Assembly: GCA_021776805.1 (NCBI GenBank)
Contig: JAJFFD010000171.1
Location: forward strand, 1 to 64,000
From: Planctomycetota bacterium
GTDB taxonomy: Bacteria; Planctomycetota; UBA1135; UBA2386
Direction of reading: 5' to 3'
Length of the DNA: 64,000 nt
Part shown: positions 1-64,000 of the stretch, piece after piece
Layout of the letters: every line of letters starts with the position of its first letter
Position numbering within the stretch: position 1 is the stretch's first letter
Made by a program: the position numbers and the translations under genes
Notes under the pieces: model-generated
What the model saw: only the letters and a program-made list of their open reading frames with translations
Told to the model about the DNA's origin: nothing
Database searches by the model: none

Positions 1-2684
1 ACCCGCTTCCGCGTGATCGGCTGCGTGTGCGTCCACACCACAACCTCGTAACCCCCAACCGGCAACAGATCCGTCGTAAACACCCCCGGCACCAGACTCG
101 ACACCGGCACTTCCCCATCCTTCCCCCGAATCTTCAAGCTCACCCGCTGCGGCGTGTTCCCCTGCTGATCAGTACACCGAATCCCGATCTTCCCTCCGTC
201 GCCGAAGCTCAACACCCCCAGATCCAGAACCTCGTCTACCCCCAGCTCCTTCTCCCCGATTTCGATCGCAGGGTGCAAGTCACTCACCAGCCGCAGCTGC
301 ACCGTCCCCGGCAAGAGCGGGCCCACTCGCAACTTCCCCGTCTCCCCATCAACAGTTCCCTCACCCGACTCCACCGAGTCCGCGGTCATCACCCGCAGCC
401 GGGCGTCCTTCACCGGCAGCCCATCCGGCCCCAACGCAACCGCACGCAGCCAGGCCGAGGCCCGATCATCGTCTTCCAGCTTGATCAGCAGGTCCGCAGT
501 ACCCGCCCGCACAGTCGCCTCCCTGGCGACCTCCTTCCGACCGACCGCCTCCGGATCGCGCACACCCAGCTGGTACGTGAAGTCCAGGCAGTCCGTGAAT
601 ACGAACTCGCCCATCTCGTTCGTGCGCACTTCCCGTCGCTCGATCGGCGCCCCATCCATCCGAATCTCCATCCCCACCAAAGGCGCACCTGCAGCATCCA
701 ACACCCGTCCCCCGATCCTCGGTCCCGAACCAGCCACCGGATCCCAACGCCGCGTCTCCTCCACATCCAACTCGAAGCTCTCCTGCAGCGCACCACCATC
801 ACCGGTCTGCAGACGTAGCTTCAAGCTGCCCGCCGCGAGACCACTCAGGCGATACGAACCATCGCTCGCCGTCCGCGTCCTCGGCTCCAACCAGGTCGGC
901 TTCTGATAGGTCGAAGCCGTCGAAGCGATCGCCATGCCAGCGACCGGTCGACCCTCCAGATCCTTCACCAGGCCATGAATCGTCGAGCCCGTCTCTAGCA
1001 CCACGTCGTGCCGGGTCCAATCACCGCTGCGCAGGGAGACCTTGCTGCTCGTGCCTACCTTCCCCTGCGCCCGCACGAATACGCTGATGGTCGAACCCAC
1101 CTTCGCGCTACTGCTGCGGTACCAACCTTCCTCATCCGTCACCAGAGTAATCGGTGCCTGGTTGGTGATCAGCTGGTCCAGGCCGCCCTTCACCGGATCG
1201 ATCATGTGGAAGGGCGGTGCCTCCGTGCCGATCCGTACGAGAGCACCTTCGATGGGTTCACCTTCCAGATCCGTGACGATGCCAGTGATACCCGCGCCGC
1301 TTCTCTCCAGGATGATCTCCAAGTCTTCGCCGTTCTTTGGCTGAGCCTCCGGCGCTCCGATCTGGCAATCTTCCGCTTGCGCGGTGACCAGGTAGCTCGG
1401 GTCCATACCGCGCAGTAGGAAGCGGCCATCCGCGTCGCTCTGAACCGCGAGGACCGCTTCGTCGGCGAGGCCGCCGGGGGAGACCCAGATCCAGGCGTCA
1501 GCGATGGGGGCGCCCAGGGGATCCTTCACCAGGCCCCGTACTTCGTTGGCCTTGAGTTGCAGTTCGACATGTTCCGTTTGACCGGCCTGCAGCTGAACCC
1601 TTCTGCCCTTGGATCGATCCAGACGTACGTCGACCATCCCTGCTTCCCAGATTTCGAAGCGGGCGATCCCCGCGTGGTCCGAACTCTGTCGCTCTTCAGC
1701 TAGCAGCGGATCCGCCTGATCCAAGGGCCGGATGATCACGCCGATGGCCTCTGCCGGCTTGCCCTGGGCGTCCTTGACCTTGACCACCAGGTTGGCGGGG
1801 GCAGTCGAGTCTGCGGGGGCCGTACTGACGGTACTGCGGTCGACCTTCTCTGCTTCGGCAGGTACTGCAGTACCCTCGGGTACCTGCTGCGCCATCACCG
1901 GCGCAGGTTCCGCATCCCGGTCCCTGCTCAGGTCCGCGGCTTCCGCTTCGGGCCAGCTCAAGAACAACACCAGGCTGGCGAGGGCGGTGCCCACCGCAAC
2001 TAGCAACTTCTTCGTCGTCATCGTCGATACCAAGATCAGAGGAACCGTGGGGGCCATGGAAGCTGCGCCGGCCATGACCTCCGCCCGAACTGCGGCGAGG
2101 CCGCGGGCCGGGCTGAGGGTCAGAGCGAGCATGCTGGCGAAGCCGGCGGGCAGGATGCCGCGCAGCTGCTGCAGTCCGCGGGCGAGTTGGCTGCGCACGG
2201 TGCCGGGTGAACGGCGCAGGGCGTGGGCAATCTCGCTGGGCTGCAGACCGTGACGAAGATGGAGGACGAGGACCGGTCGGTAGGTTTCGGGTAGAGCTTC
2301 GATGGCCTCGTCGACGGCGGCGGTGAACTCGCTCTCCGCGGCTGCGGAGATCGGGTTTTCTGCTTTGGTCTGTGCGAGGCGTTCGGGCTCGGGCCTTCGG
2401 CCGATCTTGCGTTTCTCCTCCCGCGCTACGTTCTCGAGGATGCCGATGAGCCAGGGTAGGACTCGACGGCCGGGTTCGTAGCGGCGGGCGTCACGGATGG
2501 CGCGGAGGAAGGTGTTCTGCAACAGGTCTTCCGCGCTCGCCGGGTCATGGGCCATGTGAGTGGCCAGGCGCAGGAGCTCGGGCGCGGTACGGTCGAAGAC
2601 CTCGGCGAGGTACTTGGGCCTTCCACTGGTGCGGAAGAGTCCAAAGAGCTCGTCGACGGTCTTTTCTCCAAGGCGCTCGGGCAT
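1..2684 (-). CDS. ECF sigma factor fused to a TM segment and carboxypeptidase-regulatory-like repeats (3' end beyond window)
   Basis: The minus strand is open without a stop from ATG at 2684 to base 1, about 894 codons, and continues off the left edge. Residues about 20-85 look like sigma region 2, with AEDLLQNTFLRAIRDARRY. Residues about 130-185 look like region 4, with LPETYRPVLVLHLRHGLQ and PGTVRSQLARGLQQLR. A hydrophobic stretch (about 222-242) follows, then an Ala/Pro-rich linker, then at least six domains with the pattern GxVxDxxGxPxxxAxV, as in EVRGLVKDPLGAPIADAWI and IHGLVKDLEGRPVAG. That pattern is typical of CarboxypepD_reg/DUF-type beta-sandwich domains. The two halves share one frame: the internal ATG at 2021 lies 663 bases, or 221 codons, downstream. 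I infer a membrane-tethered sigma factor with its domain array outside the cytoplasm. Separate translation from ATG 2021 is possible, because that segment alone resembles a signal anchor. Confidence 0.85.
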   Translation of the reverse strand, partial: MPERLGEKTVDELFGLFRTSGRPKYLAEVFDRTAPELLRLATHMAHDPASAEDLLQNTFLRAIRDARRYEPGRRVLPWLIGILENVAREEKRKIGRRPEPERLAQTKAENPISAAAESEFTAAVDEAIEALPETYRPVLVLHLRHGLQPSEIAHALRRSPGTVRSQLARGLQQLRGILPAGFASMLALTLSPARGLAAVRAEVMAGAASMAPTVPLILVSTMTTKKLLVAVGTALASLVLFLSWPEAEAADLSRDRDAEPAPVMAQQVPEGTAVPAEAEKVDRSTVSTAPADSTAPANLVVKVKDAQGKPAEAIGVIIRPLDQADPLLAEERQSSDHAGIARFEIWEAGMVDVRLDRSKGRRVQLQAGQTEHVELQLKANEVRGLVKDPLGAPIADAWIWVSPGGLADEAVLAVQSDADGRFLLRGMDPSYLVTAQAEDCQIGAPEAQPKNGEDLEIILERSGAGITGIVTDLEGEPIEGALVRIGTEAPPFHMIDPVKGGLDQLITNQAPITLVTDEEGWYRSSSAKVGSTISVFVRAQGKVGTSSKVSLRSGDWTRHDVVLETGSTIHGLVKDLEGRPVAGMAIASTASTYQKPTWLEPRTRTASDGSYRLSGLAAGSLKLRLQTGDGGALQESFELDVEETRRWDPVAGSGPRIGGRVLDAAGAPLVGMEIRMDGAPIERREVRTNEMGEFVFTDCLDFTYQLGVRDPEAVGRKEVAREATVRAGTADLLIKLEDDDRASAWLRAVALGPDGLPVKDARLRVMTADSVESGEGTVDGETGKLRVGPLLPGTVQLRLVSDLHPAIEIGEKELGVDEVLDLGVLSFGDGGKIGIRCTDQQGNTPQRVSLKIRGKDGEVPVSSLVPGVFTTDLLPVGGYEVVVWTHTQPITRKR

Positions 2685-2857
2685 CGGGGGTTCTTGATCC
2701 AGGGGCGTGGATGCGTGGCAGGATGCTAGGAAAAGTGCCGTGGGAGGGATTGGCAGGTGACCTCCTAGGAGACTTGGGCACAGGGGGGCTGTCTCGAACT
2801 GTCCAAGCCAACGGGGTGAATAAGAAGGGCAAGATGGATACCGAAATACAGAATTAC

Positions 2858-2875
2858 TGCTATACTGCTGACATG
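2858..2875 (+). promoter_or_regulatory. Extended -10 promoter placed for a leaderless AbrB transcript
   Basis: TGCTATACT at 2858-2866 matches an extended -10 element (TGn plus TATAMT-like hexamer). The ATG at 2873 lies 6 bases after it, so transcription would begin at or next to the start codon. There is no Shine-Dalgarno sequence. A 10-base palindrome, CTCCTAGGAG, sits upstream at 2762-2771 and could be an operator. This is inferred from sequence only. Confidence 0.45.
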
Positions 2876-3103
2876 GCATCACGAGTTACCGTCAACGACA
2901 GGGGGGTCATCACCATCCCCGCGAGCATGCGTCGTGCACTGGGTCTCGAGGCAGGTGGGGACCTGATCATCGAGCAGACCGCGGACGGCATCCTGCTACG
3001 CCCCTCGATGAGTGTTCCCATTGAGATCTACAGCGAAGAGCGAATCGCCGAGTTCGCCAGTGACGAGGAAGAGATCGACAAGCTGCTCCCGAAGAGCGAC
3101 TAG
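2873..3103 (+). CDS. AbrB/MazE-type antitoxin (swapped-hairpin DNA-binding protein)
   Basis: A 76-residue protein. Residues 1-45 follow the SpoVT/AbrB swapped-hairpin pattern, with VTVNDRGVITIPASMRRALG, then a short strand LIIEQTADGILLRP. The acidic C-terminal tail (EEEIDKLL) is what usually wraps a cognate toxin. I chose the ATG at 2873 because the fold begins there and the -10-like element ends 6 bases upstream. An in-frame ATG at 2834 would add 13 residues not typical of the family. The PIN gene follows directly, so this is most likely the DNA-binding antitoxin that represses its own operon and neutralises the ribonuclease. The specific family name within type II systems is not assigned. 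Confidence 0.85.
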   Translation: MASRVTVNDRGVITIPASMRRALGLEAGGDLIIEQTADGILLRPSMSVPIEIYSEERIAEFASDEEEIDKLLPKSD

Positions 3104-3109
3104 TTGTCC

Positions 3110-3508
3110 ATGCGTGTCTTCCTGGATTCGAACGTGCTCTTCTCGGCGAGTCGTAGGGAGAGCGCAACAGGGAGGATGCTGGTCCTGGCTCTCAAGAGTG
3201 TCGAGCTAATGACGAGCGAGTTGGCTTGTGCTGAGGCCCGACGCAACTTGATTCTGAAACGTGCTGGCTGGCTGGAGGACTTTGACCACCTAGTTGGGAA
3301 GCTTCAGCTTGTTCCCTCTGCGCGCTTCGAATTGCCAGTTGAGCCTTCCGACAAGGACTTGCCGATTCTGTGTGCAGCGATCGGGTCGAAATGCCAGTAC
3401 TTGGTGACTGGTGATCAAAGGGACTTTGGGCACCTCTTTGATCAGGTAGTCATGGGAGTCGCAGTGATTCGCCCGCGAAGATTTACCGAGTTGTTGGTTG
3501 CAGAATGA
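3110..3508 (+). CDS. PIN-domain ribonuclease toxin (VapC-like)
   Basis: 132 residues from ATG 3110; a TTG at 3104, directly after the antitoxin stop, would add two residues. The four acidic positions of PIN nucleases are visible: D6 in VFLDSNVLF, E42 in ACAEARRN, D83 in DKDLPILCAA, and D102 in LVTGDQRDF. The order and spacing fit the subgroup annotated as toxin component, PIN family. Members are Mg-dependent RNases that cut tRNA or other RNA and inhibit growth. It is the second gene of the AbrB-PIN pair, and its stop overlaps an in-frame ATG of the next gene (ATGA at 3505). Confidence 0.88.
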   Translation: MRVFLDSNVLFSASRRESATGRMLVLALKSVELMTSELACAEARRNLILKRAGWLEDFDHLVGKLQLVPSARFELPVEPSDKDLPILCAAIGSKCQYLVTGDQRDFGHLFDQVVMGVAVIRPRRFTELLVAE

Positions 3509-3528
3509 GTTCGATGAAGAGGCTCCCC

Positions 3529-3825
3529 ATGTCAAAGACCATCCAAGAACTGCAGTCCTGGTACCAGGATCATTGTGATGGAGACTGGGAGCACCAGCAG
3601 GGGATCAAGATCGAGACCTTGGACAATCCAGGCTGGTCAGTGGAGATCGATCTGGCGGGGACCGAGCACTCCAAGGTTTCTTTCACTCCGATACGGGAAG
3701 ACCGGAGCGATGACGATTGGGTCGACTGCAGGGTCGAAAAAACCAAGTTCCTGGGTCGGGGCGGGCCTGGCAATCTGGAAGAAGTCCTTGCCTGCTTTCT
3801 GAGCTGGCTGCGGCGTACCTCCTGA
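3529..3825 (+). CDS. Imm53-family immunity protein, orphan
   Basis: 98 residues with the hallmark blocks of immunity protein 53: QSWYQDHCDGDWEHQQGIKI, then ETLDNPGWSVEIDLAGTE, a DDWVDCRVE segment, and GGPGNLEEVLACFLSW at the end. Imm53 proteins are usually encoded beside polymorphic toxins or occur as orphans. The start at 3529 has a GAAGAGG Shine-Dalgarno 8 bases upstream and matches the family N-terminus. An ATG at 3505, overlapping the PIN stop, is an alternative. No polymorphic toxin, Rhs or contact-dependent toxin is visible here, so the protected target is unknown. It probably shares a transcript with the toxin-antitoxin pair. Confidence 0.8.
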   Translation: MSKTIQELQSWYQDHCDGDWEHQQGIKIETLDNPGWSVEIDLAGTEHSKVSFTPIREDRSDDDWVDCRVEKTKFLGRGGPGNLEEVLACFLSWLRRTS

Positions 3826-3842
3826 AAGAATCTACTCGACCC

Positions 3843-3861
3843 TGCTATCCTCACCCCCATG
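3843..3861 (+). promoter_or_regulatory. Extended -10 promoter abutting the triple-RidA start
   Basis: TGCTATCCT at 3843-3851 resembles an extended -10 element, and ATG 3859 follows 7 bases later. No ribosome-binding site is present, so a leaderless message is suggested. The arrangement mirrors that of the AbrB gene. Confidence 0.4.
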
Positions 3862-5058
3862 ACCTCCTCCCGTCTCCCCATCCTCCTCGCGACCCTCCTC
3901 TCCCTCACCTCCCTCCCAGCCCAGGACCGCCAAGTCGTTGCCCCCAAGGGCATCCAACCAGGCGCATCCTTCAGCCCAGCCATCCTCGACGGCGACTTCC
4001 TCCACCTCTCCGGATCCCTCGGCCGCGATCCGGAGACCGGCCAGTACCCAGAAGGCATCGAAGCCCAGGTGCGCCAGACCATCCTGAACATCGAGCCCAA
4101 CCTGAAAGCAGCCGGCCTCGACTTCAGCGATGTAGTCCGGGTCAACGTCTTCCTCGTGGATGCCCGCGACTACGCCGGCATGAATCAGGTCTACCGCTCC
4201 TTCTTCAAGGAGACCCCGCCGACTCGCGCCACGGTCCAAGCGGACCTGGCGGTACCCGGTGCCCTCGTCGAGATCGAGATGCTGGCGGCGAAGAAGGACG
4301 CCGGCCGCAAGGTCATCAAGCCGAGCAAGCTCGCCAGTCCTGCCCTGCCCTTCAGTTGGGGTGTGGAAGCGGGCAACATGGTCTTCGTCGCCGGTGCGAC
4401 CAGTCGTAACCCGGAGACCTTCGAGCCCGTCGGTGGCGACATCAAGACTCAGACCAAGCAGGTGCTCGCCAACATCGGTGCCGTTCTCGAAGAAGCGGGA
4501 CTCACCTACAGCGACGTGGTGGAGTGCAGTGTGTTCTTGGACGATCCGCGGGACTTCGCGGCCATGAACGAGGTTTACCGTACTGTCTTCACGGAAGCGC
4601 CGCCAGCTCGTGCCACCATGCGCGCCAAGCTGATGAACCCGATCCACAAGATCGAGATTCAGTGCTCGGCGGTGCGCGGTGGCGATCGGCGTCCGGTGTA
4701 TCCAGAGGGTGCCAACAAGAATGCGCCGTATTCCCCTGCGATCGCAGCGGGGGATCGGCTCTTCCTGGCCGGACGTACCGGTCGTGGTCCCGATGGCTAT
4801 GCGCCGGGGGATCTCGAGGCGCAGACCAGGCAGGCTCTGGCCAGCCTCAGGAGATCACTCGCCGCGGATGGCCTCGATTTCTCGGACGTGATCAGCACGC
4901 GCATCTACCTGAGCGACATGCGTTACTTCGGAGCCATGAATGCGGTCTACAAGGAGATCATGCCCGAGCCGCGTCCGACGCGGAGCACGGTGGGATCCGT
5001 GCTCATGTCGCCGGAGGCTCTGGTGGAGATCCAGTTCGTAGCGAAGAGAAAGCAGTAG
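3859..5058 (+). CDS. Exported protein with three tandem RidA (YjgF/UK114) domains
   Basis: 399 residues. An N-terminal signal peptide (hydrophobic residues 6-20, cleavage near AQ at 21-22) precedes three complete RidA folds at about 25-145, 160-272 and 278-398. RidA enzymes hydrolyse reactive enamines and imines made by PLP enzymes. The catalytic Arg and the Glu 15 residues downstream are kept in all three copies: R123/E138, R251/E266 and R375/E390. Each copy also has the FSDVVxxxVFLxDxRDFxxMNxVY block. Canonical RidA is a cytosolic trimer of single domains, so a secreted pseudo-trimer in one chain is unusual. It may act on periplasmic imines or merely bind ligands. The stop lies 4 bases from the convergent SRPBCC/YCII gene. 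Confidence 0.9.
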   Translation: MTSSRLPILLATLLSLTSLPAQDRQVVAPKGIQPGASFSPAILDGDFLHLSGSLGRDPETGQYPEGIEAQVRQTILNIEPNLKAAGLDFSDVVRVNVFLVDARDYAGMNQVYRSFFKETPPTRATVQADLAVPGALVEIEMLAAKKDAGRKVIKPSKLASPALPFSWGVEAGNMVFVAGATSRNPETFEPVGGDIKTQTKQVLANIGAVLEEAGLTYSDVVECSVFLDDPRDFAAMNEVYRTVFTEAPPARATMRAKLMNPIHKIEIQCSAVRGGDRRPVYPEGANKNAPYSPAIAAGDRLFLAGRTGRGPDGYAPGDLEAQTRQALASLRRSLAADGLDFSDVISTRIYLSDMRYFGAMNAVYKEIMPEPRPTRSTVGSVLMSPEALVEIQFVAKRKQ

Positions 5059-5062
5059 CTTC

Positions 5063-5902
5063 TCAGTCCTTGGCCGCGGGCAGGCTGGTCATCCAGTTCT
5101 TCAGTGAGAACTCGAAGGTGCCGGCTTGCACGGCTGGATCGGCGGCGAGCAGGTTGCGGGCACGCTTCCAGCTGATCGTGTTGATGATGACGAAGCCCTC
5201 GGTCTGAGAGGCCAGGGGCCCGGCCATGTAGAGCTCGCCCTTGTTGAGCATGGTCATCATGTAGGCGGCGTGGTTGGCCATCTTCGGCTGCTGGGCGGCG
5301 GGCTTGCCCGCCTTCCAATTTGGTCCAGGGGTAAGAGAGGCGAGGATGAAGTTGGCCGGCTTGCCGAGGCCTCTGCGGTCGACGGTCGGTTGGGTGGCGT
5401 AGCGCAGTTGGACTAGGTCGATGCTGCCTTGCCAGGCCTTTTGAAACCAGGCGCGGTATTCGTCCCAGGTCTCGTTCTGTTTGAAGCCGTGATGGGCGAG
5501 ATGCACGTGACTGTGGGCCGGGTTCTCTGCATCCGGGATGATCTCGACTTCGACCCAGGTGGGAAAGGGCTGCTGGTTCATCTCGGCGAAGTTCTCAGGG
5601 CCGCGCCAGTCGAAGACGATGCGTTCGTTCGCGAGCTTCTCGCGGATCCTGCAGCCATGGCTGCCGAAACGTTCACCTTGCGGGTCTTCCTCGGGCATGA
5701 AGGCGATGTGGTAGGGATCGCCGACCGCATCACCTATCCAAGCATCGGCACCGGGGAAGAGGGTGCGAACCCCTTTTGAAGTGGAGAAGAGGCGAAAGAC
5801 CTCGGATGAGGACGCTTCTACCTTGGCATCGATTTCGATACTGCGGGTCTCCTGTGGGCCCTGGAGAGTGCAGGCGATCAGAAGAAGGTTGGTGGTCAGC
5901 AT
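5063..5902 (-). CDS. SRPBCC (AHSA1-like) domain fused to a YCII-related domain
   Basis: 279 residues. Residues about 20-165 form an Aha1/START-like SRPBCC domain (SIEIDAKVEASSSEVFRLFS near the start, WVEVEIIPD in the middle, EYRAWFQKAWQGSIDLVQLR at the end). Residues about 195-275 resemble a YCII-related domain (AAYMMTMLNKGELYMAGPL, EGFVIINTISW). The first residues are hydrophobic with a possible lipobox (LLIAC) but no charged n-region, so export is uncertain. It lies 31 bases downstream of the TetR gene on the same strand and is very likely the target of that repressor. SRPBCC and YCII domains are small-molecule folds; the substrate is unknown. Confidence 0.8.
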   Translation of the reverse strand: MLTTNLLLIACTLQGPQETRSIEIDAKVEASSSEVFRLFSTSKGVRTLFPGADAWIGDAVGDPYHIAFMPEEDPQGERFGSHGCRIREKLANERIVFDWRGPENFAEMNQQPFPTWVEVEIIPDAENPAHSHVHLAHHGFKQNETWDEYRAWFQKAWQGSIDLVQLRYATQPTVDRRGLGKPANFILASLTPGPNWKAGKPAAQQPKMANHAAYMMTMLNKGELYMAGPLASQTEGFVIINTISWKRARNLLAADPAVQAGTFEFSLKNWMTSLPAAKD

Positions 5903-5933
5903 GATGGGGTCCTCATGGGGACTGGGTTGATAC

Positions 5934-6518
5934 TCAGGCTTGGAGGCGATTCAGGTAGTCGCGGAGCATGGCGACGCTGTTCTCGAAGGGGCGCAGGCTG
6001 CGCTCGACTCGGGCTTGCATGACGCCGCCTTCCATGACGGAAAGGACGAGCATGGCGAGGGCTTCCGTATCGGTTCCGTGAGCCAGGCGATCTTGGGCGG
6101 CGTCGAGACAGGCTTTGATCTCGCTGCGCCAGAGGGCGAAGAGTCGGGCGAGTCCCTCGCGCACCGAGTCATGGCTGTCCGCGAGTTCGCCGGCGAGATT
6201 GCCGATGGGGCAGCCGAGCTGACAGGAGGTTTGTTCCAGCATCAGCTGGTAGAAGCCGAGGATGGCGAAGAGTCGCTCGATGGGATCCGCGTGTTGGCGG
6301 GCGGGGGCAGCGATCTCGACTTCGAAGCGTTGGGCATAGTGCTCGAGCACTCCCTGCAGCAGGTCTTCCTTGTTCTTGAAGAAGTGGTAGAGGCTGCCGC
6401 TGCCTGTGCCCGAGTGCTCGAGGATCTGGGCCATGCCAGTCGCTGCAAAACCCTGGCGGTGAAAGAGGCCGGCGGCGCTGGCCAGGAGCTGTTCGCGGGT
6501 CTTGCCTCTGAGTGGCAT
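5934..6518 (-). CDS. TetR/AcrR family repressor
   Basis: 194 residues. The N-terminal helix-turn-helix is clear: REQLLASAAGLFHRQGFAAT, then IAQ-type helix AQILEHSGTGSGSLYHFFKN and KEDLLQGVLEHY. The C-terminal ligand and dimerisation part has CQLGCPIGNLAGELADSH, a block shared with the LmrA/YxaF-like subgroup. It starts at ATG 6518; a -10-like TAAAGT lies 6 bases upstream on the minus strand and overlaps a perfect 20-base palindrome. This strongly suggests autorepression together with the downstream SRPBCC-YCII gene. Ligand unknown; release of repression by a small hydrophobic compound would fit the family. Confidence 0.92.
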   Translation of the reverse strand: MPLRGKTREQLLASAAGLFHRQGFAATGMAQILEHSGTGSGSLYHFFKNKEDLLQGVLEHYAQRFEVEIAAPARQHADPIERLFAILGFYQLMLEQTSCQLGCPIGNLAGELADSHDSVREGLARLFALWRSEIKACLDAAQDRLAHGTDTEALAMLVLSVMEGGVMQARVERSLRPFENSVAMLRDYLNRLQA

Positions 6519-6526
6519 GCGATGAC

Positions 6527-6546
6527 TTTATTGATCGATCAATAAA
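6527..6546. promoter_or_regulatory. Perfect 20-base palindromic operator for the TetR repressor
   Basis: TTTATTGATCGATCAATAAA is a perfect inverted repeat centred 18 bases upstream of the tetR start. It overlaps the likely -10 region of that gene, and its AT-rich sequence stands out from the GC-rich surroundings. Length and symmetry are those of TetR-family operators. Confidence 0.8.
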
Positions 6547-6586
6547 CTACAAGTGCTGCCCCAAAGGTGCTGCAAGCTATTTGTTT

Positions 6587-7519
6587 TCAGTCCTTTACCA
6601 CATCCACCGGGTTGGCGGCTCCCTGCCAAGCCCCGCAGAGAAGGGTCTCCACCTCGGTTCCTCGGGACTTGAGGCTCTGGGCCATGGCGGCGGCAGCGGC
6701 CTCCGCCTTGTGTGGATCCGTGCTCATGGCCAGGAGGGAGGGGCCGTGGCCGGAGATTGTGACGCCGGCGGCTCCTGCCTCTTCTGCAGCCTGCATGGCC
6801 GCATCGATGCCTGCGGTGAGTTGGCGTCGGTAGGGCACATGCACCTCATCCAAGAGGCAGAGGCCAAGCAGTTCCTCGTCCGCGTCGGCGAGGGCGCGGA
6901 GCAGTCCAGCCAGGCGACCGGCGGTGCGCTGGGTGACGGCGATGGGCAGGCTGGCGGGGAGCACCCGATGTACCTCCGCCGTACCGATCTGCACAGCCGG
7001 AGAGACGATGGCGAAGTGCCAGGTCTCGTGCAGGGGATGGGGGATCAGGCGGAAGCGTCGACGGTCGTCCGGACTGCCAATGGGAACCACGACGACGAGT
7101 CCGCCGCAGAGTGCCGCTGCCCCGTGGGCGGGGTCGCTTCCGATCTCCACCAGCAGTTCGTGTACGTCGTTGAGCTCCGGTTGCTTCTTGGCGAAGCGTA
7201 GTGCGGCACAGAGGCCGGCGGTGAAGTCTGCGGAGTTTGTACCGAGGCCGGTGCCGCGGGGAACCGAGCCGGTGACCGTCACCAGAAGTCCCTTGGGCAG
7301 CTTGATGGCGAAGCGCTCGGCGCCGGCGCGGAGTCCACGCAGGATGCTGTCGTGGCGTAGGTCGAGGTTCGAGAAGGAATCCGCACCAGGCCGCTCGACG
7401 ACGAAGCCCTCCACATCGCGCTCTTCGATACTGATGGCAAAGCTTTGGTCCAGAGCGAGTCCCAGGACGCCAAAGCCTGGACCGAGATTGGCCGTGCTTG
7501 CCGGAACCTGAAAGTGCAT
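6587..7519 (-). CDS. thrB: Homoserine kinase (GHMP family)
   Basis: 310 residues from ATG 7519, chosen because the family N-terminus (FQVPASTANLGPGFGVLGLA) begins there; the upstream extension to 7597 reads into the ALDH gene. The GHMP ATP loop is PRGTGLGTNSADFTAG, a little diverged from the usual PxxxGLGSSA. DPAHGAAALCGGLVV and the C-terminal AAGVTISGHGPSLLAM are GHMP motifs 2 and 3. The enzyme phosphorylates L-homoserine toward threonine. No threonine synthase or aspartokinase lies in the window. It follows the ALDH7 gene by 26 bases and may be cotranscribed with it. Confidence 0.87.
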   Translation of the reverse strand: MHFQVPASTANLGPGFGVLGLALDQSFAISIEERDVEGFVVERPGADSFSNLDLRHDSILRGLRAGAERFAIKLPKGLLVTVTGSVPRGTGLGTNSADFTAGLCAALRFAKKQPELNDVHELLVEIGSDPAHGAAALCGGLVVVVPIGSPDDRRRFRLIPHPLHETWHFAIVSPAVQIGTAEVHRVLPASLPIAVTQRTAGRLAGLLRALADADEELLGLCLLDEVHVPYRRQLTAGIDAAMQAAEEAGAAGVTISGHGPSLLAMSTDPHKAEAAAAAMAQSLKSRGTEVETLLCGAWQGAANPVDVVKD

Positions 7520-7545
7520 TTTCTCTGCCAAGTCTTGCCTCGGTC

Positions 7546-9078
7546 CTAATCGGAGCCGAACTGGATTCCCTGGGCGAGAGGCAGCTCGCTGCCCCAATTG
7601 ACCGTGCTAGTTTGCCGGCGCATGTATGCCTTCCAGGAGTCCGAGCCCGATTCGCGGCCGCCGCCCGTGTCCTTCTCGCCGCCGAAGGCGCCACCGATCT
7701 CGGCGCCGGAGGTGCCGATGTTGACGTTGGCGATGCCGCAGTCCGAACCGACAGCGGAGACGAAGCGCTCCCCATGGCGGATGTTCATGGTGAAGACGGC
7801 CGAGCTCAGTCCCTGGGGCACGTCGTTCTGGACCTGGATTGCCTGCTCGATGTCGTCGATAGGCATGATGTAGAGAATGGGTGCGAAGGTCTCCTCCTTC
7901 ACCAGCTTCATCTCCGGATGGGCGCGGATGATGGTGGGCTGAACGAAGTTGCCTGCCGAGAGTTCGCCTCCCGGATCGTGCTTGCCGCCGCCGCAGAGGA
8001 TCTCGCCACCTTCTTCCTTGGCAGTCGCCAAGGCCTGCATCATGCCCTGCACCGCATCCTGGTCGATGAGGGGTCCCATGAGGGTGCCCTCTGCCAACGG
8101 ATCGCCGATGACCACCGACTTGTAGGCTGAGACCAGGCGGTTCTGCAGTTCGTCGATGATGCCGCGTTGGGCGAGGACCCGGCGCGTGCTGGTGCAGCGT
8201 TGACCGGCGGTGCCGACGGCGCCGAAGACGATGGCGCGCACGGCCATGTCCAGGTCGGCGTCATCGAGGACCGTGATGGCCGAGTTGCCGCCGAGTTCGA
8301 GGAGGCTGCGACCGAGGCGCTTGCCGACCTTCTCGGCGACGATGCGCCCCATGCGCACGGAACCCGTGGCGCTGATCAGGGGAAGGCGCTTGTCCTCGAC
8401 CATGGCATTCCCCACCTCGCTCACGTCGCCGATGATGAGTCCAACGAGGGGGGCGAAGCCGTCCTCGGCGAGCACATCCGCAGCGACCTTGGTCATGGCG
8501 ATGGCGGTGAGGGGAGTCTTCTCCGAGGGTTTCCAGATCTGGGCGTTGCCGCAGACCAGGGAGAGCATGGCGTTCCAGGCCCAGACCGCGGCGGGGAAGT
8601 TGAAGGCGGTGATCACGCCGATGGTTCCCAGGGGGTGCCAGATCTCGCGCATGCTGTGCATGGGGCGTTCGGACTTGATGTCCAAGCCGTAGAGCTGGCG
8701 TGAGAGGCCGACCGCGAAGTCGGCGATGTCGATGCACTCCTGAACTTCGCCCAGACCCTCTTGCAGGATCTTGCCGCTCTCGAGGCTGACGAGCTTGCCG
8801 AGGGCGTCCTTCTTTTCGCGCATGGCCAGGCCGATGCGACGGACATACTCGCCACGCTGTGGGGCGGGCAGGGCGCGCCAGCGTGAGAAGGCCTCCTGGG
8901 CGGCGGCGACCACCCGTTCATAGTCCGCCCGGCTGCCATAGCGTAGGGAGGCGATGGTCTTGCCGTTGGCGGGGGCGATGGAATGGCACTCCTCGCCGGT
9001 GGTTTGCAGCCAGCTGCCGTCGAAGGCACCTGGGTTCTTGGCTTCGATGCCCAGTTCCTTGAGGAAGTCGAGATTCAT
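7546..9078 (-). CDS. Aldehyde dehydrogenase, ALDH7 (antiquitin / alpha-aminoadipic semialdehyde dehydrogenase-like)
   Basis: 510 residues, the usual length for ALDH7. NAD-binding and catalytic blocks are complete: ITAFNFPAAVWAWNA, IWKPSEKTPLTAI, ATGSVRMGR, the general base E261 in LELGGNSA, and the nucleophile C295 in GTAGQRCTSTRR. The C-terminal block IGTSGAEIGGAFGGEKDTGG, followed by SWKAYMRRQT, separates ALDH7 from other ALDHs. The family oxidises alpha-aminoadipate semialdehyde in lysine breakdown and protects against reactive aldehydes. It is the first gene of a minus-strand pair with homoserine kinase. Confidence 0.93.
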   Translation of the reverse strand: MNLDFLKELGIEAKNPGAFDGSWLQTTGEECHSIAPANGKTIASLRYGSRADYERVVAAAQEAFSRWRALPAPQRGEYVRRIGLAMREKKDALGKLVSLESGKILQEGLGEVQECIDIADFAVGLSRQLYGLDIKSERPMHSMREIWHPLGTIGVITAFNFPAAVWAWNAMLSLVCGNAQIWKPSEKTPLTAIAMTKVAADVLAEDGFAPLVGLIIGDVSEVGNAMVEDKRLPLISATGSVRMGRIVAEKVGKRLGRSLLELGGNSAITVLDDADLDMAVRAIVFGAVGTAGQRCTSTRRVLAQRGIIDELQNRLVSAYKSVVIGDPLAEGTLMGPLIDQDAVQGMMQALATAKEEGGEILCGGGKHDPGGELSAGNFVQPTIIRAHPEMKLVKEETFAPILYIMPIDDIEQAIQVQNDVPQGLSSAVFTMNIRHGERFVSAVGSDCGIANVNIGTSGAEIGGAFGGEKDTGGGRESGSDSWKAYMRRQTSTVNWGSELPLAQGIQFGSD

Positions 9079-9125
9079 TGCTTGCTCCTGGGGTCCCTGC
9101 GCATCGACCCGCTTACTTGCTGAGC

Positions 9126-9141
9126 TACAATCCTGGGCGTG
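9126..9141 (+). promoter_or_regulatory. -10 element abutting a GTG start (rhodanese gene)
   Basis: TACAAT at 9126-9131 is followed after 7 bases by GTG 9139. A -35-like TCGACC at 9104-9109 has 16-base spacing. No Shine-Dalgarno is present, which again suggests a leaderless transcript. Confidence 0.4.
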
Positions 9142-9843
9142 ATCCTCGATCCTCGCAACAACCTTTCTCGGCTCCTGCTCTGGACTTCACCGAGCCTTCT
9201 CCTGCTGTCCTGCTGTGGAGTGGAGGGTTCCGAGGTTCTGCCCAGGTCTCCTGCCCCCGCCGACCAATTCCTGGTCGATCTGCGGGCGCCGGAGGACTTC
9301 GCCCGGGGGCACCGATCGGGGGCGATCAATCTGCAGTGGGGCTATGGGCAATTCGAGCTGCGGGCGAAGAATCTCTTCCCTGCTGGTTCGAGCTTGCAGC
9401 TGATCGGTGAGGATGAAGCGCAGTGTCGAGCCGCTGTCGAATTCGCTCAGGCGGAGGGCTTCTTGGGCCTGAGCAGTGAGGTTTTCACGGCGGATCAGCC
9501 TCTGCAGGTGCAGGCGACCATGGGGGCCAGGGAGCTATCAGAGGAACTTGCCGGCAGAGGCATCACGGTCCTGGATGCCCGCACTGCGGAGGAGTATGAG
9601 GCGGGCCACATTCCGGGGGCGCTCTTCGTCTACCCGGACGACATCCCCGAGACCAGCAAGGCCCTGCGCAGGGAACGCCGGCTGGCAGTCATCTGCACCG
9701 CCGGTTGGCGTTCATCCCTGGTGAGCAGCTGGCTCGAGCGCGAAGGCTTCGAGCATGTGGTCAATGTGATTGGCGGGATGCGCGAATGGCAGGAGCTCGG
9801 CCTGCCATTGGAAGCTGGCAGTCAGCAGAAGAGCTTCCGCTAG
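9139..9843 (+). CDS. Rhodanese-domain lipoprotein (two domains, one active-site Cys)
   Basis: 234 residues from GTG 9139. The N-terminus has a hydrophobic segment ending in a lipobox-like LLLSCC (about residues 21-26). Residues about 40-110 resemble a shortened rhodanese domain (FLVDLRAPEDFARGHRSGAI) without an active-site Cys. Residues about 130-225 are a full rhodanese domain: VLDARTAEEYEAGHIPGA, then the loop CTAGWRSS with C186, and VNVIGGMREWQELGLP. Rhodaneses carry persulfide sulfur on this Cys. A lipoprotein location would place it in the periplasm, which suits sulfide or cyanide handling. The stop overlaps the convergent DUF2304 gene by 4 bases. Confidence 0.85.
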   Translation: MILDPRNNLSRLLLWTSPSLLLLSCCGVEGSEVLPRSPAPADQFLVDLRAPEDFARGHRSGAINLQWGYGQFELRAKNLFPAGSSLQLIGEDEAQCRAAVEFAQAEGFLGLSSEVFTADQPLQVQATMGARELSEELAGRGITVLDARTAEEYEAGHIPGALFVYPDDIPETSKALRRERRLAVICTAGWRSSLVSSWLEREGFEHVVNVIGGMREWQELGLPLEAGSQQKSFR

Positions 9844-10277
9844 CCGATCGCTTCTTCTTCGCTGGCGCGCTTGGGCTTGGTGACCTGTGGGCTCGGATGA
9901 AGCTCATGGATCCTCTGGCCGGCTTGGTCACGATGGGCCTTCTCCATGTTCTGGAGGTCCTTCTCGAGAAGGGCCATCTTCTGGCTGAGCGCCTTGACTC
10001 GGAAGGTCAGCTTGGAGAGATGCACAGAGAACTGCAGGGCGACCAGCATCAGAAAGACGAGGGCGCCAAAGAAAAGGGCGTTGGTGGCCAGGACGGCGCC
10101 GACCGCCTGCTGGAAGAGGTTCAGGAGCCGCGGTTCCAGGGCGAGTGCCATGAGCAGGACAGCTGTGAGTGTCCAGATGACCGAGTACTCCTCGCGCAGT
10201 TTTCGCTTTCGCACCAGCTCGATCACGACGATCAGCATGGCAGCAGCGATAACGATCGCAGCGATCCTGTGCTGCAT
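9840..10277 (-). CDS. DUF2304 membrane protein, partner of the upstream glycosyltransferase
   Basis: 145 residues from ATG 10277. Three predicted membrane segments are at about 5-24, 37-54 and 66-88, with the DUF2304 signature LVRKRKLREEYSVIWTLTAV between the first two. A coiled-coil-prone C-terminus follows (KALSQKMALLEKDLQNMEKA). The family is nearly always found next to a small GT2 enzyme, as here, and is thought to work with it in transfer of a lipid-linked sugar. I chose ATG 10277 because it matches the family start; an earlier TTG at 10352, directly after the glycosyltransferase stop, adds 25 non-family residues. Confidence 0.85.
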   Translation of the reverse strand: MQHRIAAIVIAAAMLIVVIELVRKRKLREEYSVIWTLTAVLLMALALEPRLLNLFQQAVGAVLATNALFFGALVFLMLVALQFSVHLSKLTFRVKALSQKMALLEKDLQNMEKAHRDQAGQRIHELHPSPQVTKPKRASEEEAIG

Positions 10278-10352
10278 GGGCAGTTCTTCGAGGAGCTGTG
10301 GACCGCTCGAGGTCTCTTGCAGAAGGGGCAGCATAGAGATCATTGCGGCCAA

Positions 10353-11099
10353 CTAGCTGGTCTTCGCGAGGCTCACCTTGCGGCCAGCTCGGAATGGAGA
10401 TCGACGACGGATGGGCAGTAAGGAGAGGGTGAGGAACATCTTGTATGCGTAGTACGCCGCGCGCCCGCTGCGATGCATGCTCGTCCCACCGGAACGTTCA
10501 TGCATGCGTACCGGGATCTCGACGATCTGTATCCCGGCACGTGCCAAGGTGATCAGGACGTCCGCGTCTGGATAATCTTCGGGGAAGTTGTCATGGACGA
10601 GTTCATCCAAGGCCTTCCCCGACATGGCTTGGAAGCCGGAGGTTGCGTCGGTGATTTGCACGCCGGTCCACTTGGTGACGATCCAAGAAAATATGCGCGT
10701 GCCGAGTCGCCTCGCGAAGGTTGTTTGCGGGGCATTGTTCTGCCGATAACGAGAGCCCACGACCAAATCGGCGCCGCTGTCCAGTGCACTCAGCAGATCC
10801 GGAAGGGAGGCCGAGTCATGTTGGCCATCTGCATCCATCTGCACGATGCGCTCATAGCGTCGGCGGCGTGCATAGAGGTAGCCAGTCTGCAGGGCGGCCC
10901 CATAGCCTAGATTGAAGCTATGTTGCACCACCTCTGCGCCGAAGCGGCGGGCAACCTGGGCTGTCCCGTCACGGCTGCCGTCATCGATCACGAGCAAGTC
11001 CGCGGCGGGTATTTCACGTTGGATTCTCATGAGTACCGGCCCGATGCGACTCTCCTCGTTGTACGCAGGGATCAGTATGAGAATTCGTCCTGGTTGCAG
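10353..11099 (-). CDS. Family 2 glycosyltransferase (dolichyl-phosphate-mannose-synthase-like), apparent CTG start
   Basis: 248 residues if started at CTG 11099. The first ATG in frame (11030) would delete the first beta strand and the nucleotide-binding block LILIPAYNEESRIG, which is present and conserved upstream. The frame stays open to 11234 but has no ATG, GTG or TTG there. A perfect AGGAGG lies 5 bases before CTG 11099. Other motifs are VIDDGSRDGTAQVARRF, NLGYGAALQTGY, the metal-binding DxD in VQMDADGQHD, and ATSGFQAMSGKAL. There is no C-terminal membrane segment; the DUF2304 gene supplies one. The likely role is making a polyprenyl-phosphate sugar. Confidence 0.88.
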   Translation of the reverse strand: MQPGRILILIPAYNEESRIGPVLMRIQREIPAADLLVIDDGSRDGTAQVARRFGAEVVQHSFNLGYGAALQTGYLYARRRRYERIVQMDADGQHDSASLPDLLSALDSGADLVVGSRYRQNNAPQTTFARRLGTRIFSWIVTKWTGVQITDATSGFQAMSGKALDELVHDNFPEDYPDADVLITLARAGIQIVEIPVRMHERSGGTSMHRSGRAAYYAYKMFLTLSLLPIRRRSPFRAGRKVSLAKTS

Positions 11100-11104
11100 A
11101 AGGT

Positions 11105-11110
11105 CCTCCT
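11105..11110 (-). promoter_or_regulatory. AGGAGG Shine-Dalgarno that supports a CTG start
   Basis: On the minus strand AGGAGG is followed by ACCTT and then CTG (11099). The 5-base spacing is good, no other start codon is in range, and the protein family begins just after this point. Confidence 0.6.
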
Positions 11111-11234
11111 GAGCAATTGAGCTCGACCTGTGTGCCCGAGGATATTCCCCTTGCCGGGTGATTTCCTCAGACTTCCAGCGCTTGGCGAAATATGCCCCCG
11201 GAAGCCGCCCAGGCTCTCTCGGTCCAATGTGCGC

Positions 11235-12770
11235 TCAAGCCGGCCGGAAGCCCTTCTGGAACATCTGCAGGCGGTTGGTCTGTTGCTGTCGCACTGACTC
11301 GAGCACCAGTCTGGGGATTCGCCAACGGGCCTGCTCCTCGGTGAAGTTGGCGCAGTGGGCCATCATGCACTCGTAGATCAATTTGAAGGCGTCCCTGGGT
11401 TGATGCATCTGGTCGAGGGCATCTACCAAGTCCTGTCGGTTGACGTCCTCATCGAAGAGGTCGGAAAGGGTGATTGCCGCAGCACCTTCAATCCTGCAGG
11501 TTGCCAGCCGGGCGTTGCAGAGGTCATAGAGCATGGCTCCGGTCCAGCTCAGGTGCTCGACCAGGTTCTGCTTGTCCATCCGAGCTTCTTGGAAGAAGAG
11601 GGCAGTCTCCCGGAAGAGTGCACCGTGTAGCTCGAGGGGTAGCAGCAGCTTGATGCCAACCTGATCCTGTTGCAGGAACTTGTTGCGGAGCATGGGCCAG
11701 ATGATTGGCCGCATGCGTTCCGGGTCACCGTTCACGAGAGTCGGCTCGTCCATCCGGTCGAGAACGACGATCACGCCCGTGTAGCCGAAGAGGCTGATGA
11801 CTCGACGCAGGCGAGCGACCATCGCGTAGCGGTGGTCTTCGAGATCATCCAGAGGGAGCAGGGATCGGTCCCTTTCCTCTGGGCGCATCAGGGCGAGGCA
11901 GGCCTTCAGGGATTCTTTGCTGCGCTGGGGGCTGCGCAGTTCCCGACTCAACTGAGTCGCCAAATGTCGCAGCTGCCATCCTTCCCAGAGGAAGAACTTG
12001 AGCAGGACTACAACCCACCCACTGAGGGTGACCGCGAGCATCCACACCCATGGATTGCTCCAGGCCATCCCGTCTTCGGTCCAGAGGCTTCGGATGAGTG
12101 CGGCGAGGGGTAGGATCCACCCGCAAAATCCGAGCAGGCGCCAGAGGCTGCGCTTCCAATCGCGGGGAGCGGCGATCTTTCGGCGCAGAGATCGACTGCG
12201 TTCAGCGCCGGCTCCGTCGCGATCGTAGAGTGCTTGCAGGAGGAGCAGGTCGCGTTTGTCCGTGAGATCCGCGCTGCGCAGCTTGCGGTCCGGCTGTTCG
12301 CCCAGAGCCTGTGGCGGTTCAGTGAGGCGTCCAAGTACCGCGTCGACCAGATTCGGCACGGCGACGTGCAGAATCGCATCCAGGTGGTCAACCAGTCGGA
12401 AGCCGCTCAAGACGCGAGTGACTTGCTCAGCCGTGCTCTGTCCGGTGATGCCCGCTCGGCCGCAGTACCAATCGAGGAAGGGATTGAGGTCGTCGTAGGG
12501 CACGAGCCAGACCTTGGCGTCTGGATTGGCATCATTGTGCTCGCTGACGCGCTTGGCGATCTGCATGCGAATGGCAGTCTTGCCACTTCCCTTCTCGCCG
12601 AAGACCACGGAAGTGGACGGGCGGTGCAGATCGCCGAGTATCTTCTCGAAGTCAGGATGACTGTTCGGCGCGATGTCTAGCCGAGCGAAGATCCGATCGT
12701 GCCTGGCCTCCTGGGCGCGAAAGGGGTTCTCGTCGATCGACCAATGCTCGAGGAATCGGGACAGGTTCAT
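11235..12770 (-). CDS. KAP-like P-loop NTPase with an internal membrane insertion
   Basis: 511 residues. Walker A is GEKGSGKT (58-65). Two membrane segments sit between the ATPase motifs (about 209-229 and 241-262), and Walker B is VIVVLDRMDE (about 333-341). Placement of transmembrane helices between Walker A and B is the hallmark of KAP NTPases. The N-terminus (FLEHWSIDENPFRAQEARHD) is like that of other STAND/AAA proteins that list partner residues before the P-loop. The C-terminal third is helical and unassigned. KAP-type ATPases have been linked to membrane assemblies and phage resistance, but nothing here fixes a role. It sits 12 bases after the DASS transporter gene and 135 bases before the GT2 start. 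Confidence 0.7.
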   Translation of the reverse strand: MNLSRFLEHWSIDENPFRAQEARHDRIFARLDIAPNSHPDFEKILGDLHRPSTSVVFGEKGSGKTAIRMQIAKRVSEHNDANPDAKVWLVPYDDLNPFLDWYCGRAGITGQSTAEQVTRVLSGFRLVDHLDAILHVAVPNLVDAVLGRLTEPPQALGEQPDRKLRSADLTDKRDLLLLQALYDRDGAGAERSRSLRRKIAAPRDWKRSLWRLLGFCGWILPLAALIRSLWTEDGMAWSNPWVWMLAVTLSGWVVVLLKFFLWEGWQLRHLATQLSRELRSPQRSKESLKACLALMRPEERDRSLLPLDDLEDHRYAMVARLRRVISLFGYTGVIVVLDRMDEPTLVNGDPERMRPIIWPMLRNKFLQQDQVGIKLLLPLELHGALFRETALFFQEARMDKQNLVEHLSWTGAMLYDLCNARLATCRIEGAAAITLSDLFDEDVNRQDLVDALDQMHQPRDAFKLIYECMMAHCANFTEEQARWRIPRLVLESVRQQQTNRLQMFQKGFRPA

Positions 12771-12782
12771 GCGCGGGGGAGT

Positions 12783-14180
12783 CTAATCGCTTCCCTGGCC
12801 TGAGCCCAGGACGAGGACGCAGACCCCGGTGATCACCAGGACTCCGCAAAGGTTGATCCAGACGCCCTCGCGGGCCATGCGACGGATGGGGATTTCGCCC
12901 GTGCCGAACATCACCGCATTGGGGGCCGTGGCCACCGGGAGCATGAAAGCGCAGCTGGAGCTGATCGCTGCCGGGACCATGAGCAGTTTGGGTTCGAGAT
13001 TTGCGGCCACCGCGGCGGAGAGCATGATCGGCATGAGCAGGGCCGTGGTTGCCGTATTGCTGGTGATTTCCGTGAGGAATGTCACCGAAAGGCAGATGCA
13101 GCCGACCACGATGATGGGATGCATGCTGACCACGGATTTGAGACCATCGCCGATCGCATCCGAGAGCTGCGACTCCTTGAAGGCGGCAGCGATGGCCAGG
13201 CCGCCGCCGAAGAGGAGGAGAAGGCCCCAAGGGATGGTTGTCGCGGTTTCCCAGTCGAGCATGCGTTCGCCCTTGCCTTCGCCATTGGGCATGACGAAGA
13301 GAGCGATCACGGCGGTCAGGGCAATGGTTTCGTCGCCGACCAGATTCATGCCGGTGAGGCCTGCCCAACCGCCAAAGGGGGCGCTGCGAAAGATCCAGGC
13401 GCAGGCGGTGAGGACGAAGACGATGGCGACACGTTTCTCGGCCGGACGCCAACTCCCGGTTGGTGGTAACTCGAGCATCGGTCCGGGACGGATGGAGCGA
13501 CTTAAGATGAACCAGGCGATGGGCAGCAAGATGATGACCACCGGGATGCCCCAGGTCATCCATTCGAGAAAGCTGATCGTCTCGCCGAACTCAGCCTCGT
13601 AGACCCCACGGAGCTGCAGATTGGGTGGGGTGCCGATTGGCGTGCCCATGCCGCCGATGCTCGCCGCATAGGCGATGCCGAGCAGGAGGGGGATCTTGAG
13701 ATCCCCTTCCCGGTCCTGGGTGAGAATCGCCTGAGCCACCGGCAGGAGCATGAGCACGGTTGCCGTGTTCGAGATCCACATGGAGGATGCGGCGGTTGCG
13801 ATCATGAAGCCGAGCACCAGGCCGCGGCGACCGAAGCCTCCGAATAGCGAGACCATGCGCAAGGCCATGCGCCGATGGGCACCACTTCTCTCGATGGACT
13901 TGGAGAAAATGAAACCTCCGAGGAGAAGCAGGACGACCCGATGACCGTATGCGCCGGCAATCTGTTGGTTATCGAGAACGCCTACGATCGGAAATCCAGC
14001 CAGGGGCACCAGGGAGGTGGCTGGGATGGGCAGGGCTTCTGTCACCCACCAGGCGGCGGTGAGGGCAGTGATCGCGGCGGTTGCGCAGGCCTTGGGCGGT
14101 AGACCCATGGCGCTCGTCGCCAACCAGACCAGGATGGCGAAGATCGCACCGCTAAGCATCGCCCAAGATTTGCCACCCAT
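12783..14180 (-). CDS. DASS/SLC13 family sodium:dicarboxylate-type transporter
   Basis: 465 residues with about 11 hydrophobic segments. The two SNT motifs that bind sodium and substrate in DASS transporters are both present: MWISNTATVLMLLP in the first half and TEITSNTATTALLMP in the second. WWVTEALPIPATSLVPL near the N-terminus and the end motif CAFMLPVATAPNAVMFG are also family blocks. Likely substrates are C4-dicarboxylates, citrate or sulfate. The gene heads a minus-strand run that continues into the KAP-like NTPase. A possible -10 (TATCAT) lies 9 bases upstream of ATG 14180. Confidence 0.93.
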   Translation of the reverse strand: MGGKSWAMLSGAIFAILVWLATSAMGLPPKACATAAITALTAAWWVTEALPIPATSLVPLAGFPIVGVLDNQQIAGAYGHRVVLLLLGGFIFSKSIERSGAHRRMALRMVSLFGGFGRRGLVLGFMIATAASSMWISNTATVLMLLPVAQAILTQDREGDLKIPLLLGIAYAASIGGMGTPIGTPPNLQLRGVYEAEFGETISFLEWMTWGIPVVIILLPIAWFILSRSIRPGPMLELPPTGSWRPAEKRVAIVFVLTACAWIFRSAPFGGWAGLTGMNLVGDETIALTAVIALFVMPNGEGKGERMLDWETATTIPWGLLLLFGGGLAIAAAFKESQLSDAIGDGLKSVVSMHPIIVVGCICLSVTFLTEITSNTATTALLMPIMLSAAVAANLEPKLLMVPAAISSSCAFMLPVATAPNAVMFGTGEIPIRRMAREGVWINLCGVLVITGVCVLVLGSGQGSD

Positions 14181-14247
14181 CGGGGCCGGATGATAGCCCC
14201 GTGGATGGCCTACAGGCAGCTTTTAGCTGTTACCGGGGTGGGTTACT

Positions 14248-17200
14248 TCAGTTTCCCGGGGGTAGGAAGAGAGCGTCGCGCACGTTTCCGAAGCGGATAA
14301 CGAAGGGTGGACGCAGGGCGAGCATTTGGGTGGACAAGGTCGTTCCCCAGAGAGCTGAGTCATTGGGGACCCCTAGATTGCCGGCGATCGTCCCTGCTGA
14401 ACCCATGGTGTTGCATCGCAGCATCGTGATCGGCTCGAAGGGATCGAGCAACATGAGCATCTCTGAGGGCACGATGACATTCAGGTCAAAGAACAGCTTG
14501 TTCCTGGCCTGGAACAGGCACCAAAGGTCGCCCGGGTCGGTGCTGAGCTCGACTAGTGCGCTGCCGCCAGTTGGCCAGAGATTGGGGAAGTCCATTCTCG
14601 GCGAAGTCCCTGGCAGTGCGGTCAGGCTCGAAGTCATGTCAGCACTGCTATTGCCCGCGTTGAGCCCCGCATCCACATGCGTGACCTGCGATCCGCTCAG
14701 TACTGAGAGGTTGCCGATGCCGCCGCCGTAGACGTAGACGCTGGAGTTGTTGCTTACAGCCAGAGCATCCGTCCCGCTCAGGTTGCAGTTCTGTAGAGCG
14801 ACCTGTGGCGAGTTGTCGATCGACATCGCCGCGACGCCGGGACTGCCATTGACCGTGATGTTGTCCAAGATGACCGGGTTGGCGCAGTTGATGATATCGA
14901 TGCCGGTGGGACCGTCAGTGCTCGACATGATCTCAATGTCATAGAACGTGAGATCGGGTTGACCGGGCTGGATGTCGCGAACCTCTACCTTGCCGCCCAT
15001 GGTGTCGATGATGACCGGGCCACTGCCGTCAGACATGATGCTGACAGGTTTTGTGAGGACGAAGTTCGGGTAGGTGCCCGCAGCGACGACGATGCTGGTC
15101 CCTGGCTGGGCAAAGGAGGCGGCAGCTGAGATGTTCGTGAAACCGCCGGGGCCCACAAAGACGCTGTCGCCGATCACCACGCTACGCGGGACGGCGGACA
15201 CTTCGCCGAGCAGTCGAGTAGATCCCTGCAGGAGAGTCTCCTCGATTCTGTACGTGTACAGGTTGGGATATACGACGTTGGTGTCCAGCAAGGAGTAGCT
15301 GGCGCCGGCCATGCCGACCCCCATCGCTGCGATTGGTGAACCCGGGATCTCGACAAAGATGCCTGAAGCTCCCTGGGAGCGCGTCACACGAAAGTCAGTG
15401 AGATCCACTTCCATACTCGTGGTGAAGTCCAGATTGATCATGTCGATCAGGCTGCTCGCATTCAGACTTGAGAGCTGAGTGCGCATGTCAGCAGGCCATT
15501 CGATCACATCGTTCGGGTCATCCTCGAAGGCCATGCCGCCGAAGTTGCCCGCAAAGTTCTTGCAGGTGATCGTGTTCGTCGACGCACTGCGCACGTTGAA
15601 CTCGGGCATGTCCACGATGCTGCGAACAAAGGTCAGGTCGCGGAACTCGATATCGATGTTGGTATCGATATCGAGTTGTACCGATCCGGGTCCGGGAGCG
15701 CCTTCGGCGAAGAGTCCGGCGCGGAAGTCAAAGGGTGCTGCTGCGAAGGTGGCTGTATCGAGAATCCGAATCCCGGTCGGACCCATGTCGAGGAATTGGA
15801 AGTTGAGAGCCTCGATCCTGCCGGCGATGTTGACCTCGTAGTTGCCACAGGGCGGCCCACAGATGGTCGAAGGCAGATTGGTGCTGCCGACGACGCGGAT
15901 AGTTGCGCCAGTGCCAACATTCACAACGCTACCGATTTCGAGGCAGAGCTCGGACTCCTCGATGGAGAGGTTGCCGTCGACGTTGAGGGTTCCGCCCATC
16001 ATGGTCACGTTCTCGCCACCAGTATCGAGCTGCGGGTTGGGGTTGCTGATCACCAGTGCTGCACCGGCGAGGACGTCCAAAGTCTGGAGATGCAGGACGA
16101 TGTCAGTTGCTGGCCTGCGGCTGCCTTCGGAGATGATCAGGTTGTTGAAGAACATGCTGCCGCCGTCAACGGCCGCTGCGATGCTGCCAGCGCCTTGACC
16201 ATTGAGGGTGACCGTGTTGCTGGATGGGGTGTAGTTCGCATCCGCGGTGTAGTTGCCAGAACAGATGATGTCCGGGTCGCCATTGCCCGCCACCGTTCCG
16301 AGGAAGTTCACATCGCCCACGACGCGGATCAAGCTGCCCGGATCTCCACCCAGGGTGCCACCCAAGAAACTACAGAATCCGGAAACATCCAAACTGTTGC
16401 CCTGCCCGACCCGGACCTGACCATTGGTGATGGTGAAGTTGCCATTCACAATGCCAGTGGTGTTCAAAATCTCCACCAGACCGGTGGTGTTGATCCCCAA
16501 GTTGCCAATGGACCCGGACCCGGTCACGATGCCGCCACCGATCATTCGCACGGAACCGGCACCGATGATGCTGCCATTTACGATGACGCTGCCGCCTACC
16601 AGAGCGGTCGCGGTTAGCGAGAGTTGGCTGGCGAGCGGGACGACCAGGTTGGATGACACGGAGGTGTCCGGCGGCGCCTGAAAAAGCCCGGAAATCGTGA
16701 GGCTGCCGAGAACAGAAATCCGCTGCAGGCCCTGGAAGGTGAGAAGTGAGCTACTTCCCACGATGAGGGATGTCGTGTTCACGATGGGGGATCTGATCAA
16801 CTGTGGCCCGGAACCCTGAAAGTTCACCGTGCCATTGAGCGGCGTCCAGTTGGCATTGGTCGTCCAGTTCCCGTTCACATTGATGATCAGTGGTGGATTG
16901 AGCACCGGACTAGTGGTCTGGGCGCTGCCATTCCCCAGTATGTTCAGGGTGGAGCCCGGGGCTTGCAGAGTCTCGAGGATGGTTGGGCCGGAGAAGAGTG
17001 CGTTCCCCTGGACCGTCGTGATGCCGGCAAAGCTCAGTGGCCCAGCAGTGCTTGTCTGCTCGAGGTCGCCACCGATGAGAACATCCAAGAGGGTGTAGGT
17101 GCCTTCGATCTTCACCGTCGGCAGGTCCACGTCCGACTTGATCTCTCCTGCGCCGACGAACACGAACTTGCTGGGCAGGGGTTGGACGAAGCTGGTTCCA

Positions 17201-17946
17201 ACTACGCAGAGTCCGTTCTGGAACTCGTGATTCCATGGGCCAACCATGACCCTGCCACCGTTTGAGACGAAGTCGCCAGTGATGATCAGGGTCGCAATCG
17301 GCGTGTTGAGGACGCCATCCTCGAGCAAGAAGCCGTTGCCCGTAAGGACTCGAATTGCGTTGGCTGCATTGAGTGAGCCGCTGAGTTTCAGCTGTCCTTG
17401 GACTTTGACCTTGAGAGCCGCTGTGTCGAGTGTGCCAGTAATGCATAGATCCCCTTCGACAAGCATGAAGTTGTCCGGGTCTCCACTCGCGTCATAGGTG
17501 TAGCTACCACTCACGATCAGATCGGAGTACGAGTTGCCGCCGGGCGTCGAGATAGTCCCTTGGCCAGCGCATTCCAGTGCGCCACCGCCATTGATACTGC
17601 CGACGAGGGTCGAGTCGGCGTTGACGACCAAGTTGTTGCCGACGGCGATTCCAAGGGTAGCGCCAGCCTCGATGAGCAGGGACAAGCAGCTCGGGTTGAC
17701 CGCCCCTGCAGTGCTGGGAGAGTTGGCAGCCGCTGCGATGATTGCATCGATACTGCTGTCCGGGACGCCATTGGTCCAGTTGCTGGGGTCATCCCAGTTG
17801 CTGCTGATTGCCCCCGTCCAGGTGCTGCTTTGGGCGTGCAGCTGCTCGGATGTGGAGAAAGCGAGAAGCGAAGCGATGGCGAGAATGCTGGCAATCTCTC
17901 GGATCGAGAGGAGCGCAGCCTTGATGAGGTGAAGAGAACGAGGCAA
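14248..17946 (-). CDS. Large exported beta-helix-like protein
   Basis: 1232 residues from TTG 17946. That start has a strong AGGAGAGG Shine-Dalgarno just upstream and gives a clean signal peptide (MPRSLHLIKAALLSIREIAS, cleavage near HAQ at about 38). A GTG at 18012 is an alternative. The mature N-terminus has the TWTGAISSNWDDPSNWTNG motif common in autotransporter-like and planctomycetal surface proteins. The body is Gly/Asn/Ser/Val-rich with many short strands (VNGNWTTNANWTPLNGTVNF), consistent with a solenoid. Residues near 990-1110 read as a right-handed parallel beta helix. The last about 120 residues look like a separate C-terminal domain. There is no catalytic motif; a surface or extracellular structural role is inferred. 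Confidence 0.8.
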   Translation of the reverse strand: MPRSLHLIKAALLSIREIASILAIASLLAFSTSEQLHAQSSTWTGAISSNWDDPSNWTNGVPDSSIDAIIAAAANSPSTAGAVNPSCLSLLIEAGATLGIAVGNNLVVNADSTLVGSINGGGALECAGQGTISTPGGNSYSDLIVSGSYTYDASGDPDNFMLVEGDLCITGTLDTAALKVKVQGQLKLSGSLNAANAIRVLTGNGFLLEDGVLNTPIATLIITGDFVSNGGRVMVGPWNHEFQNGLCVVGTSFVQPLPSKFVFVGAGEIKSDVDLPTVKIEGTYTLLDVLIGGDLEQTSTAGPLSFAGITTVQGNALFSGPTILETLQAPGSTLNILGNGSAQTTSPVLNPPLIINVNGNWTTNANWTPLNGTVNFQGSGPQLIRSPIVNTTSLIVGSSSLLTFQGLQRISVLGSLTISGLFQAPPDTSVSSNLVVPLASQLSLTATALVGGSVIVNGSIIGAGSVRMIGGGIVTGSGSIGNLGINTTGLVEILNTTGIVNGNFTITNGQVRVGQGNSLDVSGFCSFLGGTLGGDPGSLIRVVGDVNFLGTVAGNGDPDIICSGNYTADANYTPSSNTVTLNGQGAGSIAAAVDGGSMFFNNLIISEGSRRPATDIVLHLQTLDVLAGAALVISNPNPQLDTGGENVTMMGGTLNVDGNLSIEESELCLEIGSVVNVGTGATIRVVGSTNLPSTICGPPCGNYEVNIAGRIEALNFQFLDMGPTGIRILDTATFAAAPFDFRAGLFAEGAPGPGSVQLDIDTNIDIEFRDLTFVRSIVDMPEFNVRSASTNTITCKNFAGNFGGMAFEDDPNDVIEWPADMRTQLSSLNASSLIDMINLDFTTSMEVDLTDFRVTRSQGASGIFVEIPGSPIAAMGVGMAGASYSLLDTNVVYPNLYTYRIEETLLQGSTRLLGEVSAVPRSVVIGDSVFVGPGGFTNISAAASFAQPGTSIVVAAGTYPNFVLTKPVSIMSDGSGPVIIDTMGGKVEVRDIQPGQPDLTFYDIEIMSSTDGPTGIDIINCANPVILDNITVNGSPGVAAMSIDNSPQVALQNCNLSGTDALAVSNNSSVYVYGGGIGNLSVLSGSQVTHVDAGLNAGNSSADMTSSLTALPGTSPRMDFPNLWPTGGSALVELSTDPGDLWCLFQARNKLFFDLNVIVPSEMLMLLDPFEPITMLRCNTMGSAGTIAGNLGVPNDSALWGTTLSTQMLALRPPFVIRFGNVRDALFLPPGN

Positions 17947-18237
17947 TGACCTCTCCTTGGTTGCGGGGGTTTGGAGGCTAGTGGTCGCCGGGCGAGGATG
18001 ATAGCGAGTCACCTCTTCTATTAGGTGAAAACACCAAGTGCGAAATTAGCCGCTTTCGCGAAGGCGAATCGGCATTGCTTCGCGCCGGCTTGGGCGTTCA
18101 TCAATTCGGAATGAACCTTCCGCCCCTGCACAGTGAGACCCCGACTCGCACTGCAGCGAAAAGTACTGCGCGACTACTACAAGCAAGGAGAAGCCACCCC
18201 ACTGCAGACGCGATCGCTATTCCAAGTCCAGGCAGCC
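17947..18237. other. Intergenic stretch without a recognised gene
   Basis: It separates the start of the beta-helix gene from the end of the downstream-facing glycosyltransferase gene on the same strand. It is slightly richer in A and T near 18010-18060. I see no RNA motif, no terminator and no convincing small gene. It probably holds the promoter of the beta-helix gene. Confidence 0.5.
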
Positions 18238-19728
18238 TTAGGCCGGCTTCGTAATGAGTCGGAGCCTCTGCGTCTCGTTCTTGCGCAGTGACAGCCAGGC
18301 TGTCCAGAGTAGACCTAGGGCGAACAGTCCGTGGAAGGTGCCAGTCCAGGGCAGGTTGATAGCAAAGGCGAGCACGCTAGTTGTGCTCGCGCATGCTCCA
18401 AGCAGAAGTTCCACAATGGGCAGGCAGCCTCGACTAGAGCGGTAGGTGATCGGGACCTCGGGAGCGCTTCGACCCTCGACATTGTGTTTCGGCGTTCTGC
18501 GGAATTCTCCCGTCTCACGTTTGAGAGCGGAGAAGATCGCCGCGGTGTTGTTGACTGCCATGCCGGCGCCGGCAGCGAGCACCATCGGAAGTCTGATCAT
18601 GGAGGACCAGCGCAATCGACCCACGGCAAGCTGCGCAGTTCCGTAGTAGAAGAAGACGCAGAAGGTGGCGAAGAGCATGGGAAGCCCTTCGACGCTTGCC
18701 ATCCAGGCCGGGATTTCGCTGCCCTGCATCCGGCGGAGGACTTGCAGAGGCAGGGCGACGAGGATCAGACCGATGATGAGGGGAAATGCCAGATTGCCGA
18801 GCAGATGGAAGAGCGCTTCGAGCTTGGCGAAGGGACCCACCGAGCTGCGGAGAATCCTGGGCAGAAGCTTGCGAGCGGTTTGGATCGATCCCTTCGCCCA
18901 GCGGTGCTGCTGGCTGAGGAAGCCATTCATCTCGATCGGCAGCTCAGCCGGGCAGGCAACCTCGGGGAGATAGCGGAATCGCCAGCCCTTGAGCTGTGCG
19001 CGGTAGGACAGGTCCATGTCCTCGGTGAGGGTGTCGTGTTGCCAACCGCCTGCATCCTCAATGCAGCTGCGCCGGAAGATGCCGGCGGTGCCATTGAAAT
19101 TGAAGAAGCAGCCAGTTCGAGATCGTGCCAGGTGTTCGATGACGAAATGGCCATCGAGGAGGGTTGCCTGGACATCTGTCAGCAAGCTGTAGTCCGGATT
19201 CAGGTGGTCCCAGCGAGTTTGCACCATGCCGATGCCTGGGTCGCTGAAGGCTCCAACAGTCTGCAGCAAGAAGTTCGCAGGTGGCATGAAGTCGGCGTCG
19301 AAGATGGCAAGAAGCTCGCCGCTGGCCTCTGCCAGCCCGGCGGCCAGGGCTCCCGCCTTGAAGCCGACCCGATCGAGACGTCGGGAATGCTGAATGTTCA
19401 GGTCTGCAGGCAGGCCACGAATGGCCCTGGCGACGATCTCAGTGCTGTCGTCGGTCGAGTCGTCCAGGACCTGGATTTGCAGCAGATCGCGCGGGTAATC
19501 CAGTTTGGCTACCTGCTCGATCAAGCGGGCGGCCACGTAGCGCTCGTTGAAAATCGGAAGTTGCACGGTCACTGCGGGCAATGTTCCGGTGGCGATTCCC
19601 GAGGGCAAATCCTGATTCCGGGTCCGGTAATAGAGCAGAACCATCCAGCCCCGGTGCAGGCCGAGGACGGCGAGCGGCACCAGAAGTGCAATCTGTATTC
19701 CGGTCAGGATCGTCTCGAGGTTGCTCAT
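18238..19728 (-). CDS. Processive-type family 2 glycosyltransferase (CslA/cellulose-synthase-like)
   Basis: 496 residues from ATG 19728 (an upstream start at 19797 would overlap the divergent queA). An N-terminal membrane segment (about 5-30) is followed by the GT-A domain: VTVQLPIFNERYVAARLI, the first Asp pair in VLDDSTDDST, IFDADFMPP, the acceptor-site TEDMDLSYRAQ, and the QxxRW motif in LSQQHRWAKGSIQTARKL. Four or five C-terminal membrane segments complete a polymer-secreting synthase layout. The nearest eukaryotic parallel is CslA glucomannan synthase. The product here, a beta-glycan or glycolipid, cannot be stated. It is a single gene between the beta-helix gene and divergent queA. Confidence 0.88.
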   Translation of the reverse strand: MSNLETILTGIQIALLVPLAVLGLHRGWMVLLYYRTRNQDLPSGIATGTLPAVTVQLPIFNERYVAARLIEQVAKLDYPRDLLQIQVLDDSTDDSTEIVARAIRGLPADLNIQHSRRLDRVGFKAGALAAGLAEASGELLAIFDADFMPPANFLLQTVGAFSDPGIGMVQTRWDHLNPDYSLLTDVQATLLDGHFVIEHLARSRTGCFFNFNGTAGIFRRSCIEDAGGWQHDTLTEDMDLSYRAQLKGWRFRYLPEVACPAELPIEMNGFLSQQHRWAKGSIQTARKLLPRILRSSVGPFAKLEALFHLLGNLAFPLIIGLILVALPLQVLRRMQGSEIPAWMASVEGLPMLFATFCVFFYYGTAQLAVGRLRWSSMIRLPMVLAAGAGMAVNNTAAIFSALKRETGEFRRTPKHNVEGRSAPEVPITYRSSRGCLPIVELLLGACASTTSVLAFAINLPWTGTFHGLFALGLLWTAWLSLRKNETQRLRLITKPA

Positions 19729-19768
19729 CTGAATGGAGAAGGGATAGGCTCCGGTCTTACCTGCTCGT

Positions 19769-20827
19769 ATGCAGCTTAGTGTGGCACGCGCCCTCAACCT
19801 TTCCGATTTCAGATTCGATCTGCCGCCAGAACTGATCGCCGATCAGCCCGCCGAACCGCGGGATGCGGCGCGGATGCTGGTGTACGAGCGGAAGACTGGT
19901 GAATGCCTGCATGAGCGAGTGCGCGATTTGGGGCAGTTTCTGCGGCCAGGAGACCTGCTTGTCTTCAATGACACTCGGGTCCTCCCGGTGAGGCTTTTCG
20001 GGAAGCGCCCTTCCGGTGGGAAGGTCGAGGCGCTCATCCTCGAGCGGAATGGTGAAGAATGCCGTGGTTACGTGAGACCTGCGAGAAAGGTTCGTCCGAA
20101 TGAGGATCTCAGCATGGAAGGGGGGCAGTTGCAGCTGATTCCTGGAGAGAGTCTGGGAGGAGGGATGTTTCGTTTCCGCCTTCGTGCCGCCGGGGATCTG
20201 GAGTCCACTCTCGCGAGCTGCGGGCGTGCGCCTCTGCCTCCGTATATCAAGCGTGATGGCTCGGAAGATCCCGGGCCTGATCGGGAGCGCTACCAGACGG
20301 TCTTTGCTCGAGTCCCGGGGGCCGTTGCGGCGCCGACCGCGGGCTTGCACTTCGCTGAGGATCTTCTCGATAATCTGGAACGGCAGGGCATTGCCAGGGC
20401 TTGGGTGACTTTGCATGTCGGTGAGGGGACTTTTGCCCCGGTGCGTTGCGATCGCATTGCCGAACATGTCATGCATAGTGAGGAGTATTCACTGCCCTTG
20501 GCAACAGCTCAGGCCGTGGCGGAGACCAGGCGGAAGGGCGGTCGGGTCATCGCGGTGGGGACCACGTCCGCGCGCACTCTCGAGACCTGCGCCCTGGATG
20601 GACGCATTGTCGAGGCCCGCTCCGGTAGGAGCGAGATTTTCCTCCATCCGGACAACCCGCCGAAGGTAATCGATGCGCTCTTGACCAATTTCCACCTGCC
20701 AGAATCGACCCTGTTCATGCTTGTCTGTGGCTTCGCTGGCCTTCAGGAGATGCAGGCTACCTATGGGCTAGCCATTGCCGAGGGCTATCGCTTCTACTCC
20801 TATGGCGATGCAATGCTGATCCTGTAG
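19769..20827 (+). CDS. queA: tRNA preQ1(34) S-adenosylmethionine ribosyltransferase-isomerase
   Basis: 352 residues, full family length. The family start LSDFRFDLPPELIADQPAEP follows a few extra residues. Other blocks are LVFNDTRVLPVRLFGKR, YQTVFARVPGAVAAPTAGLHF, ARAWVTLHVGEGTFAPVR, HSEEYSLP, and a C-terminal TNFHLPESTLFMLV. QueA transfers the ribosyl part of SAM to preQ1 in tRNA, giving epoxyqueuosine. queG, the next enzyme of the pathway, lies 2.3 kb away on the other strand (22000-23121), so the last two chemical steps of queuosine synthesis are both here. Confidence 0.96.
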   Translation: MQLSVARALNLSDFRFDLPPELIADQPAEPRDAARMLVYERKTGECLHERVRDLGQFLRPGDLLVFNDTRVLPVRLFGKRPSGGKVEALILERNGEECRGYVRPARKVRPNEDLSMEGGQLQLIPGESLGGGMFRFRLRAAGDLESTLASCGRAPLPPYIKRDGSEDPGPDRERYQTVFARVPGAVAAPTAGLHFAEDLLDNLERQGIARAWVTLHVGEGTFAPVRCDRIAEHVMHSEEYSLPLATAQAVAETRRKGGRVIAVGTTSARTLETCALDGRIVEARSGRSEIFLHPDNPPKVIDALLTNFHLPESTLFMLVCGFAGLQEMQATYGLAIAEGYRFYSYGDAMLIL

Positions 20828-20852
20828 TGACCGGCCTCTGCAGATTCGGTTT

Positions 20853-21458
20853 CTAGGCGAGGACTGTGCGCAGGTTCTTCGCTGCCAGCTCTGGATCCTT
20901 GGCCTGCAGGATGGCAGAGCTAAGGGCGATCCGCTGGCAGCCTGATTGGATCAGTTCTGGCAGATTTTCATCGGTGATGCCGCCGATGGCGAAGACCGGG
21001 ATCTCAATCCTCTCCATGATCTCGGTCAAAGCCGACAAGGGCTGTCCCTGCTCATAGCCCTTGGTGGCCGTCGGATACATGGGGCCGAAGCCGAGATAGT
21101 CAGCCCCATCATCCTGGGCCTTCAGCGCTTGATCCAAGTCATGAGTGCTGACTCCAAGCAAGCGGTGTGGCCCTAATTCAGCGCGAGCCTGCTTCGCTGA
21201 CATGTCCTCCTGACCGACATGGGCTCCAGCCAGGCCGAGTCTGCCAGCGGCTCCGACGTGGTCGTTCACGATCAATGGCACGCCGTGTTCTGTACAGATT
21301 TCTGCGCAGCGCTCGAGGCTGTACTCATCCTCTTCCTTGAGGCGCCACTGTACTAGATCAACGCCACCTGTTAGTGCGGCTTCGAGAGTTGGCCAGGGCA
21401 GCGCTCGGCAGAGTGAAGGCGTGAAGAGCAGATACAGTTTCGCCTGGATGGCTGTCAT
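20853..21458 (-). CDS. thiE: Thiamine phosphate synthase
   Basis: 201 residues with ThiE blocks: GGVDLVQWRLKEEDEYSLER (diphosphate and thiazole site), VPLIVNDHVGAAGRLGLAGA, HVGQEDMSAKQAR, LGVSTHDLDQALKAQDDGAD, YLGFGPMYPTATKG and PVFAIGGITDENLPELIQSG. It couples HMP-PP with thiazole phosphate to give thiamine phosphate. No TPP riboswitch is visible in the 62 bases upstream. A small zinc-ribbon gene precedes it on the same strand. Confidence 0.93.
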   Translation of the reverse strand: MTAIQAKLYLLFTPSLCRALPWPTLEAALTGGVDLVQWRLKEEDEYSLERCAEICTEHGVPLIVNDHVGAAGRLGLAGAHVGQEDMSAKQARAELGPHRLLGVSTHDLDQALKAQDDGADYLGFGPMYPTATKGYEQGQPLSALTEIMERIEIPVFAIGGITDENLPELIQSGCQRIALSSAILQAKDPELAAKNLRTVLA

Positions 21459-21520
21459 TGCGGTTGGTCCAGGCGCGGGATGTTATCAGCCCGCTCTTAC
21501 CCAATCCGCATGCAAGCGCG

Positions 21521-21706
21521 TCAGACCGCCTTCCACTTCCGCTTCTGAACTTCTTCGGTGAAGCCCTTGGCGTCTTCCTTGTTGAAGAGCTTCACTCGTT
21601 CACCGCATTGTGCGCAGTAGGAGTGATTGACGCTCATCATGTAGGTCACATAGTCACGGCACGTTGCGCACCATTTCTTTTCGTCGTAGAAGTCTCGTTG
21701 CGTCAT
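21521..21706 (-). CDS. Small zinc-ribbon protein
   Basis: 61 residues. Two Cys pairs form a probable zinc ribbon: WCATCRDY at 12-19 and SYCAQCGER at 29-37. The rest is basic and charged (EEVQKRKWKAV at the end). It has no known enzymatic domain. The protein is compact with strongly coding composition, and its ATG 21706 is isolated from other genes. A nucleic-acid or ribosome-associated role is plausible but not shown. It lies 62 bases upstream of thiE on the same strand and may share its transcript. Confidence 0.7.
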   Translation of the reverse strand: MTQRDFYDEKKWCATCRDYVTYMMSVNHSYCAQCGERVKLFNKEDAKGFTEEVQKRKWKAV

Positions 21707-21999
21707 GGCATGGTCCTTGGCTCGGGGTGGACTGGCCTAAGAGCAAGTGACTTGCCATTCTCGGGGGGATCGCTCCCAGAGCTCCCGAGACAGCGCTGAC
21801 ATGGGGGCATAGAAGCCTGCTGCGGGGAGCGCCCAGGTGAGGGGGAGAGAGCCGATGTCCAAGGAATCGGACGCTCTCAAAACTCAGTTGCTTTCGGTGG
21901 ATCGTGTTGAGCTTTCCAAGCCGCCTTTGTCCCCTTCCCATGGCGGATTGGTCGCCGTCCAGATTCTTGGACAGGCGTGTTGTGTAGACGCAATTCTCT
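21707..21999. other. Intergenic region, no gene recognised
   Basis: This stretch lies between the end of queG and the zinc-ribbon gene start, both on the minus strand. Frames here are open on both strands, but none has family-like content or a good ribosome-binding site. I looked for SRP RNA, RNase P and 6S landmarks and found none that convinced me. Confidence 0.4.
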
Positions 22000-23121
22000 T
22001 CAGCGCTCCGCAACTGCGTCCTGAATCGCCGATCGCACGGTCGGGTTCTCTTCACGTCCAAGCCGATCATCAAGCGCTTTGCAGCTCGGGTCGATGCAGG
22101 CGATCGCCCAGGCGGCGTGTTCTCGCAGGATCGGATCCGGATCCTCGAGGGTTCTGCAGAGTGCGGGTAGGTGCGCCTCATCGCCCAAGTTGCCAAGGAC
22201 GACCGCTGCGTTGCGACGCAGTCCTTGGCGGGTGGCCCTGCGCATTGCGGTGCCAGTCCAGTGCTCTTCATAGTCCGCGGCGCTCAGACCCAGAATGCCG
22301 ACCAGGGTGAAGTCATCGAGGGCAGAGTGGCGCTGCAGTTCCGGGGGGAGTTGATTGCCCTTGTCGCTTCCTCGGCTGGACTTGCTGGTGAACGGGCAGA
22401 CCTCGAGGCAGACATCGCAGCCGAAGAGCCACTCTCCCTGGAGGGCGCGGAGTTCCTTTGGGATGCTGCCGCGCAATTCGATAGTTGTGTAGCTGATGCA
22501 CTTGCGAGCATCGACTTGGAACGGTGCGGTGATGGCTTCTGTGGGGCAGGCATCAAGGCAGCGCGTGCAGCTGCCACAGCTACCGGGAGCAGGAAGGTCG
22601 ATGGGAAGCTCGAGGGGGGTCAGTAGCTCCGAGAGCAGAAGGTAGGGGCCCTTCTCCGGTGAGATGATGCCAGAACTCTTCGCCAGAAAGCCGATGCCTG
22701 CTTGGGTGGCGAGAGCCCGTTCGAGAATCGGCACCGCATCCGTCCCCACCTTGACCTCGCCCTTGGAGAGGCCCTCTGCCTCGAGTTTTTCGCGGAGCCA
22801 TCGTGTGCGCTTTCCCAGCACTCGGTGGTAGTCCCGGCCCACGGCGTAGCGAGCTACCTTGGCTCCGCCTTCGATCCTGGTTTCACTGCTGCCGTACTCA
22901 AAGGCGAGGGAGATGGAGCTTCTGACATCGGGGGCCCATGAATGGGGCTTGGTAATGCGCTCGCGGTTCTTGTGGAGGTAGGACATCTCCCCCGCCCGTC
23001 CGGATTGCAGCCAGTTCTCGAAGTGTTGCGCATGGTCGCCCGGGTCGGCGGGCCCAAAGCCAACCAGGTCGAAGCCTGCGGCCTCTGCCAGCTCTCGAAC
23101 GATGCTCGCCTTGATGTTCAC
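22000..23121 (-). CDS. queG: Epoxyqueuosine reductase
   Basis: 373 residues from GTG 23121. The cobalamin-dependent N-terminal domain includes RYAVGRDYHRVLGKR and the GTDAVPILERALATQAGIGF block with D128, the probable catalytic acid. Two 4Fe-4S clusters are bound by C182/C185/C188/C192 (CGSCTRCLDACP) and C235/C238/C242 (CDVCLEVCP), with C208 nearby. The C-terminus (about 305-373) has HEAT-like repeats (RRNAAVVLGNLGDEAHLPAL), as in the long QueG form. It reduces epoxyqueuosine to queuosine in tRNA. queA lies nearby on the opposite strand. Confidence 0.96.
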   Translation of the reverse strand: MNIKASIVRELAEAAGFDLVGFGPADPGDHAQHFENWLQSGRAGEMSYLHKNRERITKPHSWAPDVRSSISLAFEYGSSETRIEGGAKVARYAVGRDYHRVLGKRTRWLREKLEAEGLSKGEVKVGTDAVPILERALATQAGIGFLAKSSGIISPEKGPYLLLSELLTPLELPIDLPAPGSCGSCTRCLDACPTEAITAPFQVDARKCISYTTIELRGSIPKELRALQGEWLFGCDVCLEVCPFTSKSSRGSDKGNQLPPELQRHSALDDFTLVGILGLSAADYEEHWTGTAMRRATRQGLRRNAAVVLGNLGDEAHLPALCRTLEDPDPILREHAAWAIACIDPSCKALDDRLGREENPTVRSAIQDAVAER

Positions 23122-23235
23122 GTGCCTCGAAGTGTGGATTTGTTCGACATGCGCTGACCGGCGACAGGGGCCTCCCTCAAGCTTGGCCTCGAAGCTGGTC
23201 GAGGTTTGCCATGGTAGGGAGCATAGGGAGCAGTC

Positions 23236-24141
23236 ATGACGAGGTCCGCAACGCCAGAATCACAAAACACTGATTTCGCAGATGAGGCGAAGTCTGCGAA
23301 CTCAGCGATCACCCCTGGGCGTGAAGTCGTGATCCTCAGAGAGAGTCAGCTGGACTGCGACTTGCAGACTGCGATTGATCGAATTCGGGCGGATGAGGGC
23401 ACGAGCACCGCAAGGATCCTGGTGGTTGCCGCGGAGGATTCGGCAGACTGTCCGGGCTCTGGGGGGAGAGAGTGGCCCCCTCCGATAGCGCCGCTAACCG
23501 CCATGCAGCTGAGTCGAAGCCGCGAGACCAGCATCCTTCAGGGAGCTGGCCAGCGTTTCCTGCCATTGCTCGAGTGCCTGGAGCGGTTCAACTCCGAGTC
23601 TACAGAGGTCCTCTCTGCGCTCGACGAGGAGGTCACGGATCAGACTCGAGCCCGTCTCAAGAACCGTATCGCGACCCTTCGTAGTATTCATGACTGGGCA
23701 GGAGCAGTAGTGGCGGATCTTGCGAGCGAGGCAGGATCACTAGCTACTGGCCAGCGCCGAGTTGATAGTCGGGAGCTCTGCGAAGAGATGGCCAGGCAGA
23801 TTGAGGTGCGCTTCCCAGACGTCAGGGTCATGCCCTGTCGTGGTCCTGCTGCAGCTGAGTGCATTGGCAGGGCCGCCGAAGTCGCAGACATCCTCTATTT
23901 GGCTATCGGGCTCGTGGCGCGGCGCATAGGCGGTGTCGGTCGGATCCACGTGGAGATCGAAGAAAAAGACGGCCTTGTCCTGCACCGCATTGCTGGGGAT
24001 GGGGAACCTCGCCCGATCGAGGCAGAAGATTGGATCAGGCGCTTTCGTGAGCTCGTTGAAGCGCAGGGCGGTAGGGTCGAGCCAGATCTGACTGGTCCCG
24101 GGGGGACCGGGATTTCCCTGGTTTTACCCGCTCAGGCGTAA
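23236..24141 (+). CDS. Degenerate histidine-kinase-ATPase-like protein
   Basis: 301 residues from ATG 23236, with a GGGAG Shine-Dalgarno 6 bases upstream. The first about 90 residues have no recognisable fold. Residues about 100-170 are helical and charged, resembling a dimerisation region but lacking an obvious phospho-acceptor His motif. Residues about 175-300 resemble an HATPase_c fold: the end GGRVEPDLTGPGGTGISLVL matches a G2-box region (GGTGxSLxxP), but clear N and G1 boxes are missing. A regulatory or non-catalytic kinase relative is possible. It lies upstream of the sigma operon on the same strand with 124 bases between. Function unknown. Confidence 0.5.
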   Translation: MTRSATPESQNTDFADEAKSANSAITPGREVVILRESQLDCDLQTAIDRIRADEGTSTARILVVAAEDSADCPGSGGREWPPPIAPLTAMQLSRSRETSILQGAGQRFLPLLECLERFNSESTEVLSALDEEVTDQTRARLKNRIATLRSIHDWAGAVVADLASEAGSLATGQRRVDSRELCEEMARQIEVRFPDVRVMPCRGPAAAECIGRAAEVADILYLAIGLVARRIGGVGRIHVEIEEKDGLVLHRIAGDGEPRPIEAEDWIRRFRELVEAQGGRVEPDLTGPGGTGISLVLPAQA

Positions 24142-24224
24142 GTGCGCTGTTGGCGACCCTCTCCAGCTGATCCTTGCCCGCCTCGGTAACTACCCAAGAG
24201 GCGCCGGCTATGGCAGGATAGGTG

Positions 24225-24261
24225 GTGGATCTGCGGCCCTATGGGTCCATGTCAGATCCAC
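24225..24261. repeat. Inverted repeat just upstream of the sigma factor gene
   Basis: GTGGATCTG (24225-24233) and CAGATCCAC (24253-24261) are perfect 9-base inverted arms separated by 19 bases. They end 10 bases before ATG 24272. This could be an operator or a 5' mRNA hairpin controlling the sigma gene. Confidence 0.5.
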
Positions 24262-24271
24262 TTACGTGCAC

Positions 24272-25084
24272 ATGGACGTCCTCAGCCAAAGCCCCCTCAA
24301 AGAACACGTGTCAGCAGAACTGATGCGGCTTTGGGAACGTACGGGGGAAGTTGCCTTCGAAAGATTGGCAAAGGGCAAGGCGCCGCGTGACGGTCTCCCT
24401 GAGCAGTCGGACGCAGAGCTGGTTGATTGGACCAGCACGATCCTCATGGATTGCTACAAGCGCAGCGGAGATCCTCAGGTCTTCGGTCTGCTCTACGAGC
24501 TCAACCAAGCGTCCTTCATCCAGGCCATTGGCTATAGGGTGCGGCGCAGTAGCACTTCGGTCGATTCACGGGACGTCTTGCAGGAGGTGTTCTTGAACAT
24601 CTACCGCTACCCTCACCGCTTCAATGCGGAGAAGGCGGACTCCTTTCGTAACTGGGGTCACAGAATCGTTCGCAACACCCTGCTCAAGAATCTCAAGGGC
24701 GAATCAAAGCGTTCGCGATTGACCACCCTGGAGGAGGACCTGGGTCTGCGCCCCGATTCTCGTCTCCGCACTCCTGCCAGGATTGCAGAGGAGTCTGAGA
24801 ATGCGGTGGTCGTCGACTGCGCCTACCTCCTCTACCTCAATCTCTACCTGGTGCATTTCAACAAGCTCTCGGAGAAAGAGCGCAGGGCTTTGACCATGGT
24901 TGAAGTCGAGGGTGAGTCCTACAAGGCCGCCGCTGAAGCCCTTGGCATTCGCCTGGAAAACCTGAAGATGGTCATCTTCAGAGGCAGGCGCAAGATTCTC
25001 CGCAGCATGAGTCGCTCTCTCACCCGACTCGAAATGCTCGGGACAACACCATCCACCACCCGTTCCCGCCATGAAGACCTCTGA
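24272..25084 (+). CDS. ECF-type RNA polymerase sigma factor
   Basis: 270 residues from ATG 24272 (GTG 24266 is possible). Region 2 is seen at about 85-150: SRDVLQEVFLNIYRYPHRFN, then SFRNWGHRIVRNTLLKNLKG. Region 4 is at about 190-240: LSEKERRALTMVEVEGESYK, AAAEALGIRLENLKMVIFRG, RRKILRSM. An N-terminal extension of about 60 residues has no match. The end overlaps the start of the next gene by 14 bases, a sigma/anti-sigma arrangement that keeps the two proteins in balance. It likely activates its own operon and an envelope-related regulon. Confidence 0.9.
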   Translation: MDVLSQSPLKEHVSAELMRLWERTGEVAFERLAKGKAPRDGLPEQSDAELVDWTSTILMDCYKRSGDPQVFGLLYELNQASFIQAIGYRVRRSSTSVDSRDVLQEVFLNIYRYPHRFNAEKADSFRNWGHRIVRNTLLKNLKGESKRSRLTTLEEDLGLRPDSRLRTPARIAEESENAVVVDCAYLLYLNLYLVHFNKLSEKERRALTMVEVEGESYKAAAEALGIRLENLKMVIFRGRRKILRSMSRSLTRLEMLGTTPSTTRSRHEDL

Positions 25085-26162
25085 TAAGGTCAAGAAGCAG
25101 ATAGACCCCTGCCTGCAGATCCAGGCCGACTTGTCCGCGATGCTGGATGGCGAGCTCGCGCCGGCTAGCGTGCGGCGCGTGATGGTTCATTCGGATGTTT
25201 GCCCATCATGTGAGAGCTTCCTGGACGGAATTCGCGTCCAAGCAATGGCGCACCAGGATCTCTACAAGTGCCTCAACTCCGACGAGGATGAGGTCATCGA
25301 GATTCACGGTCTCGGTGGCAAGCGCTCCGGCCGCATCAAGGTGTCTGAGCTTCGCAAGAAGCTCACCGAGAATCGTGACCAATTGGCCCGCATCTTCTAC
25401 GAGCTTGGGCGCGGCTTTGTCTTGATGGGATTGTCCCCCAACTTTTCTCGGATCGTTGCCTGCGAGCCGGTGCCGATTCCGGACATGTTTCAGCGTGGAA
25501 GAAACCTGGTGGACGAGGTTGAGCGTCTTGCAGCCGGTCCCGGTTGGAATCCTGACGCGGACGGCTCAATTGAAGGTCAGGTTGGCGGTGAGTGGGTGCG
25601 CGCCAAGGCGCTCTTCGATGGTGGTGGCCTGCACACCCCGGAAGAGAATCTCGTGAAGGGCAAGAACCTTCTGCACGAAGCCCTGATGCTATCCCCTGAC
25701 TTTCACGAAGCGCGCATCTACCTGGGCCATGCCTATCATGTGTCTCAGGAGAAGACCTTGGCCTGTCGAGAGTTCAAGTCCGTACTGCGTGGGGCAAAGG
25801 ACGCCAACATGCGTGGCTTTGCGCTCTTGAACCTCGGCAATGTCTTCCTCGAAGAGGGGGAGCTCGAGCTCGCCACGGCCTACTTCAAGAAGCTTGTTGA
25901 TTCAGGCGTGGTGCATGAGTCACCACACTTCGGCTTGATCTACTTCAATCTCGCGTTGGTCTACGGCCTGCGCGAGCTTTTCTCAGATTGTGAGACTTGG
26001 TTGCAGAAGCTCTACAACGAGATGCCGCATAAACGCAGCATGATCGCAGAGGAGCTTCGCTCTCGACCTCAGTTTACTGGAGTTCTCGCGCGCCATCCGG
26101 AAGCACGCGAGGCCTTCGCACGCCAGTTCCCCTGTTGGTTTGACGCTCGCGAGGCCTGCTGA
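25071..26162 (+). CDS. Soluble anti-sigma factor with zinc finger and TPR-like repeats
   Basis: 363 residues. The N-terminal 60 residues are a ZAS-type anti-sigma domain: AMLDGELAPASVRRVMVHSD followed by HSDVCPSC (the HxxxCxxC part). A middle region of about 100 residues is unassigned. Residues about 205-325 contain TPR-like helices: EALMLSPDFHEARIYLGHAY, GFALLNLGNVFLEEGELELA, YFNLALVYGLRELFSDCETW. No membrane segment is visible, so unlike most anti-sigma factors it should be cytosolic. TPRs may sense a partner protein. Its ATG at 25071 lies within the end of the sigma gene (14-base overlap, different frame). Confidence 0.82.
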   Translation: MKTSDKVKKQIDPCLQIQADLSAMLDGELAPASVRRVMVHSDVCPSCESFLDGIRVQAMAHQDLYKCLNSDEDEVIEIHGLGGKRSGRIKVSELRKKLTENRDQLARIFYELGRGFVLMGLSPNFSRIVACEPVPIPDMFQRGRNLVDEVERLAAGPGWNPDADGSIEGQVGGEWVRAKALFDGGGLHTPEENLVKGKNLLHEALMLSPDFHEARIYLGHAYHVSQEKTLACREFKSVLRGAKDANMRGFALLNLGNVFLEEGELELATAYFKKLVDSGVVHESPHFGLIYFNLALVYGLRELFSDCETWLQKLYNEMPHKRSMIAEELRSRPQFTGVLARHPEAREAFARQFPCWFDAREAC

Positions 26163-26164
26163 CC

Positions 26165-26602
26165 ATGAGCCCTCTGCGCATAACATTATTCCTATCCCTC
26201 CTGCTACTGCTAGGGCTCGGACCGGTCTTCGGTGGCGAGACTCGCGGCGGTGGTGATGGTGGCATCATTATCTTGCCTAGTGCTGTTGCGATGAACAGCA
26301 TTGGGTCTTCGGCGCCAGCTAGGCAAATCTCAGAGATCACTGATTCGCGTGATGATGTGATCCTGCAATTGCCTGGCAATATGGGCGACTCGATCGCAAT
26401 CATCAGCCTGCCACAGGATTCGAGTTCGACCCTCTTCATCATCAAGGATGGCCAGATGTATCTATCGGGCGATCATGTTGAGGGTTTGCGAAGCTCGGGA
26501 GTTGAGAGCTTTGTGATCACGATCGTGAGCTTCGAAGGCATGGCCCTACGCATGGACTACAACTTCGAACCCGACAACAAGGCGAAGCTCTTCGTCTTCT
26601 AG
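26165..26602 (+). CDS. Small exported protein of unknown function
   Basis: 145 residues. A clear signal peptide (RITLFLSLLLLLGLGPVFGG) ends near residue 24. The mature part is Gly-rich at its start (GETRGGGDGGIIILPSA) and then strand-rich, with no known motif. ATG 26165 comes 2 bases after the anti-sigma stop, so the three genes form one operon. The protein could be a target or an envelope sensor of the sigma system. Confidence 0.72.
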   Translation: MSPLRITLFLSLLLLLGLGPVFGGETRGGGDGGIIILPSAVAMNSIGSSAPARQISEITDSRDDVILQLPGNMGDSIAIISLPQDSSSTLFIIKDGQMYLSGDHVEGLRSSGVESFVITIVSFEGMALRMDYNFEPDNKAKLFVF

Positions 26603-26617
26603 TCCTGAGATCAGGAC
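26602..26617. other. Short hairpin before the main terminator
   Basis: GTCCTGA (26602-26608) and TCAGGAC (26611-26617) form a 7-base stem beginning at the last base of the stop codon. It has no T tract and may be an accessory to the stronger hairpin just downstream. Confidence 0.4.
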
Positions 26618-26622
26618 CAGGG

Positions 26623-26652
26623 ACTGCCCGGCAAGCATGCTTGTCGGGCAGT
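26623..26652. terminator. Probable bidirectional terminator hairpin
   Basis: ACTGCCCGGCAAGC and GCTTGTCGGGCAGT pair over 14 bases with one G-T wobble. On the plus strand TTTCAG follows. It sits between the sigma operon and the convergent GDPD gene, where a shared terminator is expected. Confidence 0.7.
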
Positions 26653-26675
26653 TTCAGTTAACCTGATCCGCAGCT

Positions 26676-27572
26676 TCACTGCCGCTTGGCTTTGCCCATG
26701 CGGATTAGCTCCTGCAGGCGTGCCGGCCGATTGGTGGTGATCAGGTGGAGTCCAATCGCAGCTGCACCCATGAGCGCGATGTCGTGATTCACGGTGTAGG
26801 CGCAGAGTAGGTAGTCATGCTCGCGAGCAAGCTTGACCGACTCCGGACTTAAATCTGAGTAATCCCAATGCAGAATGCAGGCGCCTGTCCCCCGCAATTC
26901 TGCCATGCGGCTCACATCCAAGCTGCCCTCGCCGAGTGCTCCGATAGTAAGGCTGGGTTCCGCCGCGTGGACTTCGCGCAACCAGTCCCAATCGAAGGAC
27001 TGAACCATCACCTTGTCCACCAGGTCCAGTTGGCGGAGGAGGGCGACCAAGGCCGCGGAGTCTCCGGCCTTGTGTTCGATCATCGTGATTGAAGAGCCTT
27101 GGATGAGCTTCAGCGCTGCCTCGAGAGTCGGAATGCGGCTGCTCCGATGCTTCGGGTCTTTCCAGCTCCCCGCATCCAGCTCGGAGAGCTGTTCGAGGGT
27201 TAAGTTGGAGACCATCAGACCCTTTGTGCCGAAGCGTTGCTCAGCATCGGTTGTTCGGTCGACGGTCTTGTCGTGAATCACAACGAGAGCGCCGTCCTTT
27301 GATTGGCGGAAGTCCAGTTCCACCATATGGCTGCTCACCGCGAGGGCAGATTCGAAGGCCGCCATCGTGTTTTCGGGAAAGTCGATCGGTTCCCCTCTGT
27401 GTGCAACAACCAACGGGTGATCGGCACTCATCTTGGCGAGTTTTCGACTGAGCTCGGTATGTCGTGCCGGGACGGGGGTTGGATCTTGGTTTGCAAGATT
27501 CCGCGGGTCCTGGGCTGATTGGTGGTCCTGAGCCATGGCGCTGAGGAGGAGGAGAAGGGGAGAAATGAGCAT
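26676..27572 (-). CDS. Exported glycerophosphodiester phosphodiesterase
   Basis: 298 residues. The N-terminal hydrophobic stretch (LISPLLLLLSAMAQ) is a signal peptide. The GDPD TIM barrel shows VVAHRGEPIDFPENTMAAF (catalytic His, Arg, Glu), VELDFRQSKDGALVVIHD with metal-binding Glu/Asp and the second catalytic His in IHDKTVDRTTD, then IPTLEAALKLI, MIEHKAG and VMVQSFDWDWLREV. It hydrolyses glycerophosphodiesters to glycerol-3-phosphate and an alcohol. An AGAGG-type Shine-Dalgarno lies upstream. The gene stands alone and converges with the sigma operon. Confidence 0.93.
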   Translation of the reverse strand: MLISPLLLLLSAMAQDHQSAQDPRNLANQDPTPVPARHTELSRKLAKMSADHPLVVAHRGEPIDFPENTMAAFESALAVSSHMVELDFRQSKDGALVVIHDKTVDRTTDAEQRFGTKGLMVSNLTLEQLSELDAGSWKDPKHRSSRIPTLEAALKLIQGSSITMIEHKAGDSAALVALLRQLDLVDKVMVQSFDWDWLREVHAAEPSLTIGALGEGSLDVSRMAELRGTGACILHWDYSDLSPESVKLAREHDYLLCAYTVNHDIALMGAAAIGLHLITTNRPARLQELIRMGKAKRQ

Positions 27573-27636
27573 AGCCTGGCCTCTGGTTGTGCGGATTCTC
27601 TCTGGGGCCTTGGGACAGATTACCGATTAATCCCCT

Positions 27637-28767
27637 ATGTCCCAGGCCGAGTCGACAGCGAGCAGCTCAGAGAGTAGCAGGATCCGCGCTCTCACGGGTC
27701 CCGATGTCGAAGCAGGCATGCGCCTCGTCAGGCTGGAGGCTGGGCAAAAGGTACTGGCGACAGTCCTTTCAGCGGAGGCTGGGGGGCAGCTTACCATTGG
27801 GATGTTTGGTGCTCGCATCCCAGCTGTGACTCATCTGCAGCTGGATGTTGGGAAGACTTACGAGTTCAAGGTTGCTGCCACTGATCCGCAGCTGGTCCTC
27901 TCAGCAGCACTCCCATTGAAGGTTCCCGGTTCAGCAGCTGCCCTAGAATCTGGGTTGCTTGGTGCGCCGGCCAAGGAGCTTGGAGCCATGCTCCTTCAGT
28001 TCAGCAGTCTGTCTGAACCAGAGTTGCCAGCCCAGGACAGAGTGCTTCGCAAGATCACCCAGCAGATGCAGGCGTTCAGCGCAGGTCAGGCAAGCGCTGA
28101 TGAACTCCGCGGTCTTGTCGATAGCCTCGGTCATGATCAAGAGCAGCGCGTACTACGGATGCCCAGGCTTGTCGAAAAGCGAGCACAGTTGGAAGTGCGT
28201 AGTCTTCAGGAGACTCTCAAAGCTGTTCTCCTCGACATGGTGTCAGCTGAGTCCAGGCTTGGCCGGGGACAGGCAAGCAAAGAGCTGGCGACCGCCTTGC
28301 TGGCAGATCTCAGTCGAGTCGAGGTCGACAACGCGCGTCGAAGCGAGCAGGGTGGTCCGATCCATCTACCTCTGCCTTTGGCTCCAGGATCGCATGTACT
28401 GGATGCGCGACTCTTTGCCTTCCCGCCTCCCGAATCGGAAAAGGAGGGCGAATCGCCCGCTGGCTCAGCCAATCGAGAGTGGACGATTGTTCTGCTCTTG
28501 GATCTTTCCAGGCTGGGTGCACTGCGGGTCGACTTGCGGGTTGGCGGAGAGACTCTGTCGGCTGAATTCCAGCTCGTAGAATTCGAGCCAAGCCTGAAGC
28601 TTCGAGCCGGCATCGAGGAGCTGCGTGAAGAGTTGCAGCAGGCGGGTCTGCAGGTGCGTGAGCTTGTCGTTCGACACGCGGCGGGGGCAGGGCTGGCGGT
28701 CGCGGATCTCTTGCTGCCGCCAGAGACTTGGAGCGACCCGGCGACGAGGGTGGATCTCCATGTCTGA
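27637..28767 (+). CDS. FliK-like (flagellar hook-length control C-terminal domain) protein
   Basis: 376 residues. The N-terminus is Ser/Ala-rich and disordered. Residues about 35-95 look like a small beta-barrel (LEAGQKVLATVLSAEAGGQL). The C-terminal part resembles the FliK hook-length domain: WTIVLLLDLSRLGALRVDLR, then VGGETLSAEFQ and LREELQQAGLQVRELVV. The next gene, an FlhB-like domain, overlaps it by 8 bases, the same pairing as YlqG/YlqH in Bacillus. No other flagellar or type III secretion gene is visible. A non-flagellar role is possible. Confidence 0.7.
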   Translation: MSQAESTASSSESSRIRALTGPDVEAGMRLVRLEAGQKVLATVLSAEAGGQLTIGMFGARIPAVTHLQLDVGKTYEFKVAATDPQLVLSAALPLKVPGSAAALESGLLGAPAKELGAMLLQFSSLSEPELPAQDRVLRKITQQMQAFSAGQASADELRGLVDSLGHDQEQRVLRMPRLVEKRAQLEVRSLQETLKAVLLDMVSAESRLGRGQASKELATALLADLSRVEVDNARRSEQGGPIHLPLPLAPGSHVLDARLFAFPPPESEKEGESPAGSANREWTIVLLLDLSRLGALRVDLRVGGETLSAEFQLVEFEPSLKLRAGIEELREELQQAGLQVRELVVRHAAGAGLAVADLLLPPETWSDPATRVDLHV

Positions 28768-29038
28768 CCCGAAGAAGCCAGGGAGGAAGCTCGAGGCTGC
28801 GGCTCTCGGCTATCTCAGAGGGGTCGACAAGGCCCCGAAAGTGATCGCAAGAGGCAAGGGAACCATCGCGGAGACCATCCTGGCGCGAGCTGAGGAGCAC
28901 GGAATCCCGGTGGAGCGCGACCCGGATCTGCTGGAATGCCTTGCACCCTTGGAGGTCGGCGAGAGCATTCCCGTGGAGGCATACCGTGCGGTAGCGACCA
29001 TACTCGCGTTTTTGTATCGGCAGAACGGTATAGACTAG
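28760..29038 (+). CDS. FlhB cytoplasmic-domain homologue (YlqH-like)
   Basis: 92 residues from ATG 28760 inside the end of the FliK-like gene. The FlhB/HrcU-type C-domain is clear: ALGYLRGVDKAPKVIARGKG, then AETILARAEEHGIPVERDPD, LLECLAPLEVGESIPVEAYR, AVATILAFLYRQNG. The membrane part of FlhB and the NPTH autocleavage loop are missing, as in stand-alone YlqH proteins. It probably binds the FliK-like partner. Its function outside secretion systems is not established. Confidence 0.88.
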   Translation: MSDPKKPGRKLEAAALGYLRGVDKAPKVIARGKGTIAETILARAEEHGIPVERDPDLLECLAPLEVGESIPVEAYRAVATILAFLYRQNGID

Positions 29039-29044
29039 GACGGC

Positions 29045-30217
29045 ATGTCCGACCACATGCCCTTCACGCCCACCGAGGTGCTTCTCCTCGGTCCCGGGCC
29101 TTCCCCTGTTTCGCCTGGAGTTCGAGCCGCCTCCATCGCGCCCCTCCTGGGTCATCTGGACCCGGAGTTCCTCGCTCTCATGGATCGAGTCCAGTCGAAC
29201 CTTCGGGAGCTGTTTGGGACGCAGAATCGATTCACGGTCCCTATCTCTGGCACTGGATCAGCAGGCATGGAAGCCATGCTTGTGAATCTCGTCGAGCCAG
29301 GTGATCGCATGGTGATCGGCGTAAATGGCGTCTTCGGTGGGCGCATGGCCGAGCTCGCACGGCGACTGGGTGCGGACGTCGTAGAGGTGAACGCCGAATT
29401 CGGCCAGGCTCTCGATTCGCAGGAGGTTGCTGCGGCCATAGATGGAGGTCCGACACGTTTGGTTGCCGTCGTTCACGCGGAGACTTCGACCGGAGTCTTG
29501 CAGCCGCTCGCAGGCATTGCCGCAGCAGCCAAAGCGGCTGACGCCCTCTTCCTACTCGATTGCGTGACCAGCTTGGGAGGAACGCCCGTCGACTTGGATG
29601 CGTTGGGAGTCGATGCTGCCTTCTCAGGCACCCAAAAGTGTCTCTCGGTGCCCCCTGGACTCTCCCCCCTGAGTATCACCCAGAGGGCTCTCGAAAAGGC
29701 CGCGAGTCGAAGTACCCCGACCCCCTCTTGGTACTTGGATGTGAATCTACTCGGTGGCTATTGGGGTGGCGACCGGGTTTACCACCACACTGCGCCGGTG
29801 AGCATGATCTATGGACTGGCTGCCGGACTGGAGGAAGCCCTGCAGGAAGGGATGACAGCTAGAGCTGCGCGGCATCGTCGAGTGGCAGCGGGTCTCTACA
29901 AGGGTCTGGAGGCCATGGGGATGTCCTGCCTGGTGGATGCTGAACTCCGGACCCCCATGCTTACGTCGGTGCTTGTTCCCGAAGGACTCGACGAGGCTGA
30001 AGTTCGAAAGCGCCTCCGGCAGGATCACTGCATCGAGATCGGTGGTGGCCTTGGCCCCTTAAAGGGCAGAGTCTGGCGAGTCGGTCTGATGGGGCATGGC
30101 GCCCGACTGGAATCCGTTCAGCGCTTGCTCAGCTCTCTGGCTGCGGTGCTCGCATCCATGGGCAGGCCCTGCGATATCGGGCCTGCCCTGGATGCTGCCA
30201 GGGCAGCTGCTGGCTAA
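29045..30217 (+). CDS. Class V aminotransferase (serine/alanine-glyoxylate type)
   Basis: 390 residues. Class V motifs: [35 protein letters not shown], the PLP pocket in [40 protein letters not shown], and the Schiff-base Lys K198 in [16 protein letters not shown]. The family transfers the amino group of serine or alanine to glyoxylate or pyruvate. The gene starts 6 bases after the FlhB-like stop with AGGAC just before ATG 29045. It may be read from the same transcript or from its own promoter. Confidence 0.92.
30183..30206. terminator. Possible hairpin at the end of the aminotransferase gene
   Basis: CTGCCCTGG (30183-30191) and CCAGGGCAG (30198-30206) form a perfect 9-base stem with a 6-base loop. 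It lies inside the last codons of the aminotransferase gene, just before the convergent glnA. There is no T tract, so a role in termination is uncertain. Confidence 0.3.
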
Positions 30218-30229
30218 GGACCACCGCTC

Positions 30230-31603
30230 CTAGTAGGTGCCCAGATACCTCTGCAGCTCCCACTCGTGCACTTGGGCGATGTAGTCCGCCCACTCGCGCT
30301 TCTTGGCCTCGATGAAGTGACTTGCGATGTGCTCTCCCATCGCGTCGCGGATCAACTGGTCCTTCTCGAGGGCGATGATCGCTTCACTGAGATTACCTGG
30401 GAGAGTGCCGACCTTGTTCCTGGCGCGCTCCCTGGCGCTCATCGTGTAAATGTTCTTGTTCACTGGCGGAGGTGGCTCGAGACCCTTTTCCATGCCGTCC
30501 AGGCCGGCGGCGAGTATGCAGGCGAAGGCCAGATAGGGGTTGCAGCTAGGGTCGGGCATCCGCAGTTCCATGCGCGTGCCCAGGCCGCGCCGATCGGGAA
30601 TGCGGATCATTGGCGAGCGGTTGCGCATGCTCCAGGCGATATGCGTAGGTGCTTCGTAGCCTGGGACCAGGCGCTTGAAGCTGTTCACGAGCGGATTCGT
30701 GATTGCGCAGAGTGCGCGGGAATGCTCGATGACCCCTGCCAGGAAACTCAGTCCCTTCTCGCTGATTTGCCAGTCGGTGCTGGTGTCCGCGAAGAGATTC
30801 TCTTGCCCTGCCAGGTCAAAGAGTGACATGTGCACGTGCATGCCTGAGCCGTTCATGCCGAAGATCGGCTTCGGCATGAAGGTGGCGTGCAGATTGAAGT
30901 CCTTGGCCACCCTGCGAACCACATTCTTGAAGGTGATCAGGTTGTCTGCGGTCTGGATGGCGTTCCCATAGCGGAAGTCGATCTCATGCTGACCGGGGGC
31001 CACTTCGTGGTGGCTGGCTTCGACCTCGATGCCCATGGCCTGCAGGTTATTGGTGATGACGTGGCGGCAGCCTTCTGCTTCGTCGATCGGAGCAGCATCG
31101 AAGTAGCCAGCTTCATCATTGGTCAGGGTGGTTAGGCCTCCGTCCTTGTCCCGCTCGAAGAGAAAGAACTCGGCTTCAGGTCCGGCCATCATGATCGTTC
31201 CGAGGGCTTCGGCTTTCTTGGCGAGCCTCTTCAGATTGCCTCTCGGGCAGCCGACGAAGCTGCTGCCGTCCGGATTCTTTACGTCGCAGATCAACCGTGC
31301 GACCTTGCCCCGACCGAAGTTGTCCCAGGGGTAGACCCGAAAGGTGTCGAAGTCGGGGGCGAGGAGCATGTCGCTCTCCTCGATGCGCACGAATCCCTGA
31401 ATCGAGGAGCCGTCGAACATGATCTGCCCGTCCAGCGCCTTGTCGAACTGGGAGAGGGGAAGCTCCACGTTCTTGTTCATCCCCATGATGTCGGTGAATA
31501 TGAGGCGTAGGAAGCGGATGTCGTGCTCCTTGAGCAGTGCGGACACGTCCTCGCGTGAATAACTGGCGTGGAGTTGCGGAGAATCAACGGTGAGATCGGT
31601 CAT
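30230..31603 (-). CDS. glnA: Glutamine synthetase, type I
   Basis: 457 residues from ATG 31603 (a TTG 18 bases upstream has no better support). GSI blocks include FTDIMGMNKNVELPLSQFD, IMFDGSSIQGFVRIEESDM, AGPEAEFFLFE, VEASHHEVAPGQHEIDFRYG, the ATP-site KPIFGMNGSGMHVHMSL, APTHIAWSMRNRSPMIRIP and ELRMPDPSCNPYLAFACILA. The adenylylation-loop region reads NKNIYTMSARERARNKVGTL, as in GSI-alpha, without the NLYDLP site of the adenylylated GSI-beta. It makes glutamine from glutamate, ammonia and ATP. The upstream region has an imperfect palindrome (31706-31727) that could serve regulation. Confidence 0.97.
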   Translation of the reverse strand: MTDLTVDSPQLHASYSREDVSALLKEHDIRFLRLIFTDIMGMNKNVELPLSQFDKALDGQIMFDGSSIQGFVRIEESDMLLAPDFDTFRVYPWDNFGRGKVARLICDVKNPDGSSFVGCPRGNLKRLAKKAEALGTIMMAGPEAEFFLFERDKDGGLTTLTNDEAGYFDAAPIDEAEGCRHVITNNLQAMGIEVEASHHEVAPGQHEIDFRYGNAIQTADNLITFKNVVRRVAKDFNLHATFMPKPIFGMNGSGMHVHMSLFDLAGQENLFADTSTDWQISEKGLSFLAGVIEHSRALCAITNPLVNSFKRLVPGYEAPTHIAWSMRNRSPMIRIPDRRGLGTRMELRMPDPSCNPYLAFACILAAGLDGMEKGLEPPPPVNKNIYTMSARERARNKVGTLPGNLSEAIIALEKDQLIRDAMGEHIASHFIEAKKREWADYIAQVHEWELQRYLGTY

Positions 31604-31879
31604 GGTTGGCGATTGGGTCAAGGAGGAAGGGGGCCCGCGCGCAGGTCGCTTGCGGGTACAGGCTGCTTCTGAACAATCGCATAATCTGCAGTTGAGGCGC
31701 AGCGCTTTGGTAGAAAATTACCCAAAATCCATAGAGTGCTAGCAGGAAACTGCAGGAAGTGCATTCTCCACTAGTCATCCACATTTTCTGCCCATCGCAA
31801 GCTCGTTGCAGAGAAGGACTTGCCCTGGCTTGCCCCGAATCCGCGGAGTAGATGCCAGGAAGCACTTCTCCTCGCTACC
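31604..31879. other. Divergent intergenic region between glnA and the SIS isomerase gene
   Basis: No gene is seen. The middle (31680-31800) is richer in A and T than its surroundings. TTTGGTA-GAAAATT-ACCCAAA at 31706-31727 is an imperfect inverted repeat that could bind a regulator. No sigma-54 -24/-12 pair was found. Confidence 0.4.
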
Positions 31880-32467
31880 ATGCCGCGCATGCAACTCGAC
31901 CGAATCCATGCATCGATCAGGGAGAGCATCGCCACCAAGGAAGCCCTCCTGGAGCGCTGTGACGAGGAGATTCGCGGGCTCTGTGAGGCGGCTCTGGGCA
32001 GCCTCCAGGCAGGGGGGAAGCTACTGTTCTGCGGGAATGGCGGCTCTTCCTGCGATGCCGCCCATGCCGCTGGTGAGCTGATCGGATGGTTCGAGAACAA
32101 AGACCGAGCGGGCGTGCCAGCGATCGCCCTTGGTCACGAGATCCCGAGCCTTACCGCGATCGCGAACGATGCCGGCTTCGAACAGGTCTTTGCCCGTCAG
32201 CTCAGGGCTTTGGGGAGGCCAGAGGATCTCCTCATAGGGATCTCAACCTCCGGCGGCTCAAAGAACGTCCTGGCTGCTATGGAGGCGGCCAAGGCCGTGG
32301 GCATGTCGACAGCAGCTCTCGTTTCTGAGCGTGGTGGTCCGGTGGCCGAGCTCGCCGAGAATGCCGTGCGAGTGCCTTCACATAACACGGCGCGGATTCA
32401 GGAGAGCCATATCCTGGTAGTTCACATCCTCTGTGCCGCTGTGGAAGAGCACTTCTGCTCCTCTTGA
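31880..32467 (+). CDS. gmhA: SIS-domain phosphoheptose isomerase (GmhA-like)
   Basis: 195 residues from ATG 31880; ATG 31889 is an alternative, and an upstream reading to 31820 lacks support. The SIS fold is clear: GGKLLFCGNGGSSCDAAHAA, GELIGWFENKDRAGVPAIAL, LTAIANDAGFEQVFARQL, LLIGISTSGGSKNVLAAMEA, and NTARIQESHILVVHILC with the Gln and His used by GmhA. The enzyme converts sedoheptulose-7-phosphate to D-glycero-D-manno-heptose-7-phosphate for heptose-containing glycans. No other heptose gene is in the window. Confidence 0.85.
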   Translation: MPRMQLDRIHASIRESIATKEALLERCDEEIRGLCEAALGSLQAGGKLLFCGNGGSSCDAAHAAGELIGWFENKDRAGVPAIALGHEIPSLTAIANDAGFEQVFARQLRALGRPEDLLIGISTSGGSKNVLAAMEAAKAVGMSTAALVSERGGPVAELAENAVRVPSHNTARIQESHILVVHILCAAVEEHFCSS

Positions 32468-32471
32468 TGCC

Positions 32472-33230
32472 CTACTTGCCAGGCTTGGGCAGCTCTACGA
32501 GGCCTTCCAGTTCCTCGGATAGCCTCTCGTTGAGCTGCTCCCGGAGATCAGCGCCGGGTTCGAGGTTGCGCCCAAGGTTCTCCAGGCGCATGACCTTCAA
32601 GTAGATCCCGGGGTGGCCTTCCCAGGGTACCAGGGGGCCATCGTTGCTCGGGTCTCCGAGTCTGTAGGCAGCCTCTATGGCCGGGTGCAGGAAATCGCTC
32701 TTTGCCGGAATCTGTTCCATGCCCGCTTTCGGGGCATAGCCTCCGAGGAGTGTTTTCTTGGGGAAAGCGGCATTGCCCATTTGTCGCGGCTTTCTGAGCG
32801 CTGCATCGAGCTCTGGGATCGCATGCTCACTCACCACCAGCATGATGCTATAGGGCGAGCTCGCGTCGCCGCTCTGCCAAGACAACTCGAGATTGCTATC
32901 GGCCGTGCTCAGGCCAGGGAGGACGTGTCGTCCTGCAGTCAGGGGATTCGCCGTTAGATCCGAGCGGAGGTACTCGCTGGGGAAGAGAGCGCTGCAGCCG
33001 TAGATCAGATCGTGGCTGACCAGGTAGACGTGGCCGGGAAAGGGCAAGTCCAAGGCCAGGCGAATCGGCGTTTCGGCCTCGACCTGCTGGTAGATTTCGC
33101 TACTCGCCCGGTCCGCGCCGACCTGCCATAGCGCCTGAGGATAGGCGCCGTCCTGCAAGAAGTACCAGGACAAGAGGCTGATGAGCAGGATGGCCTCAGC
33201 GAGCAACAAGGGGATTCGGGTCGCCTTCAC
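32472..33230 (-). CDS. Unknown single-pass membrane protein
   Basis: 252 residues from GTG 33230, with a GATCAGG ribosome-binding-like stretch directly upstream; other starts up to TTG 33269 are possible. One N-terminal membrane segment (ATRIPLLLAEAILLISLLSW) is followed by a large extracytoplasmic domain. This domain reads like a carbohydrate- or stress-related beta-sandwich (RLALDLPFPGHVYLVSHDLI, LTAGRHVLPG, LELSWQSGDASSPYSIMLVV), a layout known in planctomycetal DUF4384-like proteins, but I cannot name it. It lies just downstream of the SLC13-type transporter gene on the same strand. Confidence 0.6.
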   Translation of the reverse strand: MKATRIPLLLAEAILLISLLSWYFLQDGAYPQALWQVGADRASSEIYQQVEAETPIRLALDLPFPGHVYLVSHDLIYGCSALFPSEYLRSDLTANPLTAGRHVLPGLSTADSNLELSWQSGDASSPYSIMLVVSEHAIPELDAALRKPRQMGNAAFPKKTLLGGYAPKAGMEQIPAKSDFLHPAIEAAYRLGDPSNDGPLVPWEGHPGIYLKVMRLENLGRNLEPGADLREQLNERLSEELEGLVELPKPGK

Positions 33231-33277
33231 CCTGATCTCATCGGCAGTTCCATGCCAAGTGTTGAGCAATTCGCCAG

Positions 33278-35053
33278 TCAGAAGGGAAAGAAGTAGCTCA
33301 CCGCGAGAATGCCCATTGCACCCAGTGCCAGATCGAGGCCAATCCCGACTTTCAAGAAGTCTCTGAAGCGATAGCCGCCAGGGCCGAAGACCAGGAGATT
33401 GGTGTGGTATCCGATGGGGCTGGCAAAGCATGAGCTGGCGCCGAAAAGGACCGCCATTACGAGTGGTCGAGGATCGACCCCGGCGACCTCAGCAGTGGCC
33501 AGGGCAACGGTTGTCATCATGACCGCAACCGCATTGTTGGAGAGTAGTTCGGTGAAGACGATGGTCGCCAGGTATAGGCCGGCCAGGAGAAAGAAGGGGT
33601 CATTGCTGCCGATTGAGTCGCTAAGCCAATGGCCTATGAGCAGGTCGGCGCCGGTAGCCTGCAGAGCCTTGCTAACTGCCAGGGTCCCGGCAATGAACAT
33701 GATTAGCGGCCAATTGACTGCTCGGTTGGCCTGTTGCACAGAAAGGCAACCGGTCACCACCATCGCTAACGCACCACATAGTGCGGCTGTGCAGGGGTGG
33801 ATAAGGCCAGTGATGAAGAGCAAGACCACGCTGATCAGAATCAGTCCGGCTACGGGAGCTTTGCTGCGGCGATAGATTTTTTCATCAACGCCTTCGATCA
33901 GATTGAAGTCCGGGCTGTGCCTCAGTGCCTCTCGGCTGGAGTCGTTTCCGAAGGCCAGCAGGACGTCACCTGTTCGTAGATGTAGATCTGCGATGCGTGT
34001 TTGCTGGTGATGACCATTCCTAAGAAGGCCAACCACAACGGCGTCATAGCGTGCCTTGATTTCGAGTTCTCGCAGGGGCAGTCCAATCCGGCTCGAGAGA
34101 GGCGTTGGCGAGAGCTCGAAGAAGCTCATTTGAGTTGGGTCGAAGTGCTCGGTTTCCTGGTCGTAGCCCTTTCTGCGATTCTCTGGACTATGCAGATGGG
34201 CTAGCTCGCCAACTTCCCCGCCCGCGACGAGTATGTCACCTTGGCAGATCTGTTCGTCGGCGAACGGCGGGCGGTACACCCGCTCTCCACGGACGAGCAT
34301 GGCAATGTAGAGGTTGCTTTCCTCGGCCTTGCCAACCACCTCGCCAGGCGCCTTGCCGATGAGGCTGCTACCCTCGCCAACACTGATCTCAGTTACGTAC
34401 TCTTTGAAGTCCTCAGGTTTGAGTTGAGCTGCAAGCGAGTGAATGCGCGGCAGGAAGTGTCTGCCGATGAGCGCTATGTAGAGGAACCCGGCGACGACAA
34501 TGAGCAGGCCTGGCAGACTCATTTCGAACATGCCGATGCCGGGTAGCCCTGAGTCCTCGAGTACGCCACTGATGAGAAGGTTGGTTGATGTGCCGACCAG
34601 CGTGCACATTCCGCCGAGGATGGAAGCGTACGAGAGGGGGATGAGTAAGCGCGAGGGATAGAGCCCAGTGCTGCGGCAGATACTGGTCACCACCGGGAGA
34701 AAGGTGATCACTACAAGGATGTTGTTGATGAAGGCGGAGAGCAGCGCCGACATCAGCATGATGAGCAGCACGACCGTGGTTTCGCTGCCACCTGTGCTCG
34801 CCAAAATTCGGGACGCGAAGATCGATGCTGCGCCGCTCCTCTGCAGGCCTTCGCCGACGATGAACAGGGCCGCTACGGTGACTACGGCCGTGTTGGCGAA
34901 GCCTGCGATCGCTTCCTTGGCGGTGATCACCTCGGGCACTGCGACTGCCACGATCAGGCCTATGCCGATGACCCCGAGTTGGGCCTTTTCCGTTGCGAGC
35001 AGCACAGTGGCTGCTGCAACCAGGCAAAGGACATAGAGATGCTCTGCGGCCAT
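33278..35053 (-). CDS. SLC13-family anion transporter with two TrkA-C domains
   Basis: 591 residues from ATG 35053. Two blocks of membrane segments (about 1-210 and 395-591) flank a cytosolic part with two TrkA_C-like domains: EYVTEISVGEGSSLIGKAPG in the first and FFELSPTPLSSRIGLPLREL in the second. The substrate motifs are GGMCTLVGTSTNLLISGVL and TELLSNNAVAVMMTTVALAT. This is the YfbS/SAC1-like transporter group that moves sulfate or other anions with sodium or protons. It shares only the overall fold with the DASS protein at 12783-14180. The unknown membrane protein follows directly. Confidence 0.9.
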   Translation of the reverse strand: MAAEHLYVLCLVAAATVLLATEKAQLGVIGIGLIVAVAVPEVITAKEAIAGFANTAVVTVAALFIVGEGLQRSGAASIFASRILASTGGSETTVVLLIMLMSALLSAFINNILVVITFLPVVTSICRSTGLYPSRLLIPLSYASILGGMCTLVGTSTNLLISGVLEDSGLPGIGMFEMSLPGLLIVVAGFLYIALIGRHFLPRIHSLAAQLKPEDFKEYVTEISVGEGSSLIGKAPGEVVGKAEESNLYIAMLVRGERVYRPPFADEQICQGDILVAGGEVGELAHLHSPENRRKGYDQETEHFDPTQMSFFELSPTPLSSRIGLPLRELEIKARYDAVVVGLLRNGHHQQTRIADLHLRTGDVLLAFGNDSSREALRHSPDFNLIEGVDEKIYRRSKAPVAGLILISVVLLFITGLIHPCTAALCGALAMVVTGCLSVQQANRAVNWPLIMFIAGTLAVSKALQATGADLLIGHWLSDSIGSNDPFFLLAGLYLATIVFTELLSNNAVAVMMTTVALATAEVAGVDPRPLVMAVLFGASSCFASPIGYHTNLLVFGPGGYRFRDFLKVGIGLDLALGAMGILAVSYFFPF

Positions 35054-35355
35054 GGCGGCAGTTTCACGGGCAGGGGCCAGGGGGGAACAGGAATTGCCTT
35101 GGAATTCGTTTCCGGGGAGGCGATGGGGCTCATCCTGAAATTCACTGGAATCTCTGAACAGGATTATATATGCAAGCTTGTATGAATACAGCACACCCCC
35201 AAGTCGCTCACTACGCAATCTCACCCGGTACACCGGCTCTGCAGGTCAATGCTCTGCACTTGCGCCGCCGCTATGCGATTTCGCTCCTCGCCCTGGTAGT
35301 GATCGCTGCCGGGCTGGGCTATCTGCTGGGTCGTTCCCAGGGCCTGACGAGTGGC
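35054..35355. other. Divergent gap with an open frame encoding one hydrophobic segment
   Basis: No firm gene. On the plus strand an ATG at 35182 opens a frame with a membrane-like stretch (YAISLLALVVIAAGLGYLLG at about 30-49). However, it has no ribosome-binding site and runs 288 bases antisense into the SDR gene, so I do not annotate it as a CDS. TATATAT near 35164 is AT-rich and may be part of a promoter. Confidence 0.3.
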
Positions 35356-36102
35356 TCAGCTTCGAGAATCGCGGCGGTGGACGCGCTTCGCGGAGGCCTG
35401 ATCCGTCGGCATGATCTGGATGCAGTCCAAGTTTACATGCTGCGGTCGATCGATGGCGAACTGCACGCACTCGGCAACGTCCTGTGCGCTGAGTGGATGC
35501 GTGCCGTCGTAGACCTTGCCTGCAGCGGCCTCGTTGCCACGGAACCGCACGATGCTGAACTCGGTCTCGACCATTCCAGGATCAACACTCATGACGCGAA
35601 CGCCGCTTCCGAGCACCTCGTAGCGCATGGCCCTGGTGATTGAGCGCAGGGCATGTTTGGATGCGCAGTACACGCTCCCGCCCTCATAGGGCTCATGACC
35701 TGCTACGGATCCGATCATCACGATATCCCCACGCCCTCGGTCGAGCATCTGAGGCAAAACTCGCCGTGTAATGTTGAGGACTCCCAAGACATTCGTCTCG
35801 ATCATCTCGCGCCAGGCCCTGCCGTCAGCATTCGCGACCTGTTCGGTGCCCCGGGCGAGTCCGGCGTTGTTGATCAAGACGTCAACTGGCCCTTGAGCCG
35901 CATCGGATGCTGCCAAGAAGGACTCAACGGAAGACTCATCGGTTACGTCGAGTTCTTGTCGGAAGCCTTCGGCGCCGAGGTTTGGGAGACGCTCCGCTCG
36001 GCGAGCTCCAAGTGAGAGGCGGTTCCCTTCGCGGAGGAGATCTGCGCAGGCCTTGCCAATGCCAGAGCTTGCCCCAGTGATGAGTATGTGGCGCGTATCC
36101 AT
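35356..36102 (-). CDS. Short-chain dehydrogenase/reductase (YdfG-like)
   Basis: 248 residues from ATG 36102 (the reading to 36138 adds residues from the previous gene). SDR motifs: ILITGASSGIGKACADLL (NAD(P) site), VDVLINNAGLARG, IVMIGSVAGHEPYEGGSVYC with the catalytic Ser, Tyr and Lys in SVYCASKHAL, and VRVMSVDPGMVETEF. The C-terminus CIQIMPTDQ matches the YdfG-type NADP-dependent 3-hydroxy acid dehydrogenases. It lies 36 bases downstream of the TSUP gene on the same strand, in a run with mdh. Confidence 0.88.
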   Translation of the reverse strand: MDTRHILITGASSGIGKACADLLREGNRLSLGARRAERLPNLGAEGFRQELDVTDESSVESFLAASDAAQGPVDVLINNAGLARGTEQVANADGRAWREMIETNVLGVLNITRRVLPQMLDRGRGDIVMIGSVAGHEPYEGGSVYCASKHALRSITRAMRYEVLGSGVRVMSVDPGMVETEFSIVRFRGNEAAAGKVYDGTHPLSAQDVAECVQFAIDRPQHVNLDCIQIMPTDQASAKRVHRRDSRS

Positions 36103-36138
36103 GTTGATTGGTTTCCCCCAGGCCAGAAGAAAAAGCAA

Positions 36139-36888
36139 CTAGGCGAAGCTTATGAAGAGGATTCTGATCAATACCAGGAGGCAGACGAGCAAGACCACGA
36201 CCCTGACCGCACCATGCCCCTTCGAGATACTCCAGCGACTGGCTGTGAAGCTGCCGATGGCTGCCCCCGCGGCTAGCCAGAGAGCTGGTTCCCAGGCGAT
36301 TGCTCCGGAGAGTCCGAGGCTCAAGGTGCTTGCCCCCGCCGTACAGATCACGATCGCTGTCTTGGCGCTGTTCACTAGAAGGAGATCCCGGCTATGGACG
36401 CGTCCCAGGGTGAGGATGATCAGCAGGCCAACTGCCACCTGGAGGAATCCCATGTGCAGGCCGACAAGCGTGAAGAGCAACATGCCCAGTCCCATGGAAA
36501 CGGGCTTCTGCGCATCTCCTGACTTCGGTGCCGGTCTGAATTGCTGTGCCAGCACAGCCAGGACAACGACGATCAGTGAGCCCATGTAGACCCACTCAGG
36601 GAGGGTGAGAGCCAGAATCGATCCCGCCACGGCTCCTGGCACTGCGGCAAGGCCGAATCCCCACGCACGGGCAGGTACCTTCTTTCCCTTGCTATAGAAA
36701 CCGACGAGCCCGCTTAGCCCAATGGCCAGAGCTGCCGGGCGCAGGGCAGCGTTTGCTCCCGTCGGATCCAGAAGGACTGCAACATCCAGTGCTAGCAGAC
36801 CGATCAGTCCACCGGCGCCGGCGAGGTTGTTGATGAACCCCATCGCAGCGCCGGAGGCGAGGAGGACCAGGAGTGGTGACCAATCCAA
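36139..36888 (-). CDS. TSUP (TauE/SafE) family membrane protein
   Basis: 249 residues with about eight membrane segments. The family layout has two repeated four-helix units: AAMGFINNLAGAGGLIGLLA in the first and VAVGLLIILTLGRVHSRDLL in the second. TSUP proteins export sulfite, sulfoacetate or related anions, or move other organic acids. It follows mdh by only 6 bases, so coexpression is likely. The substrate is not readable. Confidence 0.85.
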   Translation of the reverse strand: MDWSPLLVLLASGAAMGFINNLAGAGGLIGLLALDVAVLLDPTGANAALRPAALAIGLSGLVGFYSKGKKVPARAWGFGLAAVPGAVAGSILALTLPEWVYMGSLIVVVLAVLAQQFRPAPKSGDAQKPVSMGLGMLLFTLVGLHMGFLQVAVGLLIILTLGRVHSRDLLLVNSAKTAIVICTAGASTLSLGLSGAIAWEPALWLAAGAAIGSFTASRWSISKGHGAVRVVVLLVCLLVLIRILFISFA

Positions 36889-36894
36889 GGCGCC

Positions 36895-37878
36895 TCAATC
36901 GGAGAGCAGATTCTGAACGGTCTCCCGCTCGGCCAGCAACTCATCGGTGCTGATCTTGATCAGGCGATTCGCATAGTCGTTGAGCTCGAAGCCTTTGAAG
37001 ATCTGCCAGTTTCCCTTGCCGTCAGTGGTGCAGGGGAAGGAAGAGATGATGCCATCCGGAATCCCGTAGCTGCCGTCAGAGATGACACACAAAGACACCG
37101 GCGCCGTGTTTTCTGTATAGAGAGACTCGGCGTGTTCCAGTGCAGCGTTTGCTGCTGACATGGCCGAGGACATGCCGCGTGCGTCGATGACGGCCTTTCC
37201 CCTCTCTTGGATGGTTTCGATGAATGTCCGCTCGAGCCATGACTTATCCCCGATGAGGTCGAGAGCTGGCTGCCCTTGAACGAGCGCATTGGTCCAGTCG
37301 GGATACTGGGTATTGCTGTGGTTGCCCCAGATGATCATCTGACTGATCTCATCCCATCCACATCCAGCCTTGAGGGCTAGCTGAGCCATCGCCCTGTTCT
37401 GATCCAGCCGAGTCATGGCGCTGAAGCGATCGTTCGGGACGTCTGGGGCGCTGTGCATGGCGATGAGGCAGTTCGTGTTGCAAGGGTTGCCAACCACCAC
37501 CACGCGTACGCCGCTGGCGGCGCATTCGTTGATTGCCTGACCTTGCCCGGTGAAGATCGGGCCGTTCTCCAGAATCAGGTCGCGGCGCTCCATGCCCTTT
37601 CCGCGCGGCTTGCTGCCAATCAGGAAGACCAGGTCTGCATCACGGAAAGCATGCTTGGGATCATCGGAGACTTCGATGCCGTGCAGGAGAGGGAAGGCGC
37701 AATCTTCCAGTTCCATGCGCACGCCTTCCAATGCGGGGAGCACTGGAGGGATCTCGAGAAGCTGTAGGACAACCGGGGTCTCTCTTCCGAAGACCTCGCC
37801 AGCTGCGATGCGTGGGAGGATGCTGTAGCCGATCTGGCCAGCCGCGCCGGTTACGGCTACGCGCTTGGGCTTGTTCAT
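36895..37878 (-). CDS. mdh: Malate dehydrogenase
   Basis: 327 residues, of the larger MDH type resembling plant-chloroplast and Aquaspirillum enzymes. The NAD site is [20 protein letters not shown]. Substrate-binding parts are [54 protein letters not shown] and the catalytic His in [18 protein letters not shown]. It interconverts malate and oxaloacetate in the TCA cycle. It heads a minus-strand run mdh-TSUP-SDR. Confidence 0.96.
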
Positions 37879-37936
37879 GGATTCATTCCAGCAGGCCCAG
37901 GCCTAGGATCAAGCGATCATTCCCTGCCGGGCACAG

Positions 37937-38236
37937 TCAGTTCTCTTCGCCTTCGGCCACCATGCTCTCTTCCACCACCGGATCGAGCAATTCGCGCCAG
38001 ACGCGCTGGAACTCCGGATGACGGTTGAAGATTTCGAAGGCCTGTCGATTCTCGAAACTCGAGAAGAGGGCCATGGTGTAGCCGCCGTTTCGCACGGCGA
38101 GGTTGTCCGTGACCGCGAAGTGGAGCACACCGGGGAGTGTCTCGACCAGGGCGCTCAGGGCCTCACGGGCGGCGCGAACCTGCTCGAGGGTGACTCCGGG
38201 TCGAAGTCTGAAGAGGACTACGTGATGAAATGCCAA
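37937..38236 (-). CDS. Dabb (stress-responsive alpha/beta barrel) domain protein
   Basis: 99 residues: FHHVVLFRLRPGVTLEQVRA, then LVETLPGVLHFAVTDNL and YTMALFSSFENRQAFEIFNR, a complete Dabb fold. Members form dimers, and few have a known ligand. It lies 58 bases upstream of mdh on the same strand, so it may be its first cistron. Confidence 0.88.
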   Translation of the reverse strand: MAFHHVVLFRLRPGVTLEQVRAAREALSALVETLPGVLHFAVTDNLAVRNGGYTMALFSSFENRQAFEIFNRHPEFQRVWRELLDPVVEESMVAEGEEN

Positions 38237-38313
38237 ACTGCTGGGGGAAGATAGCTTGCCAGGCTCTGTCTTGGACCCGGAAGCTACCTGTCAGTCAAGG
38301 CTTCTGTCGACGC

Positions 38314-38733
38314 TCAGGAGGGCTTTCCGGTGCTGGGCGCTCTAACCCTCAGTGGCCGCCTGGGATCCTCTTCCTCGCCGACTGCGTGCCCGTGGCAGAC
38401 CTTGCTCTCGCCTTCCTGCCAGCAGAAGACCAGAGGTCCTGGTTGGGTATGGCCGGGGATGTGGATAGTCAGGGGAAAAGTCCGGAGGATGTGCAGTCCC
38501 AAGGCCTCCAACTCCTTTCTCGAGTGCTTCATCCCTATCTCGAGTTCGAAGATACGGGCGTCTGTCTCGGCGATGGCGGCGTCGAGGCCTTCCTGGGTGC
38601 GGGCTTCCTCGAGCTCGGATCGCATGCGGCGCATCCGTCGTTTCTCATCGCGTCGATCGGTGATTTCTTGGGCGATGGAGGAAACCAGAGGCAGGAGGCG
38701 GTTGGCTTCGTCCAGTGTGTATCTGATATCCAT
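38314..38733 (-). CDS. DUF2203 family protein
   Basis: 139 residues from ATG 38733, with AGGTGA about 8 bases upstream (ATG 38751 and 38787 are further choices). The DUF2203 pattern is present: YTLDEANRLLPLVSSIAQEI, a coiled-coil-like RRMRRMRSELEEARTQEGLD, and GPLVFCWQEGESKVCHGHA. The family is cytosolic and uncharacterised. It lies 77 bases upstream of the Dabb gene on the same strand. Confidence 0.82.
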   Translation of the reverse strand: MDIRYTLDEANRLLPLVSSIAQEITDRRDEKRRMRRMRSELEEARTQEGLDAAIAETDARIFELEIGMKHSRKELEALGLHILRTFPLTIHIPGHTQPGPLVFCWQEGESKVCHGHAVGEEEDPRRPLRVRAPSTGKPS

Positions 38734-38810
38734 TGCGATCTTCACCTGCATGCCTTTTGCGGCTGGTTGTGTAGCCAAGAGACCCATGCCACCGCATTCA
38801 TATGATCTAG

Positions 38811-38827
38811 TCCCTCTCGGAGAGGGA
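38811..38827 (+). promoter_or_regulatory. Hairpin covering a strong Shine-Dalgarno sequence
   Basis: TCCCTCT-CGG-AGAGGGA is a perfect 7-base stem with a 3-base loop. Its right arm is the AGGGAG that would serve ATG 38834. When folded it would hide the ribosome-binding site of the small peptide gene, as in a translation switch. Confidence 0.45.
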
Positions 38828-38833
38828 GTTACG

Positions 38834-38917
38834 ATGGGGAAGTCCCTTTCGTTCCTGGGGCTAGCCCTGAGACTGGCGCGAAGCCCCGCCTTGGGAACCG
38901 GCTTCTACACAGGCTGA
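38834..38917 (+). CDS. Candidate 27-residue leader peptide or small protein
   Basis: ATG 38834 follows AGAGGGAG with 5-base spacing, one of the best ribosome-binding sites in the window. It opens a 27-codon frame ending at 38917. The peptide (MGKSLSFLGLALRLARSPAL, then GTGFYTG) is basic and amphipathic. It lies 115 bases before the pseudokinase-caspase gene and could be its leader. No family is known. The short length keeps confidence low. Confidence 0.35.
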   Translation: MGKSLSFLGLALRLARSPALGTGFYTG

Positions 38918-39032
38918 TTCGCGCTTGCGCATCTGACGGACGCTAGAATCTCCGGAAAGTCGGGGAATTCCTGGGGGCCCGGCTTCGATTCCTCGGTGGA
39001 TTCCCCTCCTTCTTCCTACAGAGACAAGCCCC

Positions 39033-40793
39033 ATGGAAATGCCCCAAATCCACGACAGGTTCCAGCTCTTGGAGCAACTGGAGGACAGTGAAGCTCAGCT
39101 TCTGTTCCGTGCCACGGACAAGCTCTTGGAGCGCGAAGTTCTCTTGAAGCTTCCAAGCAAGTCCATGGCGCAGCAGATTGGAGCGGCCGCGGATCAGAAG
39201 CGCAGCCTGCGAGAAGCCCGCATGCTGGCGAAGGTCAAGCACGCCGGGATCGCCCAACTCCTGGACATCATCGAGCTGCCGAGGTCGCAGGATCTGGTGG
39301 ACAGCATCGGAATTCCTGGCGGCCCCATGCTCGTGCTCGAGGCTGTGGCTGGGGAGAGTCTCGCCGAGCGTCTGGCACGAGGCCGCATGTCTGCAGATGA
39401 ACTCAGAAGCTTGGCCAGAGAACTCTGTGATTCACTCTCCGCCGTCCATCAGGTGGGGGTCGTGCACCGCGGACTTTCCTGTGAATCGGTGGTCATCCGT
39501 CCCGATGGGAGCTCCTGCTTGGGCGGCTTCTCCTTCGCAAAGCAGACCAGCATGGTGGGGACTTCGTCGATCTGCTATCGACCCAAGGCCGATGGTGGGG
39601 GACAGGCGACTGCTCTGCCTGCGTACCCTGCGCCCGAACAACTCAGTGGTCAGCCGGCGGATGCCCGCTCGGACGTGTATGGTCTCGGCTCTCTCATGTT
39701 CCGCTGTCTTACCGGAGAGGATCCCAGCGATGGTCAGGGCATGGATGATCTCGCAGCGATCCTCCGCAGCGAGTGTCCTGAGGTGCCCCAAGGCCTCGTA
39801 GAGATCATCCGCAAGTCACTCTCGCGGAGCCCTATGGGCAGGTATCCGACAGCTCGCGACATGGGTGAAGCATTGGATGCGGACCTGACCCCCTCGTCTG
39901 CTACTGGCCGAGGCCGCATGCCAATTCTGGTGGGTTTGATGACTGCCGCTGCCGCGCTCACGCTGAGCCTCGTTTTCTGGATGGGGGAGGAAGGCCCGGG
40001 GACGCGTGGTCGTCCCAAGCCGGAAGCTGCCCCTGGCCAAGGTTCAGGGCCAGTCTATGCCAGCAGCTATGGCAAGACTCATGCCCTCCTGATCGGCATT
40101 GAGCAGTCCTACGATGGACGCGAGTGGGCCAAGCTCAACAACACCTTGCTCGATGTCCAGACTGTCAGGGACACTTTGGTAGACGACTTGGGATGGTCGG
40201 CTGACTCAGTGACCCTTCTCACCGAGGAAGAGGCTGATGAAGGCGGTATCCGCGATGCCCTCGACAACATCATCACGACGGCCGGACGCGACGACCGCGT
40301 CCTGGTTTATTTCGCGGGGCACGGCAAGCCGAATGAATACAACAAGGACGATGCTTGGATCGTGCCTTCCGGCGCTACGGAGGCCCGCGAGTACATCAAT
40401 ATGAATGATCTGCGGACCTTCTTGGGTTCCTGCAAGGCGAAGCACATTCTCCTTACCCTCGATTGCTGTTTCGCTGGCAGAGTCATCGACGACTCCGAGA
40501 TGAGCCGTGGAGCTATGGGCCTCACTGCCAGGGCGCATCTCATCCTTACATCCGTTGGTGGTGACAAGGTGGCTCTCGATGGTGAGAAGGGCAAGATGTC
40601 CCCCTTCGCTGCTGCGTTCACCAGAGCTCTGCGAGAGGAGTCCAAGGACGAGAGCGGCGGATTCCTGAATCTCGACGCTCAATTCGTCCTCGCGAAGATG
40701 CGCCTGGATCTCGAGCGGAGGAAGGTGGATCAGAACCCGCTCTTGAACAGTTCTGGCGAAGGCCGCTTTCTCTTCTCCATGGAGAGCAACTGA
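39033..40793 (+). CDS. Pseudokinase-TM-caspase (peptidase C14) fusion
   Basis: 586 residues. Residues about 8-282 are a Ser/Thr-kinase fold. The VAIK Lys (K39) and alpha-C Glu (E61) are kept, and so is the APE (200-202). The catalytic machinery is gone: the Gly-rich loop reads LEDSEAQL, HRD is HRG (145-147), the catalytic-loop Asn is S152, and DFG is GFS (165-167). A single membrane segment at about 296-317 follows, then a linker rich in Pro and Gly. Residues about 345-583 are a caspase/metacaspase fold with the dyad H430 (VYFAGHGKP) and C479 (LDCCFAGR). The kinase half probably senses or binds while the peptidase half acts. The topology suggests the peptidase is outside the cytoplasm. A folded element follows the stop by 42 bases. 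Confidence 0.88.
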   Translation: MEMPQIHDRFQLLEQLEDSEAQLLFRATDKLLEREVLLKLPSKSMAQQIGAAADQKRSLREARMLAKVKHAGIAQLLDIIELPRSQDLVDSIGIPGGPMLVLEAVAGESLAERLARGRMSADELRSLARELCDSLSAVHQVGVVHRGLSCESVVIRPDGSSCLGGFSFAKQTSMVGTSSICYRPKADGGGQATALPAYPAPEQLSGQPADARSDVYGLGSLMFRCLTGEDPSDGQGMDDLAAILRSECPEVPQGLVEIIRKSLSRSPMGRYPTARDMGEALDADLTPSSATGRGRMPILVGLMTAAAALTLSLVFWMGEEGPGTRGRPKPEAAPGQGSGPVYASSYGKTHALLIGIEQSYDGREWAKLNNTLLDVQTVRDTLVDDLGWSADSVTLLTEEEADEGGIRDALDNIITTAGRDDRVLVYFAGHGKPNEYNKDDAWIVPSGATEAREYINMNDLRTFLGSCKAKHILLTLDCCFAGRVIDDSEMSRGAMGLTARAHLILTSVGGDKVALDGEKGKMSPFAAAFTRALREESKDESGGFLNLDAQFVLAKMRLDLERRKVDQNPLLNSSGEGRFLFSMESN

Positions 40794-40835
40794 TATTGCT
40801 CGTCTGCGCAAGCGAGGACCTGCTGAGAGAAAGTT

Positions 40836-41016
40836 GGTAGGCGGCTTCACCCCCCTTGGATCCTGAACCACCAGTCAGGGAGGCTGTGCCGTGTTGAGGT
40901 CGGTGGTCCGAATCACCTGCAGGATCCCAAGTCCTCGCTCACCAAATGGGACACCTACAGGTTGGGCTACAGCTTTCACGCTGGAGCCTCATGAGCGCCC
41001 GTGGAAGCCGCCTACC
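40836..41016. ncRNA. Strongly folded 181-base element, candidate structured RNA
   Basis: A perfect 13-base closing stem (40836-40848 with 41004-41016) encloses two arms. Arm 1 is 40855-40865 with 40920-40931 (one bulge), continued by 40867-40872 with 40902-40907. Arm 2 is 40936-40941 with 40992-40997, enclosing GGCTACAGC at 40965-40973 paired with GCTGGAGCC (40980-40988). AGCGAGGAC at 40811-40819 can pair perfectly with 40931-40939, which would disturb the junction, so alternative folds are possible. Strand is unknown. It lies 3' of the caspase gene and 3' of the convergent methyltransferase-like gene. 6S RNA architecture is a weak possibility; a MITE-like element is another. Confidence 0.5.
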
Positions 41017-41066
41017 TGGAGCAGTGCAATGGGCGGGTGATTCCTGCGGCGCTTTCGAGAAAAATA

Positions 41067-41771
41067 TTAGCGCATGCCCTTCACGCGAGTGCGTCGGCAA
41101 ACGAGCTCGATTGCGCCAGTGGTGCCCAGGATCTCGGTGAGCGCCAAATGGAGGGATTCGACCATTTCGGATTCTGCTCCCAGGATGGAGACGCTGCCTT
41201 CAGCCAGTCGCCTTGGGCTTTCGGAGCGCAGGAGGTGAGTGCCTAGGGAGGCCTCGATCCGTCGCAGTCCGGCCCGGCCAAGGCTCTCGACCAATTGACT
41301 CTCAGAGGGTCCGGACCAGCATGCGATCTGCTCTCGACTTCCGCCCGCCTGTAGCCAGGCCTTCGCCAAGGAGTTGCAGAAGTCCTCTGCAGGCAGGTCG
41401 ATCAGGAAGCGACCGCCGGGTCGGAGATTCTGGCTCGCCAGATCGCCCCAGCGCTCTCTCGGCCACTTGGGCATGCGCAAGGGGCATGCGAACAGGGCAT
41501 CGAAGAGGCCGAAGCTCTCGCCCTTTTGCGGCACGTGGGCCAGGACGCTCAGGGCGTGATGGTCGAGCTGGCGGATTACCTCCGCCTGACCCCGGTCCGC
41601 CTCAACTAACAGGACCCGACCCTCTTCCCCAACCAGATCAAGGAGGGCCTTGGTTTGTTCCAGGGATTGGCCCGTGATCTGCAGAACCCTCTCGCCTCGG
41701 GTCACTGCGGCGAGTTGTAGCGCTTCTCCAAGCCAAGGCTGAAGAGAGCTAGATGTGGAACTGAAGCTCAA
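41067..41771 (-). CDS. Class I SAM methyltransferase-like protein (degenerate)
   Basis: 234 residues. A Rossmann-like beginning (GERVLQITGQSLEQTKALLD, then EGRVLLVEADRGQAEVIRQL) and a later DLASQNLRPGGRFLIDLPAE fit a class I methyltransferase. The usual Gly-rich SAM loop DxGxGxG is altered to ITGQSLEQ, so activity is doubtful. The start ATG overlaps the stop of the MBL gene (ATGA), and RNase Z lies just before that: a compact minus-strand operon. Role unknown. Confidence 0.6.
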   Translation of the reverse strand: MSFSSTSSSLQPWLGEALQLAAVTRGERVLQITGQSLEQTKALLDLVGEEGRVLLVEADRGQAEVIRQLDHHALSVLAHVPQKGESFGLFDALFACPLRMPKWPRERWGDLASQNLRPGGRFLIDLPAEDFCNSLAKAWLQAGGSREQIACWSGPSESQLVESLGRAGLRRIEASLGTHLLRSESPRRLAEGSVSILGAESEMVESLHLALTEILGTTGAIELVCRRTRVKGMR

Positions 41772-42616
41772 AGCTGCACGCGCTCGCCGCTGCGGTATCC
41801 CTTCTCGGTGGAGGAAACATGCGCGGCCGGCCCATTTGGATCATGCTCGAAGAAGAGAATCCAATCCTCTGCCGTGACCTTACCGAGCAGATCATGCTTC
41901 TCCTGCATCGTGACCAGGGGTTGGTTGTCGTATGCCATGACCCAGGGCACAGGAATGTGAGCGGCGGTCGGGATCATGTCAGCACAGTAGATGAGGTGGC
42001 CTTCGGCGCCGTGAACGTGGGGGAGTTGCATTGCCGTGGTATGCCCCTCGCTGATCACCAGCTCGATTCCGGGGAGCCACTCGCCACCGCCATCCAGAGT
42101 CTGGAGAATGCCTTCCTGCTCCAAGACCTCGTAGTCCTCGCGTTGGTAGCTGGCCCGGTCTTTTTCTGTCGGCTCATGCGCCCATGCCAGGTTCCGCTCT
42201 TGGACGTAGTAGCTTGCATTCTCGAAGGTGGGAAGGATCTTCCCGTCCACCTTCTTGGTTGCCCCGCCGGCGTGATCGAAGTGCAAGTGAGTAAGGAGCA
42301 CGTCGGTGATATCTCCGCTGCTCAAGCCCTTTGCTTCCAGACTCGTCTCGAGCCTGAGCTTGCTGTGGTCGACGCCGTAGATGTCTGCGAGTTTGCTGCC
42401 CCATTTCTGGCCGAGCCCGGTATCGACGAGAATCTTCCGTTTGCCTTCGATCTCCTCGATCAGGAGTGCCCTCGCCGCGAGCCCAACCCGATTGCGTTCA
42501 TCCGCAGGGATCTGCCTTTCCCAGAGGGCCTTTGGCACAACTCCGAACATGGCGCCCCCGTCGAGGGCAAATGCACCGGTCTCGACCGCGGAAAGCTGAT
42601 AGTTGCCGATCTGCAT
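41768..42616 (-). CDS. Metallo-beta-lactamase-fold hydrolase
   Basis: 282 residues. The metal-binding motif is THLHFDHAGG (H110, H112, D114, H115), with VISEGHTTAMQLPHV and VYCADMIPTAAHIPV-like segments supplying later ligands. The N-terminal part (DGGAMFGVVPKALWERQIPA) is like the quorum-quenching and AttM-type group. A lactonase or thioesterase role is possible. It lies 41 bases downstream of RNase Z on the same strand and overlaps the methyltransferase-like gene by 4 bases. Confidence 0.88.
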   Translation of the reverse strand: MQIGNYQLSAVETGAFALDGGAMFGVVPKALWERQIPADERNRVGLAARALLIEEIEGKRKILVDTGLGQKWGSKLADIYGVDHSKLRLETSLEAKGLSSGDITDVLLTHLHFDHAGGATKKVDGKILPTFENASYYVQERNLAWAHEPTEKDRASYQREDYEVLEQEGILQTLDGGGEWLPGIELVISEGHTTAMQLPHVHGAEGHLIYCADMIPTAAHIPVPWVMAYDNQPLVTMQEKHDLLGKVTAEDWILFFEHDPNGPAAHVSSTEKGYRSGERVQL

Positions 42617-42657
42617 GTGGCGAGGTTAGCAGTTTTGCCCTCCTGACAGGGAGCGAT

Positions 42658-43578
42658 TCACTGCGCTCGTTTGGTCCTCGGAAGGGGAATCCGATCGCCG
42701 TCTCTGACAGCGAGGACATTGCCGTGCAGCTTACCCGCCTCCTCGATAAAGGGCTCGAGCTCACGGTAGCGTTGGCTGAAGTGACTCAGCGCAAGCTGCT
42801 TGACGCCCGCCGTCGAGGCAATCTTCGCCGCTTGCCCTGCTGTGAGATGACCGTACTCCTCGGCCTCCCTTCCTTCCGACTCGAGAAAGGTGGATTCGCA
42901 GAGGAGAAGGTCCACACCTCTAGCCAGATTTGCAGCCGCCTCGCAGACGCGAGTGTCCATGACAAAAGCCATGCTTTGTCCTGGGCGTCTCGAAGCCAGT
43001 TCCTCCAATCGATAGGTCACGCCTTCAACCTCGATAGACCCGCTAACCTTGAGTCGACCCAGTTCGGGCCCCTGCAGGCCGAGCTTTCGCAGTTTCGCAG
43101 GATCAAGGTTCCATTCATCCTTCTCCTCGATGCGGTAGCCAAAGCAATCGACCGTGTGATCTAGTTGTTCTGCACTGAGCTGAATCCGATCAGACTCGTA
43201 GATCACCCCCGATGCTTCGATGGGTTTGGGCAGAAGCTTGGCCTGGTCGTGGTAGATCGATGCCCAGCGAAGTCGCTGGAAGTACTCTTCCCCCGAAGCC
43301 GGGTAGTGCACCTGAATCGTGTGTGCCACTTGATCCAGGGAGATCCTCTGGATGAGGCTCGCGAGACCCAGGCAGTGGTCGCCGTGGAAGTGGGTGATCA
43401 GCACGTGTGTGATGGCGGAGGCGCTGACCCCGAAGCTGGTCATTTGCCGCTGCGTTCCCTCGCCTGGATCGAAGAGAAAGCCCTCATCATCCCAGCGCAG
43501 GAAGTACCCGTTGTGGTTGCGGTGCTTGGTCGGCACCTGGCTACTCGTACCCAGAACCACCAGTTCGCGCTGAGACAT
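42658..43578 (-). CDS. rnz: Ribonuclease Z
   Basis: 306 residues. The RNase Z start VVLGTSSQVPTKHRNHNGYF is followed by the MBL motif ITHFHGDHCLG (H63, H65, D67, H68), LASLIQRISL, HTVDCFGYRIEE, LASRRPGQSMAFVMDTRVC, and the exosite-side ESTFLESEGREAEEYGHLTA with HFSQRY near the end. It trims tRNA 3' trailers before CCA addition. It is the first gene of the minus-strand operon with the MBL hydrolase and methyltransferase-like gene, and it diverges from the glpD-like gene. Confidence 0.95.
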   Translation of the reverse strand: MSQRELVVLGTSSQVPTKHRNHNGYFLRWDDEGFLFDPGEGTQRQMTSFGVSASAITHVLITHFHGDHCLGLASLIQRISLDQVAHTIQVHYPASGEEYFQRLRWASIYHDQAKLLPKPIEASGVIYESDRIQLSAEQLDHTVDCFGYRIEEKDEWNLDPAKLRKLGLQGPELGRLKVSGSIEVEGVTYRLEELASRRPGQSMAFVMDTRVCEAAANLARGVDLLLCESTFLESEGREAEEYGHLTAGQAAKIASTAGVKQLALSHFSQRYRELEPFIEEAGKLHGNVLAVRDGDRIPLPRTKRAQ

Positions 43579-43603
43579 GGGCTGATTGTTCTACTCCATC
43601 CGC

Positions 43604-43619
43604 TAGAGTCCTGGCTATG
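43604..43619 (+). promoter_or_regulatory. -10-like hexamer abutting the glpD-like start
   Basis: TAGAGT (43604-43609) is followed after 7 bases by ATG 43617, with no Shine-Dalgarno. It is the same layout as the AbrB, triple-RidA and rhodanese genes. Confidence 0.3.
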
Positions 43620-45107
43620 CGAAGCGACCCTGTGGAGCTCGATGGCCAGGCCTTCGATTACATGGTGGTCGGCGGCGGGATCCAGGCGGCAGCCCTGGCC
43701 CGAGAGTTGGCTCTCCGGGAATGCTCGGTGCTCTTGGTCACTTGCGGTGACTTCGCCGCGGAGACGAGCGCTCAGAGCATCGGCCTCCTGCATGGGGGCT
43801 TGGACCAGCTGCTGCGGAGGCAGATTTCTAGGGTGAGAGAAGGCCTCGTCGAGCGCCAGCGCCTGCTCATGACCGCTGCGCACATCGTTCGGCCCCTGCC
43901 TCTGCTCATGCCCTTTTTCGGTGATTCCGGGGGGCCACCAGTCTGGGCATCGCGCCTCGGCATGCGTCTCTATTCAGCCTTGGGTAGGGGGAGCACCCTG
44001 CCCGCTCCGGTCTATTACAAGCCAGAGGATTGCTTGCGTATCTTCCCCGGTCTGCGTAGATCCGGGCTGAGCGGAGGCTGCTTGTTCTTCGAGGCGAGCT
44101 GCAATGAACTCAGCCTGAATCTGGCGCTATTGAAGTCAGCCCATGAGTCCGGGGCTGCCCTCGTCAACCACGTCGAGCTGCAGGGCGTGGACCGTCAGGG
44201 TCCGGTGTTTCGCGACAAACTCTTCGATCGGCAGCTTCGCTTCCGCAGCAAGCACGTCATCAATGCGGCGGGTGCAGCAGTTGATCAGCTGCGCCAGTCC
44301 TTGGGGCTGGGTGAAAGTCCGCTACTTCAGGTCCGCAAGTCCAGCCACCGGCTTCCCTCTGATGTGGACACAGAAACCGGGCTTGCGACCTATCTCCCAA
44401 GTGGCCGGCTGCAGTTCATGATCCCACAGGCAGGAGCGGAGTTACTAGCTCTCGGTGATGAGGGAAGCGAAGAGGCTGGCGCGACTGTGCAGGTCCAGGA
44501 CTTGGACTTCATGTTCGAGAAGGCTCGGGGACCAGCTGAAGTCCCTGCGCCGATCTTGGCTGCGCCGATCTGGACCGCCCCGGCCAATGGGCGGGAGATC
44601 GATACAGGTACCGGGCTGATGAGCGAGCCCTGGGAGCATGGGCTGTTGCATACAGTCCTTGGAGCTGATCTCAGCAGGCACCGCTTGCGCGCGGAACGGT
44701 CGGTCAATGACTTGCTCGGTCGTCGAGATCCAACGCCCTCACGCGAGCTGGTCTTGCCAGGAGGTGCTGGCTTGCAAGATCCTGGGGATCCGCTCTGGTG
44801 GCGCTACGGAAGTCGAGCGCCAGTCCTGAGGAAGATGGCCAGGGGAAGGCCTGAGCTCATGCAGCCCATCGCCCCCGACCGCGATCATCTCCGTGTGGAG
44901 GCGGTCTACGCCCTTCGCGAGTTGGGGGCGGTGACCTTCACGGACTTGATGCTCAGACGTCTGTCGCACCGCCTTGGCCCCAGTATGGATGAGGAGAGTC
45001 TCAGGGATATGCATGCGCTTTATCTGCAGGAACGCCTGGTCGAAGTGCCCGCCGACTACGAGGCCGACCGTAGGCAGCTCGCAGAGGCAGCAGCTCGCTC
45101 GCGGTAA
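43617..45107 (+). CDS. FAD-dependent glycerol-3-phosphate dehydrogenase-like protein
   Basis: 496 residues. The FAD Rossmann motif is VVGGGIQAAALARELALREC. DFAAETSAQSIGLLHGGLDQ aligns with the GlpD ASGTSSRSSKLIHGGL region but is diverged. HVINAAGAAVDQLRQ is the second FAD block. The C-terminal DAO_C domain is visible (WWRYGSRAPVLRKMARGRPE, VEAVYALRELGAVTFTDLML, RRLSHRLG). GlpD oxidises glycerol-3-phosphate into the respiratory chain. The divergence of the active-site part means a related substrate is possible. A -10-like TAGAGT is 7 bases before ATG 43617. Confidence 0.82.
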   Translation: MRSDPVELDGQAFDYMVVGGGIQAAALARELALRECSVLLVTCGDFAAETSAQSIGLLHGGLDQLLRRQISRVREGLVERQRLLMTAAHIVRPLPLLMPFFGDSGGPPVWASRLGMRLYSALGRGSTLPAPVYYKPEDCLRIFPGLRRSGLSGGCLFFEASCNELSLNLALLKSAHESGAALVNHVELQGVDRQGPVFRDKLFDRQLRFRSKHVINAAGAAVDQLRQSLGLGESPLLQVRKSSHRLPSDVDTETGLATYLPSGRLQFMIPQAGAELLALGDEGSEEAGATVQVQDLDFMFEKARGPAEVPAPILAAPIWTAPANGREIDTGTGLMSEPWEHGLLHTVLGADLSRHRLRAERSVNDLLGRRDPTPSRELVLPGGAGLQDPGDPLWWRYGSRAPVLRKMARGRPELMQPIAPDRDHLRVEAVYALRELGAVTFTDLMLRRLSHRLGPSMDEESLRDMHALYLQERLVEVPADYEADRRQLAEAAARSR

Positions 45108-45108
45108 T

Positions 45109-46227
45109 TCAGAAGTCGAGGGAGCTCAGCTTTCCCGCGCTACTCAAGACTGCGAAGCGGGCTCGTTTGCCAACTTCGATTGCTCCCCATTGGCTGGTAG
45201 CGATCAGTTCTGCCGGCCTCTTGCTGGCTGCCTGAGCGAGACTCCAAGGGCCGAGATGCGGAAACCAGCGCAGAAAGTTCTCGCCTGCATCGGCCATGCA
45301 GATCGCTGATCCAGCCAGGCCACCTGACTGGTTACGAACGATGCCGTTCTTCAGGTAGACCTGCGATCCAGCGAGATGATACTGACCATCAGGCATGCCC
45401 ATGGCAGAAACCGCATCGGTAACCAGTACGAAGCGGTCGGAGCCGAGACAGCGATAGGCGTTGCGCAGGGCGATCGGATGCACGTGATAGCCGTCAGCAA
45501 TGAGACTGCAGGTCAGTCGCTCGTCATCCAGTGCGATACCAGCCAGGCCCGGGCGCCGGTGGTGATCATCGCCACAGGCATTGAAGAGGTGGGTGATCAT
45601 GCTCGCCCCTGCCTCGATACATGCCTGCGTTTGTTTGCCCGCTTTCCCATGACCGAGAGCGACCGTGACTCCGGCTTGTCGAAGCTGAGCGACGGCCTGG
45701 ACTGCGCCGGGTACCTCGGGTGCCAGGGTTAGCAGGCGAATGTGCCCCTGCCCAGCTTCGAGCAGCTCGCCGACGCGCTCGGGACTGGGCCTAAGCATGA
45801 CGCTTGCATCATGCGCCCCGTGCAGTTCGAGGAAGGGCCCTTCGACGTGGATCCCGAGGGGCGTCGCGCCCGAACTTGGTTTGGATGAGATCCAGTCAGC
45901 GACGGCTCTGATCTGCTCGCGTAGTTTCGAAAACTCCGCGCTGATCAAAGTGGGCAGAAATGCCGCAGCGGCTCCGTCCGCAACCTGCTTGGCTATGCGA
46001 TTCAGCGCCTCCGGGGTGGCTTCGTCCACCCCGAGCCCAGCAGCACCGTTGACCTGTAGGTCGATCAGGCCCGGCAGGAGGGTGCCGCTCACGTCGGTGA
46101 AGGGGCCCTGTGAGTGATCTGCGTCGACTATGTCTGTGATGAACCCGCCTTCGATCCGAATGCAGGGCTCGAGGCGAACGCCCCCGTCCACCACTGCTGC
46201 TTCAGGTCGTAGAAGAGTCTCGCTCAT
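45109..46227 (-). CDS. nagA: N-acetylglucosamine-6-phosphate deacetylase
   Basis: 372 residues from ATG 46227. NagA blocks: LLPGLIDLQVNGAAGLGVDE, ATPLGIHVEGPFLELHGAHD with the metal-binding Glu, VTVALGHGKAG, MITHLFNACGDDHHRRPGL, SLIADGYHVHPIALRNAYRC, and the catalytic Asp in LVTDAVSAMGMPDG. It deacetylates GlcNAc-6-phosphate. A GlcNAc-kinase-like gene lies 2.6 kb away (48867-49805), which fits amino-sugar recycling or use. It converges with the glpD-like gene (1-base gap). Confidence 0.94.
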   Translation of the reverse strand: MSETLLRPEAAVVDGGVRLEPCIRIEGGFITDIVDADHSQGPFTDVSGTLLPGLIDLQVNGAAGLGVDEATPEALNRIAKQVADGAAAAFLPTLISAEFSKLREQIRAVADWISSKPSSGATPLGIHVEGPFLELHGAHDASVMLRPSPERVGELLEAGQGHIRLLTLAPEVPGAVQAVAQLRQAGVTVALGHGKAGKQTQACIEAGASMITHLFNACGDDHHRRPGLAGIALDDERLTCSLIADGYHVHPIALRNAYRCLGSDRFVLVTDAVSAMGMPDGQYHLAGSQVYLKNGIVRNQSGGLAGSAICMADAGENFLRWFPHLGPWSLAQAASKRPAELIATSQWGAIEVGKRARFAVLSSAGKLSSLDF

Positions 46228-46271
46228 TGCCACCCACAAACTATGATCGATCCGACTCTGCGGAAAGCCTC

Positions 46272-47819
46272 TTGACCAAAGCCAGATTCTCTTTCATCCG
46301 TCTGCCAATCGCAGTCCTCTTCAGTTTCGCCTGTGGGGCGGGGAGTCTCGAGTTGATCGAGACTTTGATGACGAGCCCTCGGCCAATATTCGAGGAGCCC
46401 TTTCGCCTGGCGAGGGACGAGGATCATCCCCTCGAGATTAGCGCAGCACAGCCCTTTTCTTTGGCCGGGTATTCCTATGGGGACTTCGATGTCTATGCGG
46501 AAGTGGAGTTGCCGGAGGGTGGAGAGTTGGATGTGGTCTTTCGCCAGGTCGAGCCCTGGATGCGCGAAGACAAGTCGATGCCCATGTACCATGGGAGATT
46601 CTCGCTCTTTCGCCTGTCAGCTGTGGATGAGGGGCCTTTCTATCGCAGTCGAGATCAGGCGCTCTTCGCTGACGACATGCAAGGTGGCCAAGTTCTCGCC
46701 CCTGGCGTAGTCGCCTCGGTCAGCATCGAAGCCAGAGGGCGGAAACTACGTGCGAACGTGGCAGGTGTGGCTCACCCCTGGTGCGAGACTCTGGACGACC
46801 GGGGCGGCATCAGCATGGTGGTCAGAGGCGGGACGGGTCTGCTGCGTTCGTTCCAATTGACCCCCCTTCCGCGCGCCGCGAGCATGTCCTGGGTTTGGGC
46901 CGGGCTCGTTTCGTCCCTTGTGGCGGCTCTTGGAGTCATGCTGGGGAGAAGGCTCCTGATGGTCAGTTCTGCCATGCTGCTCTTGCCGGGTATAGCCTGG
47001 CTGGGTGCCAGCTTTGTTCTGAGCCTCCTTCTCCCGGAGATTCGACCGGCAGAACTGACCCTGATCGGCATGGCGCTGGCAGGCCTGCCGATTTCTTTGT
47101 TGCTCATTCTCCGGCCGAGGGCACTCAACTTCTTGCTCTCTCTGATTCTCCTCGCCGGGATTTGGTTCGCTTGTCTCAGCGCCGAAGGCGAGGAGCGCCT
47201 CAGGAGCTCAGAGGATGCGCGGCTGACAGAACACTTCGGTGTGAATTCAGGTCAGGGCCCAATGGACGCATTGACCCGACGATTGCACTCCAGGACACGC
47301 GTGCACCGTCTGGCCAATGTGGTGACCAGAGTGTTCTTTCTTGGCGGGGGTGATCTCTTCGAGCCTTGGCCGCGCGATCAACCAGATACTCCTGGCTACC
47401 TCAGCCTGCAGTTGGAAGTTGAGCTCAGTCGCGAGCTGGGGCGAGAACTGGAGTCTGTAGTGGTCCCAGGCGAGGGCGCATCGGGCCAGCAGCAGCTGAA
47501 GCTGGTAAGGCGCTTCTACCTGGAGGAGTTCCAGCCGGAGGCGCTTGTATTCGCTGTCACACGGACATCTGTCGATCCGAACCAGGACTTCGCAGAGGGA
47601 TTGGTAGATCTGCTCGATGATCTCGACAAAGTCGCTGAAGAATCGCAGACCAAGATCGTGATTCTCGGATCAGAACTGCTCCCTGCCGAATACACGGACT
47701 TGCTGCGCAGCACTTGTGCGGCACGCGGCTGGCCCCTGGTAAGAGGGCTACTTGGTGCCGAGCCCAGCGAACGGCTGGTGTCCGAGCTTCAGGCTCAATT
47801 GATCACGTTGCTGCGCTGA
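46272..47819 (+). CDS. Membrane protein with a degenerate SGNH-like C-terminal domain
   Basis: 515 residues from TTG 46272, with GGAAAG just upstream; TTG 46227 is a longer alternative. An N-terminal anchor (FSFIRLPIAVLFSFACGAGS) precedes a beta-rich extracellular domain (about 30-205). Three to four membrane segments follow at about 207-320. The C-terminal cytosolic or periplasmic part has RVFFLGGGDLFEPWPRDQPD, where SGNH hydrolases have GDSxTxG, and AVTRTSVDPNQDF near the end. The nucleophile Ser is missing, so this would be a pseudo-SGNH domain. A planctomycete-specific family is likely. The end overlaps the convergent lipoprotein gene by 72 bases. Confidence 0.65.
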   Translation: MTKARFSFIRLPIAVLFSFACGAGSLELIETLMTSPRPIFEEPFRLARDEDHPLEISAAQPFSLAGYSYGDFDVYAEVELPEGGELDVVFRQVEPWMREDKSMPMYHGRFSLFRLSAVDEGPFYRSRDQALFADDMQGGQVLAPGVVASVSIEARGRKLRANVAGVAHPWCETLDDRGGISMVVRGGTGLLRSFQLTPLPRAASMSWVWAGLVSSLVAALGVMLGRRLLMVSSAMLLLPGIAWLGASFVLSLLLPEIRPAELTLIGMALAGLPISLLLILRPRALNFLLSLILLAGIWFACLSAEGEERLRSSEDARLTEHFGVNSGQGPMDALTRRLHSRTRVHRLANVVTRVFFLGGGDLFEPWPRDQPDTPGYLSLQLEVELSRELGRELESVVVPGEGASGQQQLKLVRRFYLEEFQPEALVFAVTRTSVDPNQDFAEGLVDLLDDLDKVAEESQTKIVILGSELLPAEYTDLLRSTCAARGWPLVRGLLGAEPSERLVSELQAQLITLLR

Positions 47820-48704
47820 AGAGCCGCGCGTCTGGCCTGCTTTGGCCCGCTCCTGCACAGGTCGGCGGATCACGCGAAAGTCCCCGCTTTCGCTATCGAC
47901 TTGCACTTCGATTGCGCCCGACTGATTGCCCATTCCACCGGTGAACTGCAATTGACGTCCATTGTCCGAAGGCATCTCGGTCAAGCGCAGTGGTAGATCT
48001 GTCTGCATTCGTCCTCGGTCGGTCTCGAAGGTCATCTCCAGATTGTCGTGCTCGGTTGCCCGGAGAATGATCTGTCCGCTATCCGAGGTCATGTTGAGCC
48101 GGACCATGCCCTGATTCTCGGTCTGGGGCAATTCTGCGATGATGGCACCATCTGAGGAATGGATCTTCGCGTCACCATAGCTGCCGGTCAGCTCGGTGCT
48201 TCCGCTCTGGTTCACAAGATCGGCTTCGCCGTCTCCGCTCATGTCCACACGAATGCGACCAGAGCCAGTACGAACCCGCACCTTGCCCGAGTAGTTGTGC
48301 AGGGTGACATCAGCCTGGCCGGAGAGGATGCTCAGCTCCATGGAGGGCGGCACCGTGAAGCGGAAGAAGGCGTGGGCCGAATCCAAGGCGGTCACTTCGT
48401 CATGTTGCAGGCTGACTCGCAGCACACCCGACATGTCCTCTTCAGGGGTCAACTGCATACCCTGCGCCAGTTCTTTGGCGCTGGCCTCGGAGTTGGCCGT
48501 GATATCGACGTAGGCGTCGCAACTCAGTCTCTCGCCACTGACTACTAGCACGTGTCCCTTGCCCAATAGGACCTCGAGACTGCGGGCACTGCTTTCGCTC
48601 AGATCCACAGCCATGTGCTCGCGTAGCACATAGCTATCAACACCCCGCGGAGCGCTGTTGCAGGACCAGAGACAAAGGCAGAGAGTCAGTGTTGTTGTTC
48701 GCAT
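47748..48704 (-). CDS. DUF4097-like beta-helix lipoprotein
   Basis: 318 residues. The lipobox is LWSC (Cys 15), giving a lipoprotein. The rest is a repeated-strand fold with regular Ser/Gly turns (LSILSGQADVTLHNYSGKVR, VRTGSGRIRVDMSGDGEADL, SGSTELTGSYGDAKIHSSDG, TSDSGQIILRATEHDNLEMT), as in DUF4097 putative adhesins. The role is unknown; such genes often sit near envelope stress regulators. The last 72 bases overlap the convergent membrane gene. Confidence 0.75.
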   Translation of the reverse strand: MRTTTLTLCLCLWSCNSAPRGVDSYVLREHMAVDLSESSARSLEVLLGKGHVLVVSGERLSCDAYVDITANSEASAKELAQGMQLTPEEDMSGVLRVSLQHDEVTALDSAHAFFRFTVPPSMELSILSGQADVTLHNYSGKVRVRTGSGRIRVDMSGDGEADLVNQSGSTELTGSYGDAKIHSSDGAIIAELPQTENQGMVRLNMTSDSGQIILRATEHDNLEMTFETDRGRMQTDLPLRLTEMPSDNGRQLQFTGGMGNQSGAIEVQVDSESGDFRVIRRPVQERAKAGQTRGSSAQQRDQLSLKLGHQPFAGLGTK

Positions 48705-48866
48705 GATTGCTGGGCGGCTTCAGGAATGAGCATCGGAAGCAGCGCTTGGGCAGGGTCTGCCCGGATCTGGAGCAAGTAGCGTGCCGCCAACCATAGGTCA
48801 CGCGCTAGACTGGGGCCTACCAGCAATGATGTCATCGGTATTTATTCCTCCGAAAATGCACCCCTG

Positions 48867-49805
48867 ATGGCCTACTTGGGAATCGACGGTGGGGGCACGG
48901 GGAGTCGGTGGATGCTCCTCGAGAATGAGGCGGAAGTGCTGGCTCGTGGTGATGGTCCAGCATTGCAACTCACGCGTATGGGCGTGCTTGAGGTCGCCGC
49001 CAGATTGAACGATGTCCTTGCTCAGGTGCGTGAGACCGGCCTTGATCCGTCCAGTCTGGTGGTTTCCCTTGCCGGTGCAGGCGATGTGAATTTGCGCACT
49101 CGATTGCAGTCGTTTCTGCGTGATCTCGCCGAGGACCACCCGGTCTACTTGGTGAGCGATCCAGTGGCGGCAGCGGGAGTTTCCCTGAGGATGGGCCCCG
49201 GAGTGGCGGTCTGGTCCGGGACCGGATCCTTCGCGGTGGCGCGATCCGCGTCGGGAAGGCTGCACCGTGCAGGCGGGCGTGGTCCCTTCCTCGGTGACCA
49301 GGGGAGTGCCTATGCGATTGCAGTCGCCGGCGGGAGACGGGTTCTCGAAGCGGAGGAGGGGATTGGCCCTGAGACTGGCTTGTCGGAACTCTACGCCTGC
49401 GCCCTCGATCTTCCGGAACGAATGCAGATTGGGTCGGCGATGCATGCTCTGAAGCTGCCGGACTTGGCGGCCCTGTCTCGCCTGGTATTTGCAGCAGCAG
49501 AGAAGGGCGACGAGGCTGCATGCGGCATCCTGCGTGCCGCGGCTGAGGATCTCGCCAAGGTGGTTCGAGCCGCGGCCATATCTGCCGATCTCCCATGTTC
49601 TGACCTCGACATAGCCTGCGGCGGCGGAGTCCTGGCCTCAGATCTCTACGCGGACCTGCTCGCATCCGCCCTGCTGGACCTGGGCCTGGTGGTTCGTTGG
49701 CGGGCTGCGCAGGAAGCGGTGCTCGGCGCTGCTCTCCTGGCTATGGATGTGACCCTGAAGAGAGAGCCCTTTCAAGAATGGGTGCTGCATGGCTCGCCTA
49801 CGTGA
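48867..49805 (+). CDS. BadF/BcrA-type ATPase, N-acetylglucosamine-kinase-like
   Basis: 312 residues. The sugar-kinase/ASKHA phosphate 1 motif is YLGIDGGGTGSRWMLL, followed by SLAGAGDVNLRTRLQSFLRD, VYLVSDPVAAAGVSLRMGPG, the phosphate 2 part in VAVWSGTGSFAVARSASGRL with GGRGPFLGDQGSAYAIAVAG, and DIACGGGVLASDLYADLL. This is the GlcNAc kinase branch of the BadF/BadG/BcrA group. Together with nagA it suggests GlcNAc phosphorylation and deacetylation. The stop overlaps the arfB start by 17 bases. Confidence 0.85.
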   Translation: MAYLGIDGGGTGSRWMLLENEAEVLARGDGPALQLTRMGVLEVAARLNDVLAQVRETGLDPSSLVVSLAGAGDVNLRTRLQSFLRDLAEDHPVYLVSDPVAAAGVSLRMGPGVAVWSGTGSFAVARSASGRLHRAGGRGPFLGDQGSAYAIAVAGGRRVLEAEEGIGPETGLSELYACALDLPERMQIGSAMHALKLPDLAALSRLVFAAAEKGDEAACGILRAAAEDLAKVVRAAAISADLPCSDLDIACGGGVLASDLYADLLASALLDLGLVVRWRAAQEAVLGAALLAMDVTLKREPFQEWVLHGSPT

Positions 49806-50229
49806 TCTGCATATAGGAGCGGGAAGAGTCATTCCTGCGCGATTGATGCAGGTGCGGACTGCACGTTCCGGCGGGCCGGGTGGCCAGAATGTCAACAAGC
49901 TCGAGACGAAGGTTGATCTGCGGCTCGACTTGGACGGAGCCATCGAGGTCTTGGGTGGGGAAGTCATCGCAAACATCCGTTCTCGCCTACACAACCGACT
50001 CGACGGGGAGGGCATGCTGGCCCTGCGTTGTGACGAGTATCGCTCGCAACTGCGCAACCTGGAGACCGCCATGGCACGGATGGAATCGCTCTTGCAGGAG
50101 GCCTTGACCCCGCAGAGACAGCGGCGTTCTACCAAGCCGACCCGTGGGAGCAAGGAGCGACGCCTCGAGGAGAAGAAGCAGCGCTCGCAGTTGAAGAAGA
50201 GGCGATCCCGGCGAGATTTGGAGGACTGA
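49789..50229 (+). CDS. arfB: Alternative ribosome-rescue factor ArfB (peptidyl-tRNA hydrolase-like)
   Basis: 146 residues, family length. The GGQ catalytic motif is in RTARSGGPGGQNVNKLETKV (Q33). DEYRSQLRNLETAMARMESL is the helical middle, and the tail is Arg/Lys-rich (EEKKQRSQLKKRRSRRD), as needed to enter the mRNA channel. It releases peptides from stalled ribosomes. The start lies in the end of the GlcNAc-kinase-like gene, so translational coupling is likely. Confidence 0.93.
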   Translation: MARLRDLHIGAGRVIPARLMQVRTARSGGPGGQNVNKLETKVDLRLDLDGAIEVLGGEVIANIRSRLHNRLDGEGMLALRCDEYRSQLRNLETAMARMESLLQEALTPQRQRRSTKPTRGSKERRLEEKKQRSQLKKRRSRRDLED

Positions 50230-50302
50230 GCGAAAGCTGCATGGAGCTCCGAGTCGAAAACACAGTGGGCGCCGCAGCGCGCCATGCTGCGTTCCCAGAC
50301 TC

Positions 50303-51169
50303 ATGCGAAAGCTACGCGAAGAAGAGAAGCTCGATGCATTGCCGGATCCGGTTCATGCCTATCTTGCCGAGCGGATCGCAAGCAAGCAGCTCGAACTCCC
50401 GCTTCTGCCTGATACCACCCTGCAGATCGTGACTTTGTGTCGATCTGAGGATGCTGATGCAGCCCAACTCACCGAACTCCTCCACCGCGACCAGTCGTTG
50501 GCAGGCAATGTGCTACGCATCGCGAACTCGCCAATCAGTGGTAGCCATGAGGCGATCGTATCTCTGCAGCAAGCGGTCAGTCGGCTCGGCCTGACAAGGG
50601 TTCGCGAGATCTCCCTCGCTGCCTCGGTCGAGGGTTTGATCTTTGATTGCGGTGCGCGCAAACACCTGGTGCATAAACTCTGGAGCCACTGCCTCACGGC
50701 AGCATTGATAGCCAAGGAGATTGCCAGGCACCGCAGGGAGAACGTCGAAGAAGCCTTCCTATGTGGATTGCTGCACGACATGGGCAAGCCCGTGCTGGTC
50801 CAGGCTCTCTTCGAGTACGAGAAAGCGGAGGAGCAGAAGCTCGGAGATCAGTGCTTCTCCCTGGCCTTCGAAGAGTTCCATGCCGGTGTGGCTGGGATTC
50901 TGATCAAGGAATGGGGTCTGCCGCAGCAGATGTCGGAGGCCATCACTTGCCACCATGACTGGGCGAAGGCCGAGCAGGCGCGAGTGCAGGCCGCGATCAT
51001 GAACCTCGCGGACTACCAGGCTCACAAGTTGCAGGGCACCCTCAAGAAGCTGACCGGTGAGTTCGATGCCGCAGTCCTCGAAGAGCTGAACATATACCCG
51101 GAAGACCTCGAGGCGCTTGAAGCGAAGGGTGAGCGCATTCTCGAATACGTTGAGGCAATGATGCGATGA
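50303..51169 (+). CDS. HDOD-domain protein
   Basis: 288 residues. HDOD blocks: LPLLPDTTLQIVTLCRSEDA, LLHRDQSLAGNVLRIANSPI, IVSLQQAVSRLGLTRVREIS, LWSHCLTAALIAKEIARHRR, and CGLLHDMGKPVLVQALFEYE with a His-Asp pair, then AITCHHDWAKAEQ. HDOD proteins control cyclic-nucleotide-linked or phosphate signalling and are usually not hydrolases. The stop overlaps sthA by 4 bases (ATGA). Confidence 0.88.
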   Translation: MRKLREEEKLDALPDPVHAYLAERIASKQLELPLLPDTTLQIVTLCRSEDADAAQLTELLHRDQSLAGNVLRIANSPISGSHEAIVSLQQAVSRLGLTRVREISLAASVEGLIFDCGARKHLVHKLWSHCLTAALIAKEIARHRRENVEEAFLCGLLHDMGKPVLVQALFEYEKAEEQKLGDQCFSLAFEEFHAGVAGILIKEWGLPQQMSEAITCHHDWAKAEQARVQAAIMNLADYQAHKLQGTLKKLTGEFDAAVLEELNIYPEDLEALEAKGERILEYVEAMMR

Positions 51170-52608
51170 GTGCAGCTGAACGCTTCGAGATGATCGTCAT
51201 CGGCAGTGGGCCTGCGGGTCAGAAAGCCGCCATTCAGGCTGTCAAGGCAGGCAGATCCGTTCTGCTCGTTGAGCGGGATCGTGGCGTTGGCGGCGCCTGT
51301 GTTCACCGGGGCACCATTCCGAGCAAGACGCTGCGCGAGACGGCGAGCTTTCTTGGCGGCATGAAGGAGCGAGGCGAGGGTGTCTTCGAAGTTCACCTCC
51401 CAGAACAGGTCAAGGTCGCAAGTCTCACAACTCGCCTCCGTCGGGTGATCGATGCTCACCAGGGGTTCATTTCCCGCCAGCTCGATCGGAACCAGATCGT
51501 GACGGCGCATGGGCGAGCGAGGTTTCTTGGGCCAAAGGAAATCGCCGTGCGCACGATTCAGGGCGAAGAGAAGACCTACCAGGCCGACCACATCGTGGTC
51601 GCCACAGGATCAACGCCGCGCGTCCCACCAAATGTGCCGATCGACCATGAGCACATCCTGGATAGCGACTCGATCCTCTCGGTCAACTATCTGCCGCAGT
51701 CACTCGTGGTTCTCGGTGGCGGTGTCATCGCCAGTGAGTACGCCTCCATCTTCGCTTCTTTGGGAGTGCAGGTCGTCATGGTGGACAAGGCGCCCCGGCC
51801 CTTGGCCTTCCTTGATGCAGACCTGAGTGAGCGCTTTGTGAAGCACTTTGAGGGCCTGTCAGGCAGCAGCTATCTGGGTAGCCAGGAAGTCAAGGAAGTG
51901 CGTTGGGATGGCGTATCCGCCGTCGAAACCGAGCTGGCGGATGGGACTACCCTGCGCAGTGATAAGTTGCTCTGCGCTCTCGGCCGCATCGCGAATGTTG
52001 CCGACCTGGATGTGGCTGCCGCCGGGCTCGAAGTCACCTCCCGCGGCTTGCTCGAGGTTGACGACTTCTGTCGGACCGCAGTGCAGAGCATCTATGCGGT
52101 TGGCGACGTGATCGGTCCCCCGGCTCTCGCTTCCTCATCCATGGAGCAGGGCCGGAGAGCGGCGCGACATGCACTGAATTTGCCGCTGGGTAAGGGCAGC
52201 GAAGTGATCCCCGCGGGCATCTATACCATTCCGGAAATCTCGACGATCGGGCTGACCGAAGATCAGGTGATCGAAGCCCAGGGGTCCGCTATCTGTGGAG
52301 AATCCAACTTCAGCGAGTTGGCGCGCGCGCAGATCGCCTTCTGCACCGATGGCCATCTCAAGCTGGTGGCTGACGCTCAAGGTCGGCGACTCATGGGGGC
52401 TCAGATCTTCGGCGATGGCGCGACTGAGTTGATCCACATCGCACAGATGGCGCTGCTCACCGATTCGGACATCGATCTCTTCATCGAGAACATCTTCAAT
52501 TTCCCGACGCTCGCCGAAGCCTACCGGGTGGCAGCCCTCGAGATTGTCCGCAAACGACCAGCGCCAGTTTCGAATCTCAACCCGAATCCGATGGAGCGCG
52601 TGCTCTAG
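51166..52608 (+). CDS. sthA: Soluble pyridine nucleotide transhydrogenase
   Basis: 480 residues. The FAD site is IVIGSGPAGQKAAIQAVKAG. The family redox motif has a single Cys in place of the disulfide: C45 and T50 in GGACVHRGTIPSKT. The NAD site is LVVLGGGVIASEYASIFASL, and IYAVGDVIGPPALASSSMEQ is the FAD-end block. The C-terminal dimer domain follows. It transfers hydride between NADPH and NAD. The tight spacing with the HDOD and arfB genes suggests one transcript. Confidence 0.94.
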   Translation: MSAAERFEMIVIGSGPAGQKAAIQAVKAGRSVLLVERDRGVGGACVHRGTIPSKTLRETASFLGGMKERGEGVFEVHLPEQVKVASLTTRLRRVIDAHQGFISRQLDRNQIVTAHGRARFLGPKEIAVRTIQGEEKTYQADHIVVATGSTPRVPPNVPIDHEHILDSDSILSVNYLPQSLVVLGGGVIASEYASIFASLGVQVVMVDKAPRPLAFLDADLSERFVKHFEGLSGSSYLGSQEVKEVRWDGVSAVETELADGTTLRSDKLLCALGRIANVADLDVAAAGLEVTSRGLLEVDDFCRTAVQSIYAVGDVIGPPALASSSMEQGRRAARHALNLPLGKGSEVIPAGIYTIPEISTIGLTEDQVIEAQGSAICGESNFSELARAQIAFCTDGHLKLVADAQGRRLMGAQIFGDGATELIHIAQMALLTDSDIDLFIENIFNFPTLAEAYRVAALEIVRKRPAPVSNLNPNPMERVL

Positions 52609-52609
52609 G

Positions 52610-53437
52610 TCACCTGTCGGGGTTGTAGAAGAGGACTCCAGACTCACTGCGCAGGAAGAGATCGGATTGTGAACCCATCTCCTGGCGCGCCTTCTCCAGG
52701 CTCACCGACATGTCTGCACCGATCATGGTGCTAGGGAGTGGGACACGCTCTCGTAAGTGTCCTGGTCCCAGGAGATGCACGTGGCCGACTACAACCACGA
52801 TGAGAGACTCCGGGTAGGCCTCGTTCGCACGCAGGATGTTCTCCGCAATGATCACATCGCGAGCATCGAGTTCTCCCCTCGGCGCCGGCTCGATGGGGAA
52901 GACCGGAAGCTCCTCTTCTTTGGCGAGCAGTAGCAGGCCTTGGAAGAATTCGGTGTCGAGGCTCTTGTTGTCCAGCCAGGATCCGGGCCAACGTCGACGA
53001 ATGCCTTGGCGCAGACGCCGCATGTCGATCGCGCCACTCAGATAGTCCTGGAGGAGTTCGTTATCTTGGGTCGCGATCGCCTCCAGGCCCAAGACCGGTT
53101 TGATCCCGGCCTCGAGAAGTCCCCGAAGCAAGTCCATGTAAGCGGCGTGCAGTTCGCGATTTCGATGGTGGTCCCCCAGATAGAGCACGCGCGAGGACCT
53201 TGCCTCTTCAAGGAAGCCCGACCAGTCCACTGTTCCCGTGATCGTCTTGCCGAGTGACAGATAGTGCTCTTCCTTGTAGTCCTGGAGCTTTCCTGCTTGA
53301 CCCGGATTCTGATCCTCATAGGGCCCGCCCGCTGGTGGGCCGATCCTTGGCAGAACGCAAGAGCTGCTCAGGATTCCTAGGAGGACCAGGGCGTGCAGTC
53401 TGACTGCGGAAGAGCTACAAGTTCTTGGCCAGATCAA
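52610..53437 (-). CDS. ChaN-like (haem-binding, DUF399) lipoprotein
   Basis: 275 residues from TTG 53437. The lipobox is ILSSSC (about residue 27), so it is probably a lipoprotein. The ChaN pattern is seen in VLYLGDHHRNRELHAAYMDL, LRGLLEAGIKPVLGLEAIAT, MRRLRQGIRRRWPGSWLD and VVVVGHVHLLGPGHLRERV. In ChaN the fold binds haem in a dimer and is linked to iron transport. The start codon is the least certain part; the divergent elbB starts 17 bases away. Confidence 0.82.
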   Translation of the reverse strand: MIWPRTCSSSAVRLHALVLLGILSSSCVLPRIGPPAGGPYEDQNPGQAGKLQDYKEEHYLSLGKTITGTVDWSGFLEEARSSRVLYLGDHHRNRELHAAYMDLLRGLLEAGIKPVLGLEAIATQDNELLQDYLSGAIDMRRLRQGIRRRWPGSWLDNKSLDTEFFQGLLLLAKEEELPVFPIEPAPRGELDARDVIIAENILRANEAYPESLIVVVVGHVHLLGPGHLRERVPLPSTMIGADMSVSLEKARQEMGSQSDLFLRSESGVLFYNPDR

Positions 53438-53454
53438 TTCCGAATCCCTCCATC

Positions 53455-54120
53455 ATGAGCAAGAAAGTAGCGGTTGTTCTCTCTGGTTGCGGCTTCTTAG
53501 ATGGCGCCGAAATTCATGAGTCTGTGCTTAGCCTTCTCTTCCTGGACAGGGGAGGGGCAGAAGCCACCTGTTTCGCGCCTGATCAGGAGCAGTTGCACGT
53601 GGTCGATCATCGCAGGGGAGAACCCATGGACGGGGAGACAAGGAACGTACTCGTCGAATCCGCCAGGATAGCACGGGGGAAGATCCAGGATCTCGCCAAA
53701 GCAAATGCCGCCGAATTCGATGCGGTGATCATGCCCGGCGGCTTTGGCGCCGCAAAGAACCTGAGCAATTTTGCGACCGCTGGTGCCGATGCTGAAGTCA
53801 ACGCAGACCTACTGCGCTTCTTGCGCGACATGCTGAATGCCAAGAAGCCCATCGGTGTCGTGTGTATCGCGCCAGCTGTTCTGGCGGCGGCCCTGAAGGG
53901 AACCGAGGTGGCTGCAAAGCTGACTATCGGTGACGATGCAGGTACTGCGAGCGCGATCGAAGCCATGGGAGCCAAGCACCAGAACTGCCCGGTCAGCGAA
54001 TTCATGGTCGACGATGTGAACAAGATCGTCTCTACACCGGCATACATGTATGACGCCCGGATCAGCGAAGTCGCTGCTGGGGTCGAGAAGCTGGTGGCAT
54101 CCGTTCTATCCCTGGCCTGA
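53455..54120 (+). CDS. elbB: ElbB-type DJ-1/PfpI glyoxalase
   Basis: 221 residues from ATG 53455. The ElbB fold is clear: VAVVLSGCGFLDGAEIHESV, VVDHRRGEPMDGETRNVLVE, ARGKIQDLAKANAAEFDAVI, MPGGFGAAKNLSNFATAGAD, and the nucleophilic-elbow Cys in GVVCIAPAVLAAAL. NCPVSEFMVDDVNKIVSTPA is the conserved end region. ElbB proteins belong to the DJ-1/PfpI superfamily and have weak glyoxalase activity. Confidence 0.95.
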   Translation: MSKKVAVVLSGCGFLDGAEIHESVLSLLFLDRGGAEATCFAPDQEQLHVVDHRRGEPMDGETRNVLVESARIARGKIQDLAKANAAEFDAVIMPGGFGAAKNLSNFATAGADAEVNADLLRFLRDMLNAKKPIGVVCIAPAVLAAALKGTEVAAKLTIGDDAGTASAIEAMGAKHQNCPVSEFMVDDVNKIVSTPAYMYDARISEVAAGVEKLVASVLSLA

Positions 54121-54131
54121 GGCAGATTCAC

Positions 54132-54914
54132 ATGACTGGTTTTTCGTTGCGCGACAAGGTCGCAGTAGTGACAGGTGGTGGTTCCGGGATCGGTCGGGCG
54201 ATCGCCTTGGAGTTGTCCAGGGCAGGTGCCAGCGTCACCGTGTTGGGTCGACGGGAAGGCCCTCTCAAGGAAACGGTCGATCAGATCGCAGCCCAGGACG
54301 GCGTCGGACATTGTCAGACGCTGGACGTATGTGACGCGAGTGCGGTGACCGCCAGCATGAAGAGCATCGCAGAGGAACGCGGGCGCATAGATATCCTGGT
54401 GAACAACGCCGGGATCGGGGGGCCCAATGCCTGTGGAGTCGAAGGGCCGGATCGCTGGGATGCAATCTTGCGCACCAACCTGGACGGCATCTACTTCTGC
54501 AGCCGGGCGGCACTCGGCGCCATGCCGGAGGGGGGGCGAGTCATCAACATCTCTTCCGTCCTGGGCCAGTTCGGGGTCCCGGGGTACACCGCCTACTGCA
54601 CCTCAAAGCACGGCGTGATCGGATTCACCAAGGCGCTCGCCTTGGAGGTGGCTGCTCGCAAGATCACCGTCAACGCAATCTGCCCTGGCTGGGTCGAAAC
54701 CCAGATGGCCCGCGATGGCATGGCATCGATGGCTGAGGGTATGGGCACCAGCTACGAGGAGGCCCGCAAGTTCGCTCTCGAGCAAGTGCCCATCGGCAGA
54801 ATCCTCGAGCCCGAGGAGATCGGGAAGTCCTGCGTCTATCTGGCCAGCGATGCCGCTGCAGGGATCACAGCACAGGCGATCAACATCTGCGGCGGGCAGG
54901 TAATGAGCGGCTAG
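54132..54914 (+). CDS. Short-chain dehydrogenase/reductase (FabG-like)
   Basis: 260 residues. VAVVTGGGSGIGRAIALELS is the cofactor site, IDILVNNAGIGG the structural NNAG, VINISSVLGQFGVPGYTAYC with TSKHG gives the Ser-Tyr-Lys set, and VNAICPGWVETQMARDGM follows. The C-terminus VYLASDAAAGITAQAINICG is the normal SDR dimer part. The loop before it (MGTSYEEARKFALEQVPIG) resembles 3-hydroxybutyrate or cyclohexanol-type SDRs. GAGG precedes the ATG. The end overlaps the convergent TolB-like gene by 4 bases. Confidence 0.92.
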   Translation: MTGFSLRDKVAVVTGGGSGIGRAIALELSRAGASVTVLGRREGPLKETVDQIAAQDGVGHCQTLDVCDASAVTASMKSIAEERGRIDILVNNAGIGGPNACGVEGPDRWDAILRTNLDGIYFCSRAALGAMPEGGRVINISSVLGQFGVPGYTAYCTSKHGVIGFTKALALEVAARKITVNAICPGWVETQMARDGMASMAEGMGTSYEEARKFALEQVPIGRILEPEEIGKSCVYLASDAAAGITAQAINICGGQVMSG

Positions 54915-56014
54915 CCTTCGGGTTCTTCGACCCACTCGGCGACAAAGACGTTCGTGTCGCCTTCGCCGGTGCTGTAGCGATTGCTGGCGAAGACAAGATA
55001 CCGCCCGTCCGGCGAGAACATGGGGAAGCTATCGAAGGATGGGTTGTTGGTGATCTTCTTCATGCCACTGCCGTCTGCGTTGATCATGTAGAGATCAAAG
55101 TTGCGACCGCGAGCATCATCCTTGTTGCTGGAGAAGATGATGCGCTCGTTGTCCGGGTGCCAGAAGGGAGCGAAGTTCGCTTTGCCGTTGTGTGTGACGC
55201 GCTTGAAGTCACTGCCATCCGCATTGCAGGTGGTGAGTTCCATGTGTGTGGGCATCACCAAGCCCTTTGCGAGCAGGTCTAGGTAGCTCTTCTCGGCTGC
55301 GGCGTCCTCTGGGAAGCCAGAGCGCAAAACCAGCTTGCTGCCGTCATGCGAGTAGAAGGCGCCGCCGTCGTAACCGATTCGATTCGTGATTCTGGTGACG
55401 TCGCTCCCGTCAGCTTCCATGGAATAGAGTTCGAGGTCACCATCACGAGTCGAGGTGAAGATGATGCGGCCGTTTACTGGATTGACCGTTGCCTCCGCGT
55501 CATACCCGGGTGTATCTGTCAGCTTCTGAATACCTGAGCCGTCCGGATTGGCGCGTACGATGTCGTAGCCACTGAAGATGGGCCATACGTAATTGCCGCC
55601 TACAACCGGTGGAGACTGGGGACAGTCTGGTGAGTCCAGGTGCGTGGTCGCATAGAGGATGCTCTTGTCGTCCCTGGAGAAGTAGCTGCAGGTTGTCCGG
55701 CCAATTCCGGCGCTGACCATCCGCTCTTCTCCGGTCTCCAGGTCGAGGGTGTAGATCTGATCACAGGGACTGGATCCTCGCCGGGCCTGCATGACCAGCT
55801 GCTTCCCATCGAAGGAGAAGTAGGCTTCCGCGTTCTCGCCGCCGAAGGTCAGCTGACGGACGTTGCGCAGATGGACCTCGCCCTCCAGACCAGCCACTGG
55901 CTTGCCGGCTTTGATCTCGAAGCCGTCTTGGGGAATGGTGGCATGCTCCGCCTGGGGTGTACTGCAGGCGACCAGGCATAGCAGGAGCGGATTACGTAGG
56001 AGGGTCTGGATCAT
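54911..56014 (-). CDS. TolB-like beta-propeller lipoprotein (PD40 repeats)
   Basis: 367 residues from ATG 56014 (the 56050 reading adds 12 residues). The signal ends in the lipobox CLVAC. WD40-like PD40 blocks recur: QLTFGGENAEAYFSFDGKQL, CSYFSRDDKSILYATTHLDS, DAEATVNPVNGRIIFTSTRD, APFWHPDNERIIFSSNKDDA, FPMFSPDGRYLVFASNRYST. The repeats suggest a six-bladed propeller. TolB-like lipoproteins act in the periplasm, often with no enzyme activity. Partner unknown. Confidence 0.86.
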   Translation of the reverse strand: MIQTLLRNPLLLCLVACSTPQAEHATIPQDGFEIKAGKPVAGLEGEVHLRNVRQLTFGGENAEAYFSFDGKQLVMQARRGSSPCDQIYTLDLETGEERMVSAGIGRTTCSYFSRDDKSILYATTHLDSPDCPQSPPVVGGNYVWPIFSGYDIVRANPDGSGIQKLTDTPGYDAEATVNPVNGRIIFTSTRDGDLELYSMEADGSDVTRITNRIGYDGGAFYSHDGSKLVLRSGFPEDAAAEKSYLDLLAKGLVMPTHMELTTCNADGSDFKRVTHNGKANFAPFWHPDNERIIFSSNKDDARGRNFDLYMINADGSGMKKITNNPSFDSFPMFSPDGRYLVFASNRYSTGEGDTNVFVAEWVEEPEG

Positions 56015-56132
56015 CGCGGATATGCAAGCCAGGAGGCTTGGTGACGGCAATTGCTTTGTGAGGAATGCAAAACGACGAACCTGGACAAGAGGGCCCGAAT
56101 TTCAACTGCAGGCCTGACTTAACCCCTGGATC

Positions 56133-56576
56133 TCAGGTCGCCGAAATCCGCCCAACGGTGCCGTAAGACGAGCTCGGCAGGCCGAGGAGGCGGCGCTCCT
56201 CGGGAGGGGCCTCGCCAAACAGGGTCAGATATTCCTCCCTGTGACGTCTGGCCAGTTCGAGAAGGCGCTCGAAAAGTCCGGCCGGATCCTCCGCATAGAG
56301 CAGGCCCGCTTCTGCCAGTTTGTGAACCTTGGCATCCAGACTCGTCGAGCACTCGTCCGCCGCGCTGGGATTAAGGCGATCATTGTCGAGCCAGAACTCG
56401 GCTCGAAGACCAAAGAACTGGATGAGCCGGCGCAGATGGGGGACCGTGATCGAGGACCGGCCCTTGCAGATATCGGTGGCTGTCTGTGGGGATACACCCA
56501 GGGCCCGCGCCAGGTCGCGCTTGAGCAAGCCTCGATGCCGCAGCAATCGGCTGATCTTCTCCGCCATGGAATCCAT
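56133..56576 (-). CDS. XRE-type helix-turn-helix regulator
   Basis: 147 residues from ATG 56576 (ATG 56567 also fits; upstream readings to 56717 run against the divergent gene). The HTH is at about 4-60: MAEKISRLLRHRGLLKRDLA, RALGVSPQTATDICKGRSSI, TVPHLRRLIQFFGLRAEFWL. A C-terminal helical part follows (LFERLLELARRHREEYLTLF). The HTH style resembles HigA antitoxins, but no toxin lies next to it. Divergent from the lipoprotein gene at 56632. Confidence 0.75.
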   Translation of the reverse strand: MDSMAEKISRLLRHRGLLKRDLARALGVSPQTATDICKGRSSITVPHLRRLIQFFGLRAEFWLDNDRLNPSAADECSTSLDAKVHKLAEAGLLYAEDPAGLFERLLELARRHREEYLTLFGEAPPEERRLLGLPSSSYGTVGRISAT

Positions 56577-56631
56577 CGCGAAGGGAGGATAGCCAGGAGC
56601 GATTGCGTAAGCTAATCCGATCTCCGCAACG

Positions 56632-57438
56632 ATGATGTTGAGCAACTCCTCGCTGCTACGGTCGGGCGTCAGACTTCTCCCCACTGCATTCTTGTTGACA
56701 GCATGCCTGAGCAACAAGAGCTTGCCGAGTATCTGGCCACCGGATGATTTCTACCTCGATGTGTCGGGTGTGGAAACGAATGAGACTGGAACTCATCGCC
56801 GGCAACGATTTCAGGTTTGGGCAGATGGGTTGGCGGTCTACCGCGAAGCCAAAAGCGAACTACCGAATTGCCCGATCCCGATTCCTCTCTATTCGCGAGT
56901 CTGTGCGTACCGACTGGACCCGGCCTCCATCAGGAGCCTGGCTCAAAAGCTACAGAGGCGGCGGCTCTACGAGCGGGATGATATCCGCGCGGACAACCCC
57001 AGGTTCTCCGGTAGGCACGTAATCGTGTCTTGGCGAGCACAGGAACAAGAAGGTCAGACTAGTAGCCTGATTCCGACCAGCAATCTCGATCCAGTCGTCA
57101 ATCTCATCAACGCGTTCCTTCCCGAAGGACGGAGATTCGACTATCCGGATCTCGGGGGAAGTGAAGAGGAGCCGGAGCTCCTCAGAGTTCCCCAGCCGCA
57201 TGAATCCTTGCAGGGTGCGCTGGACTACCATCTCCAGCTCCTCGCTGCCCATCCGGAGATCGAGGACCTGGAGCTGCATACCTTCGCTCTCGCGATTGCA
57301 GCTGGTGACTACGATGAGGCCCGCCGGCGCTTGGCGGTGATCGAGACCTACAGCCCGAGCGAGGTCATCGGCGAAGTTTGGCCTGAGGCAGGCTGGGAGC
57401 CTGACTTCCTGGAGCTACTCCGCGGCATGCTCAGATAA
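56632..57438 (+). CDS. Lipoprotein of unknown function
   Basis: 268 residues. LLPTAFLLTACLSNKSLPSI gives a signal peptide and lipobox (LLTAC). The mature part has a strand-rich domain (FQVWADGLAVYREAKSELPN, VIVSWRAQEQEGQTSSLI) and an acidic C-terminal helical part (HTFALAIAAGDYDEARRRLA). No known family. It is a single gene, divergent from the XRE regulator and convergent with the GT4 gene (3-base gap). Confidence 0.7.
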   Translation: MMLSNSSLLRSGVRLLPTAFLLTACLSNKSLPSIWPPDDFYLDVSGVETNETGTHRRQRFQVWADGLAVYREAKSELPNCPIPIPLYSRVCAYRLDPASIRSLAQKLQRRRLYERDDIRADNPRFSGRHVIVSWRAQEQEGQTSSLIPTSNLDPVVNLINAFLPEGRRFDYPDLGGSEEEPELLRVPQPHESLQGALDYHLQLLAAHPEIEDLELHTFALAIAAGDYDEARRRLAVIETYSPSEVIGEVWPEAGWEPDFLELLRGMLR

Positions 57439-57441
57439 GTG

Positions 57442-58668
57442 CTAGGAGAGCTGCGTAGCGAGCTCTCCGGCGATTCTGCGTCGGTCGCAGAGATCGAGCA
57501 CGTAGTTCCGGGCACGCCTGGCCTTGCACGCAGCGGTCACTGGGTTAGCGGTGAGTTCACGCATGCGGGAGCCGAGTTCCTCGGGATCGACCTCGAACCA
57601 ATGCTGATTCGCAAAGCATGGGGTTTCCGCTGCGGCTGCCGATGAGACGGGCACTCGCTGAGCCCTCAGCCTGTAGCCGAGGCCTTCATCCGGGACCAAA
57701 GTATCGAGCGCCGTTGCTCCTGTGACCAGGACAGGCAGTTCCATCAACATGGCTTCTTGCACCGGTCGACCCCAACCTTCGCCTCGACTCGGAAGGACGA
57801 AGGCGTTGGCATCCACGTAGAGTTGGCGAAGTTCAGATTGAGTCAGCAGCGAATCGATAACGCGTACCGCTGGCGGATCGCTCTTGCCGGCGGCACGAAT
57901 CCTCTGCTCGCAATGAGCTTGCAGGGATGGCGTCGTCTCTTCCTGTGGATTGGTCTTGATCCAAAGCTCGGCTTCGCCCGCTTCGAAAGTCCGGGCAAAG
58001 GCATCGAGGAGTAGGTCATGACCCTTGCGCAGGGTCCAGTCGAAGATACTCAGCCAACGGAAGGGTCTTGAGGCATGCTCGTCTCTCTGGACCCTGCCCG
58101 GAAAGGGACTGCTGTCGAAGGGTGGAGGGATGACGACAATCTTCTCTGGCTGAACTCCAGCGCTGATGAAAGCACGGCGATTCCATTCCGTGCGCAGGAA
58201 GATCGAGTCTGCCTTGTTGAGCTGTTCGGCACATCCGGCTGGCAGGGACTCTGTCTCGAAGATCGTGATCAGGACATTGCGTTCGGCTTCTGGGTCCGGG
58301 ACGAAGTGGGAGACGAGCATCTGGTGAACTGTGGTGCCACCGGCTTGCTTGCTCCTTGCCGCGCAGTTGGCGATCAACTTCCGTTGCTTGGGGTTCAGCT
58401 CGCAGTCCCGGTCACCGAGTCGGGCGCCTTCGAGAGAGGGTGCCAAGCCCGCATCTTCGAGAGCCTGTAGCCACTCCCTGCCTTCGGCTGCGAATCCAGA
58501 AGGGCCGAGAACGATGCCACGAAAGTGCAGGGGCCCGCAGTGCTTCGCCGTGGCTTGCCGGTCCAGCTTGCCTCGAGCCTCGCGGCGAGTACGCAAATCA
58601 GCGAGAAGTCGAGGGAGATCCCTCGCCTCTGCCCTATCTGCTGAACCGTCCGCCGCTGCCACATTCAT
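57442..58668 (-). CDS. Family 4 (GT-B) glycosyltransferase
   Basis: 408 residues. The C-terminal Rossmann domain shows FRWLSIFDWTLRKGHDLLLD, VRVIDSLLTQSELRQLYVDA and the nucleotide-binding ExxxxxxxE region in LPSRGEGWGRPVQEAMLMEL, all typical of GT4. The N-terminal domain includes FRGIVLGPSGFAAEGREWLQ. There is no membrane segment. It could transfer sugars in surface glycan assembly; donor and acceptor are not readable. It starts 38 bases downstream of the end of the secreted lyase-like gene on the same strand. Confidence 0.87.
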   Translation of the reverse strand: MNVAAADGSADRAEARDLPRLLADLRTRREARGKLDRQATAKHCGPLHFRGIVLGPSGFAAEGREWLQALEDAGLAPSLEGARLGDRDCELNPKQRKLIANCAARSKQAGGTTVHQMLVSHFVPDPEAERNVLITIFETESLPAGCAEQLNKADSIFLRTEWNRRAFISAGVQPEKIVVIPPPFDSSPFPGRVQRDEHASRPFRWLSIFDWTLRKGHDLLLDAFARTFEAGEAELWIKTNPQEETTPSLQAHCEQRIRAAGKSDPPAVRVIDSLLTQSELRQLYVDANAFVLPSRGEGWGRPVQEAMLMELPVLVTGATALDTLVPDEGLGYRLRAQRVPVSSAAAAETPCFANQHWFEVDPEELGSRMRELTANPVTAACKARRARNYVLDLCDRRRIAGELATQLS

Positions 58669-58706
58669 CTATCGGCCAGCCAGGGACCGACAGATGAGTT
58701 GCATGG

Positions 58707-60782
58707 CTAGCGGATTGCATCCCACTCGGAGAATCGGTCGTACCAGCCGTCCTTTGGTCGGTAGCGGCCGGCGCGCATGGCCGCCTGGAGCTTCTCGGCC
58801 CAAGCTTCCAAGTCTGCTTCGGAATGGCGGATGGCCGCCTGCCTGCCGAGCTCCAGGGCGGCAACGGACCATTCGCTGAAGGCCGTGTTATAGGACCAGC
58901 TCAATTGCTCCGGGTCCCGCCGCTCTGCCTCACTCAGAATCTGGCCATCAGGCTTGACGCGCATGGCCATCGCGATGAGGGCGCGACCCTTCGAGTCGAT
59001 TTGCCAAGCATGTCGCAGACAATTGAGGGCGAGTCCATCCACCAATTCGAGAGCGGCGGCGTCACCGGTGATGCGGTGGTAGGCGGCGAATCCCACAACA
59101 GCCAGGCTGTCCTGCCATGGAGTCCAGGATTCGTATTTCCCGGCGAGCAGGCGGGGGTCCTTGGGTCCGACTGCATAGGGCCGCATCAGTTCCTTGGCAT
59201 AATTCCGCCCATGCCAGGATGGGATGTAGATCTCATGCATGCGCCGTCGCATGCGATTCAGAACGCGTTCGTCGCCGGTGCAAAGATAGAGCCAACAGGC
59301 ACTGAGCAAGGTTCTGCCGGCACCTCGAGGTGCTCCCGGTCCCGAGGTCGTGAGTTCCGGCCGGAGAGTCTGGGCAGCCAGATAGAGCTGCACCTCGTTC
59401 TCGAGTTCGAGGCGAATCTGCGGCTCCCCTGTCAGCAGGTAGAAGGCCGAGATGTAGTTGCTGCTCCAATGCTGTCGATCCTTGCCCGTCCAACCATGGC
59501 GTTCCCAACGGGGGCCTGGGTGAGACTTGCCCAGGCGGTCTATGGACACGTTTTGGTGCCAATGAGTTCGTCCGTCCCAGACAACCCAGTCAGGGTGCTC
59601 GGCAGCTTGCACGGGCTCGCCATCGGCTTCGAAGAAGTGCACTGGTCGGCAGCCTTCCTTCAGGACCCCGAACTCAACTTCGAAGAGGAAGGAAGGGATG
59701 CCTGTGCCCGCCACTGCTTGCATCTTGACGACGCCAAAATCACTCTGGTCACCGGTCTGGCCGGCGAAGCGTGCCAGTCCAAAACCGTCATCGCGGAAGG
59801 GGTCGCCCTTCTCCACGGCTGACTGGCTCATTCTGACGAAGGCTGCATGACGCCTGGCAAGTGCTGTGCGAACGGAGCTCTCGTTGAGCCAGGGTGGAAA
59901 ATCCGGAACGTATCCGAAGGCGCCGAGGGCCCCACTGTTTCGCCAGTCTGTGGCGGCCAATGGCGGACAGATACTTGCGGCTCCCCAGGTCAGATTGCGA
60001 ATGGAGTTGTCTTCGCGTAGCGGCGGAACCAGGGCCCCCAGTCTGCGGATTCCCTGCCCATCTCCGAGGTAGGTATTACGTAGGAGGCTCACACGGGAGC
60101 CTGTGGTGGAATTCTGCTGCTGAACTCCGTGTACTGCTGCATGCCTCAAGATGAGGGCCATGCCCTTGGTCTCGACGCGCAACTCGTCGAGATCGATCTG
60201 CATGGCTTCGCTCTCCGGGTCGCTGAAGAAGAAGCCGAGCCCAAGGTACGCATGGGCCTGGCCGGCGTAGATCTCGATGGTCAACTCGGCAACGATGCCC
60301 GTGTCGCCGACTCGGCAACGCAGCAACCCGACTCGGCGGGCTGCATTCTCCTCGAGGACTTTAACTAAGTCCGGCTGAGCGCGATGGGTCTCGCCGCCCT
60401 TCTCCACGATGACTTCGATGCTCTCGAGATCGAGAGCGAAGCCGCGGTCAGGCAGCTCCGGACCCTTGCCTGCGACGAGCTGCAGGCTTTTCTCCTCGAG
60501 GGAGCGCATGTGCAAGGGGAAGAGGCATATCGCCTGACGCAGACTCTTGTCTGGCCAGCGTGCGCCGAACTCCTGCCAGACCGTTGGGCGACCTTCGACA
60601 TGAAGATCGGGCAGATCCGGTACCTCGCCAGGTGGAAAGGGGATCACCGCGTGCACCCATTCTTCCCGATCCAAGGGGGCTAGGTTTTGCACGATGATGT
60701 GCCGTTCTTGCGCCCCAGAGGCAGAGATCAGGCAGATTGCGATCAGTAGGCAGCGGGCGAGTAATCCCATCTGCCGCATCAT
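58707..60782 (-). CDS. Large secreted protein, polysaccharide-lyase-like
   Basis: 691 residues from ATG 60782 (ATG 60779 also possible). The signal peptide is MGLLARCLLIAICLISASGA, cleaved near AQ. About 200 residues of beta-strand follow (IVQNLAPLDREEWVHAVIPF), then a long helical part: WVVWDGRTHWHQNVSIDRLG, QHWSSNYISAFYLLTGEPQI, RTLLSACWLYLCTGDERVLN, YESWTPWQDSLAVVGFAAYH. This resembles the RIFT-barrel plus alpha/alpha-barrel PcRGLX/YetA group (exo-rhamnogalacturonan-lyase-like), common in Planctomycetota. The substrate is not shown. The SAM-riboswitch operon diverges from it. Confidence 0.72.
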   Translation of the reverse strand: MMRQMGLLARCLLIAICLISASGAQERHIIVQNLAPLDREEWVHAVIPFPPGEVPDLPDLHVEGRPTVWQEFGARWPDKSLRQAICLFPLHMRSLEEKSLQLVAGKGPELPDRGFALDLESIEVIVEKGGETHRAQPDLVKVLEENAARRVGLLRCRVGDTGIVAELTIEIYAGQAHAYLGLGFFFSDPESEAMQIDLDELRVETKGMALILRHAAVHGVQQQNSTTGSRVSLLRNTYLGDGQGIRRLGALVPPLREDNSIRNLTWGAASICPPLAATDWRNSGALGAFGYVPDFPPWLNESSVRTALARRHAAFVRMSQSAVEKGDPFRDDGFGLARFAGQTGDQSDFGVVKMQAVAGTGIPSFLFEVEFGVLKEGCRPVHFFEADGEPVQAAEHPDWVVWDGRTHWHQNVSIDRLGKSHPGPRWERHGWTGKDRQHWSSNYISAFYLLTGEPQIRLELENEVQLYLAAQTLRPELTTSGPGAPRGAGRTLLSACWLYLCTGDERVLNRMRRRMHEIYIPSWHGRNYAKELMRPYAVGPKDPRLLAGKYESWTPWQDSLAVVGFAAYHRITGDAAALELVDGLALNCLRHAWQIDSKGRALIAMAMRVKPDGQILSEAERRDPEQLSWSYNTAFSEWSVAALELGRQAAIRHSEADLEAWAEKLQAAMRAGRYRPKDGWYDRFSEWDAIR

Positions 60783-60848
60783 GCATTTCTTTGGCCCAGG
60801 TCCCAAGCCCTCTTGACGCTATGCGCTTTGCTGTCTAAGCATGGGCCC

Positions 60849-60960
60849 ACTCATCGAGACCGGCTGAGGGACTGGCCCTACGACGCCGGGGCAACCGACG
60901 GTAGTTACGACTACCGAAACGGTGCCAACTCCTGCGGAACAGCTGTTCTGAGAGATGAGT
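60849..60960 (+). promoter_or_regulatory. SAM-I (S-box) riboswitch
   Basis: P1 is ACTCATC (60849-60855) with GATGAGT (60954-60960). Inside, the SAM-I core is readable: GAGGGACTGGCCC at about 60866-60878, then GCCGGGGCAACC near 60885-60896, the P3/P4 region, and GGTGCCAACTCCTGCGG at about 60920-60936, ending in GAGAGATGAGT. It senses SAM and normally represses methionine genes. It ends 90 bases before the homoserine dehydrogenase start. Confidence 0.95.
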
Positions 60961-61006
60961 CTGAGCGACGCTCTATGCGCCGCGTGGGCTCGGATCTCGA
61001 GTTTTG

Positions 61007-61040
61007 CAGGGGAAGGCAGCCAACCAGCCACCTTTTCCTG
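61007..61040 (+). promoter_or_regulatory. Possible expression-platform hairpin next to the Shine-Dalgarno
   Basis: CAGGGGAAGG (61007-61016) and CCTTTTCCTG (61031-61040) pair over 10 bases with two G-T wobbles. The right arm ends at the first base of the GGAGAG ribosome-binding site (61040-61045) of ATG 61051. With no T tract present, control by blocking translation is more likely than termination. This is inference. Confidence 0.35.
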
Positions 61041-61050
61041 GAGAGCTCCA

Positions 61051-62091
61051 ATGAACCCTGAGATCAATTCCGAACACAGCAAGGCCAATCAGCCGGAGAC
61101 ATTCTGCAGTTCCGGCACTTCCCCGACTCTGCACCTCATCGGACCCGGCCAAGTTGGCCGCGCCCTCCTCGGCCTCCTCGATGGAGGTTCCTTCCGATTG
61201 ATCGCCGTAAGTGATCGCCAGGCTACCGTGCATGATCGCCATGGCCTGGATCCCCTGGTAATTGCAGCGCACAAGCAGAGCGCGCAAAGCCTGACCGACC
61301 TGCCTGGCAGCGAGTCGATCCCCCTCCCCTTGGCAGTGTCGGTATCTGCCGCCGACCTGGTGGTCGATGTCAGCTCGGCGGATCCGAGCACCCTCGAATC
61401 GGCCCTGGAGGTCGGCCGCAAGGCCTTGGCTCAGGGATCCCGACTCATCCTTGCGCGCAAGGATGCGCTGGCTAGGGCCGGCAGCGAGTGGTTCGTCGAC
61501 ACGCGGGAAATCGGCTGCAACGCCGCCTTGGGTGGAACCGGCGTCCGCCTGCTATCTGAGTTGGCGGAACTTCGCGAGAACTGCCGAGGCATCTCGCTGG
61601 TGGCCAACGCGAGCAGTACTGCGATCATCGAAGCGATTGAGGATGGCCAGGACTTCGCCGCAGGCCTGGCGAAGGCCAGTGAACTGGGATTGCTCGAAGC
61701 CAACCCGGAACTCGACCTCTGTGGGCATGATGCTGCGCTCAAGCTGAGCATCGTTGTCGCTGCTGTCTTTGGCAGAAGACTCGAGCCATCCGCTCTGGCA
61801 AGACTCGACCTCAGATCGCTGGACCCGCATGTCTTGCGACGTCGAGCAGCGGAGGGTCGCTGCACCCGCCTACTGGCACACTGTCCGCGAGAAGGCGATG
61901 CGAGTCTCGAGTTCTGTGAATTGCCACGCACATCTCCCTTGGCGGTGCCGCGAGATCGGGCCGCCTATGCCTATGAACTGGCTGATGGCCAACTGCGACT
62001 CCATGTTGGCAGCGGGCTGGGCCCCTTGCCGACGGCAAAGGCCGTGCTCGCGGATCTGCATGCCAGGAGCAGGGAGGTCTCGACGCGATGA
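61051..62091 (+). CDS. Homoserine dehydrogenase
   Basis: 346 residues from ATG 61051, which has GGAGAG at good spacing; the open frame reaches back to an ATG inside the riboswitch (60955) that I reject. The NAD(P) site is LHLIGPGQVGRALLGLLDGG. ADLVVDVSSADPSTLESALE, SRLILARKDALA, and GCNAALGGTGVRLLSELAEL match the HSD catalytic domain; ANASSTAIIEAIEDGQDFAA and LDLCGHDAALKLSIVVAAVF complete it. It reduces aspartate semialdehyde to homoserine. It has no ACT or kinase domain. The SAM-I control and the next two genes mark it as dedicated to methionine. Confidence 0.88.
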   Translation: MNPEINSEHSKANQPETFCSSGTSPTLHLIGPGQVGRALLGLLDGGSFRLIAVSDRQATVHDRHGLDPLVIAAHKQSAQSLTDLPGSESIPLPLAVSVSAADLVVDVSSADPSTLESALEVGRKALAQGSRLILARKDALARAGSEWFVDTREIGCNAALGGTGVRLLSELAELRENCRGISLVANASSTAIIEAIEDGQDFAAGLAKASELGLLEANPELDLCGHDAALKLSIVVAAVFGRRLEPSALARLDLRSLDPHVLRRRAAEGRCTRLLAHCPREGDASLEFCELPRTSPLAVPRDRAAYAYELADGQLRLHVGSGLGPLPTAKAVLADLHARSREVSTR

Positions 62092-63110
62092 GCAGTTCAG
62101 TAACCATTCCCAGGGATACGGGCATCTTCCAGCTGCCTGATCCATTCAGTCTCGCCCACGGCGGTGATCTCGCCGGCGCTCAGCTGGCCTTCGATTGTTT
62201 CGGACCTGTCGATGCGCCAGTCGTTTTGGTGCTCGGAGGGATTTCATCCGGTCGTCACCTGACAAGCAGCGCCAATCGGCCGCAGCGAGGTTGGTGGCAG
62301 CAATTCGTCTGCTCCGCCGGGCCCATCGATCTGGATCGCTACCGGGTCATCGGCATCGATTTTCTCGGTGGTCCCGGTGCTTCGACAAGCGCTGCAAACT
62401 CCGAGTACCGGGAGGGTGGCTTTCCGAGCATCGACACCCGGGATCAAGCTCGAGCCCTCGAGCTATTGCTACAAGAGCTCGGCATCGAGAGCCTGCGCGC
62501 GCTTGTCGGCTCCTCCTACGGTGGCATGGTCGGGCTCGCTCTGGCAGCATCCAAGGCTATCCCCATCGAACAGCTCCTGCTGATTGCTGCTGCCCACGAG
62601 AGTCATCCCATGGCAACCGCATGGCGGAGTTTGCAGCGCGATATCGTGCGTCAGGGCGTGGCGGCCGGAAACCCGAAGCCAGCACTCGCCTTGGCCCGTG
62701 GCCTGGCCATGACCACTTACCGAACTGCAGATGAGTTTGCTCAGCGCTTTCATCAAGAGCCGAGCTTTGACTCCGCTATCTGTCGTTTCCCGGTCGAGGA
62801 CTACCTGGCTGCGCGCGGTCGAGACTTTGCGGAACAGTTCTCTCCAGAAGTCTTCGTCTGCCTCTCCGAGTCCATCGACCTCCATCGCATTGACCCGGCC
62901 CAGATCACTAGCTCGGTGACCATCGTTGCCATCGAGTCGGATCAATTGGTCCCTGTCTGGCAGTGTGAAAAGCTCGCTGCGGGCCTGTCAGGGCCAGTGC
63001 AGTTGATTCGGGTCGTTTCCGAGTTCGGTCACGATGCCTTCCTCAAGGAGTTTGATCAGTTGAGCCCAGTGATTCGTGCCAGTCTTGCTGGTGAGGAGGT
63101 GTTGTCATGA
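62088..63110 (+). CDS. metX: MetX-type homoserine O-acyltransferase
   Basis: 340 residues. Alpha/beta-hydrolase fold: VVLVLGGISSGRHLTSSANR, YRVIGIDFLGGPGASTSAAN, and the nucleophile elbow GSSYGG with S143. DQLVPVWQCEKLAAGL and VVSEFGHDAFLKEFDQL hold the likely Asp and His. MetX enzymes acylate homoserine with acetyl- or succinyl-CoA; which one is not clear, as the DNA fits the shorter MetXS-like group. It overlaps the previous gene by 4 bases. Confidence 0.88.
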   Translation: MSSSVTIPRDTGIFQLPDPFSLAHGGDLAGAQLAFDCFGPVDAPVVLVLGGISSGRHLTSSANRPQRGWWQQFVCSAGPIDLDRYRVIGIDFLGGPGASTSAANSEYREGGFPSIDTRDQARALELLLQELGIESLRALVGSSYGGMVGLALAASKAIPIEQLLLIAAAHESHPMATAWRSLQRDIVRQGVAAGNPKPALALARGLAMTTYRTADEFAQRFHQEPSFDSAICRFPVEDYLAARGRDFAEQFSPEVFVCLSESIDLHRIDPAQITSSVTIVAIESDQLVPVWQCEKLAAGLSGPVQLIRVVSEFGHDAFLKEFDQLSPVIRASLAGEEVLS

Positions 63111-64000
63111 AGACACAAGCAAGTTCGAGAACGAAGACCGTCCGTGCGGGCATCGAGACGGATAGCCAGCACGGGGCGATCGTTCCACCACTGCACCTCA
63201 GTTCGAATTTCAGTTTCGCGGGCTTCGACCAGAAGCGCAAATACGACTACAGCCGTTCGGGCAACCCGACCAGAGACCTCCTTGCTGAGGCCCTGGCGGA
63301 GCTTGAAGGCGCAGCTGGAGCGGTGGTGACTTCTTCAGGCATGTCGGCGGTGACCCTGGTCTTGCAGTTGTTGCAGCCGGATGATCTGTTGATTGCCCCC
63401 CACGACTGCTATGGAGGCACCTACCGGGCCTTCTCTGCATTGGCAGCCAGAGGTCATTTCAAGCTTGCCTTCGCCGATCAGAGTGACCGCGCTGTCATGG
63501 AGACCCTGCTCCGTCGCCGTCCGCGGATGATCTGGGCAGAGACGCCGAGCAACCCATTGCTCCGCATCGTCGATCTCGCTGGCCTGGCCACAGAGGCAAG
63601 GCGTTGCGGGGCTCTGTTGGTTGCGGACAACACCTTCCTTTCGCCGGCTTTGCAACAGCCCATTGCGCTCGGGGCGGACCTCGTCCTGCATTCAACGACC
63701 AAGTACCTCAATGGGCACAGTGATGTTGTCGGCGGGGCAGTGGCAGCGAAGACCGAAGACTTGCACGAGCAGATGGTCTACTGGGCAAATTGCCTGGGGC
63801 TTACCGGCAGCCCCTTCGATAGCTACCTGACTCTGCGCGGGCTACGCAGCCTGCATGTTCGTATGCGTAGTCACCAGGAGAATGCAGCCCTCGTGGCCCG
63901 CCTGCTTTCCAATCACCCCGCGGTTGAGAAGCTGTACTACCCCGGTCTTCGCAGTCACCCTGGACATGAGATCGCCCAACTCCAGCAGAAGGGCTTCGGT
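63107..64000 (+). CDS. metB: Cystathionine gamma-synthase (3' end beyond window)
   Basis: The first 298 residues are inside the window. Cys/Met metabolism PLP motifs: HGAIVPPLHLSSNFSFAGFD, YDYSRSGNPTRDLLAEALAE, AAGAVVTSSGMSAVTLVLQL, WAETPSNPLLRIVDLAGLA, LLVADNTFLSPALQQPIALG, and the PLP Lys K199 in HSTTKYLNGHSDVVGG. It uses O-acylhomoserine and cysteine (cystathionine gamma-synthase), or possibly sulfide. ATGA overlap with metX. This is the third gene of the SAM-riboswitch operon. Confidence 0.92.
   Translation, partial: MKTQASSRTKTVRAGIETDSQHGAIVPPLHLSSNFSFAGFDQKRKYDYSRSGNPTRDLLAEALAELEGAAGAVVTSSGMSAVTLVLQLLQPDDLLIAPHDCYGGTYRAFSALAARGHFKLAFADQSDRAVMETLLRRRPRMIWAETPSNPLLRIVDLAGLATEARRCGALLVADNTFLSPALQQPIALGADLVLHSTTKYLNGHSDVVGGAVAAKTEDLHEQMVYWANCLGLTGSPFDSYLTLRGLRSLHVRMRSHQENAALVARLLSNHPAVEKLYYPGLRSHPGHEIAQLQQKGFG

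Follow-up and report, generated by a model that had tools for sequence, protein, structure and literature searches.

Can a kinase domain that has lost its catalytic machinery still have a function when it forms the front end of a membrane protein with a caspase-type protease? This question is raised by a gene in a 64,000-nucleotide stretch (the window; contig JAJFFD010000171.1, positions 1 to 64,000 of the forward strand, assembly GCA_021776805.1) of a 5.2-Mb draft genome of an uncultured planctomycete. Several close relatives in public records are 'Planctomycetota bacterium' MAGs. The ORF starts with ATG and encodes 586 amino acids. A sequence-only reading had described it as a pseudokinase joined by a membrane segment to an intact caspase domain, and this observation was confirmed. 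The features of the gene are as follows (TM, transmembrane):

39033..40793 (+), pseudokinase-TM-caspase gene, 586 aa
39048..39884 (+), pseudokinase domain, residues about 6-284, catalytic residues lost and fold residues kept
39465..39488 (+), degenerate catalytic loop HRGLSCES (residues 145-152; canonical HRDxKxxN)
39525..39542 (+), degenerate DFG motif GFSFAK (residues 165-170)
39564..39569 (+), conserved Ser-Ser (178-179) in an otherwise variable activation loop, candidate phospho-acceptor (function inferred)
39924..39980 (+), single predicted transmembrane helix, residues 298-316
40059..40781 (+), metacaspase/paracaspase-like peptidase (Peptidase_C14) domain, residues 343-583
40317..40325 (+), catalytic His motif G-H430-G
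40461..40469 (+), D477-C478-C479, acidic S1 residue and catalytic Cys

Both domains scored above the Pfam gathering cut-offs (Pkinase, 68.9 bits, E=6e-19 at 43-244; Peptidase_C14, 62.4 bits against a cut-off of 21.4, E=7e-17 at 349-574). The residues named in the sequence-only reading (K39, E61, HRG at 145-147, S152, GFS at 165-167, H430, and C479) and the missing Gly-loop were all found as claimed. The caspase half is predicted with high confidence to adopt the caspase fold (AF2 model, pLDDT 91.4, pTM 0.90), and Foldseek matched it to metacaspase 9, Yca1, MALT1, and the bacterial GSU0716. PF00656, the only model used with regard to a separate p10 domain (absent in orthocaspases), was matched over 2-227 of 233. 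The score for the EACC1-associated caspases (NF047832) was below the NCBIfam cut-off (89 against 140 bits). The kinase half matches PknB/PknA structurally (target-normalised TM 0.68-0.78), although the whole-protein model, based on 10 sequences, is only moderate (pLDDT 73.5) and its activation loop is of low confidence. The protein is not a PknB-type active kinase, since VAIK/HRD/DFG are not intact and NF033483 gave 96.8 bits against a cut-off of 450.

The likely neighbouring genes on either side (38314-38787 and 41067-41771) are on the minus strand, and the gene is therefore probably monocistronic here. The sequence-only reading had placed it between a leader region and a folded element, but neither is supported as a part. 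The downstream 'folded element' (40811-41016) is a pair of nested, overlapping inverted repeats (13 and 12 nt arms) that folds no better than shuffled sequences (z -1.5), is single-copy in the genome, and has no Rfam match above a gathering score, which speaks against a structured RNA or terminator.

To find out whether the degenerate motifs reflect a local error, as would have refuted the original observation, homologues were searched in relatives, in the order (154 genomes), and in an even sample of the phylum (392 genomes). This gave 20 full-length members including the window's own: 9 in the window's family, 7 in two other families of the order, and 4 in more distant families of the phylum. 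One of them (L011) is cut at a contig end but holds both caspase residues. Identity to the window protein is 31-37%. The DFG Asp, the DFG Gly, and the catalytic-loop Lys are absent in 20/20, whereas the HRD Asp is present in 2 of 20 (L136 and L156, which lack the DFG Asp) and the catalytic Asn in 3 of 20. No Gly-loop is visible in the 17 sequences displayed. In contrast, H145, R146, F166, E202 (APE), D214 (helix F), and R270 (helix I) are invariant, as are H430, D477, and C479 of the caspase. C478 is Ser in one homologue, so C479 is the likely nucleophile. Sequencing error or local decay was thus rejected, since 19 homologues share the losses. The retained K39 and E61, noted in the sequence-only reading, do not hold equally for the family: E61 is kept in 18/20, but K39 in only 14/20, being R, E, Q, or missing in the other six. 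A scan of a genome collection with the single protein found nothing. With the alignment, a partial scan found only members that appear to be those already seen and then generic kinases, so presence outside Planctomycetota is not excluded. The record CAMBXM010000035.1 (L043/L005) is titled Singulisphaera sp. but has the same gene position as genome G004, which is placed in the window's own family; the label may be wrong.

A tree of 64 kinase domains, built without the catalytic columns, placed all 21 family pseudokinases (the 20 members plus L013, described below) on one side of a branch with an SH-aLRT of 100. The two members retaining the HRD Asp lie inside in different places, from which it is inferred that this residue was lost more than once or regained. 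In the window's genome, every other kinase domain with a readable HRD motif keeps that Asp, and only one other (L280) has a replaced DFG Asp. The kinase half is more conserved than the caspase half (41% against 34% mean pairwise identity), and dN/dS, determined by a simple method in three close pairs, is below 1 for both halves. The caspase halves also group together, with modest support (69). Two caspase-FGE proteins (L199, L186) are nearest (95 for the larger group), but long branches make this placement uncertain. A second, divergent kinase-TM-caspase protein (L207; L236:4904-6859(-), G037:C67) also has HRG and GFG in place of HRD and DFG; it falls outside the family as a separate lineage on a long branch, was not merged into the family, and has another caspase gene (8778-10904) about 1.9 kb upstream on the same strand, so dead-kinase-caspase fusions may have arisen twice.

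All 20 members have one hydrophobic segment between the two domains. Acidic residues are more common on the caspase side in most members, and Lys/Arg on the kinase side at least equal those on the caspase side in most, although the Lys/Arg balance of the window member alone is neutral (2/2). Most other C14 proteins of these genomes begin with a signal-like hydrophobic segment. The only other C14 protein found in the window's genome (L222:2241-4463(-), contig C137) also has a signal-like N-terminus before the caspase and is probably exported. A cytoplasmic kinase half and an extracytoplasmic caspase half are therefore likely, but inferred from sequence alone.

The genomic context pointed to partner kinases that could not be seen from the window. 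One relative (L013, genome G014) is a kinase, active as judged by its residues, fused to a family pseudokinase without TM or caspase. Searches with this Ser/Thr kinase, here called X, showed that in G013 X lies on the same strand right after the pseudokinase-caspase gene, with a 719-bp interval between the two open frames. In G001, X is fused through a TM to another caspase. In G003, G024, G018, and G028, the X stop and a possible caspase start lie within about 12 bp, and in G004, G034, and G117, X is divergent from, and next to, a caspase gene; G014 has a further X-like kinase arranged the same way. The caspase fused to, or start-to-stop with, X (L224:5063-8815(+) and L225-L228) has a long C-terminal region, indicating an apparently unnamed kinase-caspase operon in this order. 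All catalytic residues are present in the seven aligned copies of X. In a profile search of the 154 genomes, X was found in 15 genomes and pseudokinase-caspase in 15, with 10 shared (X in 10 of 15 genomes with pseudokinase-caspase against 5 of 139 without; Fisher P=5e-9, by genus P=2e-5). The score cut was placed by eye at a gap (X at 334 bits or more, generic kinases from 304; G098 at 321 is ambiguous), and five of the 15 pseudokinase-caspase genomes, some of them incomplete, show no X. The tests ignore relatedness, but in two genera (g5, g7) one genome has both genes and its congeners, some incomplete, show neither. Six of the seven profile sequences come from genomes with pseudokinase-caspase; they were chosen by similarity to the kinase of L013, not by that presence.

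A second potential partner is a kinase-FGE-sulfatase protein ('Y') with an intact HRD motif, encoded by the gene facing the 3' end of pseudokinase-caspase in G028, G135, and G375, which belong to three different families (the last outside the order). The three proteins are alike over about 790 residues (28-40% identity). Since FGE matches number only 8, 24, and 13 in these genomes, three such neighbours are unlikely by chance. FGE-caspase fusions are known (PMC3501461). A conserved operon around the gene in general was not seen; between genera only the X and kinase-FGE neighbours stood out, and several multi-locus neighbour groups were shadow ORFs. In the window's own genome the gene stands alone, and X (contig C25, positions 1136-2932) and the second caspase (C137) lie on other contigs.

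The activation loop is variable except for an [ST]S pair at 178-179 ([ST] at 178 in 19/20, S at 179 in 19/20; column entropy 1.2 and 0.3 bits against 2-3.6 at most neighbouring positions). Human MLKL, a pseudokinase fused to an executioner, is switched by RIPK3 phosphorylation of T357/S358 in its activation loop (PMC10603135). The resemblance is functional and convergent at most: there is no homology beyond the kinase fold, the N-terminal four-helix region of MLKL is absent, the effector is a caspase joined through a membrane segment, and phosphorylation here is a prediction.

The explanation favoured here, held with even confidence, is a single-pass membrane protease receptor. The analysis itself demonstrates the anatomy, the loss of phosphotransfer residues with retention of structural residues (including two regulatory-spine positions) and of the caspase dyad throughout the family, and the recurrent association with genes for two kinds of kinases, X and Y. 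The absence of phosphotransfer, the protease activity, the topology, binding, phosphorylation, oligomerisation, substrate, and outcome are inferred. In this view, the pseudokinase sits in the cytoplasm as a docking and switch module for an active kinase. Binding, and probably phosphorylation at S178/S179, would change its conformation or self-association and bring the caspase domains together or release them on the other side of the membrane, where they would cut substrates after Arg/Lys, as the invariant acidic D477 suggests. The outcome might be envelope remodelling, regulated lysis, or defence. However, direct adjacency of X to this family is seen once and the fusion once, and the more common neighbour of X is a different caspase type. 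The C-terminus of X is probably also outside the membrane, so X could act on caspases there. The interpretation of the sequence-only reading, an allosteric sensor controlling proteolysis with a peptidase possibly outside the cytoplasm, is partly supported. Its own test, whether HRG/GFS is conserved in homologues, came out in its favour. Control without catalysis fits the conserved fold residues, and the extracytoplasmic placement fits the charge bias and the exported paralogues, but the genomic context makes the pseudokinase look like a receiver for an active Ser/Thr kinase rather than a stand-alone sensor.

Among the alternatives, a pure oligomerisation scaffold, in which self-association of the kinase fold keeps caspases dimeric or clustered without an upstream kinase, is the main rival, although less likely. 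Fold residues and R-spine positions are invariant while the nucleotide site drifts, K39 included, and the membrane pseudokinase EssB/YukC scaffolds a complex and stabilises its dimer (PMC12599244). The X and Y associations, the X-pseudokinase fusion, and the conserved [ST]S pair speak against it. A sensor that binds a nucleotide or small ligand in its altered pocket by itself is unlikely: K39 and E61 are present in the window protein, and some bacterial pseudokinases with altered motifs are modelled to bind ATP (PMC12599244), but with the Gly-loop, DFG Asp, and catalytic-loop Lys absent and the pocket Lys not conserved, no common nucleotide site is maintained, and ATP binding is unlikely to be the family's function.

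Changed chemistry (AMPylation or glutamylation, as in SelO or SidJ) has precedents among pseudokinases (PMC12599244) and might be indicated by the near-invariant K170 and the invariant H145-R146. It is very unlikely, because no conserved acidic metal ligand remains at the DFG or HRD positions (0/20 and 2/20). Decay of a kinase-caspase fusion, suggested by the lost catalytic residues and the existence of an active kinase-TM-caspase fusion (L193/L224), is already strongly contradicted by the higher conservation of the pseudokinase half, dN/dS below 1, the single origin, and the long retention across the phylum. The most far-reaching reading, a two-protein relay acting inside-out as a convergent counterpart of RIPK3-MLKL, in which an active kinase phosphorylates the activation loop of a pseudokinase fused across the membrane to a caspase as executioner, is not excluded but remains tentative and rather unlikely.

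With prokaryotic caspase homologues (orthocaspases, bacterial metacaspases) the protein shares the C14 domain, the His-Cys dyad, the Asp two residues before the Cys, and the predicted metacaspase/MALT1-like fold; it differs in its TM-linked pseudokinase, a partner of which no mention was found in the parts consulted of two surveys (PMC3501461, PMC6426788). The bacterial Ser/Thr pseudokinase families (ActPs1-3, GLW, CP1, DYD, DLHK; EssB/YukC) share a kinase fold with degraded motifs, often followed by a TM, but the motif pattern here (HR[GA], [GA]F[TSVH]FAK), the occurrence in Planctomycetota, and the caspase output are different. The DYD and GLW features (DYD in place of DFG; a hydrophobic replacement of the beta3 Lys; PMC12599244) are not present: DFG is replaced by [GAS]F followed by S, T, H, V, D, or R, and the beta3 position holds Lys, Arg, Glu, or Gln, with one gap. 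Active PknB-type membrane kinases and the kinase X-TM-caspase fusion (L193/L224) have the same kinase-TM-extracytoplasmic layout, and L193 even has a caspase, but its kinase has intact HRD/DFG and groups with active kinases, and its caspase belongs to another C14 clade. The metacaspase-FGE-sulfatase proteins contain no kinase or TM-linked pseudokinase in the same chain.

No description of a pseudokinase-caspase family was found in the literature searched, which did not include subscription papers and preprints. The main text of the bacterial pseudokinase review names neither caspases nor Planctomycetes (PMC12599244), and the one planctomycete kinase survey found classed as functional only domains that keep the catalytic K/D/D residues and analysed architectures in those (PMC11032199), which would pass this family over. 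Inactive kinase domains and caspases both occur in conflict systems of multicellular bacteria (PMC7159879), which makes a defence or cell-death role conceivable, whereas the best PADLOC hits, kinases of PD-T4-6 and its caspase model, match generic domains and do not show a defence role. Bacterial pseudokinases and bacterial caspases are both numerous and mostly without known function. Here, the two occur in one chain, with candidate upstream kinases, a candidate switch site, and a likely catalytic Cys defined at C479, so that a pathway from kinase to dead kinase to protease becomes directly testable. In this group of uncultured planctomycetes, a protease usually linked with cell death may be switched by a dead kinase.
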